Source: Arthrobacter sp. SLBN-112
GTDB lineage: Bacteria; Actinomycetota; Actinomycetes; Actinomycetales; Micrococcaceae
Direction: 5' to 3'
Length of the DNA: 64,000 nt
Assembly: GCF_030944625.1 (NCBI RefSeq)
Contig: NZ_JAUSXY010000001.1
Coordinates: forward strand, 1,860,001-1,924,000
The position numbers were made by a program, and so were the translations under genes. Position 1 is the stretch's first letter, and each line of letters starts with the position of its first letter. A model generated the notes under the pieces. The model saw only the letters and a program-made list of their open reading frames with translations. It searched no databases and was not told where the DNA came from. Positions 1 through 64,000 of this stretch are shown one piece after another.

Positions 1-1044
1 GAACAGTCCGGCGATGCCGAGCAGGTACAGCACCAGCACCACCAGGGAGTCCACCCCCATGGCCAGCACCTTCTTTTTGGGCCGGAAGAGAAGCCCCAGC
101 AGGTAGACGAGGGTCAGCAAAATAGCCAGCGCGGTGAGGTAGATGTCCGTCGCGTGGGCCTGGGGGAGCACCGGCTGTCCGGTGATCAGCACCGCCACCA
201 GGAACAGCACAGGCAGGAAGGCGTTGCCGCCGAAGATATCGCTGAACGCGAGTTTGTAGTCGCCCTGCTTCACCGACGTCAGCCCCGTGGAGATCTCCGG
301 CAAGGAGGTGGCCAGCGCCAGGAACGTGGCACCGAACAGCACGCCCGACAGCCCGATGTGGCCGGCGATCGCATCTCCACTGCGCTCCAGCACCACACCG
401 GACCCCAGCGTGGCCAGCGCCGCAATACTGAAGATCAGCACCGACTTGCCGGTGCTCAGGTGCTTGTTCTTCTCGCTGTTCTGCTTCTTTGAGTGGCCTC
501 GGGGCTTGTCCTGGGCGCCCGGGGCATCACCCTGTTCGTGCCAGGGGAGGCCCTTTTGCGAGCGTTGGACAAGGAACAGGCCCAGGATCCAGATCACCAC
601 GATGAGCACTGCCGCGGGCGTGAGCCGGAAGGCAACCAGGTTGCCGGGCATCTGGCTGCCCGCGATCACCACGCCCAGGACGGCGACGACGGTGACCGCT
701 TCGATGACGAGCGTCAGGGATGCCGCCCGGTAGCTGAGGGGGTCCTTGCCTTTGGTGCCCAGGGCGTCCAGGACCACCAGTACGACGGTCTGGATGGCGA
801 TGCCGCCCAGGATGTTGCCCACCGCCACGCCGATGTTGTTGGAGAGGGCAGCGGAGACCGTGATGGCTAGCTCGGGCAGGTTTGTGGCGATCGCCAGGAG
901 AATGAGGCCGCCCAGGGCGGACCCCAGGTGCAGGCGGTCATCGAGGATGTCGGTCTGTTTGGATAACTGGACCCCCGCCACCCAGATCACTGCCGCCGCG
1001 GCGGCAAATATCAACAGGAGGACTGCAAGGGGCAGTGATTCCAA
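1..1044 (-). CDS. CaCA-family sodium/calcium (cation/proton) exchanger, 3' end outside window
   Basis: Integral membrane antiporter of the Ca2+/cation antiporter superfamily, expected to exchange Ca2+ or another cation against Na+ or H+ at the cytoplasmic membrane. Two inverted alpha-repeats are visible: one near residues 45-62 containing ATNLPELAIT and one near residues 238-255 containing ATSLPEIST. The acidic Glu in each repeat is the ion-binding residue of the family. A charged, Lys-rich loop (KKQNSEKNKH) lies between the halves. Start chosen at a TTG codon preceded by an AGGAAAGG-like ribosome binding site about 8 nt away. The frame is open to base 1, so the C-terminus is missing; about 348 residues are seen. 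Ion specificity cannot be read from the sequence. Confidence 0.9.
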   Translation of the reverse strand, partial: MESLPLAVLLLIFAAAAAVIWVAGVQLSKQTDILDDRLHLGSALGGLILLAIATNLPELAITVSAALSNNIGVAVGNILGGIAIQTVVLVVLDALGTKGKDPLSYRAASLTLVIEAVTVVAVLGVVIAGSQMPGNLVAFRLTPAAVLIVVIWILGLFLVQRSQKGLPWHEQGDAPGAQDKPRGHSKKQNSEKNKHLSTGKSVLIFSIAALATLGSGVVLERSGDAIAGHIGLSGVLFGATFLALATSLPEISTGLTSVKQGDYKLAFSDIFGGNAFLPVLFLVAVLITGQPVLPQAHATDIYLTALAILLTLVYLLGLLFRPKKKVLAMGVDSLVVLVLYLLGIAGLF

Positions 1045-1413
1045 CCCGGTTTCCTTTCCTCGTGGCTACGTTCAACCGATTGACGCAAACCCCCATCTTT
1101 GATGCGTACCCACATTTCCGCCGCTCACCTGCATTTCCGCTGCTCAAACCCGCCGGCGACGCACACCCGCATTGCCGATACGCAAATTCATCAGCGACGC
1201 TCACCCGCATTTCCGCCGCGCAAATTCCCTGACGCGCACTGAATATTTGTCGCGTTAATGCACCTGCGGGTCGAAGGGTAATCTGCGCGTCGCCAGTGCG
1301 CACCCAGATCTGTGCCGCAGTCTTCGCAAAACTGCTAATCATGCTTACTATTGTGGGGCGCGGGCTGCCCGCTGGGGGCAGAGCACCCGCGCCGCACCGG
1401 AGGTCTCTCAAGC
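1045..1413. other. Long intergenic spacer with degenerate repeats
   Basis: Divergent spacer between the exchanger and the repeat-protein operon. No convincing gene was found; a minus-strand open frame here has no family signature or ribosome binding site. It contains short AT-rich patches (CAAATT, AATATT, GTTAAT) spaced through GCG/CGC-rich sequence, including the 38-bp tandem units listed separately. Promoters for both flanking genes should lie here, but I could not assign boxes with confidence. Confidence 0.6.
1153..1228. repeat. Two tandem degenerate 38-bp units
   Basis: Positions 1153-1190 and 1191-1228 are adjacent 38-bp copies sharing a GCGACGC block, an ACCCGCATT block and a GCAAATTC block in the same order and spacing. 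Further, more degenerate half-units containing CATTTCCGC lie just to the left, from about 1108 to 1145. The units do not code for anything visible. Function unknown; they could be a protein-binding array or remnants of a dispersed intergenic repeat. Confidence 0.6.
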
Positions 1414-2094
1414 ATGGACAACGAAATGCGTCCCCTCACCGATGAAGAACTGATGTCGGAGCAGGCCACAGCCCTGCCGGACAAGGAAGTGGCATCCGTC
1501 CTGGACCTGAATGCGGACCTGGACCTGGGCATCAACGCAGCGGCTCCCATTGACCTGGCCGTCGCCGCCAACGCGAACGTGGCGGCCCCCATCGACGCGG
1601 CGGCCTCCGCCAACATCCTCTCCTTCGGCTCTGACGCGCAAGCACTCTCGCACCAGGACGCTGCGATTGACCAGGGCATCGTGGCCGACGCCAACGCCAA
1701 CTCCGCCCAGGACAGCGTGATCGGCCAGGGCGATGGCAGCACCGGCACCACCGACACAGGCACGGGTACCACCGGCACCACGGATGGAGCCACCGGAACA
1801 GCACCGGCCCCCACGAGCACCGGTGGCGTCACGGATGCAGCGGGCGCGCTGAACGGCAACCTGTTGAACGTGGACGTGAACCTGGACGCCGACGCCGCCA
1901 TCGCCGCACCGATCAACGGTGCCGTGGCCGCGAACGCCAACGTTGCCGCCCCCATCGACGCAGCCGTGGCCGCGAACATCGGCTCCATCGACAGCCAGTC
2001 CTACGCCATCTCGGACCAGAGCGCCACCATTTCGCAGCACATCGACGGCGCCGCGGACGCCACCGCCGGCCAGCAGTCCAACCTGCAGCAGTAA
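1414..2094 (+). CDS. Repetitive Ala/Asn/Asp-rich protein with leader-like N-terminus; possible substrate of the downstream M50 protein
   Basis: A 226-residue protein without cysteine, membrane segment or classical signal peptide. The N-terminus (LTDEELMSEQ, then ALPDKEVASVLDLN) resembles a cleavable leader. Two related blocks follow: residues about 40-70 and about 160-190 both carry variants of NVAAPIDAAVAANI. Each block is followed by an S/Q/D/I-rich stretch such as SDQSATISQHIDG. A TG-rich linker lies between the blocks. The start ATG has GGAGG about 10 nt upstream. The stop is 6 nt before the next gene, which encodes a PqqD/M50 membrane protein, so the two are almost certainly co-transcribed. 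I recall similar actinomycete proteins labelled only as hypothetical. That it is a modified or proteolysed peptide precursor is inference. Confidence 0.75.
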   Translation: MDNEMRPLTDEELMSEQATALPDKEVASVLDLNADLDLGINAAAPIDLAVAANANVAAPIDAAASANILSFGSDAQALSHQDAAIDQGIVADANANSAQDSVIGQGDGSTGTTDTGTGTTGTTDGATGTAPAPTSTGGVTDAAGALNGNLLNVDVNLDADAAIAAPINGAVAANANVAAPIDAAVAANIGSIDSQSYAISDQSATISQHIDGAADATAGQQSNLQQ

Positions 2095-2100
2095 GCCAAG

Positions 2101-4569
2101 ATGACCCAAACCCACGGCGGGCCGCCTCCCGAGGCGGGCCCGCCGTCGTCACGCGCCACTTTCGCCCAGGAGCCGCCGGGCCACGGAATTACGACGCCGG
2201 GCGCCCACCTTCCAGCCCGGGCCGACGGCGTGCAGCTGCTTGGCACGGCGGAGGGCTCCGGCTACCGGGAGCCGCCCGCCCTGGTGCGCCGCAGCGACGG
2301 CCAGACCCTCCAGCTCACCCGGTTGCTGTACCTGGTGCTGGAAGCGGCGGACGGGACGCGGGACCTTGAAGGAATCGCCCGGCATGCCAGTGAGGGGTCC
2401 GGGCGGCTGGTCAGCGCGGAGAACGTCCGCACCCTGATGGACTCGCAGCTGTTGCCGATGGGTCTCCTCCGGCTTGCGGACGGCACCCAGCCCGAGGTCA
2501 AAAAGTCGAACCCGCTGCTGGGCCTGCGGTTCCGCTACATCGTGACGGATCCCGAGCGCACCCGCAGGATCACCGCCCCGTTCGCCGTCCTGTTCAACCC
2601 GCTGATCGTGATGGCTGTAACGGCGGCGTTCCTGGCGGCCTGCTGGTGGGTGCTCATGGTCAAGGGCCTGGGCTCGGCCACCCACGAGGCGTTTGCCCAG
2701 CCCGCCCTCCTGCTGCTGATCCTCGCCGTCACCATCCTGTCGGCCGGCTTCCACGAATTCGGCCACGCGGCGGCCACCCGCAAGGGCGGTGCAACCCCCG
2801 GAGCCATGGGCGCCGGGCTGTACCTCTTGTGGCCGGCGTTCTTCACCGACGTCACGGACTCCTACCGGCTGGGCCGCGGCGGCAGGATCCGCACCGACCT
2901 CGGCGGCCTGTACTTCAACGCGATCGTGGCGGTGGCCATCATGGCCCTGTGGTGGGCCACCGGCTTCGACGCGCTGCTGCTGGTGGTGGTCACCCAGATC
3001 CTGCAGATGGTCCGCCAGCTGATCCCGCTGGTGAAGTACGACGGTTACCACATCCTGGCGGATGCTACCGGTGTGCCCGACCTCTTCCAGCGCATCAAAC
3101 CCACCCTCCTGGGGATCCTGCCGTGGCGGTGGGGAAACCCGGAAAGCAAGGTGCTCAAGCCCTGGGCGCGCGCCGTCGTCACTGCCTGGGTCCTGGTCAC
3201 CGTGCCGGTGCTGCTCTTCAGCATGGTGATGATGGTGCTGTCCCTGCCGCGGCTGCTGGCTACGGGATGGGCCAGCGCCGGCAAGCAGCAGGAACAGCTC
3301 GCTGCGAGCCTGTCCGCCGGGGACTTCCTGGGCGCTGCGGTGCGGGCGCTGGCCATCCTGGTGGTGGCGGTGCCGGTGCTGGGCGTGCTGTACATCGTGG
3401 CCCGGCTGCTGCGGCAGCTGGTGACTGGCCTGTGGCAGAAGACCCGCGGCAAGCTGGTCCAGCGGACCGTCGCCATGGCGGCCGTGGCGGTCCTGCTTGC
3501 CGGGCTGGCCTGGGCGTGGTGGCCCGACGGCGGGACGTATCGTCCGGTGCAGGCGTACGAACGTGGGACGCTGGGCGACGCCACCCGGGCCATCCTTCCC
3601 GTTCGCGACGACGGGGCGTTGCGGCAGGGCGGTGCTGGACGGACCGTTGCGTTGTGGCCTGCCGGAGCCGCCAAGCCCACGCGGGACAACCCGCAGCTGA
3701 GCATGGTGCTGGTACCCGTTGCCGCATCCTCGCCCAGTTCAACTTCCAGCGCTGCTTCCGGCGGGGCCACTCCCGCGTCCGCACCGTCCTGGGTCTTCCC
3801 GTTCGACCGGCCCGCAGCGCCGGCCGCCGACGGAAACCAGGCGCTCGCCGTCAACACCACCGACGGCTCCGTGGCCTACAGTGTGGCGTTCGCGCTGGTG
3901 TGGGCCGAGGACGGGGATCCCGTGACCAGCACCAACGAGGCCTACGCGTTCGCCAACTGCACCGGGTGCGCGGCGGTGGCCGTCGGGTTCCAGGTCGTTT
4001 TGGTGGTGGGCCAGGCCGATGTCATTGTGCCGCAGAACCTCTCCGCGGCTGCCAACTACAACTGCCTGGACTGCCTGACCTATGCGCTGGCGAGCCAGTT
4101 GGTCCTCACTCTCGACGGTCCGCTGGATGCGGCCGGCAAGCAGCAACTCGAGGCCTTGTGGGCGCAGATCGCGGAGTATGGGCGGCATATCCAGGACGTG
4201 CCGCTCTCTGAGATTCAGGCGACGCTGTCCGGATACAAGGAGCAGATCACTGCCATCGTCAAGGGGAATTCCGTAGCCGGAGGGACCTCGGTGGCAACAT
4301 CCCCGGCCACCGCGGGAACGAGCGGTGGCCCGACTCCGGGTTCCACCACCTCAGCGGTGCCGGGCGGCCCGACTGCAGTTCCCGCGACGGCACCTGGCGA
4401 AACCTTCGCACCTGCCCCGGCAGGAGCCGGGGCGGCCACGGCACCGGCGGGCCAGTATGGGGAAGGCGGGCAGCCGACGTCGTCCGTTGACTATGCGACG
4501 CCGGCACCCACCGCTGATTCCGGGTTTGGCTCCACTCCTGTTCCGGCGCCCACCTCCAGCGCCGGCTGA
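2101..4569 (+). CDS. PqqD-like domain / M50-type zinc metalloprotease membrane protein with exported CxxC domain
   Basis: An 822-residue protein. Residues about 55-130 look like a PqqD-type winged-helix, the fold used to bind peptide leaders in RiPP systems. The membrane core carries HEFGH at residues 218-222 within a hydrophobic helix and KYDGYH with Asp314, matching the HExxH and distal Asp of site-2-protease-like M50 enzymes (YydH type). About seven to eight membrane segments end near residue 475. The exported part contains paired cysteines CTGC (620-623) and CLDC (655-658), suited to zinc binding or disulfides, then a Ser/Thr/Pro/Ala-rich tail. It follows the repetitive protein by 6 nt. 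Likely role: intramembrane processing or export of that neighbour. The domain assignments are good; the substrate is inference. Confidence 0.8.
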   Translation: MTQTHGGPPPEAGPPSSRATFAQEPPGHGITTPGAHLPARADGVQLLGTAEGSGYREPPALVRRSDGQTLQLTRLLYLVLEAADGTRDLEGIARHASEGSGRLVSAENVRTLMDSQLLPMGLLRLADGTQPEVKKSNPLLGLRFRYIVTDPERTRRITAPFAVLFNPLIVMAVTAAFLAACWWVLMVKGLGSATHEAFAQPALLLLILAVTILSAGFHEFGHAAATRKGGATPGAMGAGLYLLWPAFFTDVTDSYRLGRGGRIRTDLGGLYFNAIVAVAIMALWWATGFDALLLVVVTQILQMVRQLIPLVKYDGYHILADATGVPDLFQRIKPTLLGILPWRWGNPESKVLKPWARAVVTAWVLVTVPVLLFSMVMMVLSLPRLLATGWASAGKQQEQLAASLSAGDFLGAAVRALAILVVAVPVLGVLYIVARLLRQLVTGLWQKTRGKLVQRTVAMAAVAVLLAGLAWAWWPDGGTYRPVQAYERGTLGDATRAILPVRDDGALRQGGAGRTVALWPAGAAKPTRDNPQLSMVLVPVAASSPSSTSSAASGGATPASAPSWVFPFDRPAAPAADGNQALAVNTTDGSVAYSVAFALVWAEDGDPVTSTNEAYAFANCTGCAAVAVGFQVVLVVGQADVIVPQNLSAAANYNCLDCLTYALASQLVLTLDGPLDAAGKQQLEALWAQIAEYGRHIQDVPLSEIQATLSGYKEQITAIVKGNSVAGGTSVATSPATAGTSGGPTPGSTTSAVPGGPTAVPATAPGETFAPAPAGAGAATAPAGQYGEGGQPTSSVDYATPAPTADSGFGSTPVPAPTSSAG

Positions 4570-4588
4570 CTGGCGGGCCCTCAGCCGG

Positions 4589-5854
4589 TCAGCAGGCCTT
4601 GGGTGGCCCTGCGGGAGTGGATGCCTCCGCCATCCGCCAGATGGTTCCATCCCAGGACATCTTGTAACGGAGTCCCCAGTCTGAACACGTTTGGCCCCCT
4701 GGGCCGTCGGCGGCGGACTGTTCCGTGCGGAGGACGGTATCTACCGTCAGCTGGTTGCCGGAACCGCTGATGCTGTTGACGGTCAGGGCGCGCCAGAAGG
4801 ATGTTCCCAGCCCGGAGCTCCACTTGGCCAGTCCGCCCTCGCTGTTCTGCAGCTCCGGGGTCAGGACCGCAAACGCGGTGTCGTAGGCGGCCCGGTTGAT
4901 CGCCTGGCCATGGGTGAGCAGGCTTTGGATGACTTTGGCTGCCTGCTCGTGGTCCGAATGGTTGGTGGTGATGATATTGCTGCTGGACGTTTGCGCCTGG
5001 TTGTCGCAGCTTGCCTGCGGCAGCGGCGTGGTGCGGCGCCCCCAATCTGAAAGTGCCGCTTCTGCCGACGGTGCCGGAGCGGCGTAACCCACGCCTTCGG
5101 CGCCGTAATCATTCTGGTCATGTGTGCCCAGGACCCACGCCCGTTTGGAACTGACCACGCCCACAACGCTGCCGTCCATGAGGAGCAGCGGGCCGCCGCT
5201 GTTGCCCGGGTTGATGGCCGTGTCCGTCTGGATCAGGCCGCCGACTGTCCCGGCGGGAAGGTTGACCTCCTGGTTGAGGGCGCTGACCCGTCCTGAGGTA
5301 AAGGCGAGGCCCCGGTCCAAGGGGAAACCGAGTGCTGCCACTTCAACACCCTGTGCGGGAAGGTCCCGGGCGAAGCTGAACCTGAACCCCGTGAGTGCGG
5401 TCGGTGTCCGCAGCAGGGCCAGGTCAAGGTTGTCGTTGATGCCCAGGACTGTCGCCGATGTGTATTGGCCGCCCATGGATACATTGATGGCTGCCTCATT
5501 CTTGGCCACGTGGGCCGCCGTCATGATGAGATCGGGTCCCACCAGGAAGCCCGTGCCCACCCCGCCGCCGTCGCATAGCGTTACGGCAAGGCGCGCCACC
5601 CCTGAATGGACCAGCTCAACAGTTTCCGCCCAGTCCCTGGGGGGTGCGGCACCCGGGGCATGCGAGGGAGACGATGAGGGCGTGGCAACGGGCGTTGGCG
5701 CGGCAGGGGAAGCCGAGGGGGAGGAGGACGGCGGGGGAGCAGAGGGTGGGGACGAGTTGCCCGGGGATGCCTGGGGCGGCAGGCAGGCCGTGGCCAACAG
5801 CAGGACGGCCAGCGACGGAGCAAAGCGGATAATCCGGTGGGCGGCTGTGAACAT
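4589..5854 (-). CDS. Trypsin-like (S1C/HtrA-type) serine protease lipoprotein
   Basis: A 421-residue secreted protease anchored as a lipoprotein: the signal peptide ends in a lipobox LATAC with Cys24. A Pro/Ser-rich linker (about 29-72) leads to a trypsin-like domain with His115 (TAAHV), Asp144 (NDNLDLALL) and Ser219 (NPGNSGGPLL), so the triad is intact. There is no PDZ domain. Instead a C-terminal domain of about 110 residues with two cysteines follows, resembling a small NTF2- or lipoprotein-like fold. The ATG start is preceded by GGAAGG 7 nt upstream; an upstream in-frame TTG lacks a site. It converges with the M50 gene at 20 nt. It could act in envelope quality control or in processing exported proteins; its substrate is unknown. 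Confidence 0.88.
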   Translation of the reverse strand: MFTAAHRIIRFAPSLAVLLLATACLPPQASPGNSSPPSAPPPSSSPSASPAAPTPVATPSSSPSHAPGAAPPRDWAETVELVHSGVARLAVTLCDGGGVGTGFLVGPDLIMTAAHVAKNEAAINVSMGGQYTSATVLGINDNLDLALLRTPTALTGFRFSFARDLPAQGVEVAALGFPLDRGLAFTSGRVSALNQEVNLPAGTVGGLIQTDTAINPGNSGGPLLLMDGSVVGVVSSKRAWVLGTHDQNDYGAEGVGYAAPAPSAEAALSDWGRRTTPLPQASCDNQAQTSSSNIITTNHSDHEQAAKVIQSLLTHGQAINRAAYDTAFAVLTPELQNSEGGLAKWSSGLGTSFWRALTVNSISGSGNQLTVDTVLRTEQSAADGPGGQTCSDWGLRYKMSWDGTIWRMAEASTPAGPPKAC

Positions 5855-6167
5855 CGGGCTTCCTTCCCCCAAGGTGGTCCCTGTCCAGCCCCCAGATACC
5901 GGTCCAGTAGGCTCACGCTAGCCACGGCAGGACCGGGCCACAAGCACATCAACTACCTAATCTGGCCCGGATGCTACCCCTATCGGCGGGATGTCCTGCG
6001 GAACCGGCCCAGTTGTCGTGGGCTGCGGTCAATGTGACGCGCGCCCGAACCTATTCTTGTTTCGCTGGGCAGGATAGCGAATCATATGCAGTGGCGGTGT
6101 TATTGCCTTGCTGGGAAGGACCCTTGGACTTTGTGGGGGGCACCGCAAAAGGGGCTGGCTCCTGGTC
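5855..6167. other. Intergenic spacer upstream of the protease gene
   Basis: Lies between the end of the GH15 gene and the start of the protease gene, both on the minus strand. It must hold the protease promoter and probably the terminator of the sugar-oxidation operon. I found no strong hairpin with a T-run and no small gene with a credible ribosome binding site. Confidence 0.5.
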
Positions 6168-7988
6168 TCATGGATCATCGGGAGCCGGCCCCGCCTCCGA
6201 TTGGTTCCTCTTCGAATTGAGCAACCATTTGTTGCCCTGCTGCAACTGCAGGGCGCAGTGGATGAGCGGGAAATGGCTGAAGGCCTGGGGCGTATTGCCG
6301 AGCTGGCGCTTGTTGCGGGGGTCCCATTCCTCACTGAGGAGCCCCACATCGTTGCGCAGCGAGAGCAGGCGTTCAAACAACTCCACGGCCTCGTCCCGGC
6401 GCCCGATGCCCCCCAGGGCGTCGGCAAGCCAGAAGGAGCAGGCAAGGAAGACGCCCTCACCTCCCGGCAGGCCGTCGTCGCTCGCGTGCGGGCGGTAACG
6501 CAGGACGAAGCCGTCCTGCGTGAGGCCTTGTCGAATTGCCTCCACCGTTCCTGCCACGCGGGGGTGGTCGCGGGGCAGGAACCCGACGCGGGGAATCAGG
6601 AGCAGGCTCGCGTCAAGTTCAGTGCTCCCGTAGGACTGGACGAATGTGTTGCGTTGTTCGTCGAAGCCGTTGGTCATCACGTCATCGTGGATCGTCTTCC
6701 GCAGCGCAGCCCAGCGATCGCCGGGTCCGGGAAGCCCGGATTCCCTGACCGCTTTGACCATCCGGTCCGCCGCGACCCAGGCCATCACCCGGGAATGGGT
6801 GAATTTTCGGCGGGGGCCGCGCATTTCCCAGAGCCCGTTGTCCGGCTGGTCCCACGCGCCTTCGAGGAATTCCATCAGGGCCACCTGAATATCCCAGGAA
6901 TCGTCCTTGGTCCCAGGGTCCGCGGCACGGGTGATGGCCAGCCCGTCCAGCACCTCTCCATAAACGTCCAGCTGCAGCTGCGCCGCCGCGGCGTTGCCCG
7001 TGCGGACCGGCTTGGAGCCCTCGTACCCGGCCAGCCACGGAAGTTCGGCCTCGGGCAGGCGGCGGGTGCCGTCCAGCCCGTACATGATTTGGAGGTCCGC
7101 GGGATCCCCGGCGACAGCGCGCAGCAGCCACTCCCGCCAGGCGGCGGCTTCTTCGTTGTAGCCGCAGGCCAGCAGCGACTGCAGCGTCAGGGTGGCGTCC
7201 CGCAGCCAGCAGAAGCGGTAGTCCCAGTTGCGGGTCCCGCCGGGGTCTTCGGGCAGGGAAGTGGTGGCAGCGGCCACGATGCCGCCGGTGGGGGCATAGG
7301 TGAGAGCCTTGAGCGTGATCAGGGAGCGTTCCACGGCGTCCCGGTAGTCGCCGGTGACGGTGTTGCGGCCGGTCCATTGCTCCCAGAACGCCTGCGTGGA
7401 GGCGAGCGCGCGTTCGGGGTCGGTCCGGTCCGGGACGGGCTTGTAGCTGTGCGCCCAATGCAGGACGAACGGGATCCGGTCTCCGGCATTGACCGTGAAC
7501 TCGCTGGTGGTCCGCATGTGGTGGCCCTTCAGCGGGGCCGACGTCCTCAGGTATGCGGCGTCAGGGCCGGCAATGGCACTGATGCCGTGGTCCATGCGGC
7601 GGACCCAGGGGACAACGTGGCCGTAGTCGAAGCGCAACAGCAGTTCCCCTTCCATGGGGACGCGTCCCTTCAGGCCCTCCACGATCCGCACCACGTCCAC
7701 GGAATCACCACGTGCCGGCATGAAGTCCGTGACCCTGACGCTTCCGTCCGGGGTGTCCCATTCCGTCTCGAGGATCAGCGTGCCGGGCCGGTACTGTCGC
7801 CGGGTGCAGTTGCCTGCCCCTGCCGGGGCCAGCCGCCAACGCCCCGCTTCCGGGGAGTCGAGCAGGGCCGCAAAGCAGGCCGGTGAATCGAAATTGGGCA
7901 GGCACATCCAGTCAATGGACCCGTTGCGCGCCACCAGGGCCGCGGTGTGCAGGTCGCCGATGATTGCATAGTCTTCAATTCCTGCCAT
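6168..7988 (-). CDS. GH15 family glycoside hydrolase (glucoamylase/trehalase-like)
   Basis: A 606-residue cytoplasmic enzyme of glycoside hydrolase family 15, the length typical of actinobacterial GH15 proteins, some of which are trehalases. Diagnostic motifs: IGDLHTAALV near the N-terminus, RNWDYRFCWLRDA mid-protein, LWEMRG near residue 380 carrying the expected catalytic acid, and EEWDP at residue 553 carrying the catalytic base Glu. No signal peptide. It is the last gene of a seven-gene operon and its start overlaps the preceding gene by 14 nt. It would release glucose from trehalose or alpha-glucan oligomers, which fits the oxidoreductases upstream. Trehalase versus glucoamylase activity cannot be told from sequence alone. 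Confidence 0.9.
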   Translation of the reverse strand: MAGIEDYAIIGDLHTAALVARNGSIDWMCLPNFDSPACFAALLDSPEAGRWRLAPAGAGNCTRRQYRPGTLILETEWDTPDGSVRVTDFMPARGDSVDVVRIVEGLKGRVPMEGELLLRFDYGHVVPWVRRMDHGISAIAGPDAAYLRTSAPLKGHHMRTTSEFTVNAGDRIPFVLHWAHSYKPVPDRTDPERALASTQAFWEQWTGRNTVTGDYRDAVERSLITLKALTYAPTGGIVAAATTSLPEDPGGTRNWDYRFCWLRDATLTLQSLLACGYNEEAAAWREWLLRAVAGDPADLQIMYGLDGTRRLPEAELPWLAGYEGSKPVRTGNAAAAQLQLDVYGEVLDGLAITRAADPGTKDDSWDIQVALMEFLEGAWDQPDNGLWEMRGPRRKFTHSRVMAWVAADRMVKAVRESGLPGPGDRWAALRKTIHDDVMTNGFDEQRNTFVQSYGSTELDASLLLIPRVGFLPRDHPRVAGTVEAIRQGLTQDGFVLRYRPHASDDGLPGGEGVFLACSFWLADALGGIGRRDEAVELFERLLSLRNDVGLLSEEWDPRNKRQLGNTPQAFSHFPLIHCALQLQQGNKWLLNSKRNQSEAGPAPDDP

Positions 7989-8568
7989 CTGTACCTCCCG
8001 GTTTACGGGTCATCCGCCACGCCAGGAGGACGGCGGCGCCCAAAGCAGCCGCAGGCAGCAGCAGCCGCCTGCGGCCCGGCCTGGCCGGCGTGCGGTTATC
8101 GGGCTCTCGGGCCGGCCCCGGCGCGCGGGTGGTGACCTCGCTGTCAGCCAGCTCCCACGCGGAAGCAGGCGGAAAGATCCCGGCCGGCAGCTTCTCTTTC
8201 CGCAGTTCCCGCCGCGCGGCCAAGCGATCCCGTACCCCGGCAGTTGGTGCAGCCACCGCCGCATCTGCTGCCAATGCGGCGGGAAGGTCGATGATGTACG
8301 GCTCGCCATAGAACGCCGCAGATGCCACCGAGTCCAGCCATGCATTGGTCGGTGCCGCCACACCGGCGCGCGCGAAACCTGACTGCAGCATGTCCCGGAT
8401 GTCCGCCAGGCTCCGGCCTTCGGCCCCCCGGGCGACCTCGAAGATCACCGACTGCAGCAGCGCCTTCTGCCTCCCGCCAGGGTCCTCGGCGCTTGGATCC
8501 CGGCCTGCGGGGTCCGGGTCAAGCGGCTTTGCGTTGGACGGGTCTTCGCCGCCTGGGCTGCTGCTCAT
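7975..8568 (-). CDS. Hypothetical protein with C-terminal membrane anchor
   Basis: A 197-residue protein I do not recognise. A polar, Asp/Pro-rich N-terminus is followed by a helical region (residues about 30-60, LQSVIFEVARG and ADIRDMLQSGF) that may be a small alpha-helical domain. An Ala-rich middle comes next, and a single membrane helix near the C-terminus (LLLPAAALGAAVLLAW) is flanked by Arg residues. This predicts a tail-anchored cytoplasmic protein. It sits between the enolase-superfamily gene (25 nt gap) and the GH15 gene (14-nt overlap), so it is a true operon member. A role in tethering the enzymes to the membrane is only a guess. Confidence 0.75.
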   Translation of the reverse strand: MSSSPGGEDPSNAKPLDPDPAGRDPSAEDPGGRQKALLQSVIFEVARGAEGRSLADIRDMLQSGFARAGVAAPTNAWLDSVASAAFYGEPYIIDLPAALAADAAVAAPTAGVRDRLAARRELRKEKLPAGIFPPASAWELADSEVTTRAPGPAREPDNRTPARPGRRRLLLPAAALGAAVLLAWRMTRKPGGTDGRN

Positions 8569-8593
8569 GGCTTCCTTTCATCGTGGTCATCTG

Positions 8594-9700
8594 TCACCGG
8601 ACCCGGTAAGGGGCGGCGTCCGCGGCGCGGAAAGCCAGTCCGTTGCCGGGCGCGTCCGACGGCCGCACCCACCCGCCGTCGGGGTCAAGCGTCCCGTCAA
8701 AGAACAGGTTTTCGATCCGGACGTGGTCGTGGAACCATTCCAGGTGCCGGAAGTTGGGGGTCGCGGCGGCGACGGCGGCGCTCAGGTGGGGTGCGCAGTG
8801 GCCCGAGAGCTCCAGGCCGTGGGCCGCGGCGACGGCGGCAACGCGCAGCCATTCGCTGATCCCGCCGCACCTGCTGACATCCGCTTGGAGGCAGTCCACC
8901 GCGTCCGCACCGCACATCCGCTGGAAGTAGGGCAAGCCGGTGCCGTACTCGCCGGCCGCCACGTCGGCGTCGACTGCGGCACGGACGGCCCGCAGCCCGG
9001 CGAGGTCGTCACTGGAGACGGGCTCTTCGAACCAGGTGACGTGCTCCGCTTCCACCTCCCGCATCACCCGGACCGCCTGCTTGGCGGTGTAGCCTCCGTT
9101 GGCGTCCACGAACAGTTCGGTACCGGGCCCGACGGCGGTGCGCGCCTGGCGGATCCGCTCCAGGTCCCGCGCCACGTTGGTTCCGCCGTCCTGGCCGATC
9201 TTTATCTTCACGCGGGGGATGTGCTGTTCCAGGGCCCAGCCTTGGAGTTGGTCCCTTAAGTGGTCCTCGTTGTAGGTGGTGAACCCGCCGCTGCCGTAGA
9301 CCGCCACGCTGTCCCGCACCGCGCCGAGGAGTTTGTGCAGCGGCACCCCCAGCAGCCGGGCCTTCAGGTCCCAGAGGGCGCAGTCGACGGCGGACACGGC
9401 GTAGGAGGCCAGCCCGGTCCGGCCCGGGTTGCGCACCGCCCGGGCCATCGCCGCGGCAGCGGCCGGCACGTCCAGGACATCGGTGCCGTGGACGGCCGGG
9501 CCCAGCAGGTCCTCCACCAGGGCTGCAGCTGCTGCCGGGGCGTAGGTCCAGCCCAGGCCCGTTTTCCCGCCGCCGTCCGCTTCCACCAGGACCAGGGTGG
9601 TGGAGTCCCAGCCGTAGGTGCCGTCCGCTTCCGGTGCGTCGGTGGGGATTGTGTAGGCACTTGCCCTGATCGCGGTGACGGGGGCAGGGCCGGGGGACAC
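8594..9700 (-). CDS. Mandelate racemase/muconate lactonizing family (enolase superfamily) enzyme
   Basis: A 368-residue enolase-superfamily enzyme that abstracts the proton alpha to a carboxylate with Mg2+. The catalytic set is complete: KIKIG supplies the KxK lysines, VDANGGY and WFEEP supply metal ligands Asp and Glu, AGEYG supplies the third Glu, and GHCAPH supplies the His base. This set is typical of the mandelate racemase subgroup, which includes sugar-acid dehydratases. Three nt separate it from the TPP enzyme upstream. In a sugar-oxidation operon an aldonate (for example gluconate) dehydratase role is plausible, but racemase or other lyase activity is equally compatible. Confidence 0.88.
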   Translation of the reverse strand: MSPGPAPVTAIRASAYTIPTDAPEADGTYGWDSTTLVLVEADGGGKTGLGWTYAPAAAAALVEDLLGPAVHGTDVLDVPAAAAAMARAVRNPGRTGLASYAVSAVDCALWDLKARLLGVPLHKLLGAVRDSVAVYGSGGFTTYNEDHLRDQLQGWALEQHIPRVKIKIGQDGGTNVARDLERIRQARTAVGPGTELFVDANGGYTAKQAVRVMREVEAEHVTWFEEPVSSDDLAGLRAVRAAVDADVAAGEYGTGLPYFQRMCGADAVDCLQADVSRCGGISEWLRVAAVAAAHGLELSGHCAPHLSAAVAAATPNFRHLEWFHDHVRIENLFFDGTLDPDGGWVRPSDAPGNGLAFRAADAAPYRVR

Positions 9701-9703
9701 GGG

Positions 9704-11494
9704 TCAGCCCTCCTTGTGTGGCAGGAATTCCTGGATCTTGGTCTTGACCCCTTCCTTCACCACGCCCCAGGCGCTGTCGTCGCCCTTGACCATGGCCTCT
9801 GCCGTCTTCCGGGCCTGCTCAAACGTGGCGTGCGGCGGGATCGGCGGAATATCGGGATCGGTGCGGACGTCCAAAAGTGTGGGCCGGTCAGCGGCGAGGG
9901 CTTTCTCCCAGGCCGGCCCGACGTCGTCGGGATCCTCCACGTGGATGCCCTGCAGCCCCAGGCTTTCCGCGAAACCCGCGTAGTCGACGTCGGGCAGGGC
10001 CTGGGACTCGCGGAAGGCAGGCACCCCGCCCATGGCGCGCATTTCCCACGTGACCTGGTTCAGGTCGTTGTTGTGCAGGACGGCCACCACCAGCCGCGGG
10101 TCCTCCCACTCGCGCCAGTAGTGCTTGACCGTGATGAGCTCCGCCAGCCCGTTCATCTGCATCGCACCGTCACCGGCGAACGCGATGGCGGGCCGGCCGG
10201 GGTGGGCGAACTTGGCGCCGATCGCGTACGGGACGCCAGGACCCATGGTGGCCAGGTTGCCGGACAGCGAACCCCGGACGCCGTCCCGGAACTTCAGCTG
10301 CCGGGCGTACCAGTTCGCTGACGAGCCCGAATCGGCGCTCAGCATAGCGTCCGCGGGCAGCCGGGTGGAGAGCTCCGCGAACAGCCGCATGGGGTTGACA
10401 GGGTTGGCACTGACCATGGCCTCGTCATGCATGGTTTCCCACCAGCGGCTGATGTTTGACTCCAAATTCTCCCGCCAGGACCGGTCCTGCTTGCGGTCCA
10501 GGTGCGGGATCAGGGCCCGCAGGGCGGTGCCGGCGTCGGCTACGATGTTGAATTCGTTGCCGTAGCGCAGGCCGATCATTTTGGGGTCAACGTCGATCTG
10601 CACGCCGCGGGCCTGCCCCGGTTCGGGCAGGAACTGCGTGTAGGGGAAGCTGGACCCCACCGTGAGCAGGGTGTCGCAGTCCCGCATCATCTCGTAGCTG
10701 GGCCGGGTGCCCAGCAGCCCGATGGACCCGGTGACGTAGGGCAGGTCATCGGGGAGGGAGTCCTTGCCGAGCAGGGCCTTGGCCACGCCCGCGCCGAGCA
10801 GTTCGGCCACCTCGTTGACCTCTGCCGCTGCCCCGCGGGCACCCTGTCCGATCAGGATGGCCACCTTGGAGCCTTCGTTCAGGAGCTGGGCCGCGCCGCG
10901 GATCGCCGCACTGTCCGGCTGGATGTCCGGCCACTGGACGCCGACGCTGGAGGGGACCATCTTGAACTCATGGGTGGGGCCGGCGTATTCGAGTTCCTGC
11001 ACGTCGGCCGGAATGATCACGGCGGTGGGCGCCTGCTGGGCGACGGCGATCCGGATGGCGCGGTCGATGACGTTGGGCAGCTGCTGTGGAACGGTGACCA
11101 TCTGGACGTAGTCGGAAGCCACATCCTTGAAGAGGGTCAGCAGGTCAACCTCCTGCTGGTAGGAGCCGCCCATGGCACTGCGGGCGGTCTGGCCTACGAT
11201 GGCCACCACAGGGACGTGGTCCAGCTTGGCGTCGTAGAGCCCGTTGAGCAGGTGGATCGCCCCCGGACCGGAGGTGGCCATGCAGACCGCCACCCGGCCG
11301 CCGAACTTGGCGTAGCCCACGGCCTCGAACGCCGCCATCTCCTCGTGCCGGGCCTGGATGAATTTCGGCTGGTTGTCCGCCTTGCCAAAGGCGGCGAGGA
11401 TGCCGTTGATGCCGTCTCCGGGGAACCCGAAGACTTTGTCCACGCCCCACTCACCCAGGCGGGAGAGCAGGTAGTCGGCCACTGTGGTTGCCAT
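9704..11494 (-). CDS. Thiamine-pyrophosphate enzyme, pyruvate oxidase/dehydrogenase-like
   Basis: A 596-residue member of the acetolactate synthase/pyruvate oxidase family. The N-terminal pyrimidine-binding domain contains the catalytic Glu in ARHEEMAAFEAVG. The C-terminal pyrophosphate domain has the Mg-TPP motif GDGAMQMNG followed by LHNNDLNQV. The family decarboxylates 2-oxo acids; this subtype (PoxB-like) usually produces acetate or acetyl phosphate from pyruvate with a flavin. The ATG at 11494 follows the GMC gene after 2 nt; a longer open frame upstream is only an overlap with that gene. Co-location with sugar oxidoreductases suggests oxidative pyruvate or sugar-acid metabolism under stress. 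The substrate is not proven. Confidence 0.88.
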   Translation of the reverse strand: MATTVADYLLSRLGEWGVDKVFGFPGDGINGILAAFGKADNQPKFIQARHEEMAAFEAVGYAKFGGRVAVCMATSGPGAIHLLNGLYDAKLDHVPVVAIVGQTARSAMGGSYQQEVDLLTLFKDVASDYVQMVTVPQQLPNVIDRAIRIAVAQQAPTAVIIPADVQELEYAGPTHEFKMVPSSVGVQWPDIQPDSAAIRGAAQLLNEGSKVAILIGQGARGAAAEVNEVAELLGAGVAKALLGKDSLPDDLPYVTGSIGLLGTRPSYEMMRDCDTLLTVGSSFPYTQFLPEPGQARGVQIDVDPKMIGLRYGNEFNIVADAGTALRALIPHLDRKQDRSWRENLESNISRWWETMHDEAMVSANPVNPMRLFAELSTRLPADAMLSADSGSSANWYARQLKFRDGVRGSLSGNLATMGPGVPYAIGAKFAHPGRPAIAFAGDGAMQMNGLAELITVKHYWREWEDPRLVVAVLHNNDLNQVTWEMRAMGGVPAFRESQALPDVDYAGFAESLGLQGIHVEDPDDVGPAWEKALAADRPTLLDVRTDPDIPPIPPHATFEQARKTAEAMVKGDDSAWGVVKEGVKTKIQEFLPHKEG

Positions 11495-11496
11495 GA

Positions 11497-13149
11497 TCAG
11501 TCTTCCTTTGCGCTCGGGGCGCCGCGGCGGGCGCCTTGGACCAGGACGCGGGCGGCGCGGGCCGCCAGCGCCATGATGGTCAGGGCCGGGTTGGCGCTGC
11601 CCTGGGTGGGCAGGACGCTGCCGTCGGTGACCAGGAGGTTGGGTACAGCGAAACTGCGGAGGTTCCGGTCCACCACGCCCGCATCCTCGGTGGCGGCCAT
11701 CCGTGCTCCGCCCACCAGGTGCGCGTAGCGGTTGATGGTGATGACCTCCTCCGCCCCTGCCGCCGTCAGGATTTCCTCCATGACCTGCTGCGCGGCGGAC
11801 ATCAGCTGCCGGTCGTTGCTGCACTGGCTGTAGCTGAACCGGGCCACCGGGATACCGTGGCGGTCCGTCTCATCCGCCAGGGTCACCCGGTTCTCCTCGA
11901 GCGGGAGGAATTCGCACAGGGCGCCCAGGCAGGCCCAGTGCGGGTAGTCGCTCATGTAGCGGCGGAGGGCAGGGCCCCAGTGCCCCTGGGCGGCAACGTG
12001 TTCGGCCCAGGTAATCGGCAGCGGAGACACGCTCTGGATGGAGAAGCCCCGCTTGTAGGGCTTGGCCAGGTCGGTCTCGTAGAACTCCTCCGTGCTGACC
12101 TCCGGGGGAGGGGCCTTCCACATCCGCACCTCGGACTGGAACCGTCCCGCCGTTTGCGGCGCGCCCTGGACCATCAGGTACCGGCCCACCTGGTCGAAGT
12201 CATTGCACATCCCGTCCGGGAACCGGGATGACGTGGAGTTCAGCAGCAGCCGCGGCGTTTCGATCGAGTATCCGGCCACGGCCACCATCCGGGCCCGCTG
12301 GAACTTCACCACGCCCCCGTGGACGTATTCGACGCCGGTGGCGCGCCCCGTGCGTTCGTCAAAACCGATGCGGGTGGCCATGGAGTGGGCCCGGATCTCC
12401 GCGCCGTGCGCGAGGGCATCCGGCACATGGGTGATCAACGGGGATGCCTTGGCGTTGACCTTGCAGCCCTGGAGGCAAAAGCCGCGGTAGATGCAGTGCG
12501 GCCGGTTCCCGAACCTGCCGTTGGCAATGGCCACCGGACCCACCTTCGCCGTGATGCCGCAGGCGTTGGCGCCGCGCAGGAACAGCTCGCCGTTGCCTGA
12601 TACCGGGTGCGGCCGGTGCGGGTAGCCATGTGGATCGCCCCAGGGCCAGTTTTCCCCGGCGACGGGCAGTTCCCCTTCGATGTCCTCGTAGTACGGCCGC
12701 AGCTCCGCGTAGTCCAAGGGCCAGTCGGCACCCACCCCGTCGGCACTGAAGGTCCGGAAGTCGCTGGGGTGGAAACGCGGCGTGTAGCCGGCGAAGTGGA
12801 CCATGGATCCGCCCACCCCGCGGCCCGAGTTGTTCGAACCCAGCGGCACGGGATCTGACCCGGTGATCACCCTCGGTTCGGTCCAGTACAGGTGGTGGGA
12901 CCCGGCTTCGTCGCTGACCCAGTCGCGCTCCGGTTCCCAGAACGGGCCGGCCTCCAGCGCGACGGCACGCCAGCCCACGCGTGCCAGGCGCTGCAACAGA
13001 GTGCCGCCGCCTGCTCCGCAGCCCACGATGACGATGTCCACTTCATCGGTTTCGCCGTACTGCCGCATGTCCTCCCGCAGGCGCGGGTTGCTGCCCGGCC
13101 CGGCGGGAAGCAGCCACGCCGATTCGTTGCGCTCCCGCACCCGGTTCAT
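11497..13149 (-). CDS. GMC family oxidoreductase (FAD-dependent sugar/alcohol dehydrogenase)
   Basis: A 550-residue flavoprotein. The FAD-binding motif is VGCGAGGGTLLQRLA near residues 42-56, with the second flavin-contact segment GVGGSMVHFAG. The C-terminal region has NRYAHLVGGARM and GSANPALTIMALAARAA, typical of glucose-methanol-choline dehydrogenases that work with a gluconate 2-dehydrogenase subunit 3 partner. That partner gene overlaps it by 4 nt upstream. No Tat signal is visible, so the complex seems to act inside the cell, unlike classic periplasmic gluconate dehydrogenases. No cytochrome c gene with CxxCH is adjacent, so the electron acceptor is unknown. The substrate is probably a sugar, polyol or aldonate. 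Confidence 0.9.
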   Translation of the reverse strand: MNRVRERNESAWLLPAGPGSNPRLREDMRQYGETDEVDIVIVGCGAGGGTLLQRLARVGWRAVALEAGPFWEPERDWVSDEAGSHHLYWTEPRVITGSDPVPLGSNNSGRGVGGSMVHFAGYTPRFHPSDFRTFSADGVGADWPLDYAELRPYYEDIEGELPVAGENWPWGDPHGYPHRPHPVSGNGELFLRGANACGITAKVGPVAIANGRFGNRPHCIYRGFCLQGCKVNAKASPLITHVPDALAHGAEIRAHSMATRIGFDERTGRATGVEYVHGGVVKFQRARMVAVAGYSIETPRLLLNSTSSRFPDGMCNDFDQVGRYLMVQGAPQTAGRFQSEVRMWKAPPPEVSTEEFYETDLAKPYKRGFSIQSVSPLPITWAEHVAAQGHWGPALRRYMSDYPHWACLGALCEFLPLEENRVTLADETDRHGIPVARFSYSQCSNDRQLMSAAQQVMEEILTAAGAEEVITINRYAHLVGGARMAATEDAGVVDRNLRSFAVPNLLVTDGSVLPTQGSANPALTIMALAARAARVLVQGARRGAPSAKED

Positions 13150-13799
13150 CGGCCGGCCCCGTGGGTTGGGCCGCGTGTCGGGTCTGCATCCGGGCGGACG
13201 TCCCGTACTTCGAACGGCTCCAGCCGGTCCACGCCCAGGTTCTTGTAACCCCGCGGATAAGCCGGGCCGGCGAAGCCGATCTCGTCCCAAGCCAGGGGAT
13301 GGGAGTAGAAGGCGGTGCAGGCGTACCGGGTCCACAGGCTCCACACCCGGTCTGCCGGCAGGCCGTGCCACAGCTCCTGGTGCAGATCGCAGACGTCCTG
13401 CAGGAGCGCGCCCTGCTGCTCCGGATCCAGCAGGGCGAAGGTGCGGCCTCCCCTGCTGCCGGCTTCGCGGTCCAGGGCGGCCAGCGTCACGCGCCACGCT
13501 TCGCCGTCGCGCGGCATGTTGTCATAGTGCCAGCCATCGGTTTGCTCCTCGGCCAGCCGGGCGTCCACGAAGTTCACCACCGGCACGCGGGGTTCGCCGT
13601 GTTGGGCCAGCAGTTGGTCGAAGAGGGCCCGCGCGGCGGCCTCTTCCGCGGGCGTGAAGAAACGGATGTCAGCCGGCATGCCCAGGCGGGATTCGACGAC
13701 GGCGGCAGTGGTGCGGTCCCAATGGCCGGCTTGGGCGAGGGCGCTGAAGCCGGGGTACCGGCCGCCGCCGTCGGACAGTTCCAGGGGCAGCCTGCTCAT
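13146..13799 (-). CDS. Gluconate 2-dehydrogenase subunit 3 family protein
   Basis: A 217-residue protein matching the small subunit of GMC-type membrane dehydrogenases: FFTPAEEAAARALFDQLL, VVNFVDARLAEEQ, and near the end ACTAFYSHPLAWDEIGF with GYKNLG are characteristic. The subunit stabilises or helps export the flavoprotein. Here there is no twin-arginine signal, matching its partner. It overlaps the GMC gene and the upstream membrane-protein gene by 4 nt each (ATGA), showing translational coupling of all three. Confidence 0.88.
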   Translation of the reverse strand: MSRLPLELSDGGGRYPGFSALAQAGHWDRTTAAVVESRLGMPADIRFFTPAEEAAARALFDQLLAQHGEPRVPVVNFVDARLAEEQTDGWHYDNMPRDGEAWRVTLAALDREAGSRGGRTFALLDPEQQGALLQDVCDLHQELWHGLPADRVWSLWTRYACTAFYSHPLAWDEIGFAGPAYPRGYKNLGVDRLEPFEVRDVRPDADPTRGPTHGAGR

Positions 13800-14263
13800 G
13801 GTTCCCGCCTGAGCACCGAGGCCAGCACGCCCATTCCGCCCACCAGGGTGACCAGCAGCGGTGCCAACAGGGGCGGCCCCATCTCCAGGTTGTAGCGCAG
13901 GTTGGACAGGCCGCCGGGCTTCTGCCGGATGCCCCGCAGGTGCAGCCAGGTTCCCTGCAGCCCGTTGGCGATGATGGCGGCACTGGCCAGCGGCAGCGCT
14001 GTCTTGGCCATCCGCCGGCTGAAGACACCTGCCACCCCGGCGGCTGCTCCCACCGGTCCCAACGCCACCGGGACCCACATCCACTTGTTGCCGAAACTGG
14101 CCTTGTCATGCTCAAAGTAGATTTCCGCCGCCGTGACCAGGGCGCCGGCCGCGGTCAGGCCGGACAGGGAGCGTTCAAACCGGCCGGTCTGCACGTTCCG
14201 GATGAGCCGGTCGATGCCGTGGACGGTGCTTGTCACCGGGTCTGTCTGCTGGTGGGTCTTCAT
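13796..14263 (-). CDS. Four-helix membrane protein at the head of the sugar-oxidation operon
   Basis: A 155-residue protein with about four hydrophobic helices (for instance LSGLTAAGALVTAAEIYF and PPLLAPLLVTLVGGMGVL) and a short polar N-terminus. There are no heme-binding CxxCH or quinone-site motifs that I can identify. AGGAG lies 5-6 nt before the ATG. It is the first gene of the operon, facing the MarR gene, and its stop overlaps the start of the dehydrogenase small subunit. It may dock the GMC complex to the membrane or pass electrons to quinone; this rests only on gene order. I do not recognise the family. Confidence 0.78.
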   Translation of the reverse strand: MKTHQQTDPVTSTVHGIDRLIRNVQTGRFERSLSGLTAAGALVTAAEIYFEHDKASFGNKWMWVPVALGPVGAAAGVAGVFSRRMAKTALPLASAAIIANGLQGTWLHLRGIRQKPGGLSNLRYNLEMGPPLLAPLLVTLVGGMGVLASVLRREP

Positions 14264-14326
14264 GGTTCTCCTTATTGTCCTGGCGCCGCGCAACCTTTGC
14301 AGTCTGGTAACTAACCGGGGAAACTG

Positions 14327-14833
14327 GTGGGTATGGACAAACCTGCTGCAATGGAGATGCCTGGGGGGACGGCAAGCCGGGAAGTCGACGCCGTGCTGGC
14401 GGCCGCGGATGTGCTGCTGCGGGTGGTGGCCGGCTCGGTGGCCGAGGTGGAAGACATCGTCAACACCCCGCAGTTGCGGGTGCTGGTCCGCATCCACTCC
14501 CGGGGGCCGCAGAACCTGGGCGGGGTGGCCGCCGAACTCGGTGTCCACGCCTCCAACGCCACCCGCATCTGCGACCGCCTGGTGGCGGCAGGCCTGATTG
14601 AGCGCCGGGAGGATCCTGCCGACCGCCGGTACGTCGTGCTGGAACTCACCGGTAAAGGCGATGACCTGGTCAACACCGTGCTTGAGCACCGGCGGCAGGC
14701 CATCGCCGGGGTCATTTCGAGGATGCCGGCCGGGCGCCGCCCGGCACTGGCCGCAGCGATGGAGGCCTTCGCGGCCGCCGCCGGGGGCCAGGGCACATCC
14801 GACGGCCGTTTCACCTTGGGCTCCCCGGAGTGA
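14327..14833 (+). CDS. MarR family transcriptional regulator
   Basis: A winged-helix regulator of about 166-168 residues. The recognition region is LGGVAAELGVHASNATRICDRLVAAGLI followed in the protein by a wing containing ADRRYVVLELT, as in MarR proteins. The GTG at 14327 has GGGG 6 nt upstream; an ATG at 14333 is the alternative start. It diverges from the sugar-oxidation operon with a 63-bp gap that contains an imperfect palindrome GGTAACTAACC (14306-14316), a possible operator. It probably represses both directions. It converges with the aldose epimerase gene, overlapping 23 nt at the 3' ends. Confidence 0.88.
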   Translation: MGMDKPAAMEMPGGTASREVDAVLAAADVLLRVVAGSVAEVEDIVNTPQLRVLVRIHSRGPQNLGGVAAELGVHASNATRICDRLVAAGLIERREDPADRRYVVLELTGKGDDLVNTVLEHRRQAIAGVISRMPAGRRPALAAAMEAFAAAAGGQGTSDGRFTLGSPE

Positions 14834-15812
14834 TGCCCCACTGCCCGGTATGCGACTGCCCGGGGTGGAGGGTCATGAGGCCTTCGCCGGAGTTGAAGGC
14901 GTCCGGGGCGCAGGTCATTGGTTCGACGCCAAGGCCTGTGCGCCGGCGGTCGGTCTGGGGGAGGGTATCCCCGGTGAAGATTTCCAGGTACGGATAGGAC
15001 TGATCCACCCACAGTTCAACTCCTCCGGACCGGTCCGGCCGCAGAAGTCTTACCCGGGCGCGTCCGTCCGCGTCACGGATCAGATCCGTGTAGGCAACGT
15101 CGATGCGCCGGCTGCCGAGCTGCTGAAGTTCTCGCAGGTCGTACTCCGTGCCGTCCACCCGCTCGTGGCCGGTGGGAATGCCGAGACCGTCCACCGGCAG
15201 GTACGTCCGCCCCGGGACCTGGACCAGGCCTGCGTCGATGACCTGGCCCGGGTGTCCCAGGCTGAGGTACGGGTGGGCACCTGTCCCAAACGGGCACGGC
15301 CCGGGGCTGCGGTTGGTGACCGTGGTCCGCACGGCCAGCCCGTCGTCGTCGAGCGTGTAGTCCAGCCGGCAGTCAAGCACCCATGGCCAGCCCTGGCAGG
15401 CATGAAGGGTATAGGTGAAGGAGATACTGTCCTCCGCCTGTTCCTCGACCTCCCAGTTCCGCCAGCGGGTCAGCCCATGGATCGCCCCGCCCTTGTCCGG
15501 CTCGCTCAGGTCAAGCTGGAACGTGTTGCCCTCCGATGCGTACCTGCCGCCTTTGACCCGGTTGGGCCACGGGATCAGGGACTGTCCGCGTGCCCCGGTG
15601 CACATCTCCTCCGGCCCGTATCCGTCCACCAGGGGGAGGCCGTCCATCCGGTACTCGCGCAACGCTCCGCCTGCCTCAGTGAGGTGGACGCTCTGCCGTC
15701 CGTGCCGGATTTCGTACTGGCGCCCTGACGGGAGCCGGTGGCCGCCGCTGGGTTCCGGAGGCGTCTGCAGGTCCGGTTTCTTCAGGCCGGATCGCGCGGC
15801 TGCCGTGCTCAT
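14811..15812 (-). CDS. Aldose 1-epimerase family protein
   Basis: A 333-residue mutarotase-like protein that interconverts alpha and beta anomers of aldoses. Family features visible are NRVKGGRYASEG with an Arg, AIHGLTRWRNW carrying a catalytic His, TGAHPYLSLG carrying the second His, and a C-terminal GLGVEPMTCAPDAFNSG with the catalytic Glu. Its start overlaps the glucose dehydrogenase stop by 4 nt. Anomer conversion feeding a dehydrogenase that prefers one anomer explains the coupling. The sugar is probably glucose by context. Confidence 0.88.
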   Translation of the reverse strand: MSTAAARSGLKKPDLQTPPEPSGGHRLPSGRQYEIRHGRQSVHLTEAGGALREYRMDGLPLVDGYGPEEMCTGARGQSLIPWPNRVKGGRYASEGNTFQLDLSEPDKGGAIHGLTRWRNWEVEEQAEDSISFTYTLHACQGWPWVLDCRLDYTLDDDGLAVRTTVTNRSPGPCPFGTGAHPYLSLGHPGQVIDAGLVQVPGRTYLPVDGLGIPTGHERVDGTEYDLRELQQLGSRRIDVAYTDLIRDADGRARVRLLRPDRSGGVELWVDQSYPYLEIFTGDTLPQTDRRRTGLGVEPMTCAPDAFNSGEGLMTLHPGQSHTGQWGITPGSPR

Positions 15813-16882
15813 GGCTGCCGCGTTCCGCCGTCGCCCGCAGCCTGCAGGTCGAGGACCACCTTCACGTCATCGGGGCGGCGGTCAAAGGCTTCGGCGAAGT
15901 TCCCAAGGGGCACCCGGCGGCTGATGAGCCGCCGCAACCAATCGGTGTCAGCGGCCGCCAGTGCCTTGGCGCCGGCGTGGTAGTGCCGCCGGTTGGCGTT
16001 GACACTGCCAAACACCACGCCGTTCATCAGCACTTCCTCGCGGTTCAGGGCCCCGACGTCCACCCCCGTTTGCTTTCCGGTACCGGAAACGCCCGTCAAA
16101 CAGGTGATCGCGTCCTGGGCGCGGCAGCGGAGCGCGTCCAGCACCACGGGGGTAACTCCTGTGCATTCGACCAGGAGATCAGGCTTGAGGCCGGAATCCG
16201 GCAGGGACTCGCTATGGTAGGTGGCGCCCAGGTCGCGGACCAAGTCCGGTTTGGGGCCGTCCTTGACCAAGTCGAAAACGTGTACTTCCAGCCCCTGCTG
16301 GACACCCAGGAGGGCCGCGAGCAGGCCAACGGGTCCGGCTCCGGTCACCACAGCCAGGTGGGGGTCAAAGAAGGCGCGCCGGCCGATCCGGCCCATCTGC
16401 TCCCATGCCTTGGCCACAATGGTGGTGGGCTCCAGCAGCACGCCGACGTCCTCCAGTCCTGGGTCCAGTTTCACCATGGCCTCGGGGGCTGCGCGCCACA
16501 GCTCCCGGGCAAACCCGTCCTGGCCTTTGATGCCATGCTCGGTGTACTTTCCGTTCAGGCACATGTCCCACTCGCCGCCGGCGCACGCCTTGCAGGGTTC
16601 GGGGTCCGGCCTGCGGACAATGCCCACCACCAGGTCCCCTTCCGCCAGTCCGGAACCCTGCGGGGCTTCCCGGACCCGGCCCAGGTTTTCATGGCCAAGA
16701 ACCAAGTAGTCCTGCCCCGGGGGAGCCTCGCCGTATTCTGCCGCGATGATCTCGGTGTCAGTCCCGCAGAGGCCCACCGCCAGGCCTTCAACCAGCACCG
16801 GCCCCTGGGCGGCCGGTGGTTCGGGAATGCCGCGAAGCCTCAATGAGTCCTTTTCCCCCGGAGTAACTGTCAATGCTTGCAT
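15809..16882 (-). CDS. Glucose 1-dehydrogenase-like zinc alcohol dehydrogenase (MDR family)
   Basis: A 357-residue medium-chain dehydrogenase close to archaeal-type glucose dehydrogenases. It shows LCGTDTEI with the catalytic-zinc Cys, LGHENLGRV with the zinc His and Glu, a partial structural-zinc loop (PCKACAGGEWDMC), and a nucleotide-binding GAGPVGLLAALLG. VNANRRHYHAG near the C-terminus is also typical of glucose dehydrogenases in this family. It oxidises an aldose to the lactone with NAD(P)+. The gene is first in a two-gene unit with aldose epimerase and stands about 250 bp from the divergent PBP gene. Confidence 0.88.
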   Translation of the reverse strand: MQALTVTPGEKDSLRLRGIPEPPAAQGPVLVEGLAVGLCGTDTEIIAAEYGEAPPGQDYLVLGHENLGRVREAPQGSGLAEGDLVVGIVRRPDPEPCKACAGGEWDMCLNGKYTEHGIKGQDGFARELWRAAPEAMVKLDPGLEDVGVLLEPTTIVAKAWEQMGRIGRRAFFDPHLAVVTGAGPVGLLAALLGVQQGLEVHVFDLVKDGPKPDLVRDLGATYHSESLPDSGLKPDLLVECTGVTPVVLDALRCRAQDAITCLTGVSGTGKQTGVDVGALNREEVLMNGVVFGSVNANRRHYHAGAKALAAADTDWLRRLISRRVPLGNFAEAFDRRPDDVKVVLDLQAAGDGGTRQP

Positions 16883-17129
16883 TGCCTCTCCTCAAGCGCA
16901 GGGTCACGTATCGTCAGTCTCCCGCGATAATTGCGTTGACGCAACGGATTTTTGCTGGGAATAGGATCTGAATAACCCGGGAGTTGCCGTGGACGGGCGT
17001 GCCAGGCCGTAACGCGGGAAGTTGAACGAGTAGGGTAAAAAGTACGGTTGCCTCCATTCGGCGGTGGACGAGTGGCTGTCCCGGCAGGCAACTGCTGCAG
17101 GAATACGACGCAGAGAACCGGAGACGTAC

Positions 17130-19341
17130 ATGTCCAAGGGAGCACCTTTCCGATCTTCCCCACAAGCGCTCCCGGGCAGGAACCTGTTCCGCGCGACGGG
17201 AATCACGGTGGGCTGGTTCTTGGGGTTCCTTGGTGTCAGTGCACTGTGCGGCGCCCTCCTGGCCGGTTTGATGGTGCCGGCGGCCGCACTGACGGAGACG
17301 GTGGTGGCAGGCGGCTCGAAGGCGCTGACCACCAACCTCCCCAATGACGTGTTTGCCGCGCCGCCGCCCCAAATGACACGCGTCCTCGCAGCCGACGGGT
17401 CACAGATTGCCACCCTCTTCAATGAGAACCGGACCCGCATATCCCTGGATCAGATGTCCTCCAACATCAAGGATGCGATTGTGGCGATCGAGGACTACCG
17501 CTTTTACCAGCACGGCGGCATTGACCCGCAAGGCGATCCTTCGCGCCGTGATGATCGACGCCGGCGGTGGGCACCAGGGCGCTTCCACGCTGACGCAGCA
17601 GTACGTGACCAACATGCTCAACGAGAACCTGATCGCCCAGGGCAAAGACACCCAAGTAGTGCTCAACGGACAAAAAGGGGTAAACCAGAAGCTTCAGGAG
17701 ATGAAGCTGGCCATCGGCCTGGAGGAACAGTATTCCAAGGACCAGATCCTCGCCGGATATCTGAACGTCGTCGGGTTCAATGCCAACGCGTACGGGATCC
17801 AGGCCGCAAGCCAGTATTTCTTCTCCGTTGATGCCAAGGACCTGACACTGCCCGAAGGTGCGCTGCTTGCCGGACTGGTCAACGGCCCCTCACTCTATGA
17901 CCCCACGGTCCACCCCGAAGCGGCCAAAGCCCGGCGCGACCTGGTCCTGGACGCGATGCTGGAACATGGCTACATCAACCAGCAACAACACGATGACGCC
18001 ATCAACACTCCGATCCAGTTGAAGGTTAATCCACCCAAACAAGGCTGCGCCTACGCGTCCCAGGCACAGTACTTCTGCGACTACGTCCTCCACCAGATCC
18101 AGAATGACCCGGCCTATGGAGCCACCCAGGACGACCGCGACCAGAAGATCATGGCCGGCGGCCTGACCATCAAGACCACCCTGGACCCGCGACTGCAAGG
18201 TCCGGCCCAAAACCAGGTCGACTCCACCACGGGCGCAAACCCGGACAGATGGGGCGCCTCGCTGGTGACCATCGAGCCCGGCACCGGAAAAGTCCTGGCC
18301 ATGGCGCAGAATTCACGGAAGCTGCCCGGCGAAGGCACCGGATTCGTTTCTGACTACAACTTCAACGTGGACGGCAGTGATGCTGCGGGCAACAGCCTCG
18401 GCGGCGTGGGCGGCATGCAGCCCGGTTCAACCATGAAGCCTGTCACCCTCGCCGCCTGGGTTGGCGAGGGCAAATCGACCAACCAGGTCGTCGACGCTTC
18501 CAAGCGGCGCTATGGCATCAACTACCCCTGGAAGACAACCTGCCATCCCGTTCAGGGCTGGTTCGACAGTACGGTGCCGCAATCTTCGGATCTTCAAAAC
18601 GATGAGCCCAACTGGTACCGGCCCATGACTGTCCGTGAAGGCATTTACCAATCGATCAACACGGCCACTTTCGCCTCCCTCGCCGGGCTCAACGACGTGT
18701 GTGACGTCCAGCGCGCAGCCGATGCCATCGGCCTGCACCTGGGCAGCGGCAAGGACGAGAAGATCGACCTCTCCACCCTGGGAAACATCCTGGGCAGCCA
18801 AAACGTGGCCCCCTTGACCATGGCGAACGCGTTCGCCACGTTCGCCGCGAACGGAACCTACTGCGCGCCCATTTCCATCACGGAAGTCGACGACGCCCAG
18901 GGGAACAAGATCGGCGGACAAACCTCCTCCTGCCAGGCAGGAGCCCTGAAACCGGACGTCGCCAAGACAGTCACCAACGTCCTCCAGGACGTCCTCACCA
19001 AAGGCTCCGGCCTCCTGATTCCCCAAAAGCTGGGGGTCCCGGACGCTGCCAAGACCGGTACCAACGAATACAACAACCAAACCTGGGTCGTCGGCTACAC
19101 CAAAGGCCTGGCCACGGCGTCCTTCTTCGGTGACCCCTTCAACGGCGGACCCACCAGGCTCGGGCGCAACATCACCATCAACGGCAAGTACTACCCCGCC
19201 GTGGACGGAGCGTACATCGCAGGCCCGCAATGGGCGCAGTACATGCAGGGTGTTGTGGGCCTCTACGATCACGGAAACTTCGACGCGCCGCCACAGAACC
19301 TCATCAGCGCTCCTTCCACACAGCGGGCACAGGGTAACTGA
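17130..19341 (+). CDS. Class A penicillin-binding protein (transglycosylase/transpeptidase), interrupted by an apparent +1 frameshift
   Basis: A bifunctional peptidoglycan synthase: an N-terminal membrane helix (VGWFLGFLGVSALCGALLAG), a GT51 domain with the catalytic-Glu motif EDYRFYQHGGID, then GASTLTQQYVTN and GLEEQYSKDQILAGYLN. The penicillin-binding domain follows, with PGSTMK (catalytic Ser), SIN and KTGTNEYNNQTW. The reading frame changes once, within about 17532-17535: dropping one G there joins GIDPQG to ILRAVMIDAGGG exactly as the family expects. All motifs on both sides are intact, so a sequencing error or very recent mutation is more likely than an old pseudogene. ATG at 17130 has GGAG 8 nt upstream. 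Predicted at about 736 residues if restored. Confidence 0.85.
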
Positions 19342-19409
19342 CACGGAAGTGGGCCAAACCCCGAACTTCGCGCAGGGGATTGCAGAGCTTCAGTCGGGCG
19401 TCGCAAAAT

Positions 19410-19447
19410 GGATGCTGCCCGTCTCGTGATCGAGACAGGCAGCATCC
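19410..19447. terminator. Bidirectional hairpin terminator
   Basis: Perfect long stem: GGATGCTGCC and GTCTCG pair with CGAGAC and GGCAGCATCC around a TGAT loop, with one bulged base per side. It lies between the convergent PBP and hydroxyacid oxidase genes. On the minus strand it is followed by ATTTTG, giving a weak T-tract for the oxidase operon. Confidence 0.8.
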
Positions 19448-19465
19448 GGAATGGGCAGTGAGGTC

Positions 19466-20642
19466 CTACACAAGCAGGCTTTCGGCCGGCACAGGCTGGG
19501 CCGTCGTCGCGAAGATGCTGGTGTCCAGCTCCGCCACGGAGGCTTTGCCAACGAATCCCATGGCACCCTTGAGTTCTTCCTGGAGGATTCCGAACACCCG
19601 GTCCACCGCAGGCTCGCCGCCGGTTGCGAGGGCGTAGGCAAACGGACGTCCCGCGAGTGCGGCCTTGGCGCCCAGCGCGACGGCCTTGACGATGTCGTGG
19701 CCCCGCCGGATGCCGCCGTCGAGATAAATTTCGGCACGTCCGCCAACTGCCTCGGCGATGGACGGCAGCACATCAATGGTGGCGGGCTGGGAGTCGAATT
19801 GCCGTCCGCCGTGGTTGGAGACGAAGATGCCGTCCGCCCCTTCCTCCACTGCCCGGGCTGCGTCCTCGGCGTCCATAATCCCCTTGATGACCAGGTTTCC
19901 CTTCCACTCGGAGCGGAGCCTGGCGAAGTCATCCCAGGTGGCGCCGGGGTTCTTGTTGGATGCCATCCAATTGTTCATCTCATCCATGCGCAGCGGGCGG
20001 CCGTTGATCTGGTAGTTCCCGTACGTCATCCTGCGCGCCGGTGAGCCAGCGCCACAGCCATGCGGGGCGCGTGGCCGCGTTGAAGTAGTCCGCCACCGGT
20101 GGGCGCGGCGGCATGGAGAGCCCATGGTGCAGGTCCCGTTCCCGCTTGCTGGAGGAACCAACATCTCCGGCCACCACCAACGTCTCGACCCCCACCGCCC
20201 GTGCCCGGTTGATATAGCTGGCGGTCTCCTCAGGGTCCTTCCAGAAAGCGATCTGGGCCCACAGGTTGTTCGGGGCCACCTTGGCCACCTCTTCCAGAGA
20301 GCATCCGGCCCAGGCGCTGTGAATGAAAATGGATCCTGCCCTGACCGCTGCCCTGGCGACGGCGGGATCGGAACCCGGATGGAAAATGGTCAGCATCCCC
20401 ATCGGCGCCACCATCAGCGGCATGGCCAGGGAATGTCCCAGCACGGTGGTGGATGTGTTCAAGCCCCTCAGGTCCACCATTGACCGCTGGCGAAGCATGA
20501 GGGCATCGAACCGATCCTCGTTGGCCCGCATGGTGGTCTCATCCAGTGCGCCGCCTTCCAGGTAATCGGAAATCATCTTCGGAAGTTGCCTGCGGGAAGC
20601 CTTGCGATAGTCGTCAATGCTGACAATCCATTTGTTTCTCAA
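19466..20642 (-). CDS. FMN-dependent alpha-hydroxyacid oxidase/dehydrogenase (lactate/glycolate oxidase family), apparent frameshift
   Basis: A (beta/alpha)8 flavoprotein oxidising 2-hydroxy acids to 2-oxo acids. Seen are PLMVAPMG near the FMN site, LWAQIAFW, the catalytic His region SNHGGRQFD, and DGGIRRGHDIVKAVALGA binding the FMN phosphate. The frame breaks once near 20030-20036, where one extra base in a GGCGCGC run separates WRWLTG from RMTYGNYQ. Both sides are well conserved. The TTG start at 20642 has GGAG 8 nt upstream. It is the last gene of an amino-acid-type ABC transporter operon (22-nt gap), so its substrate is probably what the transporter imports, such as lactate or another small hydroxy acid. 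Confidence 0.83.
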
Positions 20643-20664
20643 GAGTCCTGCTCCAATGTGAGGT

Positions 20665-21429
20665 CTAGATAACTTTCGCCAGGAATTGTTTGGTGCGCTC
20701 ATGCCGCGGGTCCCGCAGCACTGTCCGTGGGTCGCCCTGCTCCACGATTCCGCCGCCATCCATGAAGATGAGGTGGTCGCCGACTTCCCGGGCGAAGCCG
20801 ATTTCATGGGTGACGACGATCATGGTCATGCCGGCATCAGCGAGCTTGCGCATCACGTCCAGCACTTCGCCCACGAGTTCCGGGTCCAAGGCGGACGTGG
20901 GTTCGTCGAACAGCATCAGGCGCGGCTCCATGGCAAGCGCCCGTGCGATGGCCACGCGTTGCTGCTGGCCGCCGGAAAGGGACGCCGGATACGCGTGGAC
21001 TTTCTCGGAAAGCCCCACCCGCTCCAACAGGACCCGTGCCCGGTCCTGCACGGCTTTCCGGCTTTCCCTCCGCACCCGGACCGGGGCCTCGCAGATGTTC
21101 TCCAGAACCGTCATGTGGGGGAACAGGTTGAAGCTCTGGAAGACCATGCCGATGTTCTCGCGCATCCTCGCCGCCTCGGCGTTGTTCTGCGCGTGCAGCC
21201 GGCCCTTCCTGATTTTCACGCCAACCGGCTGTCCCTCGACAAGGATGTACCCGCCGTCGAGCGTTTCCAGCTGGTTGATGCAGCGCAGAAAGGTGGACTT
21301 GCCCGAACCCGAAGGTCCGATGATGCAGGTGACGCTTCCTTTGGGGATGGTCAGGTCGATGCCTTTGAGGACCTTGAGGTCACCGAAATTCTTGGTGACG
21401 CCTTGGGCTTCAATCATCACGTCGCTCAC
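20665..21429 (-). CDS. Polar amino acid-type ABC transporter ATP-binding protein
   Basis: A 254-residue ATPase of the GlnQ/HisP type. Walker A is GPSGSGKST, the Q-loop is [14 protein letters not shown], the signature is LSGGQQQR, Walker B is [14 protein letters not shown], and the switch His is VVTHEI. The GTG start overlaps the permease stop by 4 nt with GGAGG 7 nt upstream, showing coupling. An insert after the first subdomain ([19 protein letters not shown]) is known from this subfamily. It energises import with the permease and binding protein encoded upstream. Confidence 0.92.
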
Positions 21430-22392
21430 GGCTGGACCTCCTGCGGTGTGGTGGGGGAGCTCGCGGGTTTTGGTTTGCGACGGCGGATGGTCCGTCCTGG
21501 CGTGATTCCGCCCCGGTTGAAGTGCCGCTCGATGAAGTACTGTCCCAGGCTCAAAATGCTGGTGACCAGCAGATACCAAAGGCTCGCGGCGATGAGCAGG
21601 GGTATGGTTTTGAAGTTTGCGCTGTAGACGAGCTGCGCGGAGTACAGCAGTTCCGGGAACGCCAGGACGCTGACCAGGGAGGTCGTCTTGAGCATGGAAA
21701 TGGTCTGGTTGCCTGTTGGCGGGATGATGATTTTCATCGCCTGGGGCAGAACGATCCGGGACAGGATGGCGAACCGCTTCATGCCCAGGGCCGTGGCCGC
21801 TTCCGTCTGGCCGCGGTTGACGCTCAGGAGTCCCGCGCGCACGATCTCTGACATGTACGCACCTTCGTTGAGGCCCAACCCCAGGATTGCCGCCATGAAA
21901 GGAGTGATGAGCACGTTGGCGTCAGCGGAGAAGAACTCAGGCCCAAAGGGGATTCCGACGGCGATCCGCGGGTAGATCGCGGCGATAAAGCCCCAGAACA
22001 GCAGCTGGACGAAGACAGGAACGCCACGGAAGAGCACAGACCAGGAAGGCCGCGGCGCCGGCCACGATGAAGTTTGGAGCCAACCTGGCCAGCGCCAGTA
22101 AGACCCCGACGACGATGCCGACCACCATGGAAATGGCAGTCAGGCCCAACGTGCGCAGGAGACCCGTGAAGAGCCGCTCCGAGGTGAACCATCCGAAGAC
22201 AATGTTCCACTCAAAGCGCGGGTTGGTGACCAGGGAGTAGCCGACCAGGAAGATTACAAACAGGACGATCGCCGCCGTCAGCCACAGCGCGCCGTGACGC
22301 TGGTGGGGACGCCCCAGCAGGAGTTGACGGTCCAGCCCATCGTTTGCCGTGGCCTTTGCGTTCGGCTCCGTGGCGGTGTTGGCGATGTCCAC
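21426..22392 (-). CDS. Polar amino acid-type ABC transporter permease, apparent frameshift
   Basis: A HisM/GlnP-type permease with an unusually long polar N-terminus (about 50 residues), then helices beginning [18 protein letters not shown]. The binding-protein-dependent loop [29 protein letters not shown] is split here for listing: [13 protein letters not shown] then QTEAATALG, which contacts the ATPase. The frame changes near 22045-22050: removing one C turns the text into [14 protein letters not shown], the normal family sequence. The GTG at 22392 lies 1 nt after the binding-protein stop; a GTG at 22431 is an alternative start. Both halves are conserved, which favours a sequence error over true inactivation. 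Confidence 0.82.
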
Positions 22393-22393
22393 G

Positions 22394-23308
22394 CTACTGC
22401 TCTTTGTTGAAGGCGAAGTCAGAGATTGCACCGCTGCCTACACCCCACTTATCGAGGATCTCCTTGTACTTGCCGCTCTTGGCCAGCGACTCCATACCGA
22501 GCTGGATGGCTTTCTCAAGCCCGGCGTCCTTCTTGAACCCAATGCTGACGGGGGACAGGTCCTTCTCCCCGAGCAGTTCAATCTGGCCGCCCTGCTTAAT
22601 GGCGTAGCCCAGCGTGGGCCCGTCAATGTAGACGGCGTCGATCCGGCCGGCAGTCAACGCGAGGTTGGGGGCCTGCATGTCCGGGTAAGTCATGGCTTCA
22701 ATGGCCGGATTGCCTGCAGCCGTGCATGCTGCGGACAGGGCGGGGAGGCGCTTGAGGTCCTGGAACGAACCCTTCAGCACGCCCACGCGCTTGCCGCACA
22801 GCGTGTCCACTGTGAGCTTCTGCGGGTTGCCCGGAGCCACGCCGATTCCACTGCCTGACTGGTAGTAGTCCACGAAGTCCAGGACTTTCCTGCGCTCGGC
22901 GGAGGGGGACATCTGGGAGATGGCCATATCGAACTTCCCGGCGGCAATTCCGGGGATGATGCCGTCGAACGGCCCGCTCTGAACCTCTGTCTTCAGTCCC
23001 AGGGTCTGGCCCAGGGCCATGGCGATTTCCGGGTCCACGCCGACGGTTGTGGTCCCGTCCGGTGCCATGAAGTGCAGGGGCGGTGAGCTCTGGCTCATAG
23101 TGACGGTCAGGGTTCCCTTGTCGCGGACCGCTTTCGGGAGGGCTGCCGCTGCGGCGTCGTCGACGCTGACGGCCGCTGCGGTGGTTGAGGGTTTCTGGGT
23201 GTCGGATTTGGAAGAAGTGTTCATATCGGGATTGGAGCATCCCGTGAGTATTGCGCTCGCCATGGAAATCGCGGCGACGGTCACCAATATCGATCGAAAC
23301 TGATTCAT
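22394..23308 (-). CDS. ABC transporter substrate-binding lipoprotein (SBP family 3)
   Basis: A 304-residue lipoprotein with signal ending ILTGC, then a Ser/Thr/Ala linker and a family 3 solute-binding domain. The domain begins RDKGTLTVTM, includes GVDPEIAMALG and MSPSAERRKVLDFVDYY, and ends with YKEILDKWGVG. Family 3 proteins bind polar amino acids, opines or small carboxylates. The gene heads the operon with permease, ATPase and hydroxyacid oxidase, facing the GntR gene across 227 bp containing a perfect palindrome. Confidence 0.92.
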   Translation of the reverse strand: MNQFRSILVTVAAISMASAILTGCSNPDMNTSSKSDTQKPSTTAAAVSVDDAAAAALPKAVRDKGTLTVTMSQSSPPLHFMAPDGTTTVGVDPEIAMALGQTLGLKTEVQSGPFDGIIPGIAAGKFDMAISQMSPSAERRKVLDFVDYYQSGSGIGVAPGNPQKLTVDTLCGKRVGVLKGSFQDLKRLPALSAACTAAGNPAIEAMTYPDMQAPNLALTAGRIDAVYIDGPTLGYAIKQGGQIELLGEKDLSPVSIGFKKDAGLEKAIQLGMESLAKSGKYKEILDKWGVGSGAISDFAFNKEQ

Positions 23309-23409
23309 CTACACGCCTTCGGAAGTGGGGGAGGAGGGTGGTATCGGAGAGCTTCCAACCTTGGTGGGCAGCAGTAGCTGTGTTACAGATCACTTTGCTG
23401 TCCGGTATC

Positions 23410-23422
23410 ATGTACCGTACAT
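23410..23422. promoter_or_regulatory. Palindromic operator candidate for the GntR/FCD regulator
   Basis: ATGTAC-C-GTACAT is a perfect 6-1-6 palindrome located between the divergent SBP gene and the GntR gene. Its size and symmetry fit FCD-subfamily GntR operators, which typically have a short odd-spaced GT...AC core. It lies about 113 bp before the GntR start and about 100 bp before the SBP start. Confidence 0.6.
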
Positions 23423-23535
23423 CATGCACGATTTTCCGCCAAGACCTCTTTTGGCCCCGCCGGATTGTGACGGCGGTGGCGCGACTGGTCCTGGCCCTGC
23501 CTCCGATTGACCGACAATTCACATAGGATTCCGAA

Positions 23536-24237
23536 ATGAACGCCGCTTCGCCTGAAGAAGAAGTAATCATCCCCGGCCGGCCGATGCTGGTGGACCAGGT
23601 GTTCGAAGCCATCCTGTCCCTCCTGCTGGATGACAAGATCTCCACCGGCTCTCCGCTGAGCATTGATGGACTTGCCAAGCGCTTCAAGGTGTCCTCCACG
23701 CCGGTACGGGAAGCCTTGGCGCGGCTGGAAACCACGGGCATGGTCCGGCGGGAAGCACTGCGTGGGTACAAGGTTGCGCCGGAGCCCACAGCCGGCGACG
23801 TCGCCGCGCTTCTGACTTCCCGGGAGATCCTCGAACCGGCGTGCACCAGCATTGCCTGCACCAACTCCACTGGGGAATTGGTGGCGGATCTGGAACGGTT
23901 CCACCGGGACCTGGAGGCGTCCCGCCACGGCGGTGACACCTTCGCGGGGTACCGGGCCTATTGGCAGGCAGACGAAAACTTCCACCGGCGCATCGTGGAA
24001 GCCACCGACAACGAGTTCCTGCTCCGGGCCTATGGATCCATCGAGGGCCATATCCAGCGGTTCCGGCTCCTGGTTCACAACGACATGAGCGGTGACCATA
24101 CGGTCCAGGAACACCAGGCCATCATCGACGCCTTCAGGGCGGGTGACCCCGCAGCGGCCGCCGCCGCCATGGCTACGCATATCGAGGGAATCCGGTCCCG
24201 CTCGCTCAGCCTCCCCAAGTTCGGACAGCAGGCTTAG
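23536..24237 (+). CDS. GntR family (FadR/FCD subfamily) transcriptional regulator
   Basis: A 233-residue regulator. The N-terminal winged helix includes LSIDGLAKRFKVSSTPVREAL and RREALRGYKVAP. The C-terminal all-helical FCD ligand domain contains ADENFHRRIVEA and EHQAIIDAFRAGDP with the metal-binding His pattern. Members usually sense small organic acids and repress the adjacent catabolic operon. It diverges from the ABC transporter/hydroxyacid oxidase operon, so lactate-like or other hydroxy/oxo acids are the natural ligand guess. Confidence 0.92.
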   Translation: MNAASPEEEVIIPGRPMLVDQVFEAILSLLLDDKISTGSPLSIDGLAKRFKVSSTPVREALARLETTGMVRREALRGYKVAPEPTAGDVAALLTSREILEPACTSIACTNSTGELVADLERFHRDLEASRHGGDTFAGYRAYWQADENFHRRIVEATDNEFLLRAYGSIEGHIQRFRLLVHNDMSGDHTVQEHQAIIDAFRAGDPAAAAAAMATHIEGIRSRSLSLPKFGQQA

Positions 24238-24320
24238 TTTGACCTACGCGCGGGGTGCAGCCGCACCGCCGATGGGTATGCTGCATTTAATAGCCATTTG
24301 GTCTTCGGAAGAGGTGCAGC

Positions 24321-24416
24321 ATGCTCAGCGGCGGAAGCTTAGGACCCAGCGTCGGCGCATTGGTGGCTGTGGCCGTCGCCCTGTACATCGTGCTGGTGGT
24401 GCGCCGCCGGAAGTGA
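24321..24416 (+). CDS. Small single-pass membrane protein (31 aa)
   Basis: A 31-codon gene too short for ordinary length cutoffs. A short polar N-terminus (MLSGGSLGPS) is followed by one hydrophobic helix (VGALVAVAVALYIVLVV) and a basic RRRK tail, so the C-terminus should face the cytoplasm. GGAAGAGG stands about 6 nt before the ATG. It lies between the GntR gene and a strong terminator. Function unknown. The good ribosome binding site and clean hydrophobic profile support it as real. Confidence 0.6.
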   Translation: MLSGGSLGPSVGALVAVAVALYIVLVVRRRK

Positions 24417-24493
24417 CGGCGGATCCATGCGGTCTATATTCCCTGGCGCGCACGGTATTTGGGCCGCGCAGGGGAACACCAGCGTCGAAACGT

Positions 24494-24533
24494 GCAACGG
24501 CTCCCCGCCGATGGATCGACGGGGAGCCGTTGC
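24494..24533. terminator. Strong hairpin terminator
   Basis: A perfect 14-bp stem (GCAACGGCTCCCCG with its reverse complement) around a 12-nt loop that itself contains CGAT/ATCG pairing. It is followed on the plus strand by GGGGTTT. It lies between the convergent small membrane gene and the Ig-repeat protein gene and probably serves both. Confidence 0.85.
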
Positions 24534-24548
24534 GTGGGGTTTAGCTGA

Positions 24549-26684
24549 TCAGAACCCCGACGACGAGGCGGTGAACGTGGCGATCGGTGTTGCGAAGGGG
24601 TTACCGGCCAAGTCTGTGAGGTTCGAGTTCGGAGTGTAGGAGGGTGTCCCTGGTACAACCGATGTGTTGACCGCTCCCTGACCGGTAGGCGCGTTCCCCA
24701 GCTTGATGGTGAGGGTCTTCGTTGCAGAGTCCCAGGTCAAGGTGGAGGCTGTGCCGTTGGCTCCAAAAGTGGCTGCCGTGGTGCCCACATAGTCCCCACC
24801 GAGCAAGATGGTCCCGATGTTGGGGGCAGTGCAGGAGCTGCTGGTGAAGCTGATGGTGTCGTTAGTTGCTGGCGTACCATTCGTAATCGTAGCGGTGCCG
24901 CTAAGGGATCCACCGCTCCAACCGGCGCAGAACTTTGCCGGATCCATTGCTTCCGAGTAGGTGATGGTTACTGTGTCACGCGCATCGGGAGTGCCTGACT
25001 TGGCGCCGTTGGTACCGTTCGCCAATGCGATGCCGGCCACGGCCGGCGCCGCGGTGTCCTTGATGACCTTGGCCGTGACCGTAGTGCTGTTTCCAGCTGG
25101 ATCAGCAGTAGTAGCCACAATTGTGATACTCGGGACGTTCACGGGGTTGCTGTCCTGGAGGGCTGACAGGTTTAGGTTGCCCGTATTCCAGCTGGATCCC
25201 GACCCCGTTGCCGGGACGCTCGTGGCAGGGTCGCTGACAGTTAGATTCACGGTTGAACCGGAATCGTTAGTCCCGCTGACCTGGTAGCTGGTGACATTTC
25301 CCTTCAGGACGTTGGGCAGCTTATCTAGGGTCAGGACGGGTGCCACCGTGTCCTTCGTGTCCGATGCAGTGGCAGGGGCACTGGTGTTCCCCGCGGCGTC
25401 CTTCACCGTGACGGTGTAGGTGACCGTCCCGTCGCTCAGCGACGTGAGATTCAGGTTCATCGACCAGGCGCCTCCAACAGATGTGGCCGTGCCGGTGACC
25501 GGTGCTGGAGACCCCGGGCTCATTGCCGAAACGGTGACGGTGGCCCCTGCTTCCGCGCTTCCCGAAACAAGAACCGAAGCAACTTTGGCGCTGTTCACGT
25601 ACGGTGGCACGCTCAGGCCCTGCGCCGCGGCCGGAGCCAGCGTGTCTTTCGTGGAAGTAGCTGTCCCGGCTGGGCCGGTGTTGCCTGCGGCGTCCGTGGC
25701 CGTGGCCGAGTACGTGACGGTGCCCTGGTTCAGGCTGCTCAAGTCCAGGCTGGCAGACCAGCTACCCGTACCGGAGGCCGTTACCGTGACCGGCACGGAA
25801 TGCGCGGAACCGGCGTCGCTGGCAACGAAGGACACTGTGGCCCCCGCCTCGGCGGTGCCGCTGACCGGAACCGAGGAAACGTTCCCCGAATAAACGTACT
25901 GGGGGACTGTGGTGAAGCCGGGTGCGGCCGGCGCCTGTGTGTCGATCCGCACCGTCTGGCTCTGCGCGGACCCGGCATTGCCCACCTTGTCCGTGGCGAA
26001 GTACGTGAGCGTGTGCGTTCCGTCGCCGCTGACGGGGACGACGGCCAAGGCGCCGCTCACCGTCTGCTGCGCACCGCCGTCGAGCACGTAGGAAATGGAG
26101 ACGACGCCGGACCCGGCAGCCCCGTCATCCGCCGTGACGGTCACGCTGACCGGGCTCGTGTTGTTCCACCCTGCCGCGTTGGGCGTGGGCGAGATACCTG
26201 AAACCGTGGCCACAGGTGCGGTGGAATCGTTGCTGGTGCCGTTGCTTCGCGGGCTCTCGGCGCCGGTCCAGAGGGCGATCGCAGGCGTCACCGTGTAGTA
26301 CCAGACGCCGCCGGGCACGGACTGTTCCGTGCAGGTCAGCGTGGTGACGGTCCCGGCACAGCCGCCGGTGGCGGGAGTGGCCGTACCGCCGCTGGCCGCG
26401 GAGTAACGGGTCACGGTGTAACCCGTGGCGGCGTGGCCATTGACGGTAGTCCCGCCGGCCCAGCTGACCGTCAAAGCGGCGCCGGTGGCGGTGACCGCAG
26501 GCTTGGATCCTGGCGAGAGTGCGTCTGCGGCGGCGGCTGCGTTGCTGCTGCTGGTGGTGGATGCCCAGAACGCGTAGGCGGCGGTTCCCGTGCCCAGCAG
26601 GAGCAGCAGGGCGGTGACGATCCAGGGCAGCCGGCGGGACGGGCGGCGGAGGAAGAGGGACGCGTTACGGATGGCGAAGCTCAT
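24549..26684 (-). CDS. Large secreted Ig-like repeat protein with SipW-type signal (YAFW)
   Basis: A 711-residue exported protein. The basic start and hydrophobic helix (WIVTALLLLLGTGTAAYAFW) end in a YAFW motif like SipW-dependent TasA-family signals. A fibronectin-like stretch follows, then at least five Ig-like modules each introduced by D-[ST]-x-A-P (DSTAPV, DTQAPA, DTLAPA, DTVAPV, DTAAPA). The last region (ITYSEAMDPAKFC to LTDLAGNPFATP) resembles bacterial Ig-like/SwmB-type modules. No LPxTG anchor is seen. It overlaps the upstream gene by 4 nt and is the distal gene of a secreted-protein operon. Likely a surface fibre or adhesin; its biological role is not known. Confidence 0.82.
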   Translation of the reverse strand: MSFAIRNASLFLRRPSRRLPWIVTALLLLLGTGTAAYAFWASTTSSSNAAAAADALSPGSKPAVTATGAALTVSWAGGTTVNGHAATGYTVTRYSAASGGTATPATGGCAGTVTTLTCTEQSVPGGVWYYTVTPAIALWTGAESPRSNGTSNDSTAPVATVSGISPTPNAAGWNNTSPVSVTVTADDGAAGSGVVSISYVLDGGAQQTVSGALAVVPVSGDGTHTLTYFATDKVGNAGSAQSQTVRIDTQAPAAPGFTTVPQYVYSGNVSSVPVSGTAEAGATVSFVASDAGSAHSVPVTVTASGTGSWSASLDLSSLNQGTVTYSATATDAAGNTGPAGTATSTKDTLAPAAAQGLSVPPYVNSAKVASVLVSGSAEAGATVTVSAMSPGSPAPVTGTATSVGGAWSMNLNLTSLSDGTVTYTVTVKDAAGNTSAPATASDTKDTVAPVLTLDKLPNVLKGNVTSYQVSGTNDSGSTVNLTVSDPATSVPATGSGSSWNTGNLNLSALQDSNPVNVPSITIVATTADPAGNSTTVTAKVIKDTAAPAVAGIALANGTNGAKSGTPDARDTVTITYSEAMDPAKFCAGWSGGSLSGTATITNGTPATNDTISFTSSSCTAPNIGTILLGGDYVGTTAATFGANGTASTLTWDSATKTLTIKLGNAPTGQGAVNTSVVPGTPSYTPNSNLTDLAGNPFATPIATFTASSSGF

Positions 26685-27169
26685 TTCCGCACCTCCGCCG
26701 TCACGGGGACGCTGAAGGTTGCGCCCTGGCAGGCGGCGAGGGAAGTGGTGTCCATGGTGGCCGCTCCGGGGAGGGTGATGAGGGCTGACGAGTTCGCGGC
26801 AACGTAGGTTGCGGGGGTGAGCGGCGCAGCACCGGTGAAGGTGACGCCGGTGGTGGTGCAGCCCGGATGCGTGGCATCAGCGGCGGCGGGGCCGTTGGCA
26901 GTGACGCTGTAGACCTGCACGGAGTAGGGGTTGGGGTTGGTCAGGCGGAGGACGACGTCGGCGCTGCCGCCCGGGTAGAGCGCCGTCTTCGGGTTGTCGC
27001 CGGCTATCAGGGCGTCAACGGTGACGGCCTGCATGGTGGCCGCCGCGGCGGACCCGGAGCCGCCGCCGGCCACAGACCAGTAGGCGTAGGCGGTTCCGGC
27101 GCCCGCGGTGACAAGGAGGCCGGCGAGGGCGGCCGCCTTGACGGCGCGGCTCCTGCTAATGCTGGTCAT
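26681..27169 (-). CDS. Secreted TasA/camelysin-like protein with YAYW signal ending
   Basis: A 162-residue exported protein. The signal helix (AALAGLLVTAGAGTAYAYW) ends in YAYWS. The mature part has a beta-rich composition with DVVLRLTNPNPYSVQVYSV, two cysteines that could pair, and Ala/Thr-rich strands. This is the plan of small actinomycete proteins carrying the SipW-dependent signal. It overlaps the large Ig-repeat gene by 4 nt and starts 1 nt after the preceding gene, so the three are translationally linked. It is probably a matrix or surface-fibre subunit, by analogy with TasA/CalY only. Confidence 0.78.
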   Translation of the reverse strand: MTSISRSRAVKAAALAGLLVTAGAGTAYAYWSVAGGGSGSAAAATMQAVTVDALIAGDNPKTALYPGGSADVVLRLTNPNPYSVQVYSVTANGPAAADATHPGCTTTGVTFTGAAPLTPATYVAANSSALITLPGAATMDTTSLAACQGATFSVPVTAEVRK

Positions 27170-27170
27170 C

Positions 27171-28307
27171 TCAGTTCCCCTGTCCTGATCCCGAGTACGT
27201 GAGCTGGAGGGTTGCGCCTTTGCACCCGTCCTGGTTCCTGGAGCTATCCAGCATGCCTACCCGCGGCCAGGCGGACTGTGCCACAAGAAGTCCGGACAGT
27301 GAACTGCTTCCGGCCGGCGCCACCAGGGGGTACGGCCCGCTGTACTGCGTGAGGGTGAAGTCGGCCGCCGTGCACGCCAGGTTCTTCGCCACGGCATCCG
27401 CGCTCCTGGTAACCCCCGCGATAGCTACGGACAGGTTGGTCAGGGACAGGGACTTGTTGTTCGGGTTGCTGATCTGCAGGTCCAGTCCCGCCGAGGATCC
27501 GGGCGACAGTGTCCCGGGGACGTTCCCGGAGAGGGCGAACTGCTTGATGGTGGAATCCAGGACCAGTTGGACGTTCGCGTAGGCGTACTGCGACTTCCCG
27601 GCGGAGTCCTTCCCGGTCCCCACCAGGTACAGGTTGAAGTTCCCGCTCGGCGAAGCGGCCGTTGTTGCCACCTGCAGTGTGCTCGAGTTGCCGGTTACCG
27701 GGTTGGGCGAGAACGTTGCCGTGGCGCCGGCGGGCAGTCCGCCCAGGACGCTGAACGAGACGGAGTTGGGGAAGTTGTTCCGGGTCAGCTGCAGGGTGTA
27801 AACGGCGGTGGCCCCGGGTGGGACGGTGACGGAATCCGGGGTGGCCGCCACCGAAAACGCGGTGGTCATCTTGTAGTTCACGGTGAGGCTCGCGGCAACG
27901 CTGCCCGATACCTTGCCGCTGGTTCCCGTGATGGTCACGGTGTTGGTGCCGGCTGGGGTGGTTGCGCTGGTGGTGGCGTTCAACGTTGCGGTTGCGGTGC
28001 TGCCGGAGTTGAGGGTGACGGACGACGGCGTGAAGGCGCCTGCCGTGCCGGCCGGAAGTCCCGCGGTGGCCAGGCTAACCGCTCCGCTGAAGCCGCCGGT
28101 GGACGTCAGGGTCACCGTATAGGCAGCCGACTGGCCCTGTTGGACGGACTGGCTGGCAGGGGAGACCTGCACAGTGATGCCCGGTTTGGGATTGTTTGCC
28201 GCCGCGATCAGCGCTCCCGCGCTGGCCAGCAGCAACAACAGCGCGATCAACGCTGCCTTGATACCGGTCCGCGTTCGACGCCGCGGCTGTCCGTCCTGCT
28301 CGTGCAC
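27171..28307 (-). CDS. Secreted/membrane-anchored protein with Ig-like domains
   Basis: A 378-residue protein with a basic N-terminus and one hydrophobic segment (AALIALLLLLASAGALIAAA). Two repeated beta-sandwich modules follow, beginning near residues 45 and 145 (VQVSPASQSVQQGQSAAYTV and VAATPDSVTVPPGATAVYTL), typical of bacterial Ig/CARDB-like repeats. The C-terminal domain (LDLQISNPNNKSLSLTNLSV, ending QDGCKGATLQLTYSG) matches the mature domains of its two small neighbours, so it may have arisen by fusing such a domain to Ig repeats. The GTG start has AGGGGGG 7 nt upstream. Confidence 0.78.
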   Translation of the reverse strand: MHEQDGQPRRRTRTGIKAALIALLLLLASAGALIAAANNPKPGITVQVSPASQSVQQGQSAAYTVTLTSTGGFSGAVSLATAGLPAGTAGAFTPSSVTLNSGSTATATLNATTSATTPAGTNTVTITGTSGKVSGSVAASLTVNYKMTTAFSVAATPDSVTVPPGATAVYTLQLTRNNFPNSVSFSVLGGLPAGATATFSPNPVTGNSSTLQVATTAASPSGNFNLYLVGTGKDSAGKSQYAYANVQLVLDSTIKQFALSGNVPGTLSPGSSAGLDLQISNPNNKSLSLTNLSVAIAGVTRSADAVAKNLACTAADFTLTQYSGPYPLVAPAGSSSLSGLLVAQSAWPRVGMLDSSRNQDGCKGATLQLTYSGSGQGN

Positions 28308-28345
28308 CCTGTGCCCCCCTTGTTCTTTGGTGCGAATGACGGCAA

Positions 28346-28374
28346 GCCGGGGGCGGAGTTACACCGCCCCCGGC
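28346..28374. terminator. Hairpin between the first and second genes of the secreted-protein cluster
   Basis: A perfect 11-bp stem (GCCGGGGGCGG with its reverse complement) around a 7-nt loop, immediately downstream of the 28.4-28.8 kb gene. No strong minus-strand T-run follows, so it may attenuate rather than fully stop transcription into the distal genes, which would leave the first product more abundant. Confidence 0.7.
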
Positions 28375-28385
28375 CAGCTGTTTAT

Positions 28386-28841
28386 TTACTTGCTGGTGAC
28401 GGTCACGGTGATGGAAGCGCCCTTGCAGGCGTCCTGGTTGACCGTAGCGCTGTCCACCAGGGTCAGGGTTCCGGTGCCCAAGGCTGTGGCGGTCGGGCCG
28501 GCGGGAACGTTGGTGGTGCCGGTGGGAGCCGTGGCCGTGAACCAGGCAGGCAGGCAGCCGTCAACACCGGTGGTGACCACCGGGTTGGCCAGCGTTACCT
28601 GGGTGTTGCTGGTGTTCGGATTGGTTGCGGTGTACGTGATGGTCTGGGGCGCACCGGGGGCGACACCCGCGTCCACGGTGACGTTGATGGTTACGGGGCT
28701 GGTGCTTGCGGCTGCCGTGCCGGATCCGTAACCGCCACCCGTGGTGCTCCAGTAGGCGTAGGCGGCACCGCCACCAACAGCTACCAGGGCTGCGGACATT
28801 GCGACGGCGGCGATCTTGTTCTTCTTGGTCATTTTGCGCAC
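28386..28841 (-). CDS. Secreted TasA/camelysin-like protein with YAYW signal ending
   Basis: A 151-residue exported protein: basic MRKMTKKNK start, hydrophobic helix, then GGGAAYAYWSTTGGG, the SipW-dependent signal pattern. The mature part is Thr/Val-rich beta structure with one Cys pair (GCLPAWF and DACKGASIT). The GTG start is set by AGGAG 7-8 nt upstream; the ATG three codons later is too far from it. It leads the cluster and is separated from the others by a hairpin, so it may be the major subunit. Similarity to the 26.7-27.2 kb protein (same signal, NPN motif, C-terminal ACKGA/ACQGA) indicates paralogy. Confidence 0.8.
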   Translation of the reverse strand: MRKMTKKNKIAAVAMSAALVAVGGGAAYAYWSTTGGGYGSGTAAASTSPVTINVTVDAGVAPGAPQTITYTATNPNTSNTQVTLANPVVTTGVDGCLPAWFTATAPTGTTNVPAGPTATALGTGTLTLVDSATVNQDACKGASITVTVTSK

Positions 28842-29231
28842 GGAAAGTCTCCTTGTGTGTGTGATTGAGAACCCGTTCCCCCATAGGTGGCTCCATCGAG
28901 GTGCCTTCCGGTGGATCGATGACCCAATATTCGCGAACGCAAAAGGCCGCAACAACACGTAGCGGTACCCGAATTTCCAGTGACTTGAGAGTTCCACTAC
29001 TTGGTTTGGGTAAGCGATTACTCGCATGCGTGAGCGCCGCCCTGACCTGCGCGCCGCCGTCGTGCTTCTATCGCTTCAACCCTCTGACCACGAACAACCC
29101 GCGACGCGCAAACGCATTTTCGACGCAAAGTTTCCCAGCCGCGCACGTTATTTGGGGCGCGAAATGGAGCCTGAGCGTCGGGGTCAAATATCGGTGTCGG
29201 CAGCGGATGTGCGCATCGAAGTAACCGGCTT
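28842..29231. other. Long intergenic spacer between secreted-protein cluster and lrp
   Basis: Probably contains the promoter of the secreted-protein operon. No gene is supported. The right half (about 29020-29220) alternates GCG/CGC blocks with short AT patches (CAAACGC, GTTATTT, CGAAATG), in the same style as the 1045-1413 spacer. Confidence 0.5.
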
Positions 29232-29702
29232 CTACCGCGTGTCCACGTCCTCGAAAACCAGGAACGTCTGCGTATCCAGGACTCCCGGCATGGTCTGCAG
29301 CTGGTCGAAGATGACCCGCCGCAGGTCGATGTTGTCCACGGCCCGGACCAGGAGGATCACGTCGAAGTCGCCGCCCACCAGTGCAATGTGGTGCACCTCC
29401 GGAATGGCGCCCAACTGGTCCCGGAGTTCGCGCCAGGCGTCCTGCCGGAGCTTCAGCGTCACGTATGCGGAGGACTTCAGCCCTGCCTTGATCGGATCCA
29501 CCAACGCCGTGAACCGGGTCAGTACACCTTCGCCGGTCAGCCGGGCGATCCGGGAGTAGGCGTGCGCGCGGGAGATGTGCACATTTTCGGCCACCTGGGT
29601 CACGGACATCCGGCCGTCCCGCGTGAGCTCGGCGATGATCCTCCGGTCGATCTCGTCCAGGGCAACTTCGGCCGGTGCATCTTTGCCCGTCAAATCGTCC
29701 AC
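29232..29702 (-). CDS. Lrp/AsnC family transcriptional regulator
   Basis: A 156-residue protein with an N-terminal helix-turn-helix (LDEIDRRIIAELTRDGRMSV, then AENVHISRAHAYSRI) and a C-terminal RAM ligand domain (DQLGAIPEVHHIALVGGDFD, then TMPGVLDTQTFLV). Lrp-type regulators (BkdR) control branched-chain keto acid dehydrogenase operons in other bacteria by sensing branched-chain amino acids. The bkd-like operon lies about 750 bp away in divergent orientation, and a copy of this gene's first codons precedes it. The start is a GTG at 29702. Confidence 0.9.
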   Translation of the reverse strand: MDDLTGKDAPAEVALDEIDRRIIAELTRDGRMSVTQVAENVHISRAHAYSRIARLTGEGVLTRFTALVDPIKAGLKSSAYVTLKLRQDAWRELRDQLGAIPEVHHIALVGGDFDVILLVRAVDNIDLRRVIFDQLQTMPGVLDTQTFLVFEDVDTR

Positions 29703-29719
29703 ATCCCCGCTCGGTAATC
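29680..29719. repeat. 40-bp direct repeat, copy 1 (lrp start region)
   Basis: Forty bases identical to 30273-30312. This copy spans the first eight codons of lrp and its leader. Weaker similarity continues outward (ACAAATCGTCT and GGATACGAAACC appear in both at comparable distances), so the duplicated segment was probably over 100 bp. Confidence 0.85.
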
Positions 29720-29773
29720 TCCCCTACAGATACAAATCGTCTTCCATAGTAGGTGGATTTGAGGAGAGTTTCC

Positions 29774-29857
29774 GTGGCCCGGGCGCGCAGGGATACGAAA
29801 CCGGCAGCAGAAGCGCTGCTGGAAGAATCATGGTTGACCGGATGCGGCCTTCCCTAG
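29774..29857 (+). CDS. Possible 27-codon peptide
   Basis: GTG start with GAGGAGAG 6 nt upstream, an unusually good ribosome binding site for this window. It encodes 27 Arg/Ala/Glu-rich residues with no recognisable motif. It lies just right of the first copy of the duplicated lrp leader. It may be a fossil of a once-adjacent gene start left by the rearrangement rather than a functional peptide. Confidence 0.3.
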   Translation: MARARRDTKPAAEALLEESWLTGCGLP

Positions 29858-29875
29858 GTCATCAGGGCGCCGGGA

Positions 29876-30103
29876 TCAGGACATGTGGTGGCGGCTTTCG
29901 ATCCCCTCCGCTGCGCCGCGGATGAAGTCGCAGTCGCCGGGGGAGAGCACGGTTTCGCCGTGCCGGTCCTGTTCGAACTGGACTCCTGTGCTCTTCATGA
30001 TGGCCGCCGCGACGGTGCGCGGGAGGATCGTGCACCCAGGGTTATCAACCAGCCATTGCCGCGTGTCCGAATCGAGCTTGTCCCACAATTTGGCTATTTC
30101 CAT
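29876..30103 (-). CDS. Small hypothetical protein (75 aa)
   Basis: A 75-residue acidic soluble protein (MEIAKLWDKLDSDTRQW at the start, CDFIRGAAEGIES near the end) with two cysteines and no membrane segment. I do not recognise it. It resembles small helical proteins that are common between larger genes in this group. It sits inside the segment bounded by the duplicated lrp leader, so it may have arrived with that rearrangement. Confidence 0.55.
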   Translation of the reverse strand: MEIAKLWDKLDSDTRQWLVDNPGCTILPRTVAAAIMKSTGVQFEQDRHGETVLSPGDCDFIRGAAEGIESRHHMS

Positions 30104-30211
30104 AGCTAACGCCCCCGCCTGTCACTGCTGTTAGGAAAATGCCGCAGTCCCGGATGTCCCGGGACGATGCGTACCCGCATTATCCGAGTGTGGTCCTTCG
30201 GGAGGCAGGGG

Positions 30212-30295
30212 TCAATGCACTTCTTTCCAGCTCCCGCCAGCCTTTGGCGTCCCGATGAAAGCAGGGCCTGTTTCTTTGCCCGTCAAATCGTCCAC
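30212..30295 (-). pseudogene. Truncated duplicate of the lrp 5' end
   Basis: A GTG start and codons for MDDLTGK, identical to the start of the intact Lrp gene at 29702, continue into unrelated sequence and stop after 27 codons. It contains no helix-turn-helix. It is a fragment left by duplication of the lrp/operon intergenic region. Confidence 0.7.
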
Positions 30296-30312
30296 ATCCC
30301 CGCTCGGTAATC
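30273..30312. repeat. 40-bp direct repeat, copy 2 (upstream of the dehydrogenase operon)
   Basis: Identical to 29680-29719. It places the lrp leader sequence about 135-175 bp before the E1alpha start. If Lrp binds its own leader, it would also bind here. Confidence 0.85.
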
Positions 30313-30446
30313 CACGTCACAATGACAAATCGTCTCCAACAGTCGGCATTTCCGGGCAGCTTCTCCACGATTCTGCTGGCTGCTGGATACGAAACCTGCT
30401 GCGGGACCATACTGGGAGCGAATAGTGGCAATCGAAGGACGGACCA

Positions 30447-31673
30447 ATGACGATCTCCGCAGACCACACCGCGCCGGACACCACCAGCACCGAGCCAGCA
30501 GGAAACGCGCTGACCGATGCTGTGAAGAAGTTCGGCATCACGGTGGAGGACTACATGCTCCCCGCCCGGCACCAGATCCAGATGGTGGACCCGGAGGGCC
30601 GGCTCATCCCGGAAAGCGAGCAGGGCACCCAGCCCGGCCACGAATACCCCGTGCCCGGCGACAAGGAACTGCTGGCAGCGTACGAACAGCTCGTCGTCGG
30701 CCGCCGCGTCAACGACCAGAACTCCGCCCTGGTCCGGCAGGGCCGCATGGCCGTCTACCCCTCCAGCCATGGCCAGGAAGCCTGCCAGGTGGCCGCGGCC
30801 CTCTGCCTGTCGGACAGGGACTGGATGTTCCCCACCTACCGCGACGCAGTGGCCGTGATGACCCGCGGCGTGGACCCGGTACAGGTGATGACCATCTTCC
30901 GCGGCGACTGGCATGGCGGCTACGACCCCCTCGAAAACAAGGTGGGCATCCAGTGCACGCCGCTGACCACCCAGTTGCTGCACGCCGTCGGCGTCGCCCA
31001 TGCGGCCAAACTCCGCGGCGAGGACACCGTGGTGCTGGCCATGTGCGGCGACGGCGCCACCAGCGAAGGCGACTTCCACGAGGCACTGAACTTCGCCGCC
31101 GTCTTCCACCTGCCGGTGATTTTCTTCGTCCAGAACAACAAGTACGCGATCTCGGTGCCGCTGGCACACCAGTCCGTGGCGCCGTCGCTCGCGCACAAAG
31201 CCGTGGGCTACGGAATGGCGGGGGAGCGCGTGGACGGCAACGACGTGGTGGCCCTCCTCGCCGTCCTGGACCGCGCGGTGAAACTCGCCCGCGAAGGCTC
31301 CGGCCCGCTGCTGGTGGAAGCCAACACGTACCGCATGCAGGCCCACACCAACGCCGACGACGACACCCGCTACAGGGAAAACAGCGAGGTTGCCGAGTGG
31401 CGGGCCAAGGACCCGGTCAACAGGATGCGCACCTACCTCACGGACCGCGGGCTGTTGGACGACGACGGCGAGTCCCGGATCAGCGAGCACGCCGAGGCCG
31501 TTGCCGCGCAGCTGCGCGAAGGCCTCAGCGAGGACGTCCCGGTGGATCCGCAGGAACTCTTCCGCCACGTTTTCGCCCGGCAGACGCCGCAGCTGAAGGA
31601 AGAATCCGCCCTGCTCGCCGACGAACTCGCCCGCGACGCCGCATCTACTGATTTCCAGGAGGCCGGCAAGTGA
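30447..31673 (+). CDS. bkdA: Branched-chain 2-oxoacid dehydrogenase E1 component, alpha subunit
   Basis: A 408-residue thiamine-diphosphate enzyme subunit. The Mg-TPP motif GDGATSEGDFHEALN ends in FVQNN. The phosphorylation-loop-like region reads YRMQAHTNADDDTRYR, and QLVVGRRVNDQNSALVRQG near the N-terminus is typical of E1alpha. It decarboxylates 2-oxo acids and acylates the lipoyl groups of E2. Three enzyme genes follow with 4-nt and 2-nt junctions. Assignment to branched-chain rather than pyruvate substrates rests on similarity to BkdA-type E1alpha and on the nearby Lrp gene; pyruvate remains possible. The ATG has AGGACGG about 6 nt upstream. Confidence 0.88.
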   Translation: MTISADHTAPDTTSTEPAGNALTDAVKKFGITVEDYMLPARHQIQMVDPEGRLIPESEQGTQPGHEYPVPGDKELLAAYEQLVVGRRVNDQNSALVRQGRMAVYPSSHGQEACQVAAALCLSDRDWMFPTYRDAVAVMTRGVDPVQVMTIFRGDWHGGYDPLENKVGIQCTPLTTQLLHAVGVAHAAKLRGEDTVVLAMCGDGATSEGDFHEALNFAAVFHLPVIFFVQNNKYAISVPLAHQSVAPSLAHKAVGYGMAGERVDGNDVVALLAVLDRAVKLAREGSGPLLVEANTYRMQAHTNADDDTRYRENSEVAEWRAKDPVNRMRTYLTDRGLLDDDGESRISEHAEAVAAQLREGLSEDVPVDPQELFRHVFARQTPQLKEESALLADELARDAASTDFQEAGK

Positions 31674-32782
31674 GCCCCACCATCACCACCTCGTCCGAGG
31701 CCAACGGCAACGTCTCTGCCGCCACCGCCCGGGCCGCAGCCTCGGCCGCCGCGTCCGCCGAGGCCGCCGGCCCGCAGCCCGTCACCATGGCCAAGGCCCT
31801 CAACACAGCGCTCGCCGACGCCATGCACGCCGACTCCTCCGTCCTGGTGTTCGGGGAGGACGTGGGCATGCTGGGCGGCGTCTTCCGCATTACCGACGGA
31901 CTCACTGCCACGTTCGGCGAGCAGCGCTGCTTCGACACCCCGCTGGCCGAATCCGGCATCGTGGGTATGGCCGTGGGCATGGCCATCAATGGCATGCGCC
32001 CGGTGATCGAGATGCAGTTCGACGCGTTCGCCTACCCCGCGTTCGAGCAGATCGTCAGCCATGTTGCCAAGATGCACAATCGCACCAAGGGCGCCGTCAA
32101 GTTGCCTATGGTGATCCGCATCCCGTACGGCGGCGGCATCGGGGGAGTGGAGCACCACTGCGATTCCTCCGAGTCTTACTACGCACACACCGCCGGCCTG
32201 AAGGTCTACACCCCCGCCACCGTGGCGGACGGCTACCGGATGCTCCGCGAAGCGATCGACTCAGACGACCCTGTCATCTTCATGGAGCCCAAGAAGATGT
32301 ACTGGACCAAGGACCAGGTGGACCTGGGTGAGCTGCGTCGCCTCCACGCGGAAGGCACGACGACGGGACGCACCTCCGAGGGCCGGGCCGCCGTCGCCCG
32401 TCCCGGCACGGACGCGACGCTGATCGCGTACGGGCCGTCCGTCCCCACCGCGCTTGCCGCCGCCGAGGCAGCTGCGCTGGAGGGGCGCTCGCTGGAGGTG
32501 ATCGACGTGCGGACCATTGTGCCGTTCGACGATGCCACCGTGTGCGAGTCGGTCCGCAAGACCGGCCGGGCCGTGGTGATCGCCGAGGCGCATGGCTTCG
32601 CCTCCGTGTCCTCCGAGATCGTGGCCCGGGTGCAGGAGCGCTGCTTCCACTACCTGGCCGCCCCCATCCGCCGCGTCACCGGGTTCGATGTCCCGTACCC
32701 GGCACCCAAACTCGAGAAGTACTACCTGCCCGGCGTGGACCGCATCCTCGACGCCGTTGACGACCTTCAGTGGGAGAACTGA
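31670..32782 (+). CDS. bkdB: Branched-chain 2-oxoacid dehydrogenase E1 component, beta subunit
   Basis: A 370-residue transketolase-type E1beta. An Ala/Thr-rich N-terminal extension of about 35 residues precedes the core, which has VLVFGEDVGMLGGVFR, DTPLAESGIVGMAVGMA, a KLPMVIRIPYGGGIGG segment and C-terminal VIDVRTIVPFD. It pairs with E1alpha to form the heterotetramer. The GTG start overlaps the E1alpha stop by 4 nt. Confidence 0.9.
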   Translation: MSPTITTSSEANGNVSAATARAAASAAASAEAAGPQPVTMAKALNTALADAMHADSSVLVFGEDVGMLGGVFRITDGLTATFGEQRCFDTPLAESGIVGMAVGMAINGMRPVIEMQFDAFAYPAFEQIVSHVAKMHNRTKGAVKLPMVIRIPYGGGIGGVEHHCDSSESYYAHTAGLKVYTPATVADGYRMLREAIDSDDPVIFMEPKKMYWTKDQVDLGELRRLHAEGTTTGRTSEGRAAVARPGTDATLIAYGPSVPTALAAAEAAALEGRSLEVIDVRTIVPFDDATVCESVRKTGRAVVIAEAHGFASVSSEIVARVQERCFHYLAAPIRRVTGFDVPYPAPKLEKYYLPGVDRILDAVDDLQWEN

Positions 32783-32784
32783 CC

Positions 32785-34377
32785 ATGAGCGAACCACGCG
32801 TGTTTTTGTTGCCGGACCTCGGCGAAGGCCTCACCGAAGCCGAACTCGTTGCCTGGCATGTAGCCGTGGGCGACGAGATCGTTGTGGACCAGCCGATCGC
32901 CGAGGTGGAAACGGCCAAGTCCGCGGTGGAGGTGCCGTCCCCTTATGCGGGGATCGTCACCGAGTTGCACGGGAAGCCGGGGGAGACCCTGGATGTGGGG
33001 AAGCCGCTGATCTCGGTGACGCCGCTCTCCACTGGTGTCGCCGCTCCGGTGTCCGCCGCGGATGATGCCGCCCCCGCCCCTTCGCCGGACAGCATTCGTC
33101 CTGCGGACGATGCTGCCGGCTCAGGAAGCGGTCCCGGACTGCCCAATGCTCGCAAGCTCGCATCGGGTCCCTCGTCCGGTTCCTTAGATGCCACTCCCGG
33201 GGCGGCGTCATCCGCGCCGGCTGCGTCGGCGGCGGCAGCCGAGACCTATCGTGAGGAGGAGAAGGCGGGGTCCGGGAATGTCCTGATTGGTTATGGCACC
33301 CCTGGTGGGCATGGCCAGGCACGGCGGACCCGTGCGCGGAAGTCTTCTGTTGCGGTGGTTGAGCCTGTCGAAACCAAGCCTGTCGAAACCACCGAGGACG
33401 ACCTCACCCTCCTGCGCACCCGCGTGCCCGGCAAGCTCGGCGCCGTGATCTCACCGCTGGTCCGGCGCATGGCCCGCGAGCACGGCGTGGACCTTGGCGA
33501 CATTTCAGGCTCCGGCGACAGCGGCCTCATCATGCGCCGCGACGTCGAAGCAGCGATCTCGGCGCCGGTGGTTGAGCGTGTCGAAACCAAGCCCACACCG
33601 GAAGCCGAGCCTGTCGAAACCCACGGATCTCGACAAGCTCGATCATCGGAAACCACCGACTCCCGCACCGGCCTGCCCATCTCCGCCCGCACTCCTGTCC
33701 GCGGCGTCCGGAAGGCCGTGGCTGCGAACATGGCGCGCAGCCGCTCGGAAATCCCGGAAGCAACGGTCTGGGTGGACGTGGACGCCACCGCACTGATGGA
33801 GCTGCGTGAGGGACTCAAAGCCAACGGTGCGGAGGCGCCAGGCCTGCTCGCCTTCATCGCCCGGTTCGTCACCGCAGGGCTGAAGAAGTACCCGGAACTG
33901 AACACGCGGATCGAAACCGCGGAGGACGGCTCCCAGGAGATCGTCGGATTCGACGGCATCAACCTCGGCTTCGCAGCCCAGACCGAACGCGGCCTGGTGG
34001 TGCCATCCGTCCGCGGCGCCGAGAAACTCAGCGCCCGGGAACTGGACGCGGAAATCCGCCGGCTCACGCAGGTGGCCCGCGACGGCAAGGCAACGCCCGC
34101 CGAACTCGGCAGCGGCACCTTCACGTTGAACAACTACGGAGTGTTCGGCGTGGACGGGTCCGCGGCGATCATCAACCACCCGGAGGTGGGCATCCTCGGG
34201 GTGGGCCGCATCATCGACAAGCCGTGGGTGGTCAACGGCGGCGTGGCCGTCCGGAAGGTCACAGAACTCACCCTCACGTTCGACCACCGGGTGTGCGACG
34301 GCGGCACGGCAGGCGGCTTCCTCCGGTTCGTGGCGGACGCCATAGAAAACCCCACGTCCTTGCTGGCCGACATCTAA
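32785..34377 (+). CDS. bkdC: Dihydrolipoyl acyltransferase (E2) of the 2-oxoacid dehydrogenase complex
   Basis: A 530-residue E2 with one N-terminal lipoyl domain (lipoylated Lys45 in [10 protein letters not shown]), a peripheral-subunit-binding domain ([19 protein letters not shown] to MRRDVEAAI) and a C-terminal catalytic domain with HRVCDGG holding the active-site His and Asp. The two linkers are Ala/Ser/Glu-rich. They include [13 protein letters not shown] and VVERVETK, which are translated copies of TGTCGAAACC-type genomic repeats. The ATG lies 2 nt after the E1beta stop. No E3 gene follows, so lipoamide dehydrogenase must be encoded elsewhere. Confidence 0.9.
33354..33657. repeat. Short palindromic repeats inside the E2 linker coding sequence
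   Basis: Copies of GGTGGTTGAGCCTGTCGAAACC-like sequence occur at 33354-33375, a partial copy at 33376-33393, a copy at 33566-33588, and a pair at 33606-33657 with one member inverted (CTCGACAAGCTCGA). All keep the reading frame and encode VEPVET-like residues. The same words are, to my knowledge, abundant intergenic repeats in Arthrobacter. Confidence 0.75.
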
Positions 34378-34389
34378 ACCGGAGGAAAT

Positions 34390-35019
34390 CTAGGGCGCGG
34401 TGGGGCCGGGAACGTCCTGGTCCGTGACGTCGTCGGGCTGGTGGGCGCGGTACACGAAGTGCTCCACCCGGCGGTCGGGGACCAGCCAAATCAGCGCCAC
34501 CACCGTGTAGACAGCGATTCCCAGGAGGGGCTGGGCGAGTGTCAGCGCGATGCCCAGCAGGTAGATCAGCGGCGAGGCCTTGCCTTTCCAGTCCCGCCCC
34601 AGGGCCTGGGCAACGGCCCCGGCCGTGCCCTGCTTGCGAATGAGTGCCTGCTCCAGGATGTAGAAAGCGATGGCAGCGCAGAGCAGGTTGATGCCGTAGA
34701 CCAGCACCGGAACTTCCACGAACCCGGACTCATCCATCCATCGCGTGGTGAAGGGAAACAGGGAGAGCCAGAACAGCAGGTGCAGGTTGGCCCAGAGGAT
34801 GGCGCCGTTCACCCGGTCTGCCAGCTGGATCAGGTGGTGGTGGTTGTTCCAGTAGATCCCGACATAGACGAAGCTGAGCAGGTAGCTGAGCAACGTTGGC
34901 AGGACCCCGGCGATCCCATGCCAGGTGGGTTCCTCCGGTACGCGCAGCTCCAGCACCATGATGGTGATGATGATCGCCAGCACGCCATCGCTGAACGCCT
35001 CGAGTCGGTTCTTGTTCAC
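34390..35019 (-). CDS. TMEM175/DUF1211-type membrane protein (potassium channel family)
   Basis: A 209-residue protein with six hydrophobic helices. The first helix carries the family hallmark R-x-E-A-F-S-D-G-V (RLEAFSDGVLAIIITIMVLEL), shown here as RLEAFSDGVLAII. YVGIYWNNHHHLI in the second region and FPFTTRW in the third are also typical. Bacterial TMEM175 proteins form K+-permeable channels. The GTG start has GGAGG 8 nt upstream. It converges with the E2 gene at 12 nt. Confidence 0.9.
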   Translation of the reverse strand: MNKNRLEAFSDGVLAIIITIMVLELRVPEEPTWHGIAGVLPTLLSYLLSFVYVGIYWNNHHHLIQLADRVNGAILWANLHLLFWLSLFPFTTRWMDESGFVEVPVLVYGINLLCAAIAFYILEQALIRKQGTAGAVAQALGRDWKGKASPLIYLLGIALTLAQPLLGIAVYTVVALIWLVPDRRVEHFVYRAHQPDDVTDQDVPGPTAP

Positions 35020-35073
35020 AGTTCTGCCCTCCTTCAGAAGCATAATGCGCCGTCCCCTGACCGGGGCGCCGGG

Positions 35074-35120
35074 CGTTCGACGGCGGCCGCGCGCCGTCGT
35101 CGAACGGCGTTACTTTTTTT
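35074..35120 (+). terminator. Terminator-like hairpin with T7 run and no gene in front
   Basis: CGTTCGACGGCG pairs with CGCCGTCGTCGAACG (3-nt bulge) across a 6-nt loop, then GGCGTTAC and seven T. It reads rightward from within the TMEM175 promoter region, so the transcript it ends is unknown. Confidence 0.55.
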
Positions 35121-35260
35121 GAACCAGGGTCTTTACGCCCTGGCCGCAGGTCACTAAAGTGATTTAGGTCATAGTCCGGATGGGCGCCCGGGGGCGTCCG
35201 GAGAGGGGGAGTGCATCAACACCGACCATTATCGGAAGCCAAATGACAACCACTACGTTG

Positions 35261-35284
35261 AAAGCCCCTCCTAGGAGGGGCTTT
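35261..35284. terminator. Perfect palindromic terminator
   Basis: AAAGCCCCTCCT followed directly by its reverse complement, ending in CTTT and then CCCTTTG on the plus strand. It sits just past the end of the sigma factor gene and can terminate that minus-strand unit as well as any rightward transcript from the spacer. Confidence 0.75.
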
Positions 35285-35321
35285 CCCTTTGCTCCCGACT
35301 CCTGCGAACCGGAGACCGGCG

Positions 35322-36590
35322 TCAGCCGGCCAGGCCGCCCAGGCCGCCCAGGCGGGCCCGGAGGAAACGCTGCTCGGCTTCGTTGTCCGTAAGGATCAAT
35401 GCCTCTTCGAACGCCACCCTCGCCTCGTCCTCGCGGCCCAGCCGAACCAGGAAATCACCGCGCGCCGCGGCCAGGTACGGGTACCGGGCAAGCTGCGGCT
35501 CGGCGCCCAGCGCATCGAGCTCTGCCAGGCCTTCGGCCGGCCCCACCGCGAAGCCCAGGGCAATGGCCCGGTTGAGCCGGACCACAGGGGAGGGCCAACG
35601 CTCCATGAGCAGGTCGTAGAGGCCCAGGATCTCCTGCCAGTCGGTGCCGGACCAGGACCCGCTCTCGTCATGCACGGCCGCGATCGCTGCCATGAGGGCA
35701 AAGCGGCCGGGCGGCCGGTACGCCAGGGCCTCGTGCAGCAGTGCCACTCCCTCCGTGACGGCATGCTGGTCCCACTTTGACCTGTCCTGGTTCTCCAGCA
35801 GGATGAGATCCTGATTCCCATCCACCCGGGCATCCCTGCGCGCTTCGGTGAGCAGGACCAGGGCCAGGAGCCCGGCCACATCGGGGTCGGCGGGAAGCAG
35901 TTCCCGCAGCAGCCGGGCAAGCTCCACGCCCCGCTCGGCAAGGTCCCGGCGCACCAGGTCCGCTCCCGACGGCGCCGTGTGCCCGGTGGTGTACACGAGG
36001 TACACCACAGACAGCACGCCGTCCACGCGCTCGTGCAGTTCATCCGACGACGGCACCCGGTATGGGATGCGCGCGGCGGCAATCTTCTTCTTGGCCCGGG
36101 TGATGCGTGCGGCCATGGTGGCCTCGGGGACCAGGAAGGCCCGCGCCACCTCGGCAGTGGAGAGTCCGCACAGGAGCCGCAACGTCAGGGCCACCCGGGC
36201 TTCGAGGGGCAGGGCCGGGTGGCAGCAGGTAAAGATCAACCGCAGCCGGTCGTCCGGAATTTCGTCACCTTCGAAGCCGTCGCCGTCGCCGTCGCCATCG
36301 TCGTCTTCGCGGCCGAGGAGCTTGGGCAGCGCCTTTTGCGCCGTTGCCGCGCGGCGGCGCATGTCCAGGGCCCGTCGTCGTGCCGTCACGGTCAGCCAAG
36401 CCCCGGGATTGTGCGGGATGCCGTTCCCGCCCCACGTGGACAAGGCGCTGGCGTACGCGTCCTGGACCGCCTCCTCCGCGGTGTCGATGTCGCCGGCAAT
36501 CCGCACTGTGGCCGCCAGCACGAAGGCCCACTCCCGGCGGTGCGCATCGGCAACCGCGGCAGCAACCTCCGAGCCGGCGGCCCGCGCCAT
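35322..36590 (-). CDS. ECF RNA polymerase sigma factor with C-terminal TPR domain (ECF42-like)
   Basis: A 422-residue sigma factor. Region 2 is near residues 20-80 (AEEAVQDAYASAL, AWLTVTARRRALDMRRR), and region 4 near 130-185 has GLSTAEVARAFLVPEATMAARITRAKKKI. An acidic Asp/Gly linker lies between them. The long C-terminal part (about 200-422) is helical and TPR-like (RLNRAIALGFAVGPAEGLAELD, cited as RLNRAIALGFAVGPAEGL). This architecture plus a YCII/DGPF neighbour defines the ECF42-type group, which has no anti-sigma factor. The ATG overlaps the YCII stop as TGATG, so an upstream GTG is less likely. Confidence 0.9.
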   Translation of the reverse strand: MARAAGSEVAAAVADAHRREWAFVLAATVRIAGDIDTAEEAVQDAYASALSTWGGNGIPHNPGAWLTVTARRRALDMRRRAATAQKALPKLLGREDDDGDGDGDGFEGDEIPDDRLRLIFTCCHPALPLEARVALTLRLLCGLSTAEVARAFLVPEATMAARITRAKKKIAAARIPYRVPSSDELHERVDGVLSVVYLVYTTGHTAPSGADLVRRDLAERGVELARLLRELLPADPDVAGLLALVLLTEARRDARVDGNQDLILLENQDRSKWDQHAVTEGVALLHEALAYRPPGRFALMAAIAAVHDESGSWSGTDWQEILGLYDLLMERWPSPVVRLNRAIALGFAVGPAEGLAELDALGAEPQLARYPYLAAARGDFLVRLGREDEARVAFEEALILTDNEAEQRFLRARLGGLGGLAG

Positions 36591-36925
36591 CAGCTGACCA
36601 CCCGGACGGGCCACACCTCAACCCCGACGCCGGCGGGAACCTCTTTGCCGATCTGCAGCGCCTCGTCGAGGTCGGCCGCCTCGATCAGGTAGTAACCGCC
36701 CACGGTCTCTTTGGACTCGGCGAATGGCCCATCCGTGACCAGGAACCCGCCCGCCCCGTCGCGCCGGATGGAGGTGGCCGTCGAGGACGGATGCAGGGCG
36801 GCCCCGCTGATCAGCGAAGCTCCGCGGCGCTCCATGAACTCCTGGTAGCTGGCGCTGATCGACTCGCCTTCAGCCTGCCTGGTCACCGCTTCGTCCTGGT
36901 AAATCAGGATCAGATACTTGGACAT
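36590..36925 (-). CDS. YCII/DGPF-domain protein, partner of the ECF sigma factor
   Basis: A 111-residue YCII-related protein: YLILIYQDE at the start, LVTDGPFAESKETVGGYYLIE carrying the DGPF signature (TDGPFAESKE), and a C-terminal strand GVEVWPV. The family has a ferredoxin-like dimeric fold with suspected enzymatic or ligand-binding activity. DGPF genes are the conserved neighbours and often the targets of ECF42 sigma factors. GGGAG lies 7 nt before the ATG. The gene is translationally coupled to the sigma factor. Confidence 0.92.
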   Translation of the reverse strand: MSKYLILIYQDEAVTRQAEGESISASYQEFMERRGASLISGAALHPSSTATSIRRDGAGGFLVTDGPFAESKETVGGYYLIEAADLDEALQIGKEVPAGVGVEVWPVRVVS

Positions 36926-37024
36926 TTTGAACTCCCTTCGCTTTTCAATATGAGCCCACTGTTGGAGCCCCTACCCATACGACGCGCAGGGCAAGCCCGG
37001 ATCGACAACGCTGTGCAAGAAAAA

Positions 37025-37062
37025 TCGCCTGGGCAGCGGGACTTCTCCCGCCGCCCAGGCGA
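37025..37062 (-). terminator. Intrinsic terminator of the small secreted-protein gene
   Basis: CGCCTGGGCAGCGGGA pairs with TCCCGCCGCCCAGGCG (one mismatch) around a 4-nt loop. Reading on the minus strand it is followed by TTTTTCTTG, a proper T-tract. It lies right after the stop of the 37.1-37.6 kb gene. Confidence 0.88.
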
Positions 37063-37070
37063 ATAGCCGG

Positions 37071-37565
37071 CTAGCTCAGCTCTGAACAGATGTCCCGTTG
37101 CGTACCTGACTGCTGCTGGAACGGCTGCGTCAACGTGTAGTTGCTGTCGGTGGTGTACTTGACCACACCCGTGTACAGGATGGTGGACGGACCGCCCAAG
37201 TCAACCTTGTCGAACAGCAGGACCAGGTTTGCGCCCGAAAGCGACCACGTAATGTCACCTGTGGCGGTGTCGGTGGCACTCCTGGTGACCGAACCCTTCG
37301 TGCCAAACGTCACGGACGTTCCGGATTCGGCATTGGTCACGGTGATGGTCGTTCCGCGGCCTGCAACGATGGTGTAGATGATGCCGTCCTTGATCCGTGT
37401 CATGCGAACGTCCTGGGTTCCGCCGGTTGAACTGAGGGTGACGTCAAAACCGGGGCAAGCAGGATAAGCGGGGACGGGCGGGGCGGCCTGAACCGATTGT
37501 GGAGCGATGAGCGCCATCGTTCCCAGGAGCGCCATCAGTAGCAGGCGCGTAAGTATTTTCCTCAT
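37071..37565 (-). CDS. Small secreted hypothetical protein
   Basis: A 164-residue exported protein: signal peptide MRKILTRLLLMALLGTM with cleavage after SVQA-A, then a beta-rich mature domain with GTTITVTNAESGTSVTFG and a Cys near each end (PACPGFD and RDICSEL) that could form a disulfide. I do not recognise the family, but similar small secreted proteins are frequent in actinomycetes. ATG chosen because GGAG is 9 nt upstream; an earlier ATG lacks a site. It has its own promoter region and a strong terminator, so it is monocistronic. Confidence 0.78.
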   Translation of the reverse strand: MRKILTRLLLMALLGTMALIAPQSVQAAPPVPAYPACPGFDVTLSSTGGTQDVRMTRIKDGIIYTIVAGRGTTITVTNAESGTSVTFGTKGSVTRSATDTATGDITWSLSGANLVLLFDKVDLGGPSTILYTGVVKYTTDSNYTLTQPFQQQSGTQRDICSELS

Positions 37566-38042
37566 TTTAGGTTTCTCCATTTTTGCCTGAATCGAGCAAT
37601 ATGGTTGGCGCACCACCAAGACGGGGAGGAGACCGTTCGCCGCGCAAAGTCGGGGCTGTGCCCTGTGTGCAGCCCCGGAACGGGGCTGTGTAGTGTCTTT
37701 GGCCGCAGTGCGGCCCACGCACCAGCGTACGGAGAGGCCTTCCGGTGTGAACAGGTCTTGACAGGTGTCCGGGTTAATCCAGCCAGGCGTAAAGGATTCG
37801 TTAAAGTTTCGGCCGGACGGGGGGATAGCGGCCTCGACCGCCATGACCGGCCAGTATTTTGGATGCAGTGCCGCCTTCTCAGGGACCCCCAACCTGGAGA
37901 AGGCGGCACGCCTGCGTCATGGGCAATCTTCCATCTATTTCCAAAGTACCCCGCTGCGGGGGCCTTGCCGCAAGGCCCCCGGGCTGGCGCATACTGGGTG
38001 CCGCATACGGGCGGTCCAGTGCAGGCACAGAACGGGGACAAC
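37566..38042. other. Divergent regulatory spacer
   Basis: Long spacer between the secreted-protein gene and the flavin monooxygenase gene. It holds a hairpin CAGCCCCG/CGGGGCTG near 37670-37690 and the RAE-like palindrome listed separately. No gene is supported; an upstream extension of the monooxygenase frame lacks a ribosome binding site and conservation. Confidence 0.6.
37958..37980 (+). promoter_or_regulatory. Rifamycin-associated-element-like palindrome overlapping the promoter
   Basis: GGGGGCCTTG-CCG-CAAGGCCCCC, a perfect 10-bp inverted repeat with a 3-nt centre. From memory it matches the form of the rifamycin-associated element (a GC-flanked CTTGC...GCAAG palindrome). Its centre TTGCCG (37965-37970) could serve as the -35 box, with CATACT at 37990-37995 as the -10 box about 19 bp downstream, 48 bp before the monooxygenase ATG. 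Confidence 0.7.
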
Positions 38043-39491
38043 ATGCATGATGTGGTGATTGTGGGGAGCGGGCCCACGGGATTGATGCTCGCGGGGGAGC
38101 TGCGGCTGGCGGGGGTGGATGCCCTAATCCTGGAACGGCGGCCCTCCCAGGAACTGGCCGGATCCCGCGGCGGTGGAATCCATGCGCGAACCATCGAACT
38201 GCTGGACCAGCGCGGCATCGCGGAGCGGTTCCTCGCGGAGGGCAAGACAGTGCAGGCGGCAACGTTTGGTGCCACGCAGCTGGACCTGGGCAGCCTGCCC
38301 ACCCGCCACCCCTACACGCTGGCCCTGTTCCAGAACCACATCGAACGGCTGCTGCTTGGCTGGGCCGAGGAGCTGGGCGTGCAGGTCAGGCGCGGCGTGG
38401 AGGTCACCGGGGTAGCAGCGGACGACGACGGCGTGGACGTTCGGCTCGCCGCCGGCGGACCCGTGCGGGCCGGGTTTGTTGTGGGCGCCGACGGCGGGCG
38501 CAGCGTGGTGCGGCGCTCGGCCGGGATCAGCTTCACCGGCCCGGACGCCACGCGCAGCAGCTTGATTGCCGAAGTGAAGGTGGCCGGCGAACCCGTGCAG
38601 CAGGGCAAAGTGGACACCCGCGGCATCCACGGACTGTACCCGATGGGGGACGGCATGGTTCGGGTGGTGGTGACCGAAGCGGAGCTCGGCCCTGCCATCG
38701 AGCCCGCCATGGAGGACCTGCGGCGTGCTCTGAACGACGTGTTCGGCACGGACTTCGGCGTGCACAGCCCCGCGTGGCTCTCTCGTTTCACGGACGCCAC
38801 CCGGCAGGCGGAGTCCTACCGGAAAGGCCGTGTGCTGCTGGCCGGCGACGCCGCGCACGTCCATTCCCCAACGGGCGGGCAGGGCATCGGCCTGGGCCTC
38901 CAGGATGCCGTGAACCTCGGCTGGAAACTGGCGCAGGTGGTCCGCGGGGTGTCCGGGGAGGATCTGTTGGACACCTACCAGGCGGAGCGCCACCCGGCGG
39001 GCGCCCGGGCGCTCAAATACACCATGGCGCAGTCCCTGTTCCAGAAGGCCGATCCGCGGCAGGAGGCGCTGCGGGACCTGCTGGACGAGGTCCTCCGCCG
39101 GGATGGTGCCGGGGATCCGATTGCGGGATTGGTCACCGGGCTCGACGTTGACTACGGGCCCGGCACGGGCCACCCCCTCTTGGGGCGCCGGATGCCGGAC
39201 CTGGACATCGCCGCCGCTGAGGGATCCACGCGGGTGTACCAACTGTTGCACCAGGGCCGTCCCGTCCTGCTGGAACTCGGCGGTCCCGCCCTGGACGCGG
39301 GCGCGTGGGCCGGGCGGGTGCAGCATGTTGCCGGGACGTACGACGGCGCGTGGGAGCTTCCGGTGCTGGGCGTGGTGGCTGCGCCTACGGCAGTCCTGGT
39401 GCGTCCGGACGGCTACGTGGCCTGGGTTGGCCAGCACACAGCTGCGGGCCTGCGGGAAGCGCTGGCATTGTGGTGTGGCGCCGCCGGCTGA
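38043..39491 (+). CDS. FAD-dependent aromatic monooxygenase, rifampicin monooxygenase (Rox)-like
   Basis: A 482-residue group A flavoprotein hydroxylase. The FAD motif GSGPTGLMLAGELRLAGV is at residues 8-25. The DG motif is VGADGGRSVVRR, and the GD motif is RVLLAGDAAHVHSPTGGQG. A thioredoxin-like C-terminal domain is present (VLVRPDGYVAWVG). The stretch GTDFGVHSPAWLSRF with DATRQAESY closely resembles Rox enzymes that hydroxylate and linearise rifampicin. The upstream RAE-like palindrome points to rifamycin induction. Other aromatic substrates cannot be excluded. Confidence 0.85.
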   Translation: MHDVVIVGSGPTGLMLAGELRLAGVDALILERRPSQELAGSRGGGIHARTIELLDQRGIAERFLAEGKTVQAATFGATQLDLGSLPTRHPYTLALFQNHIERLLLGWAEELGVQVRRGVEVTGVAADDDGVDVRLAAGGPVRAGFVVGADGGRSVVRRSAGISFTGPDATRSSLIAEVKVAGEPVQQGKVDTRGIHGLYPMGDGMVRVVVTEAELGPAIEPAMEDLRRALNDVFGTDFGVHSPAWLSRFTDATRQAESYRKGRVLLAGDAAHVHSPTGGQGIGLGLQDAVNLGWKLAQVVRGVSGEDLLDTYQAERHPAGARALKYTMAQSLFQKADPRQEALRDLLDEVLRRDGAGDPIAGLVTGLDVDYGPGTGHPLLGRRMPDLDIAAAEGSTRVYQLLHQGRPVLLELGGPALDAGAWAGRVQHVAGTYDGAWELPVLGVVAAPTAVLVRPDGYVAWVGQHTAAGLREALALWCGAAG

Positions 39492-39801
39492 TTCCTTGGC
39501 TGATCTTGACCCAAAATTGTGGGGTTCCGCGCTGTTGCCCGGCGCGGAACGCTTGTAGGCTGGCCCAAGGTCAGGCAGACGGCCAGCGATGCACCGTCTG
39601 AGGAATATCTATGACCGCTCTCCCCACCACAACCAGGCCGCTTCCGGGCGCGCATCCGCCTCCCACATAGCTGGCGTGGATGTGGCCCAAGGGAAATCCA
39701 TGGTTCGGGGGTGGGCCACATCCACGTCTTACACTCCGGGAGTCAGCAGCGTGGCTGGCTCCCGGGTCGGCGCCCAACACAAACACCCGCCGGCTGGAGC
39801 C
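39492..39801. other. Convergent spacer with long inverted repeat
   Basis: Between the 3' ends of the monooxygenase and GAF-ANTAR genes. Apart from the inverted repeat at 39675-39726 I see nothing; short open frames lack ribosome binding sites. Confidence 0.55.
39675..39726. terminator. 15-bp inverted repeat with 22-nt loop
   Basis: CGTGGATGTGGCCCA and its exact reverse complement flank a 22-nt loop. There is no T-run on either side. Position between convergent genes suggests a transcription stop or mRNA 3'-end stabiliser for both. Confidence 0.6.
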
Positions 39802-40572
39802 TCAGTCATCGAAGTAGGCGGCCTTGGGCCGTGAACCCGTAAACCTGTCCACCAGCGACTGGGCGAGGTCGTTGAGCTTTTGGTTCCGTGTGTTGGAGGC
39901 GCGGCGGAGCAGTTCGAAAGCCTGGTCCTTGCTGCACTGGTTCTGCGCCATGATGATCCCGCAGGCCACGTCAATGGCTGTCCGGGTGTCCATTGCGGCC
40001 TTCAGATGCTCGGCACGCTGGTCCGCGGATGCTATTCGGATGGCCAGGCGCAGGGCCATGCCTGCCATGTCCGCGAACCTCACTGCCTCGGACACTGCGC
40101 GCTCACTGAAGAGTCCAGTGGCGGGAGCAAAAAAATCCAGGACGGCGCCGGCGTCGTCCTGGAGTGCCATGGGGACCCCCAGTGCGCTGGCGATGCCCGC
40201 GGCCGAGAGGGCCTCGCGGTACTCCGGCCACCGCGGGTCGGAGTCGACGTCGCCGAGGAGGACGGGAGCACCGGTCTCCAATGCGTCCACGCAGGGCCCG
40301 TCCCCCAGGGATTGTTCAATCCTGTCCAGCACCACGGCATTGCTGCTGCTGCCGCCAATGGTGGCTGTATGTTTGCGCCGCCGCAGCGTGACGGCGCAGT
40401 CAATCGATGTGCCCGTGGTCTCGGTCATGGTGGCCGCCGCGAAGGTGGTGATGGCGTCCAGGACGGATTTGATGTCCTCCGTGGCACCGATCAGGTCGAC
40501 GAGCCGCTCGAAATCCTCTGCCATATCCTGGTCCACCATCTGTTCAATGTAGAAGGCGCGGCGCCCTGCCAC
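39802..40572 (-). CDS. GAF and ANTAR domain antiterminator
   Basis: A 256-residue regulator. A GAF-like sensor spans about 20-170 (LGDGPCVDALETGAPVLLGD, cited as GDGPCVDALETG). The C-terminal ANTAR domain (about 180-235) contains TRTAIDVACGIIMAQNQCS and AFELLRRASNTRNQKL. ANTAR domains bind paired hexaloop RNA hairpins to prevent termination; the GAF domain should sense a small molecule or redox state. The start is uncertain (GTG at 40572, or ATG at 40539). No histidine kinase is nearby. Targets are not evident in its immediate neighbours. Confidence 0.88.
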   Translation of the reverse strand: MAGRRAFYIEQMVDQDMAEDFERLVDLIGATEDIKSVLDAITTFAAATMTETTGTSIDCAVTLRRRKHTATIGGSSSNAVVLDRIEQSLGDGPCVDALETGAPVLLGDVDSDPRWPEYREALSAAGIASALGVPMALQDDAGAVLDFFAPATGLFSERAVSEAVRFADMAGMALRLAIRIASADQRAEHLKAAMDTRTAIDVACGIIMAQNQCSKDQAFELLRRASNTRNQKLNDLAQSLVDRFTGSRPKAAYFDD

Positions 40573-40654
40573 AAGCCATGATCTGTGCCCTGTTGTCAGC
40601 GTCCGCCCAGCTTCCGTTCAGGGCAGTTATGGAAACGTTATATATGCTTGCTTA

Positions 40655-41851
40655 GTGGTTTTCAGGTCAAACAGTGGAATTTTGTCAGCCGCGGAGCGCC
40701 CGGCAGTGCCCGGAGCAGGGCTTATCGCCGGGCGCAAGCATGCCTTGGACGGGCTTCGCACCATCGCCGTGGCAGGAGTGTTCTTCTTTCATACGGCCAC
40801 CGATGAGGTCCCCGGGGGATCCATCGGCGTGGACGTCTTCTTTACGCTTAGCGGCTTCGTGATCACGCTGCTGATCATGAAGGAGTGGAGCTCCACCGGC
40901 CGGCTCCACCTGGGCATCTTCTACGCCAAGCGCCTGGCCCGGCTCTGGCCGGCGTTGCTGGCGCTCTGCACCGTGATCCTCGTGGCCGGCTTCCTGTTCC
41001 CGGCCTCCGGCTGGGGCGGCCAGGCCGGTTTCGTCCTGCCGGCCGCAGCCTACGTGATGAACCTGGCGCACTTTGGCATGTTCGGCGACTCCATCGCCGG
41101 GGAAACCCTCGGCCCCACCTGGACCCTGGCCGTCGAGGAGCAGTTTTACCTGGTGTGGCCCCTGCTGCTGCTGGCGATGCTCCGGTTCTGGAAGGTCCGC
41201 ACCGTTGCCTTCGCCACATTGGCAGTGGCCGGCGTCTTCCTGCTGAACCGGTTCCTGCTGGTCAGCGCGGGCCAGCCGCTGGCCCGGATCTACAACGGCC
41301 CGGACACCCGGGCCGACGAGCTGCTGATTGGCTGCGCACTCGCCCTGCTGTTCACCTCCCTACGGCACGGCTCCCGGCTGCACGGTGCGTTGGTGTCCGT
41401 GGCCCGTTGGGGAGCCCCCCTGGCTGCCATCACGTTGGCGGCCGCTTTGTTCCTGCTGAAGGAACCGGACACGCCCGGCGCGTGGTTTACCGCTTTCTGG
41501 ACGGCCGGGCCCGCGGTGCTCGCCCTGCTGTCAGCGGTGTTGATAGGCGCGCTGGTGCTCCAGCCGGCGGGTTTCCTTGCACGGATACTGAGCCACCCGT
41601 GGCTTGCCAAGCCCGGCCGCGACCTTTCGTATGCGATGTACCTCTGGCACTTGCCGGTCTATCTGCTCCTGATGCGCCTGATCCCGGCGCTGCCCCTGCG
41701 CATCGCACTGACCGCGGTCCTCACCGTGCTGGTGGCGTGCGCGTCCTTCCGCTTTGTGGAGCGGCCGCTCCGGCGATGGGCGAACGCAAAGCTGGAGCCC
41801 GCCGTCGAGCCTTCACCCCAGGAGCGCGCCAAGGAGCCGGCGGCTGCCTGA
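40655..41851 (+). CDS. Acyltransferase family 3 (OafA/YrhL-type) membrane protein
   Basis: A 398-residue integral membrane acyltransferase with about ten helices. It has LDGLRTIAVAGVFFFH with the catalytic His, GSIGVDVFFTLSGFVIT, LGPTWTLAVEEQFYLVWPLL (cited as TWTLAVEEQFYLVWP), and LSYAMYLWHLPVY with the second conserved His. The C-terminal tail is short and basic and lacks the SGNH hydrolase domain. It O-acetylates an extracellular polysaccharide, wall polymer or glycan. The start is a GTG at 40655. Confidence 0.9.
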   Translation: MVFRSNSGILSAAERPAVPGAGLIAGRKHALDGLRTIAVAGVFFFHTATDEVPGGSIGVDVFFTLSGFVITLLIMKEWSSTGRLHLGIFYAKRLARLWPALLALCTVILVAGFLFPASGWGGQAGFVLPAAAYVMNLAHFGMFGDSIAGETLGPTWTLAVEEQFYLVWPLLLLAMLRFWKVRTVAFATLAVAGVFLLNRFLLVSAGQPLARIYNGPDTRADELLIGCALALLFTSLRHGSRLHGALVSVARWGAPLAAITLAAALFLLKEPDTPGAWFTAFWTAGPAVLALLSAVLIGALVLQPAGFLARILSHPWLAKPGRDLSYAMYLWHLPVYLLLMRLIPALPLRIALTAVLTVLVACASFRFVERPLRRWANAKLEPAVEPSPQERAKEPAAA

Positions 41852-41909
41852 GCGGGCCGGCCCCGCATCCCAACCGGTCCAGGGCGTGGTCAGCGCCCGG
41901 CCGGTGTCA

Positions 41910-42833
41910 TCAGTGCTGGATGCTTTCCTGGTCGCGGTGCGCTGCGGGTTCGATCTGGAAGGTCGAGTGCTCGATGCTGACGTCGAAGTCCTTGGCCACG
42001 CAGCGCTGCAGGTCGGCCAGGATGCTGGCGGAGTGCCCGTCGCGCATGCACTGGTCCTGCACGGTGACGTGGGCGGACAGGACCGGCACGCCGGAGGCCA
42101 CCAGGGAGGCGTGCAGGTCGTGGACGTCGATGACGTGCGGCAGGGCCAGGATGTGTTCCCGGACTTTGGCCAGGTCCAGGCCCGGGGGAGTGCTTTCCAT
42201 CAGGACGTTCACGGTGTCCCGGAGCAGGCTGAGGGTGCGGGGGATGATCAGCGCACCGATCAGCAGGGAGACGACGGCGTCCGCACGGGTCCAGCCGGTC
42301 AGGGCAATGACCAGCGCCGCTAGGATCACCGCGATGGAACCGAGGGCGTCGTTGAGCACCTCGAGGAACGCGGCCTTCATGTTGAAGTTGTGGTGCCGGC
42401 CGGAGGCGAGGACCAGCAGCCCCACGGCATTGCCTGCCAGGCCAATGACGCCGAACCACAGCATGAGGGAGCCGCCAACCTCGGGCGGGGCAAAAAGCCG
42501 GCGGATGCCCTCCACGATGACGAATCCGCCCACGCCCAGCAGCAGTGCGGCCTGCCCGGCCGCCGCGATGATTTCGGCGCGCTTGTAACCCCAGGTCCGT
42601 TTGTGGGTGGCCGGCTTCAGGGCCAGGGACGCGGCAATCACGGCAATGAGCAGCCCGGCGGAATCGGTGAACATGTGCCCGGCGTCCGCCAGCAGGGCAA
42701 GGCTGCCGGTAAGGATGGTTCCGAGGATTTCGGCAAGCATCACGGTGAAGGTGATGGCAAAAACCAGCAGCAGCTTCCCGCGCTGCCCGTGGTGGTCCGC
42801 GGCGCCGTGGGAGTGGTCGTGTCCGCTGCCCAT
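41910..42833 (-). CDS. Cation diffusion facilitator (Zn/Co/Cd efflux) transporter
   Basis: A 307-residue CDF protein of the CzcD type. A His-rich N-terminus (SGHDHSHGAADHHG) precedes six helices; metal-site residues appear in LLADAGHMFTDSAG (HxxxD) and EVLNDALGSIAV. The C-terminal cytoplasmic domain (VIDVHDLHASLVASGVPVLSAHV, cited as VIDVHDLHASLV) is the ferredoxin-like metal sensor. It expels divalent metals using H+ exchange. It follows the second CDF-like gene by 3 nt in an operon headed by a CmtR-like repressor. Confidence 0.92.
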   Translation of the reverse strand: MGSGHDHSHGAADHHGQRGKLLLVFAITFTVMLAEILGTILTGSLALLADAGHMFTDSAGLLIAVIAASLALKPATHKRTWGYKRAEIIAAAGQAALLLGVGGFVIVEGIRRLFAPPEVGGSLMLWFGVIGLAGNAVGLLVLASGRHHNFNMKAAFLEVLNDALGSIAVILAALVIALTGWTRADAVVSLLIGALIIPRTLSLLRDTVNVLMESTPPGLDLAKVREHILALPHVIDVHDLHASLVASGVPVLSAHVTVQDQCMRDGHSASILADLQRCVAKDFDVSIEHSTFQIEPAAHRDQESIQH

Positions 42834-42836
42834 GGG

Positions 42837-43544
42837 TCAGCCCTTCCTCATGGTGGGCATGCCCAGCGATTGCGGAGCCGGCCCGCAGCAAGCATCCCCG
42901 GCCTGGTCCGGCGCGGCGTGCGGAACCGTGCAGCAGGCGTCCCCGCGCCACGCGTTGATGCCCTCACGAACCGCGATTCCCGCGATCACCAGGGCTGCGC
43001 CGGCGTCCGCCCACCACCAACCCAGGGTGCTGTTCAGGACCAGGCCAACCAGCAGCACGGCGGAGAGGTACGTGCAGAGCAGGGTCTGCTTCGAATCGGC
43101 CACCGCTGTCCTGGATCCGAGTTCGCGCCCGGCGCGGCGTTGGGCCCAGGACAGGACGGGCATGACGGCCAGGCTCAAGGCTGCAATGACGATGCCCGGA
43201 ACCGAGTGCTGGGCCTCTCCCGCGCCTGCCAGCGAACGGACGGCGTCCACGGCCACGAACGCGGCCAGGGCAAAGAAGGAGACGGCGATGATCCGCAGCG
43301 TCAGGTGCTCCCGCCGCTCCGGGTCCTTGGCCGAGAACTGCCAGGACAGCGCCAGTGCGGACGTCACTTCGATCACGGAGTCCAGGCCGAAGCCGATCAG
43401 GGCCGAGGAATCAGCCACGCCGCCCGCCCACAGCGCCACGACGGCCTCGATGACGTTGTACGTGATGGTGGCCGCGGCGAAGAGCCGGATCCGGCGGCTG
43501 AGCAGGCGCCGGCGTTCGGTACCGGGGACGTGAAGTGCCGTCAT
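42837..43544 (-). CDS. CDF-like cation transporter with Cys-rich C-terminus
   Basis: A 235-residue membrane protein of the cation-efflux family (transmembrane part only): IRLFAAATITYNVIEAVVAL, GFGLDSVIEVTSALALSWQF and SKQTLLCTYLSAVLLVGL carry the usual conserved Asp/Ser positions in modified form. The tail has two CC pairs (DACCTV and DACCGP), a probable thiol metal site suited to Cd, Pb or Zn. The ATG overlaps the regulator stop as TGATG; a GTG 3 nt earlier is the alternative. Confidence 0.85.
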   Translation of the reverse strand: MTALHVPGTERRRLLSRRIRLFAAATITYNVIEAVVALWAGGVADSSALIGFGLDSVIEVTSALALSWQFSAKDPERREHLTLRIIAVSFFALAAFVAVDAVRSLAGAGEAQHSVPGIVIAALSLAVMPVLSWAQRRAGRELGSRTAVADSKQTLLCTYLSAVLLVGLVLNSTLGWWWADAGAALVIAGIAVREGINAWRGDACCTVPHAAPDQAGDACCGPAPQSLGMPTMRKG

Positions 43545-43885
43545 CACGCGACGCGCTCCGCATCGGGGCCGCAGCAGGTGGGATCCACTGCCAGCACAAC
43601 GTTGATCAGGTCACTGATGGCATGGCCGATCCGGGCATCCGCGAGCTCGTAGCGGGTCCGCCGGCCGTCAGGCACGGCAACCACCAGGCCGCAGCCGCGC
43701 AGGCACGCCAGATGGTTGGACATGCTTTGCCGCGACACCCCCAGGCTGTCCGCCAGGTCCGAGGGGTACGACGGGGCCTCGGACAGCGCCAGGAGGACGC
43801 GGGCGCGGGTGGGGTCTGACACCGCGTAGCCGAACCGGGCCAGCACGGGAGCCTGCGTGAGGGTCTGCATCATCCCAAAGTACAT
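43544..43885 (-). CDS. ArsR/SmtB family metal-responsive repressor (CmtR-like)
   Basis: A 113-residue winged-helix repressor. The recognition helix region is LADSLGVSRQSMSNHLACLRGCGLV, cited in part as SRQSMSNHLACLRGCGLV, with two Cys spaced as in the Cd/Pb sensor CmtR. A C-terminal TCCGPD supplies the further thiolates. It should bind the operon promoter and release it when Cd, Pb or a similar metal binds. Upstream, TACA-N8-TGTA straddles the start and is a possible operator. The start may be this ATG or the one 12 nt downstream; neither has a clear ribosome binding site, so the mRNA may be leaderless. Confidence 0.9.
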   Translation of the reverse strand: MYFGMMQTLTQAPVLARFGYAVSDPTRARVLLALSEAPSYPSDLADSLGVSRQSMSNHLACLRGCGLVVAVPDGRRTRYELADARIGHAISDLINVVLAVDPTCCGPDAERVA

Positions 43886-44011
43886 AGCTGGCTGTATTCA
43901 GGCAACTGTGTACTCGGGGGCCCGCAGGGCCACCTGGCACAGCAGGGCAGGTCCTGCGGTGCGCCAATCGATTCCATCCGGCGCGGGTCGGTGGCTCGAT
44001 AAGCTGAGGCG

Positions 44012-44923
44012 ATGAAGCTCGGCCTGTCCCAGTTGATCGATTCCCGCCAACTTGCGCTGGCCGACCCGACCCGCGCGTTCTATGTAAAGCGGGGCATGGG
44101 CAGGGGCCCGGGCAGCTGGAACGAGCTTCAGGCCGTCCGGGACGCGGCGCAACGTCCCAATCCATCCGGGCCTGATGTGGTCACGGAAGTGGTAGGCCAC
44201 GACGAGGCCACGGTCCCGGTGAGGATCCACTTCCCCGCGTCGGCTGCCCCACGGGGTGTGCTCCTGGACTTCCCTGGTGGCGGGTTCTACCTGGGTGCCG
44301 GGGCAGGAAGCGATGTCCGCAACAATGACCTTGCCAACAACCTCGGCATTGTCGTCGTGAGCGTCGATTACCGGCTTGCGCCAGAGAACCCATGGCCTGC
44401 GGCACCCGACGACTGTGAAACGGCGGCGCTGTGGCTCGCAGAGCACGCCGCCGCCCGATTTGGAACACACCGACTCGCCATTGCGGGCTTCTCCGCAGGC
44501 GCCACACTGGCTGCGACCACACTTATTCGCCTCCGCGACAAGGGTATAGCGGCCTACGGGGCCGCCGTGCTGCAATTCGGGACCTACGACCTCAGCGGGC
44601 AGACGCCCGCCGGGCGCCTGATCGCAGACGAGTACTTCATCCAGGCGTACGCAGGCCGGCTGGCCGACCGCACCCACCCTGACTTCTCCCCGATCTACGC
44701 TGACCTCACGAACCTCCCACCGGCACTGATCGTCGTCGGCCAAGAGGACATCCTGTTGCGCGACAACCTTGCCATGACAGCGCAGCTGTCCGCGGATGGC
44801 GTCGATGTCGACCTGCGGGTCTATCCGGCCGCGCCACATGGCTTCACCGGCCACGGGACGCCAATGGCCAAGGCGGCACTCGACGACATACGGACCTGGC
44901 TCGACACGTGGCTCAGCCGGTAA
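44012..44923 (+). CDS. Alpha/beta hydrolase (HSL/esterase family)
   Basis: A 303-residue esterase. The oxyanion segment is LLDFPGGGFYLG (the usual HGGG has Pro in place of His). The nucleophile elbow is AGFSAGA with Ser161. VVGQEDILLRDN supplies the acid, and YPAAPHGFTGHG the catalytic His. Fold and length fit hormone-sensitive-lipase-type carboxylesterases acting on small acyl esters. It diverges from the metal-resistance operon, but no functional link is apparent. Confidence 0.88.
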   Translation: MKLGLSQLIDSRQLALADPTRAFYVKRGMGRGPGSWNELQAVRDAAQRPNPSGPDVVTEVVGHDEATVPVRIHFPASAAPRGVLLDFPGGGFYLGAGAGSDVRNNDLANNLGIVVVSVDYRLAPENPWPAAPDDCETAALWLAEHAAARFGTHRLAIAGFSAGATLAATTLIRLRDKGIAAYGAAVLQFGTYDLSGQTPAGRLIADEYFIQAYAGRLADRTHPDFSPIYADLTNLPPALIVVGQEDILLRDNLAMTAQLSADGVDVDLRVYPAAPHGFTGHGTPMAKAALDDIRTWLDTWLSR

Positions 44924-44973
44924 GCGGTGCGTCGACGCGAGCCCCGTGTGGACCTTGTGTTTGGCAGCGCGCC

Positions 44974-46506
44974 CTAGTAGCCGGAGGTGTTGGTGGCCTC
45001 GCAGGTCTGGTCGCTTCCGGTCTGCGCCACCACGCTTCCGGAATCAGATGACGACGGCGGTGCGGCGGGTCTGGTGCCCGTAACGAAGTCCGTGCCGGCA
45101 GAGAGCTGCACGCCCTGAATGTTGGCCACCTGCTGGACGCTGCTGGCGGGCAGGCCGAACAAGGCGGCGACATCCGCTGCCACGTCCTCATATCCGGCGC
45201 TGTAGTAGACCATGGTCTGGGTGCGCACGGTGGCCTGGAGCTTGGTCACCTTGGCGAAGCCGGCGTCGGACAACAGGCCGGCGATGGCGTTGCTGCGGCC
45301 TGTCACGCCCGTGCCGTTGGCAACGGAAACAGGCTGCAGCGCCTTGTCATAGGCCGGCGCGGCGGGTGTCGTGGGCGCCGGGGTTGGGGCGGCAGAGGGT
45401 TGGCTCAGGTCCGGGTTGCTGCGCAGTGCCGCGAAGAAGTTGTTCGCTGCCGGCTCGTCCAGGACCAGCCGGTTGGGGTCCTGCGGTGCCGGGACGGTAG
45501 GTGTGGTGATGAAGTTGACGCTCGCCGGATCGATGTTCTTCAACCGGTTGGCGATGGTCAACAGCGAGGGCACAGAGGACAGCCCCGAATCCACGGTCAG
45601 GTTCTTGGTGACCGTATCGGCAATCGTCAGCGTCTTCTCCGGATTGGCCAGCGTTCCCTCCGACTTGAGCTTGCGGCTGAGGGAAGCCAGGAAACCCTGC
45701 TGCGCCTTGATCCGGCCCAGGTCCCCGCCGTTGGCGAAGGCATGCCGGGTGCGCAGGAACGCCAGGGCCTGTTCGCCCTGCACCTGGGAGGTGCCGGCCG
45801 GAAGGTGCAGCCCGGAATCGGGATCGTCCACGGCGTCGCTGACGCACACATCCACGCCCCCCACCGCATTGGACAATTCCTTGACGGCGTTGAAATCGGC
45901 CATCATGAAGTGGTCGATCTCCAGGCCGGTGAGCTTGTTCACCGTATCCACGGCGCAGCCGATCCCGGCCTGCTTCATGGCGCTGTTGATCATGGCGCCC
46001 TTCTGCGCGGGATACTTCTGGCCGGTCTTCGAGTCCGTGCAGGCCGGAATGTTCACCAGGAGGTCGCGGGGGAAGCTCACCACGTTGACGTGCTTGTTGT
46101 CCGCCGAGATGTCCAGCAGCATCATCACGTCCGATTGTCCGTAGCCGGAGGAATCGTCCGCGCTGCCGTACTCGCTGTTGTTTCCGGACCTGGTATCCGA
46201 GCCCAGCACCAGGATCTGCATCCGGTCCGTGCTGTCATTGACCGCCCCTTCGGTCCGTTCACCACCGGCGGTCAGCGCCGCTGTGCTGATGTTGGACTGC
46301 AGGCGCCAGGCCCAATACCCGCCGAATGCCAGGACGCCGAGGAGAAGGACAGACACCACGGCAACCACCGCTTTGACCCAGCGCGGCGCGCGGCGGCGCG
46401 GCCTGCTGTGGCGGGAACTGGCGGCATACAGCTCGCCTTGGCCTGGATAGGCAACGGGAGTGGAGCCTTCCTGTTCCGGGCCGGGAGATTTTCTGGAACC
46501 GAACAC
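44974..46506 (-). CDS. LytR-CpsA-Psr (LCP) family cell wall glycopolymer ligase with LytR_C domain
   Basis: A 510-residue type II membrane protein: cytoplasmic Arg-rich N-terminus, one helix (AVVAVVSVLLLGVLAFGGYW), then the LCP catalytic domain with ILVLGSDTRSG, SDVMMLLDISA, VVSFPRDLLVNIP and FLRTRHAFANGGDLGR, where the conserved Asp/Arg residues bind lipid pyrophosphate. After a Pro/Ala linker, a LytR_C domain follows (VSVANGTGVTGRSNAIAG). It attaches secondary polymers to peptidoglycan. It diverges from an FtsW/RodA gene. The start is a GTG. Confidence 0.92.
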   Translation of the reverse strand: MFGSRKSPGPEQEGSTPVAYPGQGELYAASSRHSRPRRRAPRWVKAVVAVVSVLLLGVLAFGGYWAWRLQSNISTAALTAGGERTEGAVNDSTDRMQILVLGSDTRSGNNSEYGSADDSSGYGQSDVMMLLDISADNKHVNVVSFPRDLLVNIPACTDSKTGQKYPAQKGAMINSAMKQAGIGCAVDTVNKLTGLEIDHFMMADFNAVKELSNAVGGVDVCVSDAVDDPDSGLHLPAGTSQVQGEQALAFLRTRHAFANGGDLGRIKAQQGFLASLSRKLKSEGTLANPEKTLTIADTVTKNLTVDSGLSSVPSLLTIANRLKNIDPASVNFITTPTVPAPQDPNRLVLDEPAANNFFAALRSNPDLSQPSAAPTPAPTTPAAPAYDKALQPVSVANGTGVTGRSNAIAGLLSDAGFAKVTKLQATVRTQTMVYYSAGYEDVAADVAALFGLPASSVQQVANIQGVQLSAGTDFVTGTRPAAPPSSSDSGSVVAQTGSDQTCEATNTSGY

Positions 46507-46684
46507 GACGAAATGACCTTCGGGAGGGGACAGGTTTCGGCTACCCTACAGGCCCAAGCTGGCAATTCCCCTAGAATGCCGGGTTTCCGGCCGTGCCGGT
46601 CCGCTCACCGGCCCGCGGGGGCGTAATCTTTTTTCTCGGCGGTACCCGCCCCGGAGCAGGGCCCGGCCGTGGAGGAAGCCCGGG

Positions 46685-47951
46685 GTGCAGCTGAGGAACG
46701 GACAGATGGACAGAGGACAACAACAACGCGGCGCCGCCCGCCCTGCCCGGCGCAGATGGGGAAAACTTGCCCTCTGGCTGGAGGATGACTCGCCGGGCCG
46801 CCTCCGCCCGCTGATCCTGGCGGTGGTCCTCACGCTCTCGGCGATCGGGCTCGTGGAGGTGGCGTCGGCGTCGTCCGTGGAATCCGTGGCGGCAGGAAAC
46901 AATCCCTACGATCTTCCCCTCAAGCAGGCCATGTGGACCGTGGCAGGCGTGGTGATCATGCTGCTGCTGGCCCGGATGCCCGTCCGCCGGATCCGGCGCC
47001 TGGGGTGGCCGATGCTGATCGGCTCACTGATTGCCCTGGTCCTGGTGTTCACACCGCTCGGCATGTCCGTGAACGGCAACCGGAACTGGTTGAGCGTGGG
47101 CGGTTTCACCGCCCAGCCCTCCGAGTTCGCCAAGCTCGCGCTGATTGTCTGGGCCGCGGCCATCCTTGACCGGAAACAGGCCCTGCTGGCGAACTGGAAA
47201 CATGCCGTGGTTCCGCTGGGTCCCGCAGGCGGGCTGATCATGATCATTGTGGCGCTGGGGCACGACCTTGGTACCACCATGATCATCATGATGATCCTCG
47301 CCGCCACCATGTTCTACGGCGGCGTGCGGATGAAGGTGTTCTCCGTGGCCGGCATCATCTGCATGGTGGCCGCGCTGGTCCTCGCGGCCACCAGCGGCAA
47401 CCGGATGGGGCGCATCTCCTCATGGCTGGGGATGGGGTCGGAGGAGGATGCGCAGGGCATGGGCTACCAGGCGCAGCACGGCGCCTACGCGCTGGCCTCC
47501 GGCGGCTGGTTCGGGGTGGGCCTGGGGCAGAGCCGCGCAGAAATGGAACTGGATCCCGGAAGCCCACAACGACTTCATCTTCTCTATCCTGGGCGAAGAA
47601 CTCGGGCTGGCCGGAACCCTCCTGGTCCTGGGCCTGTTCGCGATCCTTGCCATCAGCGTCTTCAAGACCATTGCCCGCACTACGGACACCTTCTCGCGGA
47701 TCGTGGCCTGCAGTGTGATCACCTGGATCCTGGGCCAGGCGGTGATCAACATCGCCATGGTGAGCGGACTACTGCCGGTAATCGGTGTCCCGCTGCCCTT
47801 CATTTCCTATGGCGGCTCGGCCATGGTCTCCTCCCTGGCCGGCATCGGGGTGATCCTGGCCGTGACCCGGCCGGAACGTCCCGGCACTAAATCCCCGGCT
47901 AAAGCCGTGGCCGCGGCAAAGCAGGTGAGGGAACACGAGTACCAGCGGTAG
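46685..47951 (+). CDS. FtsW/RodA-family SEDS peptidoglycan polymerase, interrupted by an apparent +1 frameshift
   Basis: A SEDS glycosyltransferase with about ten membrane helices. Diagnostic motifs are NGNRNWLSVGGFTAQPSEFAK, cited as NRNWLSVGGFTAQPSEFAK, then KWNWIPEAHNDFIFSILGEE and a C-terminal GVPLPFISYGGSAM. One extra base within 47533-47539 breaks the frame; dropping it restores the invariant SRQKWNW. Both sides are complete, so an error or very recent lesion is likely. An essential division or elongation gene would not normally be lost, unless paralogues exist elsewhere. The GTG at 46685 has GGAGG 8 nt upstream; ATG at 46706 is the alternative. About 421 residues when restored. Confidence 0.85.
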
Positions 47952-47973
47952 CGCCGGGAGGACTGTTCCGGCC

Positions 47974-49179
47974 GTGCCCATGACTGCCGTCCGCTTCATC
48001 GTGGCCTTCGGGATTGTCAGTGCCCTGATGGACATGGTGTACGAGGGCGCGCGGAGCGTCACCGGGCCCTACCTTGGCGCCCTGGGTGCGTCGGCCCTCC
48101 TGGTCAGCGTGGTCACCGGCGCGGGTGAAGCCGTTGCCCTGGTCCTCCGCCTGGTGTTTGGGCGCCTCGCGGACCGGCCGGCGCTGCGGTGGGCGCTGGC
48201 CATCTCCGGCTATGCCCTGACCGCTTTGTCCGTGCCGCTCCTGGGCATCAGTAACGCGCTGTGGATCGCCTGCCTCCTTGTCCTGGCCGAGCGGCTGGGC
48301 AAGGCCGTGCGCAGCCCGGCAAAGGACACCATGCTTGCGGAGGCCGGTTCCGCGCTCGGGCAGGGGAAGGCCTTTGCCCTGCACGAAGCGTTGGACCAGG
48401 TGGGGGCCCTGGTGGGGCCGCTCCTGGTCGGTGCGGCCCTTGCCCTGACAGGAAGCTACGGTCCGGGATTCCTGCTGCTTGCCGTTCCCGGGGCGGCCGC
48501 CATGCTGGTGCTCCTCTGGCTGAAGAGGCGGGTGCCCAACCCGGATGCGTACGAGACCGTTCCGGTTCAGCCGCCGGCAGCGGTGGCCGGCGGCCCTGAG
48601 GGCCATGCGGCACCGTCAGACCGGGTTGCTCCGTTGCCCCGGCAATACTGGCTCTATGCCGCGTTCAGCAGCCTGACCATGTTTGGCTACGCGACGTTCG
48701 GGCTGCTCTCATACCACCTGGTGGATACCGGACTGCTGCCACCGGCGCTGGTCCCGGTCCTGTACGCCGTGGCCATGGGCGTTGACGCCGTGGCGGCCCT
48801 GGCCTCCGGCTGGCTCTTTGACCGGGTGGGCTTGAAAGTTCTTCTGGTCCTGCCGGTCCTGGCGGCGGCGGTCCCATGGCTGGGGTTCAGCAACAACACT
48901 GCGCTCGCCGTGGCGGGGGTCCTGGTGTGGGGAGCCGCCATGGGGGTCCAGGAAAGCACCATGCGGGCCGGCGTCGCAGGGTTGGCACCCGCAGCCCGGC
49001 GGGGGAGTGCTTATGGGATGTTCACCGCCTGCTACGGCCTGGCCTGGCTTGCCGGGAGCTTCCTCATCGGCCTGCTGTACGAACAATCGATCCTTGCTTT
49101 GGCCGTGACCATCACCGTGGTGCAGGCAGTTGCCATGGTGATCTTCGTCGTCGTCCGTCCCCAGGCCGGCAGGCCCTAG
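47974..49179 (+). CDS. MFS transporter
   Basis: A 401-residue major facilitator with twelve helices. The first loop carries LVFGRLADRPALRWAL, a variant of the family's G-x-x-x-D-R-x-G-R/K motif, and the second half repeats it as GWLFDRVGLKVLL. A central hydrophilic loop of about 45 residues separates the halves. It starts 22 nt after the FtsW/RodA gene and may be co-transcribed. The motifs resemble drug or sugar efflux members, but the substrate is unknown. Confidence 0.88.
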   Translation: MPMTAVRFIVAFGIVSALMDMVYEGARSVTGPYLGALGASALLVSVVTGAGEAVALVLRLVFGRLADRPALRWALAISGYALTALSVPLLGISNALWIACLLVLAERLGKAVRSPAKDTMLAEAGSALGQGKAFALHEALDQVGALVGPLLVGAALALTGSYGPGFLLLAVPGAAAMLVLLWLKRRVPNPDAYETVPVQPPAAVAGGPEGHAAPSDRVAPLPRQYWLYAAFSSLTMFGYATFGLLSYHLVDTGLLPPALVPVLYAVAMGVDAVAALASGWLFDRVGLKVLLVLPVLAAAVPWLGFSNNTALAVAGVLVWGAAMGVQESTMRAGVAGLAPAARRGSAYGMFTACYGLAWLAGSFLIGLLYEQSILALAVTITVVQAVAMVIFVVVRPQAGRP

Positions 49180-49207
49180 GCTGACAGTAGGTTGCGCCGC
49201 CCGGGAC

Positions 49208-49354
49208 TCAGGCGACGGCACTCTCAATCTCGGGGCATTCACTGCAACGGACGTCAGCAACCAGGGAACCGGCGTCGTCCTTGCGGAAATGGGTGACGTG
49301 TTTAGTGGCCCTGCCGCAGGTGGGGCAGTAGCTCTGGCTTTGTTTTGTCCACAT
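49208..49354 (-). CDS. Small zinc-ribbon protein (48 aa)
   Basis: A 48-residue protein with two CxxC knuckles: SYCPTCGRATKHVTHFRKD near the N-terminus and RCSECPEIESAVA at the C-terminus. This is a compact zinc-ribbon. It is shorter than common cutoffs. No strong ribosome binding site is seen before the ATG, so translation may be weak or leaderless, but the regular Cys spacing and lack of stop codons support a real gene. Similar tiny zinc ribbons are frequent in actinomycetes; the role is unknown. Confidence 0.62.
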   Translation of the reverse strand: MWTKQSQSYCPTCGRATKHVTHFRKDDAGSLVADVRCSECPEIESAVA

Positions 49355-49540
49355 GCATGAATAATACGGAACGCCCCGCCAAAGGGAAGATCGGGGACCT
49401 CAACTATGTGGATGCCCGCAACTGTCCTTAACCGGATCTTGACCAAACATGCTGGCGATCCTTCAGCCAACGCTGAGATTCGGCGCGTAGCTTGGGCTCA
49501 TCAGGCAGGTAGCACAGGGGCACGGACGGAGCGCAAAGCA

Positions 49541-49645
49541 ATGACCATTACCGATTACTTCGTGGCACTTGGCGGCATGTTGGCTTCACTCGGAGGTGCG
49601 GGGCTCGTGGCGGCCGGGCTCATCCGGGCGCGGGCGCGCCACTAG
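49541..49645 (+). CDS. Small single-pass membrane protein (34 aa)
   Basis: A 34-residue protein: MTITDYFVALGG, then a hydrophobic Gly/Ala-rich helix (MLASLGGAGLVAAGLI) and a basic RARARH tail. GGAG stands 9 nt before the ATG. The plan matches the 31-aa protein at 24.3 kb. Function unknown; it stops 37 nt before the convergent GAF-ANTAR gene ends. Confidence 0.5.
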   Translation: MTITDYFVALGGMLASLGGAGLVAAGLIRARARH

Positions 49646-49682
49646 GCTTCTTCCGCAGCGGTCCTTGTTTCCGCAGCAGTCC

Positions 49683-50441
49683 TCAGGCAAACGCCGGAGG
49701 TTCGAGCCGGGTACCTGCTGCGCCGCTTGGCATGGTGCTCAGGATGCTGTCCGCAACGCTGCGGACCTTGAGGTTGCGGTGCCGCGAGGCGCCGGCGAGC
49801 TTGCTGAACGCCTCGGGATAGGAGCACCGGTTTTGGGCCATCAGCACGCCGCAGGCCACATCGATGGAGGTCCTGCTTTCCAGGACCTGTTTCAGGTTGT
49901 CCCCGGAGCGGATGACGCCATGGACGTCCAGTGCCAGCTTCAGGCTCTGTGAGGCCACCGAGGCAAACCAGGCCGCCTCGGTGGTGATCCTGGTGATAAA
50001 GGCGTAGTTGCCGTGGGCCAGGAACACCAGGGCTCCCGACGATCCGGGCCGCAGCTCAAGGGGGAGGACCAACGCTGCTCCGTATCCCCTGTCCAGTAGC
50101 CGGTTCCGGTACGCCTGCCAGCGGGCGGGGGAGCCCGTTGGGTTGACCACCGCGGGACCTGACAGCGCTACCCCCAGTGCGGTGGGCCCGTCCCCGTGCT
50201 CTTCCTCCGTTGCTGCGAAGTGGGCCGCGTCCGGCGTGCTTCCGGCACCTGCGGCGTAGGTTCGCTGCCTGTACAGCACGGCGCCGCACTCAATCATTGA
50301 GCCCGCCGTCGTACTGAGCCACCTGGCCCCTGCATCGGCGAGTTTCTGCAGGGACCCTGCGTCGTCGTCGGCATCTGTTACCAGGTCCAGCAGGAACCCT
50401 TGCCGTTCGGGTCCCCTGTTATGCGCCGGGCCAACCGCCAC
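49683..50441 (-). CDS. GAF-like and ANTAR domain antiterminator
   Basis: A 252-residue protein with the same design as the one at 39.8 kb. The N-terminal sensor (about 20-170; GYGAALVLPLELRPGSSGALV, cited as GYGAALVLPLELRPG) is followed by ANTAR at about 190-240 (SRTSIDVACGVLMAQNRCS and SKLAGASRHRNLKVRSVA). It predicts RNA-binding antitermination. There is no cognate kinase. It is a paralogue rather than a close duplicate of the 39.8-kb protein. Confidence 0.85.
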   Translation of the reverse strand: MAVGPAHNRGPERQGFLLDLVTDADDDAGSLQKLADAGARWLSTTAGSMIECGAVLYRQRTYAAGAGSTPDAAHFAATEEEHGDGPTALGVALSGPAVVNPTGSPARWQAYRNRLLDRGYGAALVLPLELRPGSSGALVFLAHGNYAFITRITTEAAWFASVASQSLKLALDVHGVIRSGDNLKQVLESRTSIDVACGVLMAQNRCSYPEAFSKLAGASRHRNLKVRSVADSILSTMPSGAAGTRLEPPAFA

Positions 50442-50979
50442 CCCGCACCCCCATCCAAGTCGTACCCAGTGGCATCGGCCGCCGCAGGTTTCTATGAAAT
50501 TTATTGGGCCCCCCGGGCCTGCGCACGAGTAGCCGGTACTCTACTTTTCCCGGCGCCCCGCGAAGGTACTTGCCCGCCCGATTCCGGCCACCCGTCCGAT
50601 CAACCTTAGAGACCGCAATGCGACGACGCGCCCGGTCTTCGCCGGCGATGGGGGAGACCGACCTCCTGGCCCTGCGGTACCTCGTCGACGCAGAGGCCGC
50701 CGGCGCGGCTGGGTGCCGCTCCGGACGCCCTTGGCGATGCGGCGGGCTTGACCGAACTGGAACTCCAGGTATTCCTGGCCGGCAGCGCCCGGTTGCTGTA
50801 GATCCGGGTTGCTGCCGGCCGGGCCCTTTCCCGGGCCATAAGTCGTTGGCCCTGCGGGCCCGAAGTGCAGCCACCCGTCTATTCGGGTGCAGCTGCACTT
50901 CGTTGGTTAAAGCGGTGGAGAAGAGTGTGGCCGGCCGGCTCTGGCCCGAAACGGGGGCGCAGCGAGCGGCCGGAGTTCG
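50442..50979. other. Long spacer with decayed coding-like sequence and a hairpin
   Basis: The middle (about 50618-50800) reads as fragments such as GETDLLALRYLVDAEAAG and LTELELQVFLAGSARLL in different frames, suggesting a decayed MarR-like or other gene. No intact gene is supported. A strong hairpin lies at 50861-50902. Confidence 0.45.
50861..50902. terminator. Hairpin downstream of the STAS-like gene
   Basis: CGAAGTGCAGCCACCCG pairs with its reverse complement containing a 2-nt bulge, around TCTATT. It lies about 80 bp past the stop of the 50.98-51.3 kb gene. The hexanucleotide-sized loop is worth noting because ANTAR proteins recognise hexaloops, though this is one stem, not the dual motif. 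Confidence 0.55.
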
Positions 50980-51303
50980 CTATGCGGCCAGGCGGACGGC
51001 CGCTGCGGAAGGATGTCGCCGGACGGCCAGGACGCTGATGGTGCACGGCGCCTGTTCGGGATCGATTATTGCGGGCAGGTGCCTGGTCCGGGCTGCGGAC
51101 CGGAGCATCTCCAGTGCATCCTCGTCCACCCAGGCGCCGGAGATATCGAGCTCCAGTTCCAGGCCTCCCTTCAGGGAGTTGGCACGTTTTGCCACTACGT
51201 AGAGTGCGTTGATGCTGTGGATGGTGATATGCCCCTTTGCAATCACCTGGGCCTTGCTGCGATCCAGGTCAATCCGGACCACGATGTTGAGCTTGGAGTT
51301 CAA
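50980..51303 (-). CDS. Hypothetical protein, possible STAS-like domain
   Basis: A 107-residue soluble protein. The alternation of strand and helix (NIVVRIDLDRSKAQVIAKG, INALYVVAKRAN, LELELDISGAWVDEDALEML) resembles the STAS/anti-sigma-antagonist fold, with ISGAWVD in the place of the usual phosphorylated Ser loop. I am not certain of the family. It stands alone between ANTAR and thioredoxin reductase genes. Confidence 0.65.
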   Translation of the reverse strand: MNSKLNIVVRIDLDRSKAQVIAKGHITIHSINALYVVAKRANSLKGGLELELDISGAWVDEDALEMLRSAARTRHLPAIIDPEQAPCTISVLAVRRHPSAAAVRLAA

Positions 51304-51508
51304 GTTGTAGAGCCTTCCCCGGCATTGGCTGCGACGCTGCAGCTTCTTGCATGGCCTGTTTGCTTAAGCCTCAACCAGATTAGGGACTGAATGTGATGTG
51401 CGCAACACCGCGCCCTTTATTACATCGAAGTGAGTGTTGGCCCTCCCGCTCCGATCCGTGATGTGATCAAGGCACGCCCCAAGACATACCGCCCCTTAAG
51501 GACATTCC

Positions 51509-52486
51509 ATGAGCAAAGAACAGCTGATAATTATCGGTTCCGGCCCGTCCGGCTACACCGCCGCCATCTACGCGGCCCGCGCCGGGCTGAACCCCCTGGT
51601 CCTGGCCGGTTCCGTCACGGCCGGCGGTGCCCTGATGAACACCACCGAGGTGGAAAACTTCCCCGGATTCCCGGGCGGCATCCAGGGTCCGGAGCTGATG
51701 GACGGGCTGCAGCAGCAGGCGGAAAAGTTCGGCGCGCGCATTGAGTACGACGACGCCACGTCCGTTGACCTGAAAGGTCCCGTCAAGCGCGTGGTCACCG
51801 GCGGCGGGGAGACCTATGAGGCCCAGGCCGTCATCCTGGCCACCGGTTCGGCCTACAAGGAACTCGGCCTGCCGGAGGAGAAGAAGTTCAGCGGCCACGG
51901 CGTCTCCTGGTGCGCCACCTGCGACGGGTTTTTCTTCCGGGACCAGGACATCATCGTCGTTGGCGGCGGCGACTCCGCCATGGAGGAAGCAACCTTCCTG
52001 ACCCGTTTCGGAAAGACCGTCACCGTCGTCGTCCGCAAGGGCGAACTGCGGGCGTCCCGCATCATGGCGCAGCGGGCCAAGGACAACCCCAAGATCCGCT
52101 TCGCCTGGAACTCCGCCGTCACTGCCATCCACGGCGACGGCAAGGTCACCGGTGTCACCCTCACGGATACCCGCACCGGTGAAGCCCGGCACCAGGACGC
52201 CACCGGCATTTTCGTGGCCATCGGGCACCTGCCCCGCACCGAACTCGTGTCCGGCCAGGTGGATCTGGACGAGGAAGGCTACATCAAGGTGGACGCCCCC
52301 ACCACCTGCACCAACCTCTCAGGGGTTTTTGCCTGCGGCGATGCTGTGGACCACCGGTACCGGCAGGCCATCACCGCCGCCGGCACGGGTTGCGCGGCCG
52401 CCCTGGACGCGGAGCGTTTCCTGGCCGCGCTGGAGGACGCAGCCAGCATCGCCACTGCGCTGGTGGAGGAGCCGACGCACAACTGA
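51509..52486 (+). CDS. trxB: Thioredoxin-disulfide reductase
   Basis: A 325-residue NADPH-dependent flavoprotein. FAD motif [17 protein letters not shown] near residue 10, active-site WCATCDG with Cys135 and Cys138, NADPH motif [16 protein letters not shown], and the C-terminal FAD-contact [15 protein letters not shown]. It reduces thioredoxin. No trxA gene lies next to it, so this may be a second or stress-specific TrxB. It is monocistronic. Confidence 0.95.
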
Positions 52487-52515
52487 CGGGCAGTCCGGCG
52501 GCCGGAACCCCGGGG

Positions 52516-52857
52516 TCAGACCACTTCGGGGAGCCTGCCCGTTAATACAGAGACCGGGGCCGAGGACCAGCGTTCGCGTTCCGGCTCGTAGGAGATCACC
52601 ATCGACGCGTCGTTCTCGCGCGCTTCGTCGATGGCCAGCAACAGGGCGTCCTCCATGTGCCGGGCATATTCCAGCCGCTCCGGCAGGGAGCCCTGCAGCC
52701 CGGCGTCGTCAACCAGCACGTGGCCCTTGCCGTCCACAATGACCTTCAGCGAATACCCGCGGTCCTCGTGCAAGGACCCCCGGGTGGACGAAATCTCGGT
52801 GACTCGATCTGCCCGGACCAGCCCGTTGCCCAGCGTGCGAACCCACACTTCACCCAT
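52516..52857 (-). CDS. Hypothetical protein (113 aa)
   Basis: A 113-residue soluble protein I do not recognise. It begins MGEVWVRTLGNGLVRADRV and has a beta-rich first half with VLVDDAGLQGSLPERL, then a helix (ARHMEDALLLAIDEA) and a final strand. The ATG at 52857 is supported by GGAGG about 7 nt upstream, so an upstream in-frame start is unlikely. Ancient stress-type fusions are not visible. It converges with trxB across about 30 nt. Confidence 0.7.
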   Translation of the reverse strand: MGEVWVRTLGNGLVRADRVTEISSTRGSLHEDRGYSLKVIVDGKGHVLVDDAGLQGSLPERLEYARHMEDALLLAIDEARENDASMVISYEPERERWSSAPVSVLTGRLPEVV

Positions 52858-53041
52858 GAATGACCTCCCCTTGGCTGTGGGCACGGATCAGCGCCCCATA
52901 AGGCGAACGCTACTCCTCGCCGGGCCTTTTGTGACCCCTGTATTTTTACCGCCGGTACCATTGCCGGCCCGGATGGAAAGAAGTTCGGATACTGTGATGC
53001 CGAGAGCCGACTGGCGGTCTATAGCAGACGTGGAGAAAGAC

Positions 53042-53656
53042 ATGTGGTCAACGCTGGACAGCTACCTTTTTCCTCTCAGCCCCGGGACAAAGTGCCCGTC
53101 AGGCACGTTTGAGCTGGATGTTGCCACAGGGCAGATGGAATGGTCCGAGGGGATGTTCCACATTCATGGGCTCCGACCCGGGGAAGTGGTTCCAACCTTT
53201 GAGCTGTTGATGTCCCACAAACATCCATCGGACCGCGAGCATGTGCGTGCGTTATGGACGAACCTGCTGCGTGCCGGCGGCCAGGGCGCCCTGCTGCATC
53301 GCGTCCTCGACGTACATGGCAGGGAGCGGCGCGTGTTCTCGGCCATCCAGGTCGAGGCCACGCCATCCGGCCAGGTGGAACATGCGCATGGGTTCATGGT
53401 GGATGTATCCCAAAGCCTGCGCATCGAATCCCAGCACGCGGCCGCTGAAGCAATCGAGGGCGCCTATGCGAACAAGGCCGTGATCGAACAGGCCAAGGGA
53501 ATTGTCATGGCCCTGCAGGGTGTGGACGCAGCGTCGGCATTCCAGGTCCTTGCCGCCAGGAGCCAGCGTGCCAACGTCAAACTGCATATCGTGGCAGAGG
53601 AACTGGTCAACGCGGCGGGAAACAACAAAGCCAAGGAAATGCTGGCTGGTTACTGA
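53042..53656 (+). CDS. PAS and ANTAR domain antiterminator
   Basis: A 204-residue regulator. An N-terminal PAS domain (about 20-125: GTFELDVATGQMEWSEGMF, then HPSDREHVRALW) precedes an ANTAR domain (about 145-200: NKAVIEQAKGIVMALQGVD, then FQVLAARSQRANVKL). ATG chosen at 53042 because GGAG is 6 nt upstream; earlier starts give an N-terminus without recognisable domain. It is the third ANTAR protein in the window. PAS suggests sensing of a ligand, redox state or light. Confidence 0.87.
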   Translation: MWSTLDSYLFPLSPGTKCPSGTFELDVATGQMEWSEGMFHIHGLRPGEVVPTFELLMSHKHPSDREHVRALWTNLLRAGGQGALLHRVLDVHGRERRVFSAIQVEATPSGQVEHAHGFMVDVSQSLRIESQHAAAEAIEGAYANKAVIEQAKGIVMALQGVDAASAFQVLAARSQRANVKLHIVAEELVNAAGNNKAKEMLAGY

Positions 53657-53794
53657 TTCGCCGCTCAGCCCACCGTTGTCCGGTTCCTGCCCGATGGGCA
53701 AGGGGACCTTCGGCTCTTCTGGCCGGGGCTGTTTGGCCGGAGCCTGTTGCTATGGCTGAAGCAGGACTACCTTGAGCAGAAGGCAGGCGGGTAA

Positions 53795-54232
53795 ATGGCG
53801 GACAGGACTTCCACCGGCAGGAGCGGCAACGTTGGCTCCGCCGTGGTCAACGCCCTGTTCATGTACGGGATCAATATCTGGCCCGGGTGGCAGGTGCTGC
53901 CCTTCCTGACCGCCGACATGGCCCGCGCACTGGACCTCATCAACGCGTCCCTGATCGCCAGCATCGTGGTGGGCGTGGTCTGCGTGCTGATCCGGGCCCG
54001 GGCATTTTTGGCCATGGGAAACCTGGTGGCGCTGGGCTTCGGAATGGCCGCAATAGTCCGCGTCTGGGAGGTCTTCCCGTTCGACTTCACCGGCGGCTGG
54101 ACCGGCTGGCCGGTGCTGGTGCGGGTGCTCCTGGTGATCGCCATGGTGGGCTCGGTGATTGGGGCCGTGGCAGAGCTGGTCAACCTGGTCCGTGCCTTGG
54201 CAGGAATCGAGCCCCGGCCCGGCAGGCGTTAG
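53795..54232 (+). CDS. Four-helix membrane protein
   Basis: A 145-residue protein with about four hydrophobic segments (VVNALFMYGINIWPGW, LIASIVVGVVCVLI, MGNLVALGFGMAAIV, VLLVIAMVGSVIGAVAEL). A central GGWTGWP loop is present. I do not recognise a functional family; similar small actinomycete membrane proteins are uncharacterised. It lies 80 nt before an MFS transporter gene on the same strand. Confidence 0.72.
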   Translation: MADRTSTGRSGNVGSAVVNALFMYGINIWPGWQVLPFLTADMARALDLINASLIASIVVGVVCVLIRARAFLAMGNLVALGFGMAAIVRVWEVFPFDFTGGWTGWPVLVRVLLVIAMVGSVIGAVAELVNLVRALAGIEPRPGRR

Positions 54233-54312
54233 CGTCCCGGGGACCTGCCACGCCTTGTCCTGCGCGTCACACCGCACGCTGATGCGATGGCGGCGGCCAT
54301 AGGATAAATCTG

Positions 54313-55530
54313 ATGACTTCCCCGGATGATGCCCAGCCCTTCAGCCTGCGCAGTATTGCCGTCGCCGCGTTCGGTCCCACGCTGCTTTTCGGAATCGGCC
54401 AGGGGGCCATCCTCCCGGTGGTGGCGTTGTCAGCCCGCGAGCTGGGCGCAACAGTGGCCGTGGCAGCCTTGGTCGTGACGCTCATCGGCCTGGGATCCTG
54501 GTTCTTCAACCTGCCGGCGTCCTTGGTGACCCTCCGCTTCGGTGAGCGTTGGTCCATCGTGGGCGCCGCCGTCGCCGCCGGACTGGCCCTGGCAGCCGCC
54601 GCAACGTCCTCCCTGGCCCCCAACGGACTGTGGCTGCTGGCCGTGGCGATGACCGTCGTCGGGATGTCCGGGGCGGTGTTCGGCCTGGCCCGGCAGAAGT
54701 ACCTCACCGAGGCCGTGCCCGTGGCGTTCCGTGCCCGGGCCCTGTCCACGCTGGGCGGCGTGAACCGCATCGGCGTGTTCATCGGCCCGTTCGCCGGCGC
54801 CGCCGCAATGCAGTTCTTTGGCATCGCCGGTGCGTACTGGGTGGGCGTGGCGGCCATGGCGGCGGCAGCGTTGCTGTCCCTCACCATCCCGGACCTGGCG
54901 ACGCCGGACGTCCCCTCGGGCGGGGCCGGCACCTCCCAGCCCACGCTCCGGAGCGTCGCGGTCTCGCACGCCGGCGTGTTCCTTTCGCTGGGCGTGGGCA
55001 TCCTGCTGCTCAGCGCGCTGCGGTCCTCCCGGCAGGTAGTGATCCCGCTCTGGGCGGACCACCTGGGCATGGACGCCACCTCCGCGTCCCTGATCTACGG
55101 CCTGTCCGGCGCCATCGACATGCTGGTGTTCTATCCCGCCGGAAAACTGATGGACCGCAAGGGCCGCCAATGGGTGGCCATCCCCTCCACGCTCCTCATG
55201 GGAACCGCGCTGCTGTTGATCCCGCTCACGGGATCCTTCACGGGCCTGCTGCTCGCTTCGCTGCTGATCGGCTTCGGCAACGGCATCAGCTCCGGGCTGG
55301 TGATGACCCTGGGCGCAGACTTCTCGCCCGACCGCGGGCGCGGGCAGTTTCTGGGCCTGTGGCGGTTCATGGCGGATGCCGGCTCCACCGGCGGCCCGGT
55401 GCTCCTCTCCGGGGTGACGGCCCTGGCCTCACTGGGGCCGGGGGTCTCAGCCACGGGCATCCTGGGGTTCGCGGCGGCGGGCGTCTTCGCCGTCGTCATT
55501 CCGCGCCTCAAGCACCGCCGGAATTACTGA
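54313..55530 (+). CDS. MFS transporter
   Basis: A 405-residue major facilitator with twelve helices. ARQKYLTEAVPVAFRARALS after the fourth helix and GRGQFLGLWRFMADAGSTGG late in the protein are characteristic, as is GKLMDRKGRQW in the second half. It belongs to a drug-efflux-like branch. The following lipase gene starts 23 nt downstream and may be co-transcribed. Confidence 0.9.
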   Translation: MTSPDDAQPFSLRSIAVAAFGPTLLFGIGQGAILPVVALSARELGATVAVAALVVTLIGLGSWFFNLPASLVTLRFGERWSIVGAAVAAGLALAAAATSSLAPNGLWLLAVAMTVVGMSGAVFGLARQKYLTEAVPVAFRARALSTLGGVNRIGVFIGPFAGAAAMQFFGIAGAYWVGVAAMAAAALLSLTIPDLATPDVPSGGAGTSQPTLRSVAVSHAGVFLSLGVGILLLSALRSSRQVVIPLWADHLGMDATSASLIYGLSGAIDMLVFYPAGKLMDRKGRQWVAIPSTLLMGTALLLIPLTGSFTGLLLASLLIGFGNGISSGLVMTLGADFSPDRGRGQFLGLWRFMADAGSTGGPVLLSGVTALASLGPGVSATGILGFAAAGVFAVVIPRLKHRRNY

Positions 55531-55553
55531 CCGGGGCAGGCTATTCTCGACTC

Positions 55554-56255
55554 ATGACCGACCCCGGCGTGAGCACCCGCATCAGCCCCCTGCACAAAGC
55601 GGTGTGGTGGATGCAGGACTATGTCTATGCCGCGGGCTGGCAGGTCCGGGGTTTCCTCTCGCGCGTGCAGCCGGGGTCCTTCCGCAGCGGCACCCGGCAG
55701 CCCGTGGTGATCATCCCCGGCGTCTACGAAAACTGGCAGTTCATGATGCCGCTCATCCGGGCCATCCACGACGCCGGGCACCCCGTGCACGTGGTCACGG
55801 TGCTGCAGCGCAACAAACTCAAAGTTCCTGACGCAGCCCGGCTGGTGGCCCAACACTTGGAGGAGGCGGGCCTCCACAATGCCATCCTGGTGGCCCACAG
55901 CAAGGGCGGGCTGATCGGCAAGTACACCATGCTGTCCCTGGACCCCGAGCACCGGATCGACCGGATGATTGCGGTGTGTGCACCGTTTTCCGGGTCCCGC
56001 TACGCCCGGTACATGCTGCTGCCCAGCCTGCGGATCTTCTCGCCGCGCAATGCCCTGACCCTGCAGATGGCGCGCGAACAGACCATCAACAGCCGCATCA
56101 CATCCCTTTACGGCCCGTTCGATCCGCACATCCCGGAGGGCAGCGTGCTCCCAGGCGCCACCAATATCGAGTTGCCGGTGGCCGGGCACTTCCGGATCCT
56201 CGGCGATCCCGGCACCGCGCGGATCATTGTGGAGCAGCTGAGCCTGCCGGCCTGA
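55554..56255 (+). CDS. Alpha/beta hydrolase, lipase/acetyltransferase-like
   Basis: A 233-residue hydrolase. VVIIPGVYENW is the oxyanion loop, VAHSKGGLIGKYTML the nucleophile elbow (AHSKGG), and a His near the end (VAGHFRILGDPG) completes the triad. The motif order fits triacylglycerol lipase-type enzymes. No signal peptide. Its 3' end overlaps the convergent flavin monooxygenase gene by 32 nt. Confidence 0.85.
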   Translation: MTDPGVSTRISPLHKAVWWMQDYVYAAGWQVRGFLSRVQPGSFRSGTRQPVVIIPGVYENWQFMMPLIRAIHDAGHPVHVVTVLQRNKLKVPDAARLVAQHLEEAGLHNAILVAHSKGGLIGKYTMLSLDPEHRIDRMIAVCAPFSGSRYARYMLLPSLRIFSPRNALTLQMAREQTINSRITSLYGPFDPHIPEGSVLPGATNIELPVAGHFRILGDPGTARIIVEQLSLPA

Positions 56256-57330
56256 CCACGTCTGGCGCCTCCGCGGCCGCGATCCGGTTAGCGATGAAGG
56301 CTGCATCCCGGCCCACGCCGTGGACCATGGATGAGGCCAGCGACTGCTGGAAGGTGGCGCCCAGGAAGTAGAGTCCGGGCTGCGTGGCGGCCACGCCGCG
56401 GTCCTGGACCGGCCGGCCGTCCGCGCCCATCACGGGCAGGTCCATCCAGTCCAGGTCCGGCGTGAAGCCCGTGCACCAGATGACGTTGGCCACCTCCAGC
56501 GTCCTGCCGTCCGCCAGTATTGGCAGCCCGCCTTTGACGCCTTCCGTCCTGGGAACGCGGACGACGCCGGCACGCACCAGGTCCCGGTTCTTCACCCTCA
56601 CCAGTGGTCCGCTGTGGGAGAGGACCCGTGGACGGGCCTTCCGGCCGGCGGGCGTACCGAGGGTCAGGATATGGGAGAAGGCGAAGAAGACGGCGAGCGT
56701 CAGCGGCCGGGCGGCCACGGCGTCGACTCGCCAGGGAATTTCGCCCGGATGGCGGCCGGATAGGTAGGTCTTGCGGTTGGAGGCAAGTTCCAGGGCGATG
56801 TCCGCACCGGAATTGCCGGCGCCGACCACCAGGACCGGGCCCGGTGCAAGGCCGTTCGGATTCTTGTAGCTCCCGGCCGTCAGTTGCCGGATGGCGGGGC
56901 TGAGCTGTTCGGCGAACGCGGGAACCCGGGGCTTCCGGTCCCAGCCGGAGGCAACCACGACGCTGTCGGCTTCGAAGTGGTGGCCCTCGGCATCGATGAC
57001 GAAGGCTTGGCCGTTGTGGCTGAGGCTGGTGACCCGGACATTGCGCTGGACGGGCAAGCCGAACTCTTCCGCATAGCTGCCCAGGTAGTCGGCGAACTCC
57101 TCGCGGGAGGGGAAGGACCACGGCGGTGCGGGGAACCTGCTGCCGGGAAGGGCGTCGTACCGGGCCGGGGTGAAGAGCCGGAGGGAGTCCCAGTGCGTGC
57201 GCCAGCTGTCACCGGATTTCGCATGCTCATCCAGGATGACGAAAGGACGCTTGAGGCGGGCAAGGTGGTAGCCCATGGCCAGTCCCGCCTGGCCGCCTCC
57301 GATCACCACGGTGTTGAAGTGCTCCGACAT
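56224..57330 (-). CDS. Flavin-containing monooxygenase (FMO/BVMO-like)
   Basis: A 368-residue flavoprotein with two Rossmann motifs: GGGQAGLAMGYHLARL near residue 12 for FAD and VVGAGNSGADIALEL near residue 165 for NADPH. WRTHWDSLRLFTPARYDALPG and CTGFTPDLDW (the ATG/CTGF motif) are typical of the YczC/CzcO-like branch. It may oxygenate a small hydrophobic molecule or detoxify a xenobiotic. It diverges from a TetR gene across a 100-bp spacer with a perfect operator, so TetR control is expected. Confidence 0.9.
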   Translation of the reverse strand: MSEHFNTVVIGGGQAGLAMGYHLARLKRPFVILDEHAKSGDSWRTHWDSLRLFTPARYDALPGSRFPAPPWSFPSREEFADYLGSYAEEFGLPVQRNVRVTSLSHNGQAFVIDAEGHHFEADSVVVASGWDRKPRVPAFAEQLSPAIRQLTAGSYKNPNGLAPGPVLVVGAGNSGADIALELASNRKTYLSGRHPGEIPWRVDAVAARPLTLAVFFAFSHILTLGTPAGRKARPRVLSHSGPLVRVKNRDLVRAGVVRVPRTEGVKGGLPILADGRTLEVANVIWCTGFTPDLDWMDLPVMGADGRPVQDRGVAATQPGLYFLGATFQQSLASSMVHGVGRDAAFIANRIAAAEAPDVVRPAGSAAPQ

Positions 57331-57382
57331 GGTGGCCTGCCCTTCCGTCCGTCCCGCTCCGCCGCGGTCCCGGGCTACCTGC

Positions 57383-57413
57383 TACAATTCATCCGAATGA
57401 CGTTCGGATGAAT
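57383..57413. promoter_or_regulatory. TetR operator and -10 box between monooxygenase and TetR genes
   Basis: ATTCATCCGAA (57387-57397), five bases, then its exact reverse complement (57403-57413) form a 27-bp palindrome. A good -10 hexamer for the TetR gene (TACAAT, 57383-57388) overlaps the left edge, so a bound repressor would cover the start site. Confidence 0.85.
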
Positions 57414-57430
57414 AAAGGCTAGGCCCGGCC

Positions 57431-58087
57431 ATGAGTGAAGTCAATGCCCCCGCCCGTCGCTACAACTCGCCCTTGCGGAGGGAACAGGCGGCGGCAACCC
57501 GTGACGCGGTGCTGTCCGCTGCCCGCGACCTTTTCGTGGGCGAGGGGTACCGGGCCGCCACCGTTGCCGCCATTGCCCGGCGCGCCGGAGTCGCCGTCGA
57601 TACCATCTACGCCACGATCGGGCGGAAGCCGGACCTCCTGCGCGGGGTGGTGGAGGCAGCAATCTCGGGCACCGGCCAGGCCGTCCCCGCGGAGCGCCGG
57701 GACTACGTGATCCGCGTGCGCGAGGCGACGGGAGCGGCTGAGAAGATCTCCCTGTACGCCCAGGCCCTGGCGCAAATCCAGCCCCGGCTTGCGCCGGTCT
57801 ACGAGGCGCTCCGCGATGCTGCCGGCACCGAGCCGGACTGCGGCGCGCTCTGGCGCGAGATCTCGGACCGGCGCGCGGCCAACATGCGGAAATTCATCGA
57901 GGACCTCGCAACAACGGGGGAGCTGCGCACGGACCGACCGGCCGCGGAGCTGGCCGACGCTGTGTGGAGCATGAACGGGCCGGAGTACTGGGGGCTGCTG
58001 GTGAACCAGCGCGGGTGGGATCCGGAACAGTTCGCCGGGTGGCTGAGCGATGCATGGTGCCGGCTGCTGCTGCAAAATCCCGGCTGA
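57431..58087 (+). CDS. TetR family transcriptional regulator
   Basis: A 218-residue repressor. The helix-turn-helix is at about residues 40-60 (TVAAIARRAGVAVDTIYATIG), cited as AIARRAGVAVDTIYATIG, after RDAVLSAARDLFVGEGY. The C-terminal ligand domain is unremarkable. It sits 17 nt after the palindrome it should bind and regulates itself plus the divergent monooxygenase. Confidence 0.92.
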   Translation: MSEVNAPARRYNSPLRREQAAATRDAVLSAARDLFVGEGYRAATVAAIARRAGVAVDTIYATIGRKPDLLRGVVEAAISGTGQAVPAERRDYVIRVREATGAAEKISLYAQALAQIQPRLAPVYEALRDAAGTEPDCGALWREISDRRAANMRKFIEDLATTGELRTDRPAAELADAVWSMNGPEYWGLLVNQRGWDPEQFAGWLSDAWCRLLLQNPG

Positions 58088-58115
58088 GCCGCGGACACTG
58101 GTCCGTTAAGTGAAA

Positions 58116-58154
58116 CGCTCCTCCGGAAAGTCCTGGCGGACTTCCGGAGGAGCG
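58116..58154. terminator. Bidirectional hairpin terminator
   Basis: CGCTCCTCCGGAAAGTCC pairs with GGACTTCCGGAGGAGCG (one bulge) around a 4-nt loop. It lies between the convergent TetR gene and the ABC transporter operon. Confidence 0.82.
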
Positions 58155-58177
58155 CAACTACCCTGTCCGGGACGGGA

Positions 58178-59305
58178 TCACCCGTCGGTGCCGGCCGGGG
58201 TGGTGGTGGCGGTGTAGCCCTCGAGCTTCAGCGCCGCTTGGGCGTACTTCTGGTCGAAGGTGTCCGCCATGTTGACCTTTGACGTGTCAACCCCAATCGT
58301 CTTCTCCTCCTCGAAGACCGTCTTGGGGCCACCGGCGGGCATGATGCCGTCCGGAAGGAACTGGCCCTTGTCCTGATCCAATGCTTTGACGTAATCGTCC
58401 TTGCTGATGGTGCTGTTCTGGACGAATGCCGGGGGCAGTTTGTCCGCGATCTCCTGTGCTGAGTGGGTGCTGATCCAATGCATGGTGTCCACGAGTGCGT
58501 CCACCACCTTCTGGGCTTCATCCTGGTGGCTGTTGACCCAGTCCGTTTGGGCGAGCAGTCCTGCCGACGGCAGCGAACTGCCGAGGGCCGCCTTGGCGCC
58601 GTCCGCCGTCGCCAGGTCAATGGCGGGAACCGCAAGGTTCTTGGCCTCGAGGGCGCCCACTGTTGGCTGGGTGGTCATGACGCAGTCGGCGGACCCGCGC
58701 TGGATGGCGGCGATAGCGGTGGCACCGGAGCCCACCGCGATTGTCTGGTAATCGCTCTTGGCCAGGCCTGCCTTGGAGACGATGAACTGCGTGAGTTCGT
58801 CAGTGCCTGAGCCGAGGTCCGTGACGCCGACTGTCTTGCCCTTGAGGTCTGCGCCGGAGTGGACGTTGGCCTTGGGGCTGCACATGATGCGCTCGCCCGG
58901 GGCGCCGGAGAGCTGGATGAGGTTGGTGACCTTCTTGCCCTTCGCCTGGAAGTCCACCGTGTGGATGTACCACGCTCCGGCCATGTCCACCTGCCCGGAC
59001 GCCATGGCCTCCTCGGCACCAACGCCGCCCTGCTGCTCCGTGGAGAGTTCCATCTTGACCCCGTACTTCTCGTAGTAACCCAGCTGCTGGGCCAGTTGGT
59101 ACGGGAGATAGATCTGCTTGTCGATGCCGCCCACCATCATCTTCACTGTGGGCATTGAGCTGGTGTCGGCGGACGCACTGCCGCCCGCGGAACTGCCGCT
59201 GGCTGCGGGGGTGGAGCTGTTGCCGCACGCTGCCAGGCTGAGGGCAACGGCTCCGGCAGCTGCGGCGGCAAGAATAGGGCGCTTCATCATCATTGTTTTA
59301 CGCAT
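58178..59305 (-). CDS. NitT/TauT-type ABC transporter substrate-binding lipoprotein
   Basis: A 375-residue lipoprotein: signal ending LSLAACG, Ser/Gly linker, then an NMT1/SsuA-like solute-binding domain with GIDKQIYLPYQLAQQLGYYE, GAGE-type loop QQGGVGAEEAMASGQVDMAG (cited as QQGGVGAEEAMASG) and GVTDLGSGTDELTQFIV. Such proteins bind sulfonates, nitrate, thiamine precursors or aromatic carboxylates. The ATG at 59305 is taken as start; an upstream TTG is possible. It ends the operon, after permease and ATPase. Confidence 0.88.
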   Translation of the reverse strand: MRKTMMMKRPILAAAAAGAVALSLAACGNSSTPAASGSSAGGSASADTSSMPTVKMMVGGIDKQIYLPYQLAQQLGYYEKYGVKMELSTEQQGGVGAEEAMASGQVDMAGAWYIHTVDFQAKGKKVTNLIQLSGAPGERIMCSPKANVHSGADLKGKTVGVTDLGSGTDELTQFIVSKAGLAKSDYQTIAVGSGATAIAAIQRGSADCVMTTQPTVGALEAKNLAVPAIDLATADGAKAALGSSLPSAGLLAQTDWVNSHQDEAQKVVDALVDTMHWISTHSAQEIADKLPPAFVQNSTISKDDYVKALDQDKGQFLPDGIMPAGGPKTVFEEEKTIGVDTSKVNMADTFDQKYAQAALKLEGYTATTTPAGTDG

Positions 59306-59380
59306 CCTTTTGTTTGTCCCCAACGGGACGGTGGTATTTGTTTGGGTATTGCGGGGTTGGATAGCTGGGTGTATCGGGGA

Positions 59381-60265
59381 TCAGATGACCTGCGCCTCGG
59401 AACGGTTCGGCGGCCGCCACTTGAGGATCCTGTGCTCAAGCAGGTTGATCAGCGATTCGGCAAAGAGCGTGACGACGGCGATGATCACCATGCAGGCGAA
59501 GACAGTATTCGGATCGAATGTTCCCTGCGCCTGGCTGATGATCAGGCCGATTCCTTTCTGCGCGCCAAGCACCTCGGCAACAAGCGCGCCGATGATGGCG
59601 AAGCCGAACGCGGTGTGGAGGCTGGCGATGATCCACGTCATGGCGGACGGAATGGTCACGTGCATCGCCACCTGATAGGGCGAAGCTCCGAGGACCCGCA
59701 CGTTTGCCACCAGGTTCTGGTCCACCTCACGGACGCCCTGGAACGCGTTGAAGAACACCACGAAGAAGACCAGCACTGCCGCGAGCAGGATTTTCGGGAA
59801 GACACCCAGGCCGAACGCCACAATGAAGATCGAGCCGAGCACAATACGCGGAATCGAATTCACGATCCTGATGTAGGGCCCGACGACGGCCGACAGGTAC
59901 TTGTTGGAGCCCAGGAGGATGCCAAGGATTACGCCCACGAACGTGCCCAGCAGGAAACCGAAGAATGCTTCCTGCGCGGTGACCCCCAGGTTCTCCCAGA
60001 TGGTGCCGAATGCCGTCCCTTCGGTGAAGAGCTTGACCAGGCTGGCCCATATTTCCGATGGCTGGCCGAAGAAGAATTTGTCCACCCACCCCTCTGTCGT
60101 GAACCACTGCCAGCCGCCCACCACCGCCACGGCCAGGACTACCCGGCCGATCCAGATGGACGCCGAGCGGCGCCGCGCTTTGATCCGGCCGGCATTCTTC
60201 ACTGCGGTCTCTGTTTCCACTGGCTTCTCGCCTTTGCGGGTTTCGCTGTGAGTAAGGGTTGTCAT
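59381..60265 (-). CDS. NitT/TauT-type ABC transporter permease
   Basis: A 294-residue permease with six helices after a 35-residue polar N-terminus. The ATPase-contact loop reads EVDQNLVANVRVLGASPYQVAMHVTIPSA, cited as VRVLGASPYQVAMHVTIPSA, and IPRIVLGSIFIVAFG is the usual helix. It belongs to the SsuC/TauC group. It overlaps the ATPase gene by 4 nt. Confidence 0.92.
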   Translation of the reverse strand: MTTLTHSETRKGEKPVETETAVKNAGRIKARRRSASIWIGRVVLAVAVVGGWQWFTTEGWVDKFFFGQPSEIWASLVKLFTEGTAFGTIWENLGVTAQEAFFGFLLGTFVGVILGILLGSNKYLSAVVGPYIRIVNSIPRIVLGSIFIVAFGLGVFPKILLAAVLVFFVVFFNAFQGVREVDQNLVANVRVLGASPYQVAMHVTIPSAMTWIIASLHTAFGFAIIGALVAEVLGAQKGIGLIISQAQGTFDPNTVFACMVIIAVVTLFAESLINLLEHRILKWRPPNRSEAQVI

Positions 60266-61116
60266 GCCGCACCTGCCGACACCGCGTAGGCACGGGTAAC
60301 CTCGTCCTTGAGGGATTCCCAGATCCGCCCTTGGAGTTCCAGGAACCGCTCCTCATGGCGGATTTCCTGGACGTTGCCGCGGGGCCGGGGAAGGTCGATA
60401 TCGAAGACGTCCTTGACCGAGCCGGGGCTGCTGGTCATGATGACCACCCTGTCGGACAGCGCCACGGCCTCGTCCAGGTCATGGGTGATAAACAGGACCG
60501 AGGGGCGCAGTTCCTCCCAGAGCTTGAGCAGTTCGTTCTGCATGATGGCCTTGGTCTGCACATCCAGGGCTCCGAACGGCTCATCCATGAGGAGGATCCG
60601 CGGATTGTTGATCAGGGCTGCGGCCATGGCCACGCGCTTGCGCATGCCGCCCGAGAGCTGGTGCGGGTAACGGTCCTCGAACCCCGCCAGGCCAACCCGG
60701 CGGAGCCAGTCCCGGGCAAGGTCCGTGGCCTGGCGCTTTGGCGTTCCGAGCAGGATGGGTCCCATCATGACGTTGCCGAGCACGCTCTTCCAGGGAAACA
60801 GGGCGTCCGCCTGGAACATGTAGCTCACGCCGTTGGTGATGCCTTCCACAAGGTTGCCGCCCACCTCCACCGATCCGGCGCTTGGCTTCTCCAGGCCCGA
60901 GACCTGGGCCAGGGTGGTGGACTTGCCGCACCCGGTGGGCCCGACGATGGAGCAGAACTGTCCGGCCTCGACGGTGACGGATACGTCCCGGATGGCCGTG
61001 AAGGTCTCGCCCTTCGGCGTCAGGTAGCGCTTCGTCAGGCCGGTCACCTCGATCCTTGCCCCTTCGGCGGCTCTCTGCGGAGGGCCGGGCGGCCTGGGGG
61101 TGGGGGTGCTGTTCAT
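60262..61116 (-). CDS. NitT/TauT-type ABC transporter ATP-binding protein
   Basis: A 284-residue ATPase. Walker A GPTGCGKST, Q-loop SYMFQADALFPWKSV, signature LSGGMRKR, Walker B ILLMDEPFGALD and switch FITHDLDEA are complete. It is the first gene of the operon, diverging from the sensor kinase gene. An inverted repeat AGTGAT-N4-ATCACT at 61157-61172 is 40 bp before its start. Confidence 0.93.
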   Translation of the reverse strand: MNSTPTPRPPGPPQRAAEGARIEVTGLTKRYLTPKGETFTAIRDVSVTVEAGQFCSIVGPTGCGKSTTLAQVSGLEKPSAGSVEVGGNLVEGITNGVSYMFQADALFPWKSVLGNVMMGPILLGTPKRQATDLARDWLRRVGLAGFEDRYPHQLSGGMRKRVAMAAALINNPRILLMDEPFGALDVQTKAIMQNELLKLWEELRPSVLFITHDLDEAVALSDRVVIMTSSPGSVKDVFDIDLPRPRGNVQEIRHEERFLELQGRIWESLKDEVTRAYAVSAGAA

Positions 61117-61156
61117 TGCAAGACCTCGCTGTCTTTAGTCCATGTAGTTCGGGTCG

Positions 61157-61172
61157 AGTGATGTTGATCACT
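61157..61172. promoter_or_regulatory. Inverted repeat upstream of the NitT/TauT operon
   Basis: AGTGAT, four bases, ATCACT: a perfect 6-4-6 palindrome in the 187-bp divergent spacer, closer to the ABC operon. Candidate operator or response-regulator site. Confidence 0.5.
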
Positions 61173-61248
61173 GGAACTGTGTGAAGCTTAGGAAGTGATC
61201 ATTCCGGCGAGAAAGACTTCCGTAAGATGTGTGCTTTAGCCGCAAAAG

Positions 61249-61263
61249 TGCACGTTTTGTGCA
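61249..61263. promoter_or_regulatory. TGCAC-N5-GTGCA inverted repeat before the two-component system
   Basis: A perfect TGCAC-N5-GTGCA flanked by AAAA on the left and TTTT on the right, extending the symmetry. Forty bases before the kinase start. Candidate binding site of the CitB/DcuR-like regulator encoded downstream. Confidence 0.5.
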
Positions 61264-61303
61264 TTTTCTGCCACCGCATAAGAACAGCGCCTCCGGAGCC
61301 GCG

Positions 61304-62944
61304 GTGAGCCAGGCATCCGCAACGCAGCGGCCCCGGACCGGCAGGCGCTTTACAACGCTGACCGCCCAAATCCTGCTGGCCTCACTGTCGCTGCTGATTT
61401 TCACGGTGGCCTTGGGCGGTTTTCTCTTCTCGATGATCAGCAACCAGACGCTGGACCAGCAGTACCAGTTGCGCGCACTGGGCATTGCGACCACCACCGC
61501 GCAGATATCGGAGATCCGCTCAGCCGTGGCCTCCGGGGACCCGGACCATGTCATCAACGGAATTGCCCATCAGGTGATGACTGCTGCCCGGACCGATTAC
61601 GTCGTCGTCAGTGACAGGGAGGGGACACGGTTTTCGCACCCGGACCCGGCGTTGATCGGCCAGCGGTTGGAGGAGCCGGTGGCCGTCCTGGACGGCCAAA
61701 CCCACGTTGGTTTCGACCCCGGAAGCCTGGGCCGCTCCGCGAACGCCAAGGCACCCATTTTCGGCGCCGACGGCACGGTGGTGGGCCAAGTTTCGGTGGG
61801 GATCGAGGACACCCAGGTCCTGAGCAACCAGATGCAGAACATCTGGCTGATCACGGGTTTCTCTGCATTGGTGCTGGCCCTGGGCGTCGTCGGTTCCCTG
61901 TTGCTCTCCCGGCGCATCAAACGTGTCACGTTCGACCTGGAGCCGGCCGAGATCGCCTCCCTCCTGCAGGAACGAGAGGCCCTGCTTCACGGAATCCGGG
62001 AGGCCGTCGTCGGGCTGGATGACGACGGCAAGGTGACGGTGATCAATGAGGAGGCCCGGCGGCTGCTCCACCTGGAAGGGGAGGCATTGGGGCAGCCCAT
62101 TGCCGAACTGCTTCCGCACGGCCGCCTCCGTGACCTGCTGGCCGGCCGGCTCCCCGGGGCCGACCAGGTGGCGCTGACAGAGGACGCCTTGCTGGTTGTC
62201 AACAGGATGCCAGTCGCCACCGCCGGCCGCAGCATTGGTTCGGTGGTAACGCTACGGGACCGGACCGAAATTGAAGGCCTGGTGCGCGACCTCCACTCGA
62301 TCCAGGGCCTGATGGAGGCCATGCGCGCCCTGGAGCATGAGTACGCCAACCGACTCCACATTGTTGACGGCCTGTTGGAGATGGGGGACCTGGAGCAGGC
62401 CAAGAGGTATGTTTCGCAGGTATCAAATATGTCCAGGTCCCTGGGGGAACGGCTGCGGGCCACAATTTCCCCGCCGGAGCTGGCGGCCTTGCTGCTGGCC
62501 AAAGTGGCTGTCGCCGCCGAACAGGACGTGGAGATGGAGGTGACCGCAGACTCCAGGCTGGAACATCCGGAGGTGGATGCCACCGAACTGGTAACCATCG
62601 TAGGCAACCTCCTCGACAACGCCGTTGACGCGCTGGCCAATACGCCCCGGCCACGCCGGGTGACGGTACAGTTCGACGACGCGGACGGCGTCTTCATTGC
62701 GGTGCGGGACAACGGGCCCGGCGTCCCCGCTGACAAGGTTGCCCAGGTCATGGTGGACGGCTACTCAACGAAGGACCCGCGGCCAGGGATGCGGCGAGGC
62801 ATCGGGCTGGCCCTGGTGAGCAGGATTGTTCGCAGGGCAGGGGGAACACTGGATGTGTTTCCCGGTCCCGGCGGTAACTTTGAGGTGTGGCTGCCGGCAA
62901 AGATGCAGGCAGCGGTTGAGGACGGGAGTGCAGGCGTTGATTAA
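61304..62944 (+). CDS. CitA/DcuS-family sensor histidine kinase
   Basis: A 546-residue membrane kinase. First helix TAQILLASLSLLIFTVALGG, then an extracytoplasmic PAS/Cache (PASp) domain of about 140 residues with YVVVSDREGTRFSHPDP, which in this family binds di- or tricarboxylates. After a second helix (ITGFSALVLALGVVGSLLLS) come a cytoplasmic PAS (GIREAVVGLDDDGKVTVINEEA, cited as VVGLDDDGKVTVINEEA), a SpoOB-type H-box (LEHEYANRLHIV) and an ATPase domain with GNLLDNAVDA and GIGLALV. GTG chosen because GGAG is 5-6 nt upstream. Confidence 0.92.
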   Translation: MSQASATQRPRTGRRFTTLTAQILLASLSLLIFTVALGGFLFSMISNQTLDQQYQLRALGIATTTAQISEIRSAVASGDPDHVINGIAHQVMTAARTDYVVVSDREGTRFSHPDPALIGQRLEEPVAVLDGQTHVGFDPGSLGRSANAKAPIFGADGTVVGQVSVGIEDTQVLSNQMQNIWLITGFSALVLALGVVGSLLLSRRIKRVTFDLEPAEIASLLQEREALLHGIREAVVGLDDDGKVTVINEEARRLLHLEGEALGQPIAELLPHGRLRDLLAGRLPGADQVALTEDALLVVNRMPVATAGRSIGSVVTLRDRTEIEGLVRDLHSIQGLMEAMRALEHEYANRLHIVDGLLEMGDLEQAKRYVSQVSNMSRSLGERLRATISPPELAALLLAKVAVAAEQDVEMEVTADSRLEHPEVDATELVTIVGNLLDNAVDALANTPRPRRVTVQFDDADGVFIAVRDNGPGVPADKVAQVMVDGYSTKDPRPGMRRGIGLALVSRIVRRAGGTLDVFPGPGGNFEVWLPAKMQAAVEDGSAGVD

Positions 62945-63605
62945 GACGCTCGTGGTGGACGACGATTTCCGGGTTGCGGGCATCCATGCGGCCCGGGTGG
63001 CGCGGGTGGACGGATTCGAATGCGTCGGCCAGGTCTACAGTGCGGCCGCCGCGCGGGAAGCCATTGCCCGCCTGCATCCGGACTTGCTCCTGCTGGACAT
63101 CCACCTGCCGGACGAGGACGGACTCTCCCTCCTGCGGTCGCTGCAGGCAGCAGGAACGCAGATTGACAGCATCGTGATCACTGCTGCGCAGGACCTGGCC
63201 ACCGTTAAGTCCGCGATGACCAGCGGAGCGATCTACTACCTGGTCAAGCCCTTTGGGTTCGACCGGCTCCGCACCCAGCTGGAGGCTTACAAGAAGTGGC
63301 GCGAGGAGCTGGAGTCCGTTTCGACGGCAAACCAGGCAACCATTGACAACCTCTACAAGGCCCGGTTGGCCGGGATCAAGGCAGCGGCCCCGGCCCCGCG
63401 CCTGCAGCCGACCATGCAGAAAGTGTTCGACGCCGTCCGGGCCGCCCGCGGTCCCGTCAACGCCGCGGAAATTGCCGAGCAACTCGGCGTCAGCAGGCCA
63501 ACCGCCCAGCGCTACCTGAGCACGCTGGAACGGAAGGGCCTCCTGGTCCTGGACCTTACCTACGGCAGCACCGGCCGGCCGTTGAATTCCTACACGGTTT
63601 CCTGA
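62937..63605 (+). CDS. CitB/DcuR-family response regulator
   Basis: A 222-residue regulator. Receiver: TLVVDDDFRVAGIHAARV, phosphorylated Asp in LLLLDIHLPDEDG, and LVKPFGFDRLRTQLEAY, the characteristic CitB/DcuR linker. C-terminal helix-turn-helix: AAEIAEQLGVSRPTAQRYLSTLER. The TTG start overlaps the kinase stop by 8 nt; a GTG 9 nt earlier is possible. With the kinase it probably controls the divergent ABC transporter, since no citrate or dicarboxylate carrier is next to it. Confidence 0.92.
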   Translation: MIKTLVVDDDFRVAGIHAARVARVDGFECVGQVYSAAAAREAIARLHPDLLLLDIHLPDEDGLSLLRSLQAAGTQIDSIVITAAQDLATVKSAMTSGAIYYLVKPFGFDRLRTQLEAYKKWREELESVSTANQATIDNLYKARLAGIKAAAPAPRLQPTMQKVFDAVRAARGPVNAAEIAEQLGVSRPTAQRYLSTLERKGLLVLDLTYGSTGRPLNSYTVS

Positions 63606-63792
63606 ATACTACCGGCCGGCCAGTTGGTGTTGCCGCCAGTATGGGTTTTGCATATAACCGCAGGTCAAGCGGAAGTTGAAATTTCAAATACCTTGAGCTT
63701 TTGTTGACTCTTTACCCCCTCGCTTCCTGAGCTTGGCCCTGCAAAGTAGGTCCCAGCCAGTCAAACGAACACCAAAAGTCTGGGGGGACATC

Positions 63793-63918
63793 ATGAAGAA
63801 CAGCACTCTGGTCAAGGGAACGGCCGCTCCCCGCACGTTTGTTGCCGGCGACCTGAACGTGGTCAAGAGCGTCAACGGAGTGTGGAAGTGGGCATTCCAG
63901 GCGCCGGACTCGCCGTAG
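63793..63918 (+). CDS. Short protein with start similar to SipW-type secreted proteins; possibly truncated
   Basis: A 41-codon gene. GGGGGG stands 6 nt before the ATG. The N-terminus MKNSTLVKGTAA looks like the basic start of TasA-like secreted proteins. The hydrophobic helix expected next is missing, and the text jumps to FVAGDLNVVKSVNGVWKW, which resembles the first mature strand of those proteins. It stops at 63918. Another frame stays open to the window edge (GIPGAGLAVGTAAPTALSYA). A deletion plus frameshift, or the mere start of a different gene, would both explain it. Confidence 0.45.
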   Translation: MKNSTLVKGTAAPRTFVAGDLNVVKSVNGVWKWAFQAPDSP

Positions 63919-64000
63919 GGACGGCGGCGCCAACGGCACTGAGCTACGCCGCGCCCCAGTCGAATGGCACGTACGGGCCGTCCTACACCGAATCCGTGAA

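Follow-up and report, generated by a model that had tools for sequence, protein, structure and literature searches.

An RRE-M50 membrane protease with a fused CxxC domain and its leader-bearing two-core partner in Arthrobacter sp. SLBN-112

What is the substrate of a membrane protease whose gene directly follows that of a repeat protein, and what would become of the product outside the cell? The question was raised by two genes, here termed A and B, in the window, the whole stretch of 64,000 nucleotides analysed here from the genome of the soil bacterium Arthrobacter sp. SLBN-112. An earlier note, made from the sequence, had described a cysteine-free 226-aa protein encoded 6 nt before an 822-aa protein, and both products and the gap between them were confirmed. 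Sequence searches in Pfam and NCBIfam (A and B) and in the PDB (B only) named neither protein. The features of the two genes are the following:

1399..1403, + strand: GGAGG, ribosome-binding-like site of gene A, read in the sequence
1414..2094, + strand: gene A, leader-bearing repeat protein of 226 aa, putative substrate
1447..1491, + strand: leader recognition motif of A, residues 12-26 (E-L-x-x-E-x4-L-P-x-K-E-V), from an alignment of 52
1501..1731, + strand: core unit 1 of A, residues ~30-106, from the internal repeat and a single-core peptide profile match
1732..1863, + strand: low-complexity G/T/P/A linker of A, residues ~107-150, from the homologue alignment
1864..2091, + strand: core unit 2 of A, residues ~151-226, from the alignment and the internal repeat
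2101..4569, + strand: gene B, RRE-M50 membrane protease with a fused exported CxxC domain, 822 aa
2200..2484, + strand: RRE of B, residues 34-128, from the structure model and Foldseek re-alignment
2599..3519, + strand: membrane region of B, residues 167-473, seven helices, our own reading of the model
2752..2766, + strand: HEFGH zinc-protease motif of B, residues 218-222, from sequence and alignment
3040..3048, + strand: D314-G-Y of B, second metal-ligand motif, invariant in the alignment
3808..4125, + strand: exported repeat domain of B, residues 570-675, about three units of ~30 residues, from alignment and profiles
3958..3969, + strand: CTGC of B, residues 620-623, in one of the last two repeat units, read in the sequence
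4063..4074, + strand: CLDC of B, residues 655-658, in one of the last two repeat units, read in the sequence
4276..4566, + strand: Pro/Thr/Ser/Ala-rich tail of B, residues 726-822, predicted disordered (pLDDT mostly <50)

The product of gene A, preceded by the GGAGG 10 nt 5′ of its ATG, was strongly acidic (net −28) and rich in Ala and Asp. A scan of its sequence found no signal-peptide-like segment, hydropathy indicated none that would span the membrane, and no domain was matched in Pfam or NCBIfam. Its two related blocks are a true duplication, the internal repeat reaching a local score of 163 against a mean of 49 and a maximum of 90 in 1000 shuffles. In the alignment of 52 homologues the cores were strongly conserved between genera, the linker differed in length, and L21, P22, K24, E25 and V26 of the leader were invariant. 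Core unit 1 formed three strands in a predicted model of low confidence; a Foldseek search with the model of A returned FapC only (E 6.1), which was not accepted as evidence.

No Pfam family matched B at E ≤ 1, including PqqD (PF05402) and Peptidase_M50. Foldseek with the whole model of B likewise gave nothing significant, and it was the re-alignment of its candidates that proved informative. Residues 34-128 matched leader-binding RREs structurally, a fold that is not exclusive to RREs, with strands at 45-49, 60-63 and 69-72 and helices at 74-82, 89-100 and 106-117 modelled at a block pLDDT of 90 or more. The PqqD-like fold proposed earlier thus stood in the model, although slightly before the span of residues 55-130 first given. 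Alignment, model and structural re-alignment placed HExxH and the distal Asp within membrane helices of an S2P fold. In the HEFGH/D314 protease core described in the earlier note, H218, E219, G221 and D314 were invariant among 61 aligned sequences and H222 was conserved in at least 90%; HExxH and the Asp ligand were also kept in a separate alignment of 10. Of the seven to eight membrane helices counted earlier, seven were retained and the eighth was not, because one of the six hydropathy segments of the membrane region corresponds to two helices in the model. The disordered tail would be of a wall-spanning type.

The conserved ligands bear on a reading in which B takes hold of A by its leader and then anchors or translocates it uncut, the M50 site serving some other substrate. 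No cleavage site could be read from the sequences and A lacks a signal peptide, both of which would suit such non-proteolytic export or anchoring; against it, both alignments retain HExxH and the Asp ligand (one His in at least 90% of the 61) and nearly all of the related units described below are paired with leader peptides. We regard it as very improbable.

That A and B belong together was tested by their distribution. Of 149 family genomes, nine carried A, and these nine were also the ones with full-length B; in all of them the two genes were adjacent on one strand (neighbourhoods of eight examined). The home genome had a single copy of each, and Pseudarthrobacter chlorophenolicus A6 likewise carries the two genes. 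Both were absent from the other 140, ten of which carried a divergent relative of B. The co-conservation expected earlier was therefore found, and independent occurrence was not seen. Upstream of A, the window contained three degenerate direct repeats of the CACCCGCATTTCCGCC type (1082-1224; 38-nt spacing, 61-72% identity), and a trypsin/HtrA-type serine protease gene (4589-5872, − strand) was convergent with gene B. The latter was not among the 22 largest neighbour clusters of 132 related loci, and scans for promoters and terminators found nothing beyond chance expectation.

The divergent B relatives of the same family matched B at 36-42% over residues ~10-485, ending before the exported part, and were accompanied by two to four peptides of 63-71 aa with ELLPxRET-like leaders. 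Their loci also held a separate ~250-aa protein with two to three CxxC motifs, a ~250-aa regulator and a ~80-aa protein, as in L033-L040; in one genome (G096) the partner genes sat on a different contig. A BTAD domain was found in the regulator of L040, the sole locus scanned, and four leader peptides from L033-L040 matched no Pfam or NCBIfam model. More widely, alignment searches detected B relatives in 64 of 394 class genomes (E ≤ 1e-20; the weakest may be of daptide type), in 24 of 296 phylum genomes (E ≤ 1e-25) and at 324 places in GTDB contigs. The best 80 of these 324 were fetched and include Arthrobacter, Sinomonas, Nocardioides, Phycicoccus, Agromyces and mycobacteria.

From the window, 14 of 20 fetched loci, the best 80 of the 324 places and 40 of the 72 match places from the search of class genomes, 138 M50 matches were obtained. 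Of these, 134 scored at least 300 bits and gave, minus two duplicates, 132 units, a set weighted towards Arthrobacter and Pseudarthrobacter; the four lower matches were three daptide-type proteins and one fragment, and L202, its M50 gene missed by the gene caller, stands outside the count. Genes in fetched loci were called by a simple caller of our own and not taken from annotation. A gene with LPx[RK] lay in the same-strand run within four genes of the protease in 127 of the 132 units by rule, compared with 33 of 703 genes further away. Inspection left 126 true cases, a number raised to 128 by reading L137 and L177 in other frames. In L148 and L156 core parts only were seen, and L133 and L180 had just 108 and 1 bases upstream; known chance genes caught by the rule were L180 (+2), L096_3, L107_1, L110_2 and L162_0. 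A held-out set took no part in defining the motif; it was made up of 20 of the 22 match places found in other classes, G768 and G690:C6 being left out. It showed LPx[RK] within five genes in 18 of 20 loci (background 1 of 66), directly upstream on the same strand in 16 and on the opposite strand in two; the exceptions were a variant without Pro (L237) and a locus without the motif (L234). This pairing of tag and protease across Actinomycetota, with varied payloads, points to a widespread peptide-processing system for which no name was found.

The leaders of the precursor types i-v shared the consensus [ED]-[LI]-x-x-[EQ]-x4-L-P-x-[RK], the motif of A among them. The genes had been picked by LPx[RK], and positions −9, −8 and −5 were not used in picking. 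Leader profiles matched at E 9e-4 or better in 10 of 10 pairs of types, a result partly built in, since the common LP adds to it by construction, and with probabilities as low as 24% (i-v) and 53% (i-iv). The cores aligned well only between type i and type iii, and weakly between iii and iv. A leader that is kept while the cores change is what would be expected if the protease reads the leader. Type iii peptides are about 70 aa long and have one core each, and their profile found at least two matching places in each of 98 of the 101 type i proteins listed; the list includes three chance genes, presumably the unmatched ones. A is therefore read as one leader with two cores. The idea that the partner recognises the leader of A thus gained a shared motif, and the picture of a single odd repeat protein was replaced: judged by its sequence, A is a fusion with two cores within a large family of leader-bearing peptides. 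In a tree of M50 proteins (63 rows) type i lay beside type iii (91/93, under the starred level), the types grouped by clade except for the long-branch row L194, and three daptide-type M50s were set apart at 100/100. Other kinds of core were seen behind the same leader: short hydrophobic cores with LGIPxxG (L238, L239, L246), cores with VPxG[IV]AANxC (L242-L244), a 112-aa form (L194) and further kinds in L240 and L245.

The CTGC and CLDC pairs noticed earlier in the C-terminal domain of B were present, all four cysteines being conserved in at least 90% of the 61 aligned sequences. Of the 132 units, 105 have the CxxC domain fused to the protease and 16 have it solely in a gene of its own; in 11 it was not found. 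Among 22 separate CxxC proteins, 19 looked signal-peptide bearing by a simple rule, which argues for the extracytoplasmic location of the B domain that had been proposed. L174 and L175 carry an M50 with a fused-CxxC score, a separate CxxC gene directly downstream and ELLPxRET-like peptides, and are possible intermediates between the split and fused forms.

The repeat of the exported domain, N-x-A-x-A-x-x-x-C-x-x-C-x-x-x-A-x-x-x-Q-x-V, resembles the cores. Among the top 50 non-precursor matches of the core profiles, the exported domain accounted for 19, 18 and 30 (types ii, iii and iv) where 4.0, 4.6 and 6.7 were expected, at low match scores. In-register profile comparison gave scores that shuffled columns reached 0 times in 200 for ii-separate, iii-fused and iv-separate and once for iii-separate; it failed for ii-fused (12), iv-fused (25), v-separate (90) and v-fused (175). 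A 12-peptide core profile without type i members, searched against the whole home genome, had four matches at E ≤ 10: A unit 1 (0.0037), B residues 570-597 (0.71), a place outside the unit (0.80) and A unit 2 (1.27). The unfused CxxC gene of G104 came up at E 5.3e-4 in the core-profile search. Pairing by own type was not found, exported domains matching the core of their own type best in just 24 of 118 cases. One CxxC protein matched BasB, a bindosome protein, at E 0.02; the papers listed on this subject deal mostly with archaeal surface structures, and the match was put down to chance. It is likely, on moderate support from these sequence comparisons, that cores and exported domain have a repeat of ~28 residues in common. 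The domain is a second component, encoded separately elsewhere, and appears related to the repeat of the substrate; being apparently built from the core repeat, it may template or cap core assembly.

The exported Cys pairs, together with the site-2-protease fold, would also fit regulated intramembrane proteolysis, with B as a membrane sensor that reads redox or wall state through its CxxC domain and A as a regulator freed from the membrane. However, A shows neither a membrane segment in its hydropathy profile nor a domain known to Pfam or NCBIfam, 16 of the 132 units encode the exported domain in a gene of its own, and relatives replace A by small leader peptides, often in two to four copies, which makes a regulator role of A unlikely. 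We hold this reading to be quite improbable.

A further alternative is a RiPP system like those of daptides or epipeptides, with an antimicrobial or signalling product, in which an RRE-M50 protease removes the leader, and tailoring, immunity and export are encoded elsewhere. The closest NCBIfam profile of B was indeed the daptide peptidase NF041824 (109.1 bits, E 2.6e-31), and type ii relatives have two to four small precursors beside a regulator gene (BTAD in L040). M50 peptidases act in such pathways: MpaP is described as an RRE-dependent intramembrane peptidase that removes the daptide leader (PMC10036551), and EpeP is thought to both cleave and export its peptide (PMC10885120). Yet B fell under the curated cut-offs of NF041824 (300) and of YydH/LiaK NF058609 (33.8 bits against 225), and neither A nor the eight small relatives scanned matched the daptide precursor models NF041805-8. 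Nor was any tailoring, immunity or transport family recognised among the 22 largest neighbour clusters of the 132 loci, as read from first residues; an ABC-ATPase-like cluster occurred in 12, scattered over types. Typical bacteriocin cores lack the strong conservation between genera seen in the cores of A. We therefore consider a RiPP of this kind unlikely. Three other M50 loci (L041, L042, L043) held ABC-type genes, by our own reading, and peptides of 41-53 aa; the two scanned, from L042 and L043, matched daptide precursor models, and the loci are read as daptide clusters in same-genus genomes. Also by our own reading, a prolyl oligopeptidase-like gene recurred in 36 of the 132 loci, upstream by two or three genes, and acetate kinase-like and Pta-like genes lay downstream. 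These were rejected as partners; they occur in type i loci only, are absent from beside the unit of the window, and look like chromosomal synteny.

The reading we prefer, and regard as probable, is that the RRE binds the leader of A, the M50 site cuts A, and the cores leave the cell and meet the exported CxxC domain. Around the computed features (the pairing, the RRE and S2P fold, the conserved catalytic residues, the shared leader and the signal-peptide-like start of most unfused CxxC proteins), we infer the binding, cleavage site, export route and assembly. A would be the precursor and B its dedicated processing protease. The N-terminal RRE of B, on the cytosolic side, would bind the leader E-L-x-x-E-x4-L-P-x-[RK]-E, and the intramembrane M50 site would cut near the leader-core boundary. 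As A has no signal peptide and no transporter stands out, A would pass through B itself or by a general route, and its predicted beta-rich double core would arrive at the cell exterior. There it would meet the CxxC domain, apparently built of the N-x-A-x-A-x-N ... A-x3-Q repeat (~28 residues), whose CxxC pairs may be disulfides and which may hold, cap or template a surface assembly of cores.

Such surface assembly, taken alone, is possible though somewhat doubtful; as a role it would, if shown, be categorically new. Doubtful, too, is the wider proposal of an undescribed phylum-wide surface-assembly system, a minimal curli analogue with RiPP parts in which trimmed beta-repeat cores are passed to a CxxC template of the same repeat; fused B would then recognise, cut, export and nucleate in one protein. 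If the preferred reading is right, RRE-guided processing, known for small natural products, also serves larger structural or surface proteins, and many actinobacterial genes called 'peptidoglycan-binding' or 'hypothetical' can be assigned as substrate, enzyme and third component of one system. More precursors could be sought with the leader motif, and the split and fused forms suit study of how an intramembrane protease delivers its cut product outside. No prior description of the pair was found among the papers listed in literature searches, in which subscription journals were thinly covered; the LPx[RK] recognition motif did not appear in the accessible parts of the RRE-Finder paper (PMC7470986), a later daptide paper (PMC12670281) or PMC12710340.

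Among known systems, curli (CsgA/CsgB) and other functional amyloids are alike in logic only, with a Q/N-rich repeat and, perhaps, a second component of the same repeat, as CsgB carries the repeat of CsgA. A differs in lacking a signal peptide, it had no curlin match (no Pfam family at E ≤ 1), and its beta-rich model is of low confidence. SpoIVFB and other site-2 proteases have the fold and metal ligands of B, and SpoIVFB handles a soluble pro-protein, as in the pro-sigmaK complex 8vjm found by structural re-alignment of B; however, SpoIVFB uses a CBS domain where B has an RRE, and its substrate is a transcription factor. EpeP, YydH and LiaK are likewise M50 metalloproteases, from which B differs by its N-terminal RRE and exported domain; epipeptide operons carry a radical SAM epimerase, which was not seen beside A and B. 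In the daptide system, as here, small precursors are encoded next to an M50 membrane protease with a fused RRE (MpaP), but the leader motif of A is another, B carries the extra exported CxxC domain, and by our own reading no decarboxylase, aminotransferase or methyltransferase was recognised beside A and B in the window. A and B fit none of the curated families tested and are rated here as a new form of RRE-guided M50 peptide maturation, conserved and widely distributed.
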